This document shows, piece by piece, positions 1-25,245 of a stretch of 25,245 nt of DNA. A program made the position numbers and the translations under genes. The stretch's first letter is position 1. The number at the start of each line of letters is the position of its first letter. Below the pieces are notes generated by a model. That model had not been told where the DNA came from. It ran no database searches and worked only from the letters and a program-made list of their open reading frames with translations. The DNA comes from a virus. The stretch spans positions 1 through 25,245 of the IMG/VR virus record IMGVR_UViG_3300035162_000571. One strand, 5' to 3'.

Positions 1-1
1 T

Positions 2-529
2 GGTGCAACTATGACCTTAGATATTCTACAGAAAGGTTCAACAAACAAATTTCTTGGTGATATATGGGCAGATAACTACACAGGTTATTTCTCATTTATA
101 GGTGATACAAATACCTTCAATATGTCTACAGACGAAACAAATGCAACTGGTGCTGATGGTTCTAATGTAAACGTACAGGTGACTGGCAATACAAACACAA
201 TGACTCTTAATCATGCTATGACTGCACTAGCAGCTAACTTAGATTTAGATTGGACAATACAAGGTTCAGGCAACACCATAACTTCATCTATAGATGTAGA
301 TGGTGCTACTAATTTTATGGATATTGATGGTTCAGATAACACAGTAACCTATGATGGAGATGGATATGCTGGAGGTTATTTCTACCTAGATCATACTGGT
401 AGCACAAGGACATTTAACATAGATCAGGAGTCTACATCAGATAATGACTGGCTTAAAATTACATCTGTTGGCTCTAGCGGTACTGTCTGTGTTACTCAGT
501 CAGACGCAACGACTTCATTCGTCTGTTGA
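2..529 (+). CDS. Curlin-like repeat protein, 5' end outside window
   Basis: The reading frame is open to the left edge, so the ATG at 11 is probably internal and the N-terminus is missing. The visible part is rich in Gly, Asn, Asp and Thr and repeats a short unit of the form hydrophobic-x-G-x-x-N-T-hydrophobic (for example FIGDTNTF, VTGNTNTM, IQGSGNTI, IDGSDNTV), spaced about 20 to 30 residues apart. This is the pattern of curlin repeats, which stack as a beta-solenoid in CsgA and CsgB. It ends in two Cys-containing turns (TVCV and FVC at the very end). The next gene starts inside its 3' end in another frame, so the two are co-translated. The role is unknown: a secreted amyloid-like fibre, an adhesin or a virion fibre are all possible. 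The repeat call is moderate; function is inference. Confidence 0.6.
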   Translation, partial: GATMTLDILQKGSTNKFLGDIWADNYTGYFSFIGDTNTFNMSTDETNATGADGSNVNVQVTGNTNTMTLNHAMTALAANLDLDWTIQGSGNTITSSIDVDGATNFMDIDGSDNTVTYDGDGYAGGYFYLDHTGSTRTFNIDQESTSDNDWLKITSVGSSGTVCVTQSDATTSFVC

Positions 530-1556
530 AATAGGTTCTATTTCAGAAGTTAGAGGTAACGCACAAGTCCTAAGAGACAAAGCTTACGGAGCTAAATTAC
601 AGTTTGATATACAGCAAATGGATGATGTTCGTACAGAATCGGGCAGAGTAGCCATAACTTTTCAAGATGAATCTACAGTTAAACTAACAGAACACTCCAA
701 GCTAGTTATAGACGAATACATATACGATCCTGACCCATCAAAATCAAAGATGGCATTAAAGTTTGCAAGTGGTACAGCACGTTTTATAACAGGCAAGTTT
801 AATAATAAAAGTAATATATCTATACGCACACCTACTGCGGATATAGCAATTAGAGGTACAGATTTTACTTGTACAGTAGATGAACTAGGTAGAAGTCTAG
901 TTATATTGTTGCCAGACGAAAATGGCATATCTAGTGGTGAAATTTTAGTATCTACAGCTATGGGTAGCGTTACATTAAATAAACCTTACCAAGCTACCAC
1001 AGTATCTGTATATGAAAACAATCCTACTAAACCTGTTACCTTAGACATATCTCTAGACCTAATTGATAATATGTTGATTGTTAATCCTCCACAAGAAGTA
1101 GAACAACAGATAGAAGAAACACAATCTAAAACAACAGTAGATTACTTAGAGTTTGATGATCTTGATATAGATTATCTTGCTGAAGATTTTTTAGATGCAG
1201 AAGCAGAGCTTGAATTTACTGAACTAGACATAAACTATTTAGATGTAAACTTTCTTGAAGACTTACTTAATGTCCTTGATGCACTAGCACTATCTAAAGA
1301 AGAAGATGCTCTTAAACAAGGTGGTGTTGGTATTCGTATAGCTGGTACAGAAATAGGACAAGATAAAGACACACAGATAACAACTATAATATCTGGACAA
1401 AACATAAGTTTAACTAGAACAGTTAATCAAAGTGCAAAATTAAATCTTAATGGTTCTGGTAGTTATACAGTAATACTTATACAAGATGGAGTATCTAATA
1501 CTGTTAAGGTTAATGGCGGTTCTTCAACAACAATAAAAATAACTCAAGGATCGTGA
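444..1556 (+). CDS. Secreted FecR-domain protein with curlin-like C-terminus
   Basis: 370 residues. Residues 1-26 look like a signal peptide (one Lys, then a Leu/Ala/Val core at 7-18), so the mature protein should be outside the cytoplasmic membrane. Residues about 30-145 match the FecR domain, including the typical TPTADIAIRGTDF stretch at 129-141. Residues 233-280 form a very acidic Leu/Asp segment with two imperfect copies of a LDI(D/N)YL unit. Residues about 330-370 return to Gly/Asn/Thr curlin-like strands (LNLNGSGSY, VKVNGGSST). FecR domains usually act in the periplasm in signalling across the membrane. The first 86 bases overlap the preceding gene out of frame; an AGGAG at 426-430 lies 13 bases before the ATG. 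The stop overlaps the GTG of the cyclase (GTGA), which indicates coupling and a shared job. Confidence 0.8.
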   Translation: MTGLKLHLLALAVLSVLLSQTQRLHSSVEIGSISEVRGNAQVLRDKAYGAKLQFDIQQMDDVRTESGRVAITFQDESTVKLTEHSKLVIDEYIYDPDPSKSKMALKFASGTARFITGKFNNKSNISIRTPTADIAIRGTDFTCTVDELGRSLVILLPDENGISSGEILVSTAMGSVTLNKPYQATTVSVYENNPTKPVTLDISLDLIDNMLIVNPPQEVEQQIEETQSKTTVDYLEFDDLDIDYLAEDFLDAEAELEFTELDINYLDVNFLEDLLNVLDALALSKEEDALKQGGVGIRIAGTEIGQDKDTQITTIISGQNISLTRTVNQSAKLNLNGSGSYTVILIQDGVSNTVKVNGGSSTTIKITQGS

Positions 1557-3319
1557 AAAAAGTATTATTAGTTTTACTTATAGTTCTATTACTTCCATTT
1601 GTTATGCAAGTTAATATTTTAGAAATATTAAAATTAAAAACATTTGATGCTTTAGTTCCTGACCAAGAACCTTCTGGATACTTCACAATACTTAATATTA
1701 CAGAAGATGATATAAGTAAAGAAGGCGGTTATCCATTACCAAGACAAAGGCTTGCAGAGGTGCAATCGCAGTTGATACAAAAGGGAGCTTTAGGTGTTGG
1801 CTGGGTAATCGCTTTTCCACAACCTGATAGATTTGGTGGGGATAAAGAGTTTGCAGAATCTTTATCTTATGCTCCTAGTGTTTTGGCAATGTTTGAAAAT
1901 AACAATCAATCATTTCCTCCTACAACAGGAACAGTAATATTAGGTGATGAACCACAGGGTATATCTGCACAGGGTGTTGTACAGAATATAGATATACTAA
2001 AACAAAACGCTAATCAAGGTATAGCAGTAGCTAGAACTGATGTAGATAGTTTAGTAAGACGTTTACCATTACTTTTAAAAACAAATGATGGATGGGTATC
2101 TGCATATGGAACAGAAGTATTAAAAATTTTAGTTGGTGCAGATACATATGTTATTAAATCTAATCCTAATGGAATAGAAGAAATAAGAGTTAGAGGTTTG
2201 CCTCCAGTTAAAACAGATAGTCTTGGTAGAAAGTGGTTAAGTTTTGTAGATACACCACAAACTAATTTACAAGAAATGGATGTTGAAGGAAGGTTTGTAT
2301 TTGTAGGTTTTACTGCTAAAGGAATAATGCCTCAAATAGCAGTACCAAATAACAAGTTACTTGAGCCTCACAAAATACAAGCTGCTTTAGCAGAGTCAAT
2401 CTTAATACAAGATAGTCCATATATACCTGATTATGCATTAGCCTTAGAAATAGTTATATTGATATCGCTGATAATGCTTACCTGGCTATTAATAAATATT
2501 TTTGGAATTACAACAGGAATTATAACAACCAGTTTTTTATTTTTATCTGTAAGTTTTTTTGGATACTATTTAATACAACAAGGACTTTTAATTGACGTTA
2601 CTTGGGCATTAATATCACAATTTATTACAGGCTCAACAGCATTTTATTTAAGATTTAGGGAACAATATAAACTTAGACAACAAATTAAAGGACAGTTTGG
2701 TAAATACCTTGATCCTAGAATGGTCAAAAAGCTACAAGATAATCCAGAACTTTGTCAGGTAAATGGTAAGCGTGTTGATTGTTCTATTATATTTACAGAC
2801 CTTAGAGGTTTTACTAGCCTATCAGAGTCAGTAGAACCTGAAATGGTAACGTACATAATGAATTCTGTATTAGATGTACAAGTACAAGCAGCTAATAAAT
2901 ATTTTGGTTGTACTGATAAGTTTATTGGAGATGCTGGTATGTTTCATTGGAATACAATTATTCCACAAGATAATCATCATAATCTTGCTTTACAGGCTGC
3001 AAAAGAAATAGAAAAGAATATTGACCAGTTAAACATTAAATTTGCAAAAGAAGACATACCTAAAGTTGCTATAGGAATAGGTGTAAATTCAGGAGTTTGC
3101 ATAGCTGGTAACTTTGGTGCAACAGATAGGTTTGCTTTTAGTCTTATTGGTGATCCTTGTAATGTAGCTGCTAGATTAGAATCAAGCACTAAGGTTGCTG
3201 GAGTAGGAGTTTTGATAGGCGAAGAAACTGCCAAATATAGTGATTTTAAGCTACAATTATTAGAACCTATAGAAGTTAAAGGTAAAGCTAAACCACTACA
3301 GGTTTATACATGGGCATAA
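1553..3319 (+). CDS. CHASE2-domain class III adenylate/guanylate cyclase
   Basis: 588 residues from a GTG start that overlaps the upstream stop. Layout: N-terminal membrane segment (4-20); extracytoplasmic CHASE2-type sensor (about 25-290); three membrane helices (about 296-318, 320-340, 345-366); cytoplasmic class III cyclase domain (about 400-588). The catalytic domain has both metal-binding Asp residues (D416 in IFTDLRGF, D460 in KFIGDAG), the purine-contacting Lys K456, and the transition-state pair N537 and R541 (CNVAARLE). The second purine-contacting position, seven residues before N537, is S530. Lys with Ser/Thr there is the class IIIb pattern and favours ATP over GTP. I therefore expect an active cAMP-forming enzyme that dimerises in the membrane and is driven by a periplasmic signal. 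The FecR protein encoded just upstream is the obvious candidate partner. A phage lysis/virion operon is an unexpected home for it. Confidence 0.9.
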   Translation: MKKVLLVLLIVLLLPFVMQVNILEILKLKTFDALVPDQEPSGYFTILNITEDDISKEGGYPLPRQRLAEVQSQLIQKGALGVGWVIAFPQPDRFGGDKEFAESLSYAPSVLAMFENNNQSFPPTTGTVILGDEPQGISAQGVVQNIDILKQNANQGIAVARTDVDSLVRRLPLLLKTNDGWVSAYGTEVLKILVGADTYVIKSNPNGIEEIRVRGLPPVKTDSLGRKWLSFVDTPQTNLQEMDVEGRFVFVGFTAKGIMPQIAVPNNKLLEPHKIQAALAESILIQDSPYIPDYALALEIVILISLIMLTWLLINIFGITTGIITTSFLFLSVSFFGYYLIQQGLLIDVTWALISQFITGSTAFYLRFREQYKLRQQIKGQFGKYLDPRMVKKLQDNPELCQVNGKRVDCSIIFTDLRGFTSLSESVEPEMVTYIMNSVLDVQVQAANKYFGCTDKFIGDAGMFHWNTIIPQDNHHNLALQAAKEIEKNIDQLNIKFAKEDIPKVAIGIGVNSGVCIAGNFGATDRFAFSLIGDPCNVAARLESSTKVAGVGVLIGEETAKYSDFKLQLLEPIEVKGKAKPLQVYTWA

Positions 3320-3322
3320 GAT

Positions 3323-3718
3323 ATGAGTAAAGTTTTAATAGGTATCATTGCAGTTATGACAATAATTGGATATTTTCTTTGGAATGAAAATTCAAGATTA
3401 TCTGCTTTAAATCAAGCATTTGAATTAAGAGATCAAGAACAGAAAGCTGCTATTGAATCTTTGCAAAGTGATTTTAAATTGCAAACAGAAGGCTTATTAG
3501 AAATACAAAGCAAAAATCAATCTATACAGTTAGAAATGTCTAGATACTTAGATATATTTAAAAGACATGATTTAACAAAACTTGCAGCAGCTAAACCATC
3601 TTTGCTAGAACCAAGGGTAAATAAAGGAACAAAGAATGTATTTGATAGTATTGAAGAAGACAGTCGCAGCATTGATGATCTTGATGATGGTCTACAGTTG
3701 CAGTCTGTTTCCAAGTAA
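3323..3718 (+). CDS. Inner-membrane coiled-coil protein, i-spanin-like
   Basis: 131 residues. It starts three bases after the cyclase stop. Residues 3-20 form one membrane helix, followed by a Gln/Glu/Leu-rich coiled coil (about 22-80), then a conserved-looking basic block ending with AAAKPSLLEP and NKGTKNVF, and an acidic tail. One N-terminal helix followed by a periplasmic coiled coil is the architecture of Rz-type i-spanins, which span the periplasm and fuse inner and outer membranes at lysis. The case is strengthened by the next gene, a small lipoprotein that starts inside this one in another frame, just as Rz1 overlaps Rz, and by the lysozyme after it. Family membership was not checked by search; another tail-associated membrane protein is the main alternative. 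Confidence 0.65.
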   Translation: MSKVLIGIIAVMTIIGYFLWNENSRLSALNQAFELRDQEQKAAIESLQSDFKLQTEGLLEIQSKNQSIQLEMSRYLDIFKRHDLTKLAAAKPSLLEPRVNKGTKNVFDSIEEDSRSIDDLDDGLQLQSVSK

Positions 3719-4016
3719 ACAAAACGTACAAATAACTACTAAGCCTTTAGAAAGGCAAATAGTACAACCTGTTATGCCAAGGCAGATTGATTTAAAAGAG
3801 CCATATTGGTATGTAGTTTCTGATAAAAATGTAGATGAGTTTCTATCAAGAGTAGAAAAGGAACATGGACAAATAGTTTTTTTTGCTATGTCTGTACCTG
3901 ATTATGAAATCATGTCATACAATATGCAGGAGTTAAAAAGATATATAAATGAACTTAAACAAGTTGTTGTCTATTATAAAAAGGTTACTACAAATAAACC
4001 TGATACAGGGGAGTAA
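3636..4016 (+). CDS. Small lipoprotein, o-spanin-like
   Basis: 126 residues. The N-terminus is a lipoprotein signal: Lys pair at 7-8, hydrophobic core 10-20, and a lipobox VYSC with the lipidated Cys at 22; Ser at +2 suggests the outer membrane. The first 83 bases, encoding the signal peptide and lipobox, lie inside the 3' end of the i-spanin-like gene in the +1 frame. An AAGGAAC sits about five bases before the ATG, supporting this start over the internal Met at 14. The mature part has a Pro-containing linker, a YWYVV strand and a C-terminal helix rich in Lys and Tyr. The pairing with a single-helix coiled-coil protein and a lysozyme suggests an Rz1-type o-spanin, though it is longer than most. 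It could also be an unrelated phage lipoprotein. Confidence 0.6.
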   Translation: MYLIVLKKTVAALMILMMVYSCSLFPSKQNVQITTKPLERQIVQPVMPRQIDLKEPYWYVVSDKNVDEFLSRVEKEHGQIVFFAMSVPDYEIMSYNMQELKRYINELKQVVVYYKKVTTNKPDTGE

Positions 4017-4017
4017 T

Positions 4018-4461
4018 ATGAATATATCACAAGAAGGAATAGCTCTAATAAAGAAGTTTGAAGGTTGTGAACTAGAAGCATATAGAGACTCAGTAAATGT
4101 TTTGACAATTGGCTACGGGCATACAAAAAATGTTAAGGAAGGCGATAAGATAAACCAAGACGAAGCAGAACATCTATTACAAGAAGAAATGCCTGAATAT
4201 GAAGGCTATATCAATGATATGGTTAAAGTGCCCTTAAAACAGAACCAATTCGATGCTTTAGTTTGTTGGGTTTATAACTTAGGACCAACTAATCTTGGTG
4301 AGTCAACATTACTAAAATTACTTAACGCAGGTGATTATCATACAACACCATCACAAATTAAAAGATGGAACAAAGCTGGAGGAGAAACATTGCAAGGATT
4401 AATTAGACGAAGAGAAGCAGAAGCATTGCTTTTTGAAGGCAAGGAATGGATTGAGGTCTAG
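4018..4461 (+). CDS. Endolysin, T4-type lysozyme (glycoside hydrolase family 24)
   Basis: 147 residues. It cleaves the MurNAc-GlcNAc bond of peptidoglycan. The catalytic triad of T4 lysozyme is intact with exact spacing: E15 (KKFEG), then D24 (AYRDS) eight residues later, then T30 five residues after that (LTIGYGHT). The core NQFDALVCWVYNLG and the C-terminal GLIRRREAEALL helix are also typical. The frame stays open upstream to an ATG at 3949, but the ATG at 4018 has a GGGGAG six bases before it and gives the normal family length, so I chose it. There is no signal peptide or SAR helix from this start, so release should depend on a holin, which I did not find here. Confidence 0.93.
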   Translation: MNISQEGIALIKKFEGCELEAYRDSVNVLTIGYGHTKNVKEGDKINQDEAEHLLQEEMPEYEGYINDMVKVPLKQNQFDALVCWVYNLGPTNLGESTLLKLLNAGDYHTTPSQIKRWNKAGGETLQGLIRRREAEALLFEGKEWIEV

Positions 4462-4462
4462 A

Positions 4463-6328
4463 ATGCCTTTAGCTAAATATGTTTTCAAACCAGGAATAAA
4501 TAAAGAAGGAACTAACTACTCTAATGAAGGTGGTTGGTTTGATGCTGATAAAGTTAGGTTTCGTAAAGGAAGACCTGAAAAAATAGCAGGTTGGGAAAAG
4601 AATACTTTAAATACTTTTCAAGGAACTTGTAGGAGCTTACATTCTTATAGAGATCAAGGACAAACAGATTATGTAGGAGTAGGTACGAATTTAAAATATT
4701 TTCTTAAACAAGGTGATAACTTTAATGATATAACTCCTATAAGAAAAACAAGCACAAATTCAATAACTTTTGCAGCAACAAATGGTTCTTCTACTATAAC
4801 TGTAACTGATTCAAGTCATGGTGCAGAAACAGGAGATTTTGTTACATTTGCACAAGCAGTAAGTTTAGGTGGATTAATAACAGCAAATGTTTTAAATCAA
4901 GAATATGAAATATTAAAAACTTTAACTACTAATACATACACGATAACAGCTAAAGATACAGACGGAAATACAGTTACAGCAAACTCAGACGATAGCAATA
5001 ATGGTGGTTCAGCAGTAGATGGTTCTTATCAAATAAGTGTTGGTTTAGATGTATTTGTAAAAGGAACAGGTTGGGGTGCAGATACTTGGGGTGCAGGTAC
5101 ATTTGGTTCGGTAAGTCCTATATCAGCTTCTAGTCAGTTAAGATTATGGTCACAAGATAATTTTGGTGATGATCTAATATCTTGCATAAGAGGTGGAGGT
5201 ATATTTCTTTGGGATGAAAGTGCTGGTGCAACACAAAGAGCAGTAGCTTTTTCAGATTTATCAGGTGCAAGTAATCCTCCTATAATAGCTTTACAAATAA
5301 TGATGTCAGACGTAGATAAACATATTATTTGTTTCGGAGCTAATACTATAGGTGCATCAACAGCAGACCCTTTGTTAGTAAGGTGGTCAGATAAAGAAAG
5401 TTCTATTGATTGGACACCTACATCAACTAATCAAGCTGGTGGTGTACAGCTATCACAAGGCTCTACAATTATTGGTGCATTACGCACGAGACAAGAAATA
5501 CTTATATGGACTGATGTAGGTATAGTATCTATGCGTTTTGTAGGTGAACCATTTATATTTTCTTTTTCAGAAGTAGCACAAGGTCCTTCACTTATAGCAC
5601 CTAATGCAGCAGTTAATGCCAATAACAGAGTTTATTTTATGGATAGGGGTGGATTTTATTCTTACTCAGGAAATGCACAAAGACTGGCTTGTACTGTATT
5701 AGATCATATATATTCAGATATAAATCTAAGTCAACAATTTAAAATATTTGGAACATCAAATGAAAACAATAATGAAGTCATTTGGTTTTATCCTTCAGCT
5801 AATAGTTTAGAAATAGATAAATATGTTATTTATAATTATTTAGAAAATACATGGTCTATAGGAACTACATCTGATGGCTTTACAAGAACTGCATGGATAG
5901 AAGCACCTTCATTAGATTTTCCATTAGCTGCTGCTAAAACAACAGGCACTAATACTAACTATCTCTACAATCAAGAAGTAGGACATAGTAATGATGGTGC
6001 AGCATTTACTGCTTACATAGAGTCTAGTGATTTTGATTTAGCTCCAGACGGAGAAAGATTTACATTTATATCTAAATTAATACCTGATATTGAATTTAGG
6101 GATCAACAATCAACAAGTGATAGTGTTACTTTTACTATTAAAGGTAGAGATTATCCTTTACAAGATTTATCTACTTTACAAACTATAAACGTAACACCAG
6201 CCTCTACATTTGAAAATACAAGAGCTAGAACTAGACAAGCAGCTATGCGTATATCTAATTCATCTAGTGATTATGGATGGAGATTAGGAGATTTAAGATT
6301 GGAAATTAGACCAGACGGAAAAAGATAA
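4463..6328 (+). CDS. Putative tail hub / DNA stabilisation protein (P22 gp10-like)
   Basis: 621 residues from the ATG at 4463, right after the lysozyme stop and preceded by GAGG; an in-frame ATG at 4433 inside the lysozyme gene is less likely. The N-terminus sets out a basic, aromatic block (GGWFDADKVRFRKGRPEKI) typical of this phage protein group. The rest is beta-rich and Thr/Ser/Gly-rich, with repeated blade-like segments such as NNRVYFMDRGGFYSYSG followed by VIWFYP and YLENTWSIGT, which suggest a beta-propeller. That layout resembles P22 gp10-type hub and packaged-DNA stabilisation proteins that close the portal channel. The residues about 95-200 insert (Thr/Asn-rich) may be an Ig-like or capsid-accessory module. 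The assignment rests on general pattern and gene position. Confidence 0.6.
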   Translation: MPLAKYVFKPGINKEGTNYSNEGGWFDADKVRFRKGRPEKIAGWEKNTLNTFQGTCRSLHSYRDQGQTDYVGVGTNLKYFLKQGDNFNDITPIRKTSTNSITFAATNGSSTITVTDSSHGAETGDFVTFAQAVSLGGLITANVLNQEYEILKTLTTNTYTITAKDTDGNTVTANSDDSNNGGSAVDGSYQISVGLDVFVKGTGWGADTWGAGTFGSVSPISASSQLRLWSQDNFGDDLISCIRGGGIFLWDESAGATQRAVAFSDLSGASNPPIIALQIMMSDVDKHIICFGANTIGASTADPLLVRWSDKESSIDWTPTSTNQAGGVQLSQGSTIIGALRTRQEILIWTDVGIVSMRFVGEPFIFSFSEVAQGPSLIAPNAAVNANNRVYFMDRGGFYSYSGNAQRLACTVLDHIYSDINLSQQFKIFGTSNENNNEVIWFYPSANSLEIDKYVIYNYLENTWSIGTTSDGFTRTAWIEAPSLDFPLAAAKTTGTNTNYLYNQEVGHSNDGAAFTAYIESSDFDLAPDGERFTFISKLIPDIEFRDQQSTSDSVTFTIKGRDYPLQDLSTLQTINVTPASTFENTRARTRQAAMRISNSSSDYGWRLGDLRLEIRPDGKR

Positions 6329-6531
6329 TGGCTCAAATAAAAACAGTACCATTACCAGCACCAGATATAGAATATGATTCTAATAATGAAGCAGTTACAA
6401 GAAGAACAATAGAACAAGCAATAGAAAGTATAAATACAAAAATTACCAATATACAAAGATTACAAGATTCAGTTACTAGTAAGTCTGTTATACGCAAACA
6501 ATTTTTATTAATGGGAATAAAACATGGCTGA
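6328..6531 (+). CDS. Small hypothetical phage protein
   Basis: 67 residues. Its ATG overlaps the preceding stop (TAATG), and its own 3' end overlaps the next gene by eight bases, so it is an integral part of the virion operon. The N-terminus is Pro-rich (VPLPAPDIEYDS), followed by one predicted helix of about 35 residues rich in Ile, Gln, Asn and Thr (residues 24-55) that could form a coiled coil, and a short basic tail. I do not recognise a family. Position between a tail-hub candidate and a small beta protein suggests a minor virion or assembly component. Confidence 0.7.
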   Translation: MAQIKTVPLPAPDIEYDSNNEAVTRRTIEQAIESINTKITNIQRLQDSVTSKSVIRKQFLLMGIKHG

Positions 6532-6862
6532 TATATTAAAAGTATTAGGTCAAGTAGACCCAGCAGCTACAACAATAACAGTTTTATATACTGTGCCTGA
6601 TATGACACAGACTACAATTAGTTCTATTGTGGCAGCTAATCGCACAGGATCAGCTATAACTTTTAGACTAAGCGTTCATGTAGCTGGTGCAGGTGCAGAT
6701 GATAAACAGTTTTTATATTATGACAAATCAGTTGCAGCTAATGACTCATTAGCTATAGTTATAGGTATAACCCTTAATCAAACAGATGTATTAAAGGTTT
6801 ATACGAGTGCAGTTAATATGAGTTTTAATGTGTTCGGATGTGAAACCTTAGAGGAAAGGTAA
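6524..6862 (+). CDS. Small beta-rich structural protein
   Basis: 112 residues, starting inside the end of the previous gene. The sequence alternates short hydrophobic strands with Gly/Ala/Asp turns (TTITVLYTVP, SAITFRLSVHVAGAG, SLAIVIGITLNQTDVLKVYTS, MSFNVFGCE), consistent with a compact beta-sandwich. Proteins of this look and position are common in marine phage virion operons, probably as tail or head decoration units. There are no catalytic motifs. The stop overlaps the start of the LysM protein (TAATG), preceded by GAGGAAAGG, a strong ribosome binding site for that next gene. Confidence 0.7.
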   Translation: MADILKVLGQVDPAATTITVLYTVPDMTQTTISSIVAANRTGSAITFRLSVHVAGAGADDKQFLYYDKSVAANDSLAIVIGITLNQTDVLKVYTSAVNMSFNVFGCETLEER

Positions 6863-9800
6863 TGAAATATAAAATTAAATCTGGTGATACATTAAGTCAA
6901 ATAGCTAAAGATAATAATATTTCTTTAAAAAAATTAGCTGAACTAAATAATATTAAAGATGCTAATAAAATATTTGCAGGTAAAACTTTAGATATTCCTA
7001 GTCGTGAAAAACCTAAAACAAAAAAATCTTCTAGTGTAGAAAGAGTAAATCAATCTGATCCATTTTTTATACAAGAAGAAAGTGGTGCATTTAAAAGTAC
7101 AGCACCTAAATCTACAACTAAAGTTACACCAGCAGTACAAGAAAAAAAAATTGCTACAGATAAAAATAATGAATTTTATAGTGGTAATTTACCTTTAGCA
7201 GTAAGACAGTTAGCAGATGATACTAAATATGATATTTTTAGAAATTTTTTACCTAAAACTACAGCAGATAAATTAAGTAAAAAACTATTTGGTGAAGAAG
7301 AAAATATTACAAAATCAGATTTTAGCAAAGAAGAATTTGAAGTTTTAAGAAATATTGTAAAACAAAATGTATTACAAGATAAATTTTCAGTTGATTATGA
7401 TGATTATAGAAACTTTGGAGCAAAAGGTTCTTCAACAATAAAAGATAATCCTTTTGAACTTTTAAATAATCCTGCTCGTTCTTTACAATATACTTTTGGA
7501 AAAGGAAACATCAATGTTGATGATAAAGGAGATGTATATTTTACAGATCAATTTAATTTCAATGACGCTAAAATGGCAGAGAATCCACAAGCATACTATG
7601 GTAGTGCCTGGGATGATGAAGGGTTTTTAAAAATGGATTATGATTCTGGACTAAGAGGACTATTAAGTAATCAGTTTAAAAAAGTAAGAAATTATAAAAC
7701 AAGAGTAGGTAGAGGTGAAGGTGAGGGAGCTGCAACTAATTTATTAATTGGCAATATTAAAGATTTTCAAAATCCTATTAATGAAATTTATGCTTCTAGA
7801 AAAACAGGTGGGATAACAAATTACAATAAAGGTGGGCAAATGGATATACAACAACAAACTAAAAACGTAGCTGCACAAGGTCGTTATGGCGATTCTATGT
7901 TACTGCACGTTAATCCAGCAGAGGTTAAAGGTTTATCATCGGCTATGCCTATAACTGTTAATCCTCAAACAGGACAACCTGAAGCTTTCTTACCATTTCT
8001 AGCACCTTTATTAGGTAGCATGGGTTTTAGTGCATTAGCAGGAACAGGTCTTGGTGCAACACTTGGATTAGGTGGATTATCTGCTGGAGCATTATCAGGA
8101 ATAGGTGCAGGATTAGCACAAACAGCAGTTACAGGAGATATTAAAGAAGGATTAAAAGCAGGATTAACAGCAGGATTAAGCACTAGAATATTAACTGGAG
8201 CTGGAAATACACAAATAGGACAAGATGCTTTAACAACACCAACAACAAGTCTACCTACTGATCCTACAACAGGTTTAAACTATTCGCCTACAGGTGCGTT
8301 AGAAAGTGCTATGACACAAAACATAGCTACAACTAATCCTGCTTTAGCCAATCCAATTCAAGCTGGAGCAACTGTGACTGGTACTCCATTACCTCCAACA
8401 TTAAATCCAATAGGACAAGCTAATTTAAATACTTTTATGAGTGGTCCTGCAGCAGATAATTATTTACAACCTTTTGCTGATGACGCTATTGCAAACTTTG
8501 GAGCAAAAGCTGGTAATCCTACTGCTTTAGAATCTTTAGGAGCTTCTTTTACAGACTCAACAGGAGGTTATGATATAGGACAAGGGTTTTCTAATATTGG
8601 TTCAGCAGCTATGAATGATCCATTGGCACTAGCTGGATTAGGTACTACTGGGTCTATGTATGGTATGGATATGATGCAAGCAGACTACGAAGAACAAGTA
8701 GCTAGAATGCAAGCTGAAAGAGAAGAAAAAAAGAGACAGAATGAATTAATGAATCCTGAACCTATTCTTTACTCAGCAGGTGGTGGAATTCAAAAATTTG
8801 ATGAAGGTGGTTTAGTTGATAATTTGTTGAGTGGCGATTATGGAATGCTTGGAATGTTAAATAATAATCCTGAATTAATGTTTGGTGCAACAGGTTTAGC
8901 AGCTAAAAATAATTTTAGAGGTTCTTTGTTAGGTGAATTATATAATCAATATAGAAAAAGAAAAGATGCTGGAGATGAAGTAGGAGCTGCTGCATTGCAA
9001 TCAGAAATTCAAAGTGAAGAATCAATGCAAATGGCAGCAGGTGGTTCTATAAGAGGATTTAATGGTCAAGATGGTTCTAATACAAGTGGTGAATTACCAC
9101 AAATATTTGCACCTGCAAGAGCAGCTTATGATGTTAATCCAAATTTTATGGCTGGTTTTAATCCAGAAACTATGTATTTTAATCCGTCTACAATAGCAGC
9201 TCCAGCATCAGGTTTAGAAGCAGGAGGTCCTCCAATCGTTTTAGATACATATACAGGCACTAAAGGAGGATATGGCGGTGATCCATTAGTAATATCACCT
9301 GAAGGGCGACAAGCATCTATTGATCCATTTAGTGCATATACAGGAGAAGCACCAGCAGGATTAGTTCCATACAGCACTACACAACCTGCACCTTATATAG
9401 ATATAACTGGTGAAGATTTAGGAATTACTGATGGAACTGAAGGAGTTTATGACCCAACAGTTGACGGCATAACAAAAGAAGAACCGATTATTGATGAATC
9501 ATTTGATCCCAATAATTATACAATTCCTGACAATATACAAGATTTAATTGATTCTTTAGATTTATCTAATATAAATTTTATGGGTTCAAACATTGATCTT
9601 ACTGGATTTAATCCATTAGATTATACAGTTGATCCAAAATTTGAAGTTAATGATCCTACCAATATGGATGATTTAATAAATCTTGATAATAATTTAATGA
9701 CAGATAGTTTAGATACGAATATAAATAATAATTTAAATGATACTTTTGATATAGATGCTTTGTCTAATCTAGATAATATAAATGCAGGAATAGATTCTTT

Positions 9801-10608
9801 TACAACAACAGATAATACACTTAACAATACATTAGATTTATCTGCTTTTGACCCTTACAATCAACTTGATACAACTACTAATTTAGATGTAACAGATACT
9901 TTAAGTGCAAATACTTTAGCTGGTTTTAATCCTACAGATACACTAGATACAACATCAAATTTAGGTGAATTAGTTTCTATGCCATCTCAAAATTTAGGTA
10001 TGACAGATACTTTAGATGCATTTAATTCTCTTAATACATTTGGCTTAACAGAAGATCAACTGAATAGATCAAAAATGGATTCATTGACTATGGCTGAAGG
10101 CGGTCAATTACCTAATAAAGGATTAGAAGCTTTAAATAAAGTAGCACCTAATGTTGTAGATAAAATGGGATATCAAGAAGGTGGCATGACTATGATGAAT
10201 GATCCTCTTACTCAAGAAGTAACTGCATTTTTATTAGGTGAATCAAATAATGAAGAAGCACTAAATATGTTTTTAACTAAATATGGCAATGAAGCATTTA
10301 TGCAACTAAGAGAAGCTGTGTTGCAATCTGTAGTACCAGGAGCACAAACACAAGGACAAATAAAAGGTAATGGTGAAGGAGGAATGGATGACGATCTAAA
10401 AGGTATGATAGGCGATAAAGAAAGAATAGCTGTATCACAAGATGAGTTTATTGTTCCTGCTGATGTAGTATCAATGTTAGGAGATGGCAGTTCAGATGCT
10501 GGTTCTAAAGAACTTTATGAAATGATGGATAGAGTCAGACAAGAAAAAACTGGTACTACAAAACAAGCACCAAGATTAGCTAATGCTGGAGGAATGTTGC
10601 CAGCATGA
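6862..10608 (+). CDS. Large virion protein with N-terminal LysM domain
   Basis: 1248 residues. Residues 2-48 are a LysM peptidoglycan-binding domain (YKIKSGDTLSQIA, then LAELNNI and IFAGKTLDIP). A charged helical region follows. Residues about 375-445 are Gly/Ala/Leu-rich and hydrophobic, resembling membrane-active glycine-zipper segments. Residues about 620-680 and 700-745 carry GG-rich motifs around an Arg/Glu helix. Residues about 880-1070 are low complexity, dominated by Asp, Asn, Leu and Thr. The C-terminal 180 residues look folded again (FLLGESNNEEALNMFL; ERIAVSQDEFIVPADVV). A wall-binding domain joined to a membrane-active segment suits a virion protein ejected into or across the cell envelope, such as an internal core or tape-measure-like protein. 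This role is inference. Confidence 0.75.
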   Translation: MKYKIKSGDTLSQIAKDNNISLKKLAELNNIKDANKIFAGKTLDIPSREKPKTKKSSSVERVNQSDPFFIQEESGAFKSTAPKSTTKVTPAVQEKKIATDKNNEFYSGNLPLAVRQLADDTKYDIFRNFLPKTTADKLSKKLFGEEENITKSDFSKEEFEVLRNIVKQNVLQDKFSVDYDDYRNFGAKGSSTIKDNPFELLNNPARSLQYTFGKGNINVDDKGDVYFTDQFNFNDAKMAENPQAYYGSAWDDEGFLKMDYDSGLRGLLSNQFKKVRNYKTRVGRGEGEGAATNLLIGNIKDFQNPINEIYASRKTGGITNYNKGGQMDIQQQTKNVAAQGRYGDSMLLHVNPAEVKGLSSAMPITVNPQTGQPEAFLPFLAPLLGSMGFSALAGTGLGATLGLGGLSAGALSGIGAGLAQTAVTGDIKEGLKAGLTAGLSTRILTGAGNTQIGQDALTTPTTSLPTDPTTGLNYSPTGALESAMTQNIATTNPALANPIQAGATVTGTPLPPTLNPIGQANLNTFMSGPAADNYLQPFADDAIANFGAKAGNPTALESLGASFTDSTGGYDIGQGFSNIGSAAMNDPLALAGLGTTGSMYGMDMMQADYEEQVARMQAEREEKKRQNELMNPEPILYSAGGGIQKFDEGGLVDNLLSGDYGMLGMLNNNPELMFGATGLAAKNNFRGSLLGELYNQYRKRKDAGDEVGAAALQSEIQSEESMQMAAGGSIRGFNGQDGSNTSGELPQIFAPARAAYDVNPNFMAGFNPETMYFNPSTIAAPASGLEAGGPPIVLDTYTGTKGGYGGDPLVISPEGRQASIDPFSAYTGEAPAGLVPYSTTQPAPYIDITGEDLGITDGTEGVYDPTVDGITKEEPIIDESFDPNNYTIPDNIQDLIDSLDLSNINFMGSNIDLTGFNPLDYTVDPKFEVNDPTNMDDLINLDNNLMTDSLDTNINNNLNDTFDIDALSNLDNINAGIDSFTTTDNTLNNTLDLSAFDPYNQLDTTTNLDVTDTLSANTLAGFNPTDTLDTTSNLGELVSMPSQNLGMTDTLDAFNSLNTFGLTEDQLNRSKMDSLTMAEGGQLPNKGLEALNKVAPNVVDKMGYQEGGMTMMNDPLTQEVTAFLLGESNNEEALNMFLTKYGNEAFMQLREAVLQSVVPGAQTQGQIKGNGEGGMDDDLKGMIGDKERIAVSQDEFIVPADVVSMLGDGSSDAGSKELYEMMDRVRQEKTGTTKQAPRLANAGGMLPA

Positions 10609-11072
10609 ATGAACCAGCAAAAAAATTAGAAAATAATATAGAAATATCTGCTGTATTACCCTCAGATATTTATTTAGTTTGGAAGTATGTTGATAAATTT
10701 TTAGAGCGTGCTTGTAAAAGATCAAACGGAAGACATACTATTGATACTATTTATAAACAATTAATAGATAGTCATGCAAATTTATGGGTGGTTTATAATA
10801 CAAATGAAGACATTGTTAAAGGATGTGTTGTAACAAATTTTGTTACATATCCAACTGGATTAAAAATGTTAAATATATTGCAATTATCTGGTAAAAATAT
10901 GGAAGACTGGATGGAAATAGGTAAACCAATTTTATTAGATTGGGCAGTAAGAAATAATTGTCATGGTATAGAAGCTGTAGGAAGAGAAGGAATGGGTAAT
11001 TGGCTTACAGATAAAGATACAAAATGGAAAAAAAATAATTTACTTTTTGAAATGCAATTTGATCAACAATGA
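10605..11072 (+). CDS. T7 gp13-like internal virion protein (acetyltransferase-fold)
   Basis: 155 residues, with a four-base ATGA overlap with the gene before and another with the gene after. The order of elements (an N-terminal helix pair, a LWVVYN strand, a GCVVTNFVTYP strand, LNILQLSG, a helix with DWAVRNNCHGIEAVGREG, and a final strand LLFEMQF) follows the GNAT-like fold seen in T7 gp13 and its relatives, where the acetyl-CoA loop is degenerate. In T7, gp13 is needed for assembly of the internal core proteins. Here it sits among large putative ejection proteins, which agrees. I see no clear acetyl-CoA binding (Q/RxxGxG/A) motif, so it is probably structural rather than enzymatic. Confidence 0.65.
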   Translation: MNEPAKKLENNIEISAVLPSDIYLVWKYVDKFLERACKRSNGRHTIDTIYKQLIDSHANLWVVYNTNEDIVKGCVVTNFVTYPTGLKMLNILQLSGKNMEDWMEIGKPILLDWAVRNNCHGIEAVGREGMGNWLTDKDTKWKKNNLLFEMQFDQQ

Positions 11073-11476
11073 ATTTAGTACAAGCAAACATTGATAAACA
11101 TTGGGATGATATAAAACATGGTATCTATTCTATAAAAGAACAAACATATGAATCAGAAACTGCACAAGATATCTATCGTTCATGTAAAAACAATACTGCT
11201 ACATTGTGGCTTGATAAAGATATACAACCTAAAGATGCATTTTTAATTACACAAATATTAAAGAAAAACTTTTCTAATGAAAAATATTTATTGTTATGGG
11301 TTGCTTGGTATAAAGAAAAATATGGTGCAAATAAATTTCAATTAAATATAGAAGAAATAGCAAAAAATTCTGGATGTAAAAGTATTGAGTTTTGGACAAA
11401 TAAAAAAGAAATCCGTGATCATGGAATTACTCATGGTTACGATAAAATAACTTACAAATGTATAAAGGAGATATGA
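11069..11476 (+). CDS. Second small GNAT-like protein, possible gp13 paralogue
   Basis: 135 residues, ATGA overlap with the gp13-like gene. I see no strong family motif, but the C-terminal half lines up with its neighbour: a hydrophobic strand (YLLLWVAW), a loop, a helix (FQLNIEEIAKNSGCKSIEFW, compare DWAVRNNCHGIEAV next door) and a final strand (KITYKCI). The Gly-Cys-x-x-Ile-Glu signature is shared between the two. This suggests an old duplication of the same fold, lacking the Gly-rich cofactor loop. Role: probably a partner of the gp13-like protein in virion assembly. Confidence 0.55.
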   Translation: MNLVQANIDKHWDDIKHGIYSIKEQTYESETAQDIYRSCKNNTATLWLDKDIQPKDAFLITQILKKNFSNEKYLLLWVAWYKEKYGANKFQLNIEEIAKNSGCKSIEFWTNKKEIRDHGITHGYDKITYKCIKEI

Positions 11477-11477
11477 T

Positions 11478-12911
11478 ATGGGTGGAGGCGGAGGCGGAAG
11501 CCAACCAACAGAAACTACTGTAACAAATACTGATTTACCTGAATACGTTGAGCCGTATTTTAAACGGCTATTACAACGTGGTGAAGCAGAAAGTTTACAA
11601 GGATATACTCCCTATGGCGGAGCAAGATTATCTTATTTTTCTCCTGATGAATTAACAGGACAAGCTATGACTAGAGGCTATTCAGCTTCTGGTACTCCTC
11701 AAGAATATACAGATGCAGGTACAGCATTAACAGGTCTTGCATCATATGGGGATCAAGGTTATACACCAGGAACTTTTAGTTCTTCTTATACAGCAGGAAA
11801 TGTTGGACCAACTTATGCTGCTGGAAATTTAGGTCCTTCTAGTTATGCAGGTCAACAAATAACATCAGGATACAGACCTGAAACAAGAGGTTCAGCATAT
11901 ACCGCAAGGACTGCTGGTGAAGCTTTTAATCCTCTTGAGTATGAAAAAAATCTACAAAGATTTATGTCTCCTTATCAACAAAATGTTACTGATATAGAAA
12001 AAAGAGAAGCTATACGACAATCACAAATGATGGCTTCAAGAAATCAAGATGCAGCAGCAGCATCAGGTGGACTAGGCGGATATCGTGAAGCTATTATGCA
12101 ATCTGAACGTCAAAGAAACTTAGGTACACAGTTAGGAGATATTCAAACTAGAGGATCACAACAAGCTTTTCAAAATGCACAAGCACAACTAGAAAGAGAA
12201 AGAGCTTCGCAATTAGGTGCTGCGAAATTTGGTCTACAACAATATACTTCTGAAGAACAATCTAGACAGCAACAAGAAAGATTTGCTCAAGGTGCATATC
12301 AAGCAAGCCAACAAGCAAAACAACAAGCTGCTGCATTAGGTTTAAATGCACAACAACAAACACAAGCTTCAAGACAAGCTGCTGAAAAATATAGACAATC
12401 AGCTTTTCAAACACAAGCACAAGCAAGCCAACAAGCAGGAGCACAAAGATTGCAAGCTTATCAAGCTGGAGAAAGAGCAAGAGCAGAAGCAGCCAAACTT
12501 GGATTAAATGCACAGCAACAACAAGAAGCAGCAAATCAAGCTAAAGAAAAATTTGCACAAAGTGCTTATGATATGTCTACTCGTACTGCTTTAGCTAAAG
12601 CTAAAGGACTTACGGGTGTAGGCACAGAAAAAGAAAGAGCAGCTTTATCCAGAATACAAGCTCTTATGGGCATAGGATCACAACAAAGAGCTTTAGAACA
12701 AGCTAGCCTAGATATGGGTTATGATGATTTCTTGAGACAGCAAGGATATTCTAAAGATCAACTAGGATTTTTTAGTAATCTTTTACGAGGTGTACCAGTA
12801 GCACCTCAAGCAAGTACAAGTACATTTACACAACAACCTGGATTATTTCAACAAGCTTTAGGTGCTGGTTTATCAGGTTTAGGTTTATATAAAGGATATG
12901 GAGGAGGATAA
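11478..12911 (+). CDS. Gln/Ala-rich virion protein with 18-residue helical repeats
   Basis: 477 residues, preceded by a near-perfect AAGGAGATATG ribosome binding site. The start is MGGGGGGS, then a conserved-looking block (LPEYVEPYFKRLL, TPYGGARLSYFSPDE), a Tyr/Gly/Ser region with a repeated AGNxGPxY unit (about 108-125), and a long Gln/Ala/Arg-rich helical region (about 155-400) that includes seven tandem 18-residue units at 250-375. The C-terminus is Gly/Leu-rich (GAGLSGLGLYKGYGGG). Position between a gp13-like gene and a giant gp16-like gene corresponds to T7 gp14/gp15, so a channel or internal core protein used in DNA ejection is plausible. No enzymatic motif was seen. Confidence 0.7.
   Translation: MGGGGGGSQPTETTVTNTDLPEYVEPYFKRLLQRGEAESLQGYTPYGGARLSYFSPDELTGQAMTRGYSASGTPQEYTDAGTALTGLASYGDQGYTPGTFSSSYTAGNVGPTYAAGNLGPSSYAGQQITSGYRPETRGSAYTARTAGEAFNPLEYEKNLQRFMSPYQQNVTDIEKREAIRQSQMMASRNQDAAAASGGLGGYREAIMQSERQRNLGTQLGDIQTRGSQQAFQNAQAQLERERASQLGAAKFGLQQYTSEEQSRQQQERFAQGAYQASQQAKQQAAALGLNAQQQTQASRQAAEKYRQSAFQTQAQASQQAGAQRLQAYQAGERARAEAAKLGLNAQQQQEAANQAKEKFAQSAYDMSTRTALAKAKGLTGVGTEKERAALSRIQALMGIGSQQRALEQASLDMGYDDFLRQQGYSKDQLGFFSNLLRGVPVAPQASTSTFTQQPGLFQQALGAGLSGLGLYKGYGGG
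12225..12602 (+). repeat. Seven tandem 54-bp (18-residue) repeats
   Basis: Reading residues 250-375 in blocks of 18 gives seven units in perfect register without gaps. Position 1 is mostly Lys, Arg or Ala; position 2 mostly aromatic or Leu; position 6 is usually Ala; position 7 often Tyr or Phe; the rest is Gln/Ala. Units 3 and 6 both open with (A/K)LGLNAQQQ, and units 2, 4 and 7 share the pattern (F/Y)xQxA(Y/F). Eighteen residues are five turns of an alpha helix, or one heptad plus one hendecad. Confidence 0.85.
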
Positions 12912-14209
12912 TGCCAAATTTAGTACAACTTTCTAATGAACTAGAGTATGTGCCTAAAGAACAATTAGCACAAATGTCACAAGACCCAAGTAGTAGGTTT
13001 CCTCAGTATTTAGTTTTATCAGAAATACAGAGAAGAACTGCTAATGAAAAGGCTTATGCAGCAGCACAACCACAACCTACTACTACAGTAGCAGAAGAAG
13101 TTGTTGGTGAGTTTATGCAGCCTAAAGGTTTGCAAGCAGGTATGCCGTCTGAATCAGCTCCAACTGATAGTTTCTCTTCAGAGCCTATGGGTATGCCTGC
13201 CTCTGCTCCTATGCAACAACCAATGCAACAGCCTATGATGATGGCTAGTGGTGGTATAACTGGCTATGCAGTAGGTGGTCCAGCAATGAGTCCTTTAGAT
13301 AGATCATTTATATCTGGTTTAGGTGATTCTATATATGACAGATATACAGATGAAGATGGCTTAGATTACAGTCAAGCATTATTAGATGCTTCTATGTTAA
13401 TTCCTGGAACTTTATTGGCTAGAGGAGCTGGATTAGGATTAAAAGGATTATATCAATCAGGTCGTTTAGGAGATGCTGCAAGATTTTTAGGTAGACAAGG
13501 ACAAAGACTTTATAGCAAAAAAAGAGGTCCAGTTGATGTAAAAGTTGACACTATACCAAGTCCTTTAGGTCCAGTTGGAGTTAAATTGCCAGGAAAAGGT
13601 AGAGAATTTGCTCCTTTAAGAGCAGGTGTTAGTAGTGCAGCAATAGGAATACCTGCTGCAAATATTGTAGATTATATGAGTGAAGATAATCAAATTGCTC
13701 AAGAAGAAAAACGTGAACTAACTCAAACAGAAAAAGATTATCAAAAGATAATGCAAGATATTCAATTAGCAAATCTTAAAGCTTCACAAAAAGATACCAA
13801 AAAAGGTTTAGGTGGTGGATTTAGTCCGACTGATCTAATTCAATTAGGTGGCACTATTATGAGTGCTAAAAACATTAGTGAATTAGGTCAAGGTATAGCT
13901 GGTGTAGCTGGTGCTTCTGCTGAAAGAAAAACTGCTGCTGAACGTGCAGGCTTAGAAGCTAGATATTTAAGAGCACAAACAGGAAAACTAGAAGAAGAAA
14001 CTAGATTGTTACCTGAAACAGCATTAACTAAAAAAATAGATAGTATAAATGCTGCTATAAAATTAGCTGTAGAAAATGGTGATGATCAACAAGTTGTACA
14101 ATTACAACAATTCTTACAATATTTAGTAGCACAACAAGCACAAACAGCAGGCTATAACCCACAAGCAATGTCTGGTACAAATAAAAATCTTATAGCTTCA
14201 TATACTTAA
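12911..14209 (+). CDS. Putative virion protein with GGI-x-x-Y-x-x-GG motif
   Basis: 432 residues. The ATG follows GGAGGAGGATA and overlaps the previous stop. Residues 1-45 form a conserved-looking helical block (LSNELEYVPKEQLAQM, RFPQYLVLSEIQRR). Residues 60-110 are Pro/Gln/Met-rich (PMQQPMQQPMMM), leading to SGGITGYAVGGP at 113-124, a motif that recurs in the 1248-residue LysM protein. After this come a hydrophobic helix (LIPGTLLARGAGLGLKGLY), a basic stretch and a C-terminal helical domain rich in Glu, Lys and Gln. I do not recognise a named family. Its place before the giant protein suggests another ejected or internal virion component. Confidence 0.65.
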   Translation: MPNLVQLSNELEYVPKEQLAQMSQDPSSRFPQYLVLSEIQRRTANEKAYAAAQPQPTTTVAEEVVGEFMQPKGLQAGMPSESAPTDSFSSEPMGMPASAPMQQPMQQPMMMASGGITGYAVGGPAMSPLDRSFISGLGDSIYDRYTDEDGLDYSQALLDASMLIPGTLLARGAGLGLKGLYQSGRLGDAARFLGRQGQRLYSKKRGPVDVKVDTIPSPLGPVGVKLPGKGREFAPLRAGVSSAAIGIPAANIVDYMSEDNQIAQEEKRELTQTEKDYQKIMQDIQLANLKASQKDTKKGLGGGFSPTDLIQLGGTIMSAKNISELGQGIAGVAGASAERKTAAERAGLEARYLRAQTGKLEEETRLLPETALTKKIDSINAAIKLAVENGDDQQVVQLQQFLQYLVAQQAQTAGYNPQAMSGTNKNLIASYT

Positions 14210-14210
14210 T

Positions 14211-17200
14211 ATGCAAAAAGTTAATTTGCCTGATGGAAGAACATTAAAAATTCCTAATGATTTAGCCCCTGATAAAAGGGATGAGTTGGCTAATGCTGTT
14301 AAGGCAGAATATAACATTGATATTAATGAAGGTTCTCTAGGTGAATGGTTAATAGATAAACCTGTATCTACAGTTAGAGGATTATCACAAATGATACCTA
14401 CAGCAGCCAAAGGTTTAGCTGGTTTAGCATTAGGTAGTGATAGCGATATAGTTAAAGGTATATCTGACTATCAAAGATATGTAGCTACAGAATCACCATT
14501 AGCATCCGATCCTAAATACAGAGATACCTTTGGAACTAAGCTAGCTGAAGGAGCTGGTTCATTAATTGGTTTTGGTGGTGCTGCATTTGCAGGTAGAAAG
14601 CTTGCTGCACAAGGCATAGTAAGTGACAAGGTAGGTCGTTTTGGTGTTCCTGGTGCAATAGCTGTACCTATGGGTATGGGTGAACAAGTAGACCGACTAG
14701 AAGAGTCTAGAGCATTAGGCGAAACACCAGGTAGAGTTGCAGAAAAAGTAGCCATACTTACTGGTGGTGCTATAGGTATGAGTGAATTAGCACCTATAGA
14801 AAGATTGTTTAGAAGCATACCTAAAAGTGCTTTAAAAAATCCTACAGTACAAGAATTAATTTCTACAAGATTAAAATCAGCAGCAGCTACAGGTACTGCT
14901 GAAGCATTTCAAGAAATGACTGCTGGTATAGCACAAGATTTAACAGCAGTTGGTTTATATAGTGATGAGTTGTCTATAGGTGATAGTGCATTAGAAGAGT
15001 TTACTATTGGTGGTATTCTTGGTGCGAGTGCTGATTTGTTTGTAAATAGTTTAGCAAATAGAAGAAGTGTTAGTAGCCAACAATTAAAAGATGCAGAAGA
15101 AAGAGCTAGAGATAATAGAACAAATTTAGAATCAGAAGACAAATTTAATAAAGCTCAAGAACAAGGAACAGTAGAAGAGTTCCAACAACCTATAATAAAA
15201 GAAAAACCTGAAATACCAGTTCCTGCTGTTGTTGATGTATTACCACCAGACTTAGGTGTTATAGAGAATCCTGATGGGCAATTTGCAGTAGTTGATTACA
15301 CAAATCTAGAAAGCCCTGTAATTAGTACACACGCTGATGAAGTCACAGCTTTAAGGGCAAAGAATAAAGAACAAACTAATTACGAAAGAAAGAAACTACA
15401 AGTAGAAGTAGATAATGACGTTTACATTATGGGTATGCCTGATAGTGGATCAGCTAAAACTTTAGGAAGAACTATACTTGACCCTAACCTTACACAAATA
15501 AATTTATCTACATTAATAGGATTTGATTCTTCTTTATCAAAAGATTTAAAAAAAGAATTAAATAAAGAAAAAACATCAGCATATGCAGCTAATACAGTTA
15601 GTGAAATGCTTGAGAATAAAGTAGAAAAACTACAAAAGACTTCCAAGTATTTAGAAAGTAAAGGCTTAGAGTTAAAGAGTAGTTTCTCTATGCCAGATAT
15701 TAAAAAGGTTTTAAAACCTAAAGATTACAATGCCTTGTTAGAAAGTTTTGCTAATCATGCTTTTACTAAATCCGAAGAAGCAGGTGAAACTTCTATAAGA
15801 GAAGACAAAGATAAGGTAGATGTTTCTGTAAAAAACATTAAAGCTATTGCTGAAGCTAAAAATATAGAACTAGATTTCAACGACCCAGCAGTTCGTTATG
15901 CAGCCAAGCAATGGACAGGCTTTGAAGATATACCTAAAACTAGAAACAGAGGAGCAAAAGAACTTTTCTTAGCTAGAATACATTCTCTGCCTGCATTCAA
16001 TACAAAAAACAAATTTCCAGACTTTAGACCTAGAGCTTATACAGGTTTAGATATGGCAAACTTTACAGCAGCAGCACAAAATATAGAGTTTAATAAAGAT
16101 GATTTATTAGCTGCTGGACCTGAAGGTATAAGAAATAATAAAGAAGCGGTAGATCAATTTGTTAATGACTTAGTAGGTAGTGGTAGAGCAAGAAAAGTAG
16201 AAGGCAAAAACAAATACGAAATTACTGATGACTTTGAATATACAGTTGCTAGAAGACAAGAAGGATTTAATGAAACTCCAGATGAGTTTCGTGGCAGACT
16301 AGAAAGAGATAGGTCTTTAGGTAAAAATAAATTATCTGATGAAGCTATAACTAATTTAGTTACATCAGAAGAAGTAAGACAAGAAAAAGTATTACCACCT
16401 AAAGAACTAGAACCTAAGTTATTTAATTTTGCTGAAACAATACAAGAAGGTCGTACAAATAAATTTGCAAAAGAACTACAGAAAAAATTACAAGCAGTAG
16501 GATTAGGTGATACAGGTGTTGTAGTTAGCAATGATATTTTATCTACAACTACATTAGCAAAAACGGATGCTGGCGACATTATATTTGATCCAAGGGTAAC
16601 TAGACCAACCGCCAAAGAAGGTGCAGTAGAGGGCGAATATGACAGGAATACAGACATTATTTTCTTATCGCTCAATGCAGTTAATCCTGATGGCACTAGA
16701 ACAGACGAACAAATACTACAAAACTTAGATAGAGTTCTTGACCATGAAATGATTCATGCGTTTAGAGAAAAAGATTTAATAAGTGAAAAGGAATATCAAT
16801 ATTTAAGAGCAGAAGTTAAGCGTAAGAAAGTACCTACTGAATATGATTCTTCTAGCAAAAACGAAACTTTTTATACAAGAGCCAAAAGAATTAACTCAGG
16901 TACTGCGAATAATGCAATATCAAGAGGAGCTAGCAAAGAAAGAGTAGAAGAACTTTATATAGAAGAAGCCATAGCAGAAATGTTTAGAGCTAGAGAGTTC
17001 AAACCTGTGACACCTAAAACTCAAAGTATTTTAGATAAGATTATTGAGTTCTTTAAATCTATGGGTCAATCCATGCGTATATCAGGCTACAAAGACTCGT
17101 CTGAAATATTTGCTGATATTGAATCAGGCAAGATAGGAGCTAGAGAAAGAGGACAAGTAAGAACCTTGCGAGAGCTAGATAGAATATCTATGGCTAGAGA

Positions 17201-20200
17201 ACAAGGTATCGTTGGTGGATTAGGTATAACACCTACTACTGTTCCTGAAGATGTAGAAGAAGCGGCTGGAACAGAAACTAAAATAGATAATTCTGATATA
17301 CAAGCTGTAGAAAATGAATTTGGCAAAGGAGTTTTAATTACACCAGCTACATCTTTTAATGATGTCAAAGCTGATACAGACCCCATAACAGGTGTTGTCT
17401 TACCTTTAGGTGCTGCACAAAGAGGAGGCTCATATAATAAATGGGAATTAACTCCTGAACAATTTGAAGCAGATAGAAAAATAATTTTAGATAAATTTTA
17501 TAAACTTACTGGTCGTGGAAAAGAAGTTGAAAATATTAAAAGTATAGATGTATTAGAGTGGTTAGTTAAAAATGGACCAACAGAAGACTATAGAGTTATT
17601 GCTAATAGATTATTAGTACAACAAAAAAAATTAAAAAGAATAAATGGCATTGATGGGTATTTTGCAATTGTTAAACAAGGTGCACAAAGATTTGTAGGTA
17701 AAGGTAGAGATTTTGGTTGGCTTGGCGTTTCGTATCCTCCTTTTAGATCAGAGCAATATAATGAAGGTGTTAGTAAACCTTATGGAGATAGTAAGTTAGT
17801 ACAACAAGTATATTTGCGAGACAAGCCAGGTACTCAGTCTGATCCAGGTCAGAATGGTGTAAGTTTTGATACTATGTTGCACGAATTAGTGCATCAAACT
17901 ACACAAGCTGCTACTAATTTTTATGCAGGAGGTAGAGCAACAAAAGAGTCACAACAACTTGTTAAAGATTTAGAAGAAGTTAGAAGATTATTAATAAAAG
18001 AAATAGAAGAAAAAACAGGAATTACTGGTAGTCAAAATTATTATGGTTATATAAATGATGGAGCTGCTAGAAAATTATCAGAAAAATATGGTTCAGATGG
18101 TGCACAAAAAATAGTTTATGCAGCAGCACAGATACAAGAAACTTTAGCTGTTGGATTTACTAATAGATATGCACAAGATTTTATGGATAGTATTCCATAC
18201 AAAGGAACACAAAAAACTTTATGGGATAAATTTACTGAATCAATAAGAAAGTTATTAAGTATACCAGCTAAAAAAGATAGTTTATTTTCTGAGTTTTTAA
18301 GAATAAGCGGAAAACTTACAAAATTATCTAATGCACAATTAGAAGAAATAAAAAGAAATGACATATTTTTTGATACTGGTCCGCCATTGGTATCACCTAC
18401 TTTTTCACGGCAAAGCTTACAACAAGAACTGAGCAGTCTACAGACAGAACTATATAACGCAGAAAGTATAGAGTCTGCGGACAGTAGATATGTAAGTTCA
18501 GAAGTAGGTAATCGTAATGCTAAAAGAGTACAAGATATAAGAGATAAAATTGCACAAGTCAAAGAACAATTAACACAACCAGTTGTACCAGAACAGTTAC
18601 CTTTATTTTCTAGACAAGATAAAACACCTCCAGATTATTTAATACCTAAAAATATTCGTCTTGAGTTTGGTGATTTTGGAAAAATTTCTGACCACCTTGA
18701 CAATAGTAGAAATCCTGGAGATAGAACAAATCCAGGACAACTTAAAACTGACATACTTGAAGTGTTTGAAAAAAATCCTGCTTTATTAGAAAACAGTAAA
18801 GAATTTTTAAGCGAAAGATTTGGAGCAGGAACTTTAAAAAATTTAAGAAATAATATAATTGTATATAGAAATGTAAATATACCTGAAGGTGAAAACATAA
18901 TTAATTATGGACAATATGCGTTTGATGATTTTGCAAGTACAACTTTAGATCATAGACAAGCAATAGAAATAGGTCGTGATATTAATAGAAAAAATAAAAA
19001 TCTTTTACCTGAAATACTAAGATACGAAGTTCCTATAAGTAGCGTGAAAGGTTATATGCCTACACTTTTAGAATCAGTAAGAGAAGAATATCTTTCTAAA
19101 GAACTTGATGCTATCAATAGTAGCATAATTGATGAAAGAGAAGCAGAAGAAGCTTTTCAAGAAGCTGTTGCACTTTATGATTCTTATATTGATGAAGCAG
19201 AAGTTATAGCAGATATAAGAGATATTAAACCTACTTATCAATTTACACCTAAAAATCTTAGAACAGATAGAGAATCATCTATAACTAGAGATGTACCTTT
19301 ATTTTCTAGAGGTAGAAGATTTACAGGCGAAGCTAATACACAAGAAAAAATAGAATTACAAAAGGCTACAGAATTAGTCGAAGAGTTTACTAAAAAAACA
19401 CCAAGGGGTGAGATACCTGTATATAACTTAAATGCTTCTGATGTAGCTTTAAAGGCTGCTTATGATTATATAAATGATCCTAGTGCTCCAACTATTAATG
19501 AGCTACCTAATTACTCTAGGGTAGAAAGAGAAATACCTGAAGAACTACAAGGTGTAGTTAATAGAGGTGGATATGTTCAACCTAGAGCACCTTGGTATGA
19601 CAGATTAATAGATTCAGTTGCTGATCCTACAACTAATATTAAAAAGTTTTTTAAAGATACAAGACAAAACTATGTAGATAAATTAGATAAAGTAGAAAAA
19701 AAATTATTACAAGGAAGTGAAGAATTTGAAGAAGTAAGACTAATAAATAACATTGCTGATACTTCTGCTATAGCTGCTTTAAGATTTGCTGATAAATCTA
19801 GAGGTGTATTTCAAGGATTACTTACAAAAGGTTTTGCTACAGATACAGTTGACGGAGTTGACTCATTAACTAATGTACAAGATTTACAAATAGATACAGT
19901 ATATAACCCATATATTGATGGCAATACAGGAACTGGTGGACTATTACAAATTACAGCACCTTTATTCTCTGACCCATTAGTTGATCTTGAAGGTATATTT
20001 GGTACATATGCCAAACTTAAAAGAGTGCAACAATTTCAAAAAGATAATAGACAAGTTGAATCTCCTTTTACTCAACAAGATTTAGAATTTATTAATAATA
20101 TTGAAGCTAATTATCCTGTTGTTGTAGAGGTTTATAACAACTTTCAAAAATGGAATAATAAATTAGTAGATTTTGCAGAAGCAAAAGGTTTATTAAATTC

Positions 20201-22307
20201 AGAACAAGCTAATGAATGGAGAGAAAAATCAACTTACTATCCTTTCTATAGAGATATGGTTGAAGAAGAAGGTATTTCTGCACCAAGAATAGGTGGTGGT
20301 TCTTTACCTAATAATCCATTAAATATAAAACTTAAAGGTTCTGAAGCAGAAATAGATGTTAATCCATTAGAAGCTATAGCTAGAAATTCTTTATCTATAC
20401 TTACTGCCTCTATGAAAAATGATGGAGCTTTAAAATTAGTAAAAAGTTTAGAAGCTATGGGTGAAGCAGAACTACTAGCACCTAAACAAACTCAAGGTGC
20501 AAATACAATATTTGTTTTTGAAGATGGATTTAAAAAATATTATGACATTGCAGACCCTGAATTATTTCATGGCATAAGAGCATTAGGTGGTGCGGAAGTA
20601 GGTTTTATAACAAAAATACTAGCTATGCCTTCTACTATCCTAAGAGACACAGTTACTCGTGATCCTGGGTTTATAGCAGTAAACTTACTTAGAGATACAC
20701 TATCTGCAACTGTAACATCAGGTGTAAATTTATCTGCTGGAGAAGACGGCTTTACTCCAATGATAGATACCATGAAAAATATGTTTGCTGATATGTCAGA
20801 CTTAGAAAGATTTGGTGTTATTGGTGGTTATGATTTTGCCAATGATGAAGGTGATGTTGTTGATTACATGGCAAGAATAAGAAGACAGCAAGGTCTTACT
20901 TCTGATAATGGTATATCAGCACAAAATGCTTTTTATAAAATTTGGGATGGTCTTGGTGGACTAACAACAAAATCAGACGGAGCTACTCGTAAAGGGGTCT
21001 TTGATGCAGTATATAAACGCATGAAAGGTACTATAGACGAAAGAACAGGTGAGGTTTATACAGAAGCAGCAGCTTTATCTGAAGCAGCCTATCAATCTTT
21101 AGAAGTAATTAACTTTGGTCGTAGAGGACTATCACCAATGTTCAGAGTTGTAACGTCTGCTATACCTTTTTTGAACGCTAGAATTCAAGGTCTTGATCTA
21201 ATATACAGATCGTTTAGAGGTACTTACTCGGCACAAGATAAGTTGCAAGAAGGTGAAACTTTAGATGAACTAAAGAACAGAATATTTAGAAGGACTGCTA
21301 CGAGGGGTGGAATTATTGTAGCCTCCACTATGCTTTACTATCTATTAGTTAGTGACACAGAGGAATATAAAGAAGCCAAGAGAGAACTTAGAGATGACAA
21401 TTGGTTGATACCAACTCCATTTGATTACACATTAAAAATACCTATTCCTTTTGAGATTGGAATGATGTTTAAGGCTATCCCTGAAAGGTTCATAGACCTC
21501 GTTTTAGGGGAGAAAGTGCTTGGAGTTAAGGAATCGGTAGAGAAAGACCCTTTTGAGTCTATAAGAAGGCAAATAGGAACTTCTGCAAACATACCTTTCT
21601 TATCAGGTGACATCAGCATACAAGCAATAAAGCCTTTATTTGAAGCAGTAACTAACAGAAGTGCGTTTACTAATACAGAAATCGTACCCTACTACAAACT
21701 AAAAAGAGAGCCAGGATATCAATCCTCACCACAAACCAATGAGTTAGCTAGACTTATCGGTGAAGCTTTAAATATCTCGCCTACAAAGATTGAGTATGTA
21801 TTGAACGGATATTCAGGAACACTCGGAAGTTATGTGTTGGATATTGTAGATTCACTTACAAGAACTGCGACAGGTTCTCCATACATCCCAAATAATATTT
21901 TTAGTAATCCAACTAACTTCGCACAGTATCCACTAATTAAAAGACTAGTTGTAGATAATAAAAAAATGGGAGGGTTGCAACAACAGTTTTATGAACTGAG
22001 AGGTGAAGTAGATTCAGCCGTACAAACACTCAATAGTTTAAGAAAACAAAGACGTTTTGATGAACTCGGTGCTTACAAGTCTGACGTTAAAGGATTGATG
22101 AATGTGAAAGGCAGAGTTAGAGCAATGGAAAGATACTTGGCTAATTGGAGAAATAAAAGAGACAGGCTTATGCGTAGGACTGATATATCGGTTCTAGTTA
22201 AAGCAGAAATGCTTCAAGAACTAGAAGCAGAAAGAGACAGAAGACTAGCCTTCATTCCTGAGTTGAGGAAGAAAGCTAACGTGCCTATCCTCCAAGGAGG
22301 ACTCTAA
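14211..22307 (+). CDS. Giant polyvalent virion protein: two metallopeptidases, ART-like module, LPD38-like C-terminus
   Basis: 2698 residues. The start has little Shine-Dalgarno signal and lies one base after the previous stop, so re-initiation is likely. Order: a short N-terminal block (VNLPDGRTLKIP, 4-15); helical region with a Gly/Ala-rich hydrophobic segment (about 100-120); linker; unassigned domains (about 345-740); metallopeptidase 1 (HEMIH at 845-849); metallopeptidase 2 (HELVH at 1224-1228); coiled coil (1402-1460); ADP-ribosyltransferase-like module (about 1480-1650); then a long conserved C-terminal part (about 1700-2698) with NFGRRGLSP and PFLNARIQG, which resembles the LPD38 domain of phage polyvalent proteins. 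FSR motifs mark three borders. By analogy with T7 gp16 it is probably ejected with the DNA, delivering enzymes to the host. It is about twice the length of T7 gp16. The gene is certain; the domain functions are predictions. Confidence 0.85.
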   Translation: MQKVNLPDGRTLKIPNDLAPDKRDELANAVKAEYNIDINEGSLGEWLIDKPVSTVRGLSQMIPTAAKGLAGLALGSDSDIVKGISDYQRYVATESPLASDPKYRDTFGTKLAEGAGSLIGFGGAAFAGRKLAAQGIVSDKVGRFGVPGAIAVPMGMGEQVDRLEESRALGETPGRVAEKVAILTGGAIGMSELAPIERLFRSIPKSALKNPTVQELISTRLKSAAATGTAEAFQEMTAGIAQDLTAVGLYSDELSIGDSALEEFTIGGILGASADLFVNSLANRRSVSSQQLKDAEERARDNRTNLESEDKFNKAQEQGTVEEFQQPIIKEKPEIPVPAVVDVLPPDLGVIENPDGQFAVVDYTNLESPVISTHADEVTALRAKNKEQTNYERKKLQVEVDNDVYIMGMPDSGSAKTLGRTILDPNLTQINLSTLIGFDSSLSKDLKKELNKEKTSAYAANTVSEMLENKVEKLQKTSKYLESKGLELKSSFSMPDIKKVLKPKDYNALLESFANHAFTKSEEAGETSIREDKDKVDVSVKNIKAIAEAKNIELDFNDPAVRYAAKQWTGFEDIPKTRNRGAKELFLARIHSLPAFNTKNKFPDFRPRAYTGLDMANFTAAAQNIEFNKDDLLAAGPEGIRNNKEAVDQFVNDLVGSGRARKVEGKNKYEITDDFEYTVARRQEGFNETPDEFRGRLERDRSLGKNKLSDEAITNLVTSEEVRQEKVLPPKELEPKLFNFAETIQEGRTNKFAKELQKKLQAVGLGDTGVVVSNDILSTTTLAKTDAGDIIFDPRVTRPTAKEGAVEGEYDRNTDIIFLSLNAVNPDGTRTDEQILQNLDRVLDHEMIHAFREKDLISEKEYQYLRAEVKRKKVPTEYDSSSKNETFYTRAKRINSGTANNAISRGASKERVEELYIEEAIAEMFRAREFKPVTPKTQSILDKIIEFFKSMGQSMRISGYKDSSEIFADIESGKIGARERGQVRTLRELDRISMAREQGIVGGLGITPTTVPEDVEEAAGTETKIDNSDIQAVENEFGKGVLITPATSFNDVKADTDPITGVVLPLGAAQRGGSYNKWELTPEQFEADRKIILDKFYKLTGRGKEVENIKSIDVLEWLVKNGPTEDYRVIANRLLVQQKKLKRINGIDGYFAIVKQGAQRFVGKGRDFGWLGVSYPPFRSEQYNEGVSKPYGDSKLVQQVYLRDKPGTQSDPGQNGVSFDTMLHELVHQTTQAATNFYAGGRATKESQQLVKDLEEVRRLLIKEIEEKTGITGSQNYYGYINDGAARKLSEKYGSDGAQKIVYAAAQIQETLAVGFTNRYAQDFMDSIPYKGTQKTLWDKFTESIRKLLSIPAKKDSLFSEFLRISGKLTKLSNAQLEEIKRNDIFFDTGPPLVSPTFSRQSLQQELSSLQTELYNAESIESADSRYVSSEVGNRNAKRVQDIRDKIAQVKEQLTQPVVPEQLPLFSRQDKTPPDYLIPKNIRLEFGDFGKISDHLDNSRNPGDRTNPGQLKTDILEVFEKNPALLENSKEFLSERFGAGTLKNLRNNIIVYRNVNIPEGENIINYGQYAFDDFASTTLDHRQAIEIGRDINRKNKNLLPEILRYEVPISSVKGYMPTLLESVREEYLSKELDAINSSIIDEREAEEAFQEAVALYDSYIDEAEVIADIRDIKPTYQFTPKNLRTDRESSITRDVPLFSRGRRFTGEANTQEKIELQKATELVEEFTKKTPRGEIPVYNLNASDVALKAAYDYINDPSAPTINELPNYSRVEREIPEELQGVVNRGGYVQPRAPWYDRLIDSVADPTTNIKKFFKDTRQNYVDKLDKVEKKLLQGSEEFEEVRLINNIADTSAIAALRFADKSRGVFQGLLTKGFATDTVDGVDSLTNVQDLQIDTVYNPYIDGNTGTGGLLQITAPLFSDPLVDLEGIFGTYAKLKRVQQFQKDNRQVESPFTQQDLEFINNIEANYPVVVEVYNNFQKWNNKLVDFAEAKGLLNSEQANEWREKSTYYPFYRDMVEEEGISAPRIGGGSLPNNPLNIKLKGSEAEIDVNPLEAIARNSLSILTASMKNDGALKLVKSLEAMGEAELLAPKQTQGANTIFVFEDGFKKYYDIADPELFHGIRALGGAEVGFITKILAMPSTILRDTVTRDPGFIAVNLLRDTLSATVTSGVNLSAGEDGFTPMIDTMKNMFADMSDLERFGVIGGYDFANDEGDVVDYMARIRRQQGLTSDNGISAQNAFYKIWDGLGGLTTKSDGATRKGVFDAVYKRMKGTIDERTGEVYTEAAALSEAAYQSLEVINFGRRGLSPMFRVVTSAIPFLNARIQGLDLIYRSFRGTYSAQDKLQEGETLDELKNRIFRRTATRGGIIVASTMLYYLLVSDTEEYKEAKRELRDDNWLIPTPFDYTLKIPIPFEIGMMFKAIPERFIDLVLGEKVLGVKESVEKDPFESIRRQIGTSANIPFLSGDISIQAIKPLFEAVTNRSAFTNTEIVPYYKLKREPGYQSSPQTNELARLIGEALNISPTKIEYVLNGYSGTLGSYVLDIVDSLTRTATGSPYIPNNIFSNPTNFAQYPLIKRLVVDNKKMGGLQQQFYELRGEVDSAVQTLNSLRKQRRFDELGAYKSDVKGLMNVKGRVRAMERYLANWRNKRDRLMRRTDISVLVKAEMLQELEAERDRRLAFIPELRKKANVPILQGGL
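16431..17100 (+). other. Metallopeptidase module 1 within the giant protein
   Basis: Residues about 741-963. Strands with IIFDPRV and a typical IIFLSLNAV stretch precede the zinc motif HEMIH at 845-849 (16743-16757). A second acidic helix, YIEEAIAEMF with E918 and E919 at 16962-16967, supplies the likely third zinc ligand, as in gluzincins. An amphipathic tail (ILDKIIEFFKSMG) follows. All residues needed for zinc peptidase activity appear present. Confidence 0.75.
17325..18398 (+). other. Metallopeptidase module 2 within the giant protein
   Basis: Residues about 1039-1396. The zinc motif HELVH is at 1224-1228 (17880-17894); the likely third ligand is E1310 in QETLAVGF (18138-18140). It ends with LWDKFTESIRKLL, the same kind of tail as module 1, so the two are probably distant homologues. 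The pre-catalytic part differs: module 2 has an added N-terminal region with GVSYPPFRSEQY. The DNA is much more AT-rich than the flanks, consistent with separate acquisition. Confidence 0.75.
18402..19313 (+). repeat. Three FSR motifs at module borders of the giant protein
   Basis: The motif (P)(T/LP)(L)FSR(Q/G) occurs at residues 1398-1401 (18402-18413), 1466-1469 (18606-18617) and 1698-1701 (19302-19313). The copies mark the end of metallopeptidase 2, the start of the ADP-ribosyltransferase-like module and the start of the C-terminal region. Copies two and three share PLFSR. Confidence 0.75.
18645..19150 (+). other. Possible ADP-ribosyltransferase-like module
   Basis: Residues about 1479-1646. 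The candidate R-S-E triad is R1553 in IIVYRNV (18867-18869), S1576 in DFASTT (18936-18938) and E1626 in VREEYL (19086-19088). Order and spacing (23 and 50 residues) fit the R-S-E class of mono-ADP-ribosyltransferases. The ExE signature is weak here because the residue two before E1626 is Arg. Treat it as a hypothesis for structure prediction. Confidence 0.4.
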
Positions 22308-22628
22308 TTCTTTTATAAGCTTTTCTTCCTTTAACTGTTTAAGTTTAAAGAAGTCTTTGTGTTGCGGATTGTAAGCAATAAATGTACGAGCATAGAAGCA
22401 GATGTAATCGTTGCTTATCTTAAACTCCTCTCCGTTAGTCTCTATCTCTTTGTTCCACCTGATGCGATTAATGATCGCCCAATGAGAGTAATGCTTCCTA
22501 CCTGTAGCGATAGCTTCTAAAGTATACTCTTCAAACTTCTCATAGACTTGTGGGTTAGCGTTGTGCCAATCCCAAAAGGCTCTCTTTCTTTTCTGCAAAT
22601 CATCTTTCAATTGTTCAACTAACATCAT
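22245..22628 (-). CDS. Conserved-looking small phage protein
   Basis: 127 residues from the ATG at 22628, which has GAGGAG seven bases upstream (22636-22641 on the - strand); an in-frame ATG at 22661 is less likely. The sequence is helical and aromatic, with NPQVYEKFEEYTLEAI, HYSHWAIINRIRWNKE, FKISNDYICFYARTFIAYNP and FFKLKQL. This looks like a recurring small phage protein of unknown function; the Trp/Arg/His-rich core could bind nucleic acid. It overlaps the preceding small gene by 14 bases. Its last 20 codons are antisense to the 3' end of the giant gene. Confidence 0.75.
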   Translation of the reverse strand: MMLVEQLKDDLQKRKRAFWDWHNANPQVYEKFEEYTLEAIATGRKHYSHWAIINRIRWNKEIETNGEEFKISNDYICFYARTFIAYNPQHKDFFKLKQLKEEKLIKELESSLEDRHVSFLPQLRNEG

Positions 22629-22767
22629 TATCAGACTCCTCACATTTTTTACATAACTCATCAGAAAATGCTACTGTTAAATTTTCAAATATTGTCGGCA
22701 TAGCCATAGTAATACTCTTTGGTTTTTCCATGTCACACCCACAAACATCACATATATATCTAGTCAT
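22615..22767 (-). CDS. 50-residue putative zinc-binding protein
   Basis: Too short for usual ORF cut-offs but well supported: it starts at an ATG overlapping the RusA-like stop by eight bases and ends 14 bases inside the next gene, so it fills the gap exactly. Cys residues at 6, 9 and 11 (CDVCGC) and at 39 and 42 (CKKC) form two Cys pairs that could hold one zinc ion as a zinc ribbon. The middle is a hydrophobic strand-like stretch (ITMAMPTIFENLTVAF). The best guess is a small DNA-, RNA- or protein-binding factor of the recombination module. Confidence 0.7.
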   Translation of the reverse strand: MTRYICDVCGCDMEKPKSITMAMPTIFENLTVAFSDELCKKCEESDNDVS

Positions 22768-23161
22768 CCCATACCTCTTTTATTGTTAATCTACAACGAG
22801 GGAACTCTTTATCCACTCCCCCATAAACATAATAAATTTCTTTAATCTGTTTGGAACTATCATCCTCCAGGATTTCAGCTTTGACCAAAGCATCACAAGT
22901 AAACTTATCTATAATAGAACAGGGGTTACTTACATCTACTCTTCTATTACTTTTTGCATAGTAAACGTACTCTAACGTAACAGGATTCTTAAACTTAGGT
23001 TTTAAAGACCACTCATTTAATTCTGCTACCAAATTTTCAGAGTAAATTCTTTTGGCACTAGATAAAATTCTGTAGTGTGCGTTTCTATAATTGTTAAGAT
23101 TAAGAATAAACTTCTTATTTTTAGAATAATAAACTTCCAAAGGAAGGATCATAGTTACCAT
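22760..23161 (-). CDS. rusA: RusA-like Holliday junction resolvase
   Basis: 133 residues. RusA-type enzymes are dimeric, Mg-dependent endonucleases that cut four-way junctions. The family signature is visible: NNYRNAHYR in the N-terminal part (basic, DNA-contacting), then SNRRVDVSN with D76, IIDKFTCDALVKAEIL with D85 and D90, and EDDSSKQIKEI with D100 and D101. These form the acidic active-site cluster. The length matches E. coli RusA (about 120 residues). The start at 23161 has an AGG six bases upstream; the Met at 4 is an alternative. Its neighbours ERF, SSB-like and Ref-like proteins put it in a phage recombination/replication module. The stretch just upstream carries hairpin element 1. 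Confidence 0.85.
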   Translation of the reverse strand: MVTMILPLEVYYSKNKKFILNLNNYRNAHYRILSSAKRIYSENLVAELNEWSLKPKFKNPVTLEYVYYAKSNRRVDVSNPCSIIDKFTCDALVKAEILEDDSSKQIKEIYYVYGGVDKEFPRCRLTIKEVWDD

Positions 23162-23176
23162 CCCAGACCTGCCCTA

Positions 23177-23222
23177 AAAAAAATATTCCTAGTCGCCAGA
23201 AAATACTGGAAGTAACTTCCAC
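23177..23222. promoter_or_regulatory. Hairpin element 1 (shared motif CCTAGTCGC)
   Basis: The 66-base gap between the RusA-like gene and the next gene contains AAATATTCCTAGTCGC, then CCAG-aaaata-CTGG (23196-23209) and TGGAAG-taa-CTTCCA (23207-23221), two small overlapping hairpins. The nine bases CCTAGTCGC (23188-23196) and their AT-rich flanks recur inverted at 24037-24063. On the - strand a weak stem encloses a GCGACT loop. Function is unknown. Confidence 0.5.
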
Positions 23223-23227
23223 TAGTT

Positions 23228-23398
23228 TTACTTTTCAATAAATACCAAAAATCTTTCATCATCTATCTTCACTATTGCTACAACTTCTTTACCCTTAAAC
23301 TTTCTTTCCGCACCTGTAAAAGATTTAGCCTTCACTTCTGTAGTCTCAATTACAAACTGTTCATCTGTGCTATCAAACGTAATTGATTTAAGCTTCAT
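23228..23398 (-). CDS. 56-residue hypothetical protein
   Basis: Short gene that fills the gap between the Ref-like nuclease gene and the RusA-like gene. The ATG at 23398 lies 11 bases inside the 3' end of the nuclease gene and has AAGGA about eight bases upstream. The product is small, basic and strand-rich (MKLKSITFDS, EQFVIETTEVKAKSF, EVVAIVKIDDERFLVFIEK), possibly a single beta-barrel or beta-sheet fold. No family was recognised. The spacing and clean frame make it a real gene. Confidence 0.65.
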   Translation of the reverse strand: MKLKSITFDSTDEQFVIETTEVKAKSFTGAERKFKGKEVVAIVKIDDERFLVFIEK

Positions 23399-23690
23399 CT
23401 ATTATTCCTTTAACTTGATCTAATAATTCTTGTTCTGTTCCGTATCTCTTCTCAAACTCTTTCTTCCAAGGATGCCTACTCACCCACAAGCCATTCATTG
23501 TTCCTTCTCGGTGATGCTGAAAGCACAAAGGCAAAACCAGGAAATGTGCGTTTACCTTAGTCTTGCCTTGAGTATGGTGAATCTCACTCGGTACAAAGTC
23601 GTTACCCTGATTCTTACAGACAATACATCCTATCTGACTGACTCTATTCATGTGTCTCTTTTCATCTGCTGTAGGGTTTCTACCTTTCAC
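23388..23690 (-). CDS. Ref-like HNH nuclease (RecA-dependent nuclease family)
   Basis: 100 residues from a GTG start that overlaps the upstream stop (GTGA). The motif set is that of phage P1 Ref and relatives: PTADEKRHMNRV at the N-terminus, C22 and C25 (GCIVC), H38-H39 (EIHHT), H49, C56 and H59-H60 (LPLCFQHHREG), then FEKRYGTEQELL. The Cys residues should bind structural zinc and the His residues form the HNH metal site. P1 Ref cuts DNA within RecA-bound displacement loops. It is a good partner for the ERF and RusA-like proteins. An in-frame ATG at codon 14 is possible, but the family motif begins before it. Confidence 0.85.
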   Translation of the reverse strand: MKGRNPTADEKRHMNRVSQIGCIVCKNQGNDFVPSEIHHTQGKTKVNAHFLVLPLCFQHHREGTMNGLWVSRHPWKKEFEKRYGTEQELLDQVKGIIDEA

Positions 23691-24022
23691 GCACCATACC
23701 TAGATTGTTCTTTCCTAGCAGAGACTTGCTTAGTCCTCCACTCCTCAAACCCTATCTCTAATCCTTTCAAGTTTACTTTGAGAGCAGACAATCCACCTTT
23801 AGCCACTCCAACTCTAAGCCTAGCTTCATATAACTCGTCTGAAGCTTCTGCGTAAGTTTCTTGTGCTGATGTTGTTTTGATTCCCTCTGCCAAAGCTTTT
23901 AACTTTAACTGTGCTTGTAGTTTTTTTACTTGTGCTTCACGCTTGTAAACTTCGTACTCGGTTTTTTCTATTGGAGAAGCAAGTTCTCTAATTTGATGCA
24001 TCCAACTTTCTTGTTGTTCCAT
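23687..24022 (-). CDS. Small coiled-coil phage protein
   Basis: 111 residues, almost entirely helical and highly charged, with heptad-like spacing (YEVYKREAQVKKLQAQLKLK and ELYEARLRVGVAKGGLSAL) and a conserved-looking C-terminal FEEWRTKQVSARKEQSR. GGGAGAG at 24029-24035 is the ribosome binding site. It is joined to the Ref-like nuclease by a GTGA overlap. I do not recognise the family. The position suggests an accessory factor of the nuclease or of single-strand DNA handling. Confidence 0.7.
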   Translation of the reverse strand: MEQQESWMHQIRELASPIEKTEYEVYKREAQVKKLQAQLKLKALAEGIKTTSAQETYAEASDELYEARLRVGVAKGGLSALKVNLKGLEIGFEEWRTKQVSARKEQSRYGA

Positions 24023-24036
24023 AAATTTCTCTCCCG

Positions 24037-24083
24037 TTTTCCTGCGACTAGGAAAATATTTTCTCTCGCAGCTCCAGGCTGCG
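24037..24083. promoter_or_regulatory. Hairpin element 2, leader of the coiled-coil gene
   Basis: The 68-base gap holds three possible stems. TTTTCCT-gcgact-AGGAAAA (24037-24056) contains the inverted copy of CCTAGTCGC. CGCAGC-tccag-GCTGCG (24067-24083) is a perfect 6-bp GC-rich stem followed by T-rich sequence on the + strand. CTGCGA (24042-24047) can also pair with TCGCAG (24066-24071), which would exclude the second stem. This could be a processing signal, an attenuator or a DNA protein-binding site. Confidence 0.5.
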
Positions 24084-24090
24084 TCATTTT

Positions 24091-24288
24091 TTATCTATCT
24101 TTTAATAAACCACTTATGGTTTCTTTAATTGATTTCCTTCCATACTGCTCACTAAATATACGTTTAGCTATAATTTCAGCATAAGGTTCTTCTTTATTGT
24201 CTCTTCTTTCTTTTGAGTTCATTGAGTACCATGTGTTGAAGTTACTCTCATAAGAAGACTGATCATCATATTTGTATACATCACTCAT
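24091..24288 (-). CDS. Small hypothetical protein
   Basis: 65 residues. The ATG at 24288 is preceded by GGGGAAAAGTA and overlaps the previous gene by eight bases. The sequence is polar and charged: a Tyr/Ser/Asp-rich N-terminus (YKYDDQSSYESNF), then a basic helix (IIAKRIFSEQYGRKSIKETI). No recognised motif. It belongs to the recombination operon by spacing; it may be a small regulatory or host-take-over protein. Confidence 0.6.
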   Translation of the reverse strand: MSDVYKYDDQSSYESNFNTWYSMNSKERRDNKEEPYAEIIAKRIFSEQYGRKSIKETISGLLKDR

Positions 24289-24514
24289 TACTTTTCCCCT
24301 TTATCTCTACAAATTCATCTAATATCTTTTTTGTCTTTCCATACATATCATGGATAACCCTTGAATAACTTTCGGCTTTAATAGAAGTTTCGTTGTCTGA
24401 AGCATTAGATTCATGCTCTATGCAATAATCTAAATAGTCATTAATTTCTTTAATCTTACTCATTACTTCTTCGTTCCCACACAAAGGACACCCACTAGTG
24501 ATGTCCTTATCCAT
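24281..24514 (-). CDS. Small hypothetical protein with CPLC motif
   Basis: 77 residues from the ATG at 24514, with GGAAGG ten bases upstream and just after the SSB-like stop; longer in-frame starts inside that gene are less likely. Residues 9-12 are CPLC, a single knuckle that could take part in zinc binding, perhaps across a dimer. The rest is acidic and helical (MSKIKEINDYLDYCIEHE; YSRVIHDMYGKTKKILDEFVEI). No family was recognised. Confidence 0.6.
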   Translation of the reverse strand: MDKDITSGCPLCGNEEVMSKIKEINDYLDYCIEHESNASDNETSIKAESYSRVIHDMYGKTKKILDEFVEIKGKSNE

Positions 24515-24530
24515 GTCTATGCGACCTTCC

Positions 24531-24851
24531 TTAAAATGGGATGTCATCATCTGATAACTCAGGAGTCTCTTCAACTACAGGAGTTGTAGGCTCTTGTACT
24601 TGTTGTTGTTGAGGTATATCCATTCTTGTATAGAAGTAGTCACGACCATTCTTAGAGGTGTTATTCCATAAGGCTAACCTCACTTCCACTCCTCCCTCTT
24701 TTCCTACCTCTCCGTTCTTCATCTTCTCTACTATTTGCTTTAATAGAGGTTTAGTAATTTCTACTTTACCATTGAAGTCAGGTTGCTTACCTTCCTTCCT
24801 ATCGTTAGTAAATATCGCTCCACTACATTGGGGTCTTTCTTCAAATGCCAT
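24531..24851 (-). CDS. Small single-strand DNA-binding-like protein with SSB-type tail
   Basis: 106 residues from the ATG at 24851 (GGAGG nine bases upstream, one base after the ERF stop); an in-frame ATG at 24881 inside the ERF gene is less likely. A compact strand-rich domain (GAIFTNDRK, PDFNGKVEIT, GVEVRLALWNN, GRDYFYTRMDIP) is followed by a Gln/Pro/Thr/Glu linker and the terminal DDDIPF. That tip is the same as in bacterial SSB, where it recruits RecO, PriA, RecG and other partners. The body is shorter than a canonical SSB OB domain and looks somewhat like DUF736-type small proteins. A phage single-strand binding protein acting with ERF is the best call. Direct DNA binding is inferred. 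Confidence 0.65.
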   Translation of the reverse strand: MAFEERPQCSGAIFTNDRKEGKQPDFNGKVEITKPLLKQIVEKMKNGEVGKEGGVEVRLALWNNTSKNGRDYFYTRMDIPQQQQVQEPTTPVVEETPELSDDDIPF

Positions 24852-24852
24852 T

Positions 24853-25245
24853 TTATTTATCCTCCACAGATTGATTTTCAATTTTTAAACTATCGGCTAA
24901 TTGTTTGGCTAGATTGTCTAACCTTTCTTTTTGTTCAGGGAATCTTTCTTTCAAGATGCTTATAGGTTCAGCATTTGTTTTGTAATGATTTTTAACATCA
25001 TCTGAAGTCTCAGCTAAAGGTGAGATAGTTTTTATAAAACCTTCAACAAAAGCATTCGCCCACGCTTCATCTTTATCATCCTGGATTTCCTTTACAGGTT
25101 CAGGTGCTTTCCTAGGAACAGGCTTCTTGCCTACTTCCTTTTCAGCTTGATTTCCGTCATCATCTTCGTCAGCACCAACACCACAAGCAAGTGATAAAGA
25201 ATACCTACGAGCATAAGTTAAGGCACTTCCAAACCCTTGAGCAGT
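24853..25245 (-). CDS. erf: ERF-family single-strand annealing recombinase, 5' end outside window
   Basis: The last 130 codons are present; the start lies beyond the right edge. The first visible residues hold the ERF signature (TAQGFGSALTYARRYSLSL followed by GADEDDDGN). ERF proteins form rings on single-stranded DNA and anneal complementary strands, for example in P22 genome circularisation. After the signature comes a Lys/Pro-rich linker (about 39-55) and a variable C-terminal helical region. The stop is followed after one base by the ATG of the SSB-like gene, so the two are coupled. The right-hand family signature makes this call strong despite truncation. Confidence 0.9.
   Translation of the reverse strand, partial: TAQGFGSALTYARRYSLSLACGVGADEDDDGNQAEKEVGKKPVPRKAPEPVKEIQDDKDEAWANAFVEGFIKTISPLAETSDDVKNHYKTNAEPISILKERFPEQKERLDNLAKQLADSLKIENQSVEDK

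Follow-up and report, generated by a model that had tools for sequence, protein, structure and literature searches.

A small SSB-like phage protein ends in a conserved bacterial-type SSB tip beside annealases whose cores appear exchangeable

What does a very small phage protein do with the exact C-terminal tip of bacterial SSB? The question is raised by a virus record of 25,245 bases, analysed here over its whole length as the window, in which a minus-strand ORF (24531-24851) encodes P0001, 106 residues from an ATG start to a TAA stop. A sequence-only reading had proposed that this protein ends in the bacterial tip DDDIPF and may act as phage SSB for ERF. The translation bears out the ending: it closes with ETPELSDDDIPF, then the stop, and its last eight residues are LSDDDIPF. 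On the minus strand, the body comprises residues 1-80 (24612-24851) and the tail residues 81-106 (24534-24611; net charge -7), with the conserved tip ELSDDDIPF as residues 98-106 (24534-24560). Directly upstream, the window breaks off within the gene of an ERF-type single-strand annealing protein (24853-25245, minus strand); the 130 C-terminal residues still encoded match PF04404 (E 5.1e-8) and PHROG 2324 (E 2.3e-16) and include a 72-residue C-terminal domain (24856-25071, minus strand). The ERF frame stops at 24855-24853 and the ATG of P0001 follows one base later on the same strand, with GGAGG inside the end of the ERF gene (24861-24865, minus strand) as its likely ribosome-binding site. Downstream on the same strand are the genes of a Ref-like RecA-dependent nuclease (23388-23690; PF16786, E 1.6e-20) and a RusA-like Holliday junction resolvase (22760-23161; PHROG 1682, E 2.4e-31), and from their sequences the ERF, P0001, nuclease and resolvase genes can be read as a recombination module. 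The ATG of the next gene stands 16 bases beyond the P0001 stop, after GGAAGG. Elsewhere in the window, on the plus strand, 444-3319 encodes a FecR protein (PF04773, E 3.4e-13) and then a CHASE2-adenylate/guanylate cyclase (PF05226, E 4.3e-24; PF00211, E 4.7e-15), a pair that, on a virus contig, is either unusual as cargo or marks a junction with host DNA, and 14211-22307 encodes a 2698-residue large polyvalent protein (LPD38, E 8.4e-30) with two HExxH motifs recognised by eye.

P0001 matched PHROG 18154, labelled 'single strand DNA binding protein', with residues 9-106 on profile positions 6-105 of 105 (E 2.3e-6), and PHROG 7364 at E 0.016 only; among 25 aligned relatives, P0001 included, 22 matched PHROG 18154 and 17 matched PHROG 7364 at E 0.1 or better. 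P0001 had no Pfam or NCBIfam match and none to PF00436 at E 10, and PF00436 matched none of 70 family members at E 0.1. By these profiles P0001 is a divergent member of a known, uncharacterised phage family, the function label of which is itself inferred, and is not a canonical SSB (PF00436). This phage SSB family, into which P0001 falls by its profile match, is what was already known; a link to DUF736, a fold with no clear match and an annealase core swap behind a constant tip go beyond routine annotation.

Relatives were gathered from virus contigs by core patterns and tblastn, in rounds comprising all 80 found and the best 80 of 86, and an HMM scan of the loci gathered yielded 143 distinct proteins, which fall into 47 clusters at 60% identity: one from the window, ten from named phage records, two from MAG sequence and the remaining 130 from other virus contigs. 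What we conclude about the tip applies to loci collected in this way, and very divergent members are therefore missing. P0001 itself had no tblastn match in the phage collection; more typical relatives used as queries matched 18 and 25 phage records. The 18 records matched by L051 annotate the gene as single-strand DNA-binding protein (nine), hypothetical (seven) or DNA-binding (one), and one leaves it unannotated. A search of the genome collection with A1 returned no relative, and one with A6 returned two loci (one Neomarinimicrobiota MAG).

Absence of the tip from relatives was one half of what the sequence-only reading had named as its refutation, and against this set the reading passed that test. 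A terminal Phe with an acid within the preceding seven residues was found in 130 of the 143 proteins, 118 of which end in PF; the others end in Trp then an acid (eight), PF plus an acid (one), another aromatic with an acid before it (one) or something else (three). By cluster majority, 40 of the 47 clusters are Phe-plus-acid, three Trp-plus-acid, one PF plus an acid and three other; the three other endings are those of L031, L233 and L242, the last of which is a true DUF736 protein (PF05284, E 4e-36). As background we took 237 neighbouring ORFs at 23 loci chosen to represent the first 49 relatives; eight of these ORFs end in Phe-plus-acid and two in PF. The Fisher p of ~2e-33 for clusters against these ORFs serves as a guide only, because clusters and ORFs were assembled by different procedures and the background ORFs are unverified as genes. 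When the seeds of the HMM were trimmed of their last 22 residues, the scan returned as many hits, proteins and clusters as before; therefore, the tip does not select the family set.

Within the window's own clade (n=12: the window, L001-L004, L008, L009 and L081-L085), ELSDDDIPF ends all 12 SSBs. None of its nine codons varies in amino acid and seven vary synonymously, and in the same sequences 11 of the 17 linker codons are variable or gapped. Since the last nine residues are invariant, their codons vary synonymously and the linker is variable, we read the tip as being under purifying selection. A frame overlapping the tip, with an ATG inside it, runs into the next gene in 11 of the 12 sequences, and a 5′ overlap of that gene with the tip is possible. 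Such an overlap does not explain the tip and was ruled out as its cause, because the overlapping-frame residues vary (for example TISHF, MTSHF and MISPS) with the tip the same in all 12, and because in L002 this frame meets a stop and the tip is nonetheless kept. The tip is thus real and conserved, and by this pattern of variation it looks functional.

The reading we prefer, with a probability of about 0.72, is that P0001 is a small phage SSB. Its body of ~80 residues would coat single-stranded phage DNA, and its flexible acidic tail would present the Phe-ended tip, docking partner proteins on the coated DNA. The first partner would be the neighbouring annealase, ERF here and Sak in sister phages, engaged through its 72-residue C-terminal domain, so that the tip would load the annealase onto SSB-coated DNA; other phage or host proteins that read SSB tips may also be used. 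DNA binding by P0001, docking to the C-terminal domain and any host partner are what we infer.

The gene neighbourhood across the family is consistent with such a partnership in a part of the loci. Of 49 distinct relatives, 47 have an upstream ORF that ends at most 200 bases away. These 47 ORFs were sorted by eye into two groups and then all scanned (19, and 28 together with one window ORF), and an annealase lay directly upstream in 18 of the 47 distinct loci, ten ERF-like and eight Sak-like, with one further RecE-like ORF; the ERF/Sak split was derived from the counts and from seven loci scanned singly (three ERF-like and four Sak-like). PF04404 matched 11 of the 49 relatives' records and PF00436 none of the 49, many of these records being fragments and none known to be 90% complete. 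The proposal of a phage SSB for ERF thus gains support from the PHROG 18154 match, the annealase upstream in 18 of 47 loci, the lack of a PF00436 match in 49 of 49 records and the conserved tip. For the other 29 of the 47 loci, the scans identified no annealase as the direct upstream neighbour; the group of 28 was judged on the best 25 of 31 families, and a rare further annealase may be among them. Ten annotated phage regions gave a similarly mixed picture: the gene follows Erf in C75C1 and Mae-JY35, Sak in C72C1 and an erf-exonuclease pair in ctXG6705, stands beside DNA polymerase in Bhz9, K300, BUCT555 and Bm1 (in Bm1 with a tRNA gene between), and has neither annealase nor DNA polymerase annotated next to it in PA_03 and S-CBS1. 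Because 29 of 47 loci have no identified annealase and other phages pair the gene with DNA polymerase or with neither, an annealase cannot be the sole partner. DNA polymerase A, sought as another partner of the tip, exceeded the cut-off in none of 27 records, with one weak, broken match in the record of L052.

Other genes recur near the family. In 16 of the 47 loci (L005, L030, L036, L038, L041, L042, L045-L047, L051, L058, L061, L064, L066, L068 and L069), a gene of ~105-115 codons with the loose end motif IEVWRTxQAxxR, recognised by eye, lies upstream of the SSB-like gene; a similar gene stands in the window between P0001 and the Ref-like nuclease (23687-24022, minus strand), with no PHROG match at E 0.001. 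In L073 and L077, phages Bhz9 and Bm1, the SSB-family gene is near DNA polymerase and an annotated 2-aminooxy adenylosuccinate synthetase gene, a possible sign of diaminopurine DNA.

In the window's clade, an annealase with its own C-terminal domain lies directly upstream of the SSB in all 12 sequences, and here the annealase core appears to have been exchanged. The SSBs of L004, L008 and L009 are 98% identical. The annealase core is of the ERF type in L008 and L009 (L008 typed within the group scan and by PF04404) but of the Sak type in L004 (PHROG 659, E 5.8e-46, typed singly), where PF04404 has no match, and the 72-residue C-terminal domain of L004 is 99% identical to that of L008 and 93% to that of L009. 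The DNA of L004 and L009 showed high identity on both sides of a stretch of roughly 1 kb in which identity drops and whose one end falls within the annealase gene; aligning the two proteins places this edge in the annealase linker, and a further indel lies downstream of the SSB. Because its Sak core is joined to a C-terminal domain and an SSB near-identical to those of the ERF-core L008, L004 looks like a natural recombinant in which an ERF core was exchanged for a Sak core at the linker. The contig may instead be an assembly chimera, against which five further, separate contigs (L081-L085) join the same Sak core (92-93% identical to that of L004 in L081-L084, the four compared) to C-terminal domains related to the ERF-linked ones; these domains (52-68%) and the SSBs (61-63%) are their own, and all five SSBs end in ELSDDDIPF.

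The apparent swap supports modularity of the annealase, as judged from sequence. That L004 kept domain and SSB together could reflect physical linkage alone, and tight co-adaptation of domain and SSB was dropped, because L002 pairs an SSB 98% identical to that of L001 with a divergent annealase, only 54% identical in the core and 56% in the C-terminal domain. Profile comparisons of the domains gave 75% for the window's clade against L017/L018/L021 and 33% for the L017 group against L049, less than 7% for every other pair and less than 1% for every pair with the N-terminal control, so that a C-terminal domain common to the family's annealases is only partly supported. The domain in the clade, found on the Sak-type annealases of relatives as well as on the ERF of the window and proposed here as the dock of the tip, holds an invariant L, K, F, Q, K, R, L and D in one stretch, which could supply a basic pocket. 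A 596-residue protein of L004 (468-2258, minus strand), primase-helicase-like by eye, ends in DDYDWEF, another acidic-aromatic tip in the same phage, and the same pocket may read both tips.

The partners could also lie chiefly in the host: P0001 would then be a phage SSB whose tip mainly recruits or sequesters host readers of the SSB tip (RecO, PriA or Pol III chi, for example), not the annealase. We hold this to be possible, with the odds against it. The six residues are those of the E. coli SSB tip as given in PMC5928155, an exact match that leaves room for host partners, and the tip is present in members with no annealase identified directly upstream. However, the tip varies across the family (DAPF, TELPF, DFDF, PWE and QWD), and the clade constantly places an annealase with its own C-terminal domain upstream. 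A phage partner, namely that domain, is at least as likely as host SSB partners.

The predicted structure of the body bears on whether P0001 coats DNA at all. Two AlphaFold runs, on 25 and 70 sequences, agreed on strands at 9-15 and 26-30, a helix at 34-45 and strands at 58-65 and 71-78, with residues after 78 as a low-confidence tail without structure in both models; mean pLDDT was 71.8 and 70.9, and residues 11-80 fell in blocks of 73-85. Between its second and third predicted strands, P0001 has an insertion that bears a helix and is missing from many members. The check for an OB fold, suggested by the sequence-only reading, thus returned a beta-beta-alpha-beta-beta body in both models, and no OB fold emerged from them. 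Among PDB structures, the best Foldseek match had E 0.038 (first model only) with no row standing out, the best VIA matches, to ribosomal protein chains, reached Z 3.7 with either model (rmsd 5.1-5.4 over 58-61 aligned residues), and OB-fold SSBs were absent among the matches listed for these two mediocre models. Because the models are mediocre and no solved structure clearly matched, an OB fold is not demonstrated, and the body may yet have one. Searches of solved-structure sequences with profiles A2, A7, A8 and A9, or with P0001 as a single sequence, gave nothing or weak rows only. In the comparison with viral models, each run gave ten rows better than E 0.001, all uncharacterised or unnamed, followed by the model of the Vibrio phage JSF9 single-stranded DNA-binding protein (E 0.021 and 0.032).

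The failure to recover an OB fold from the two models, together with a body net charge of only +2, would suit a protein that does not itself coat DNA but acts as an adaptor or inhibitor, a decoy whose SSB tag competes with host SSB for partners. This is improbable, since the core is conserved through 70 aligned members (W62 and G69 invariant; P24, G28 and S66 nearly so), half of the phage records matched by L051 annotate a single-strand DNA-binding protein, and the gene is often beside an annealase or DNA polymerase. As for coincidence, DDDIPF is only six residues long, but the probability of a given C-terminus reading so is ~2.8e-8 at the window's composition (~1.3e-6 over the 45 listed ORFs, calculated post hoc), and the family survey, with the tip kept in all 12 sequences of the clade and in 130 of 143 proteins, and synonymous-only variation in the clade, has already refuted it.

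The family further proved to be a remote relative of Pfam DUF736 (PF05284), by homology at the level of the family profiles. Of the 70 members, 39 matched PF05284 with an E-value of at most 0.1 (best 2.3e-5), L051 scoring 22.1 bits against a curated cut-off of 22.1; P0001 itself had no match. In hhalign, the family aligned with seven DUF736 proteins over 52 columns with a probability of 96.5% (E 8.4e-10); an unrelated control profile reached 0.1% with DUF736. The common core lies around PDF, AAWKxTS, G and YLSV; unlike the phage family, all seven aligned DUF736 proteins carry further N- and C-terminal parts and no SSB-like tip, and L251, a DUF736-like plasmid protein outside the A9 alignment, is longer and also without the tip. 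The DUF736 protein of L242 matched 1144 of 72,556 plasmid records; 795 of the 1144 are typed as conjugative, and 37 of its best 40 plasmid matches are annotated DUF736. We suggest, as a tentative and on balance unlikely extension, that the phage family belongs with plasmid DUF736 in a single superfamily whose single-strand DNA-binding domains are very small and differ in fold from the OB type, that the phage branch gained the SSB-like tip independently, and that the tip is a constant plug allowing ERF and Sak cores to be exchanged while the C-terminal docking domain stays shared.

Should the tip act as we propose, very small phage proteins with no detectable sequence relation to bacterial SSB share its docking tag, which would make the tag useful for predicting phage SSBs and their partners from metagenomes. 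The DUF736 link suggests a testable function for the uncharacterised protein found in those 1144 plasmid records; if the superfamily reading is true, conjugative plasmids would carry in DUF736 an SSB-type protein, so far overlooked, that serves their transfer or replication. In the ERF-to-Sak core swap, nature would already have run an experiment on how annealases and SSBs come together. Literature searches found no experiment on this phage SSB-like family.

Among known systems, PHROG 18154 and 7364 are nearest, with a full-length match to the former and the same kind of tip in members, P0001 differing by its divergence and its helix-bearing insertion. Bacterial SSB (PF00436) shares the last six residues, as in E. 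coli, and the layout of body, flexible linker and acidic tip, whereas P0001 has no profile match, a shorter body and no OB fold recovered; the canonical SSB domain is larger than a body of ~80 residues. T7-type phage SSBs (gp2.5 and Enc34 ORF6/DUF2815) also have an acidic C-terminal tail (PMC5686142); among solved-structure sequences, the P0001 family had no profile match at E 10. Further reports describe a Hna defence system triggered by a phage SSB termed gp2.5-like (PMC13381803), a requirement of staphylococcal Sak and Sak4 for the cognate Ssb (PMC5499656), erf genes beside ssb in almost 80% of Firmicutes phages and a C-terminal domain common to different annealase classes and remotely similar to that of Redbeta (PMC8093625), and binding of the Redbeta C-terminal domain (residues 193-261) to E. 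coli SSB, for which K253 is needed (PMC8303780). In the HK620 system, binding of Sak4 to SSB-covered DNA requires the last six residues of the SSB (NDYPPF; PMC5928155). The HK620 protein is larger than P0001 (21.3 kDa monomer), but it too is a phage SSB beside an annealing recombinase with an acidic tail ending in PF (PMC5928155), and by this analogy HK620 SSB with Sak4 is the closest demonstrated case for the tip-dependent annealase loading that P0001 may perform.
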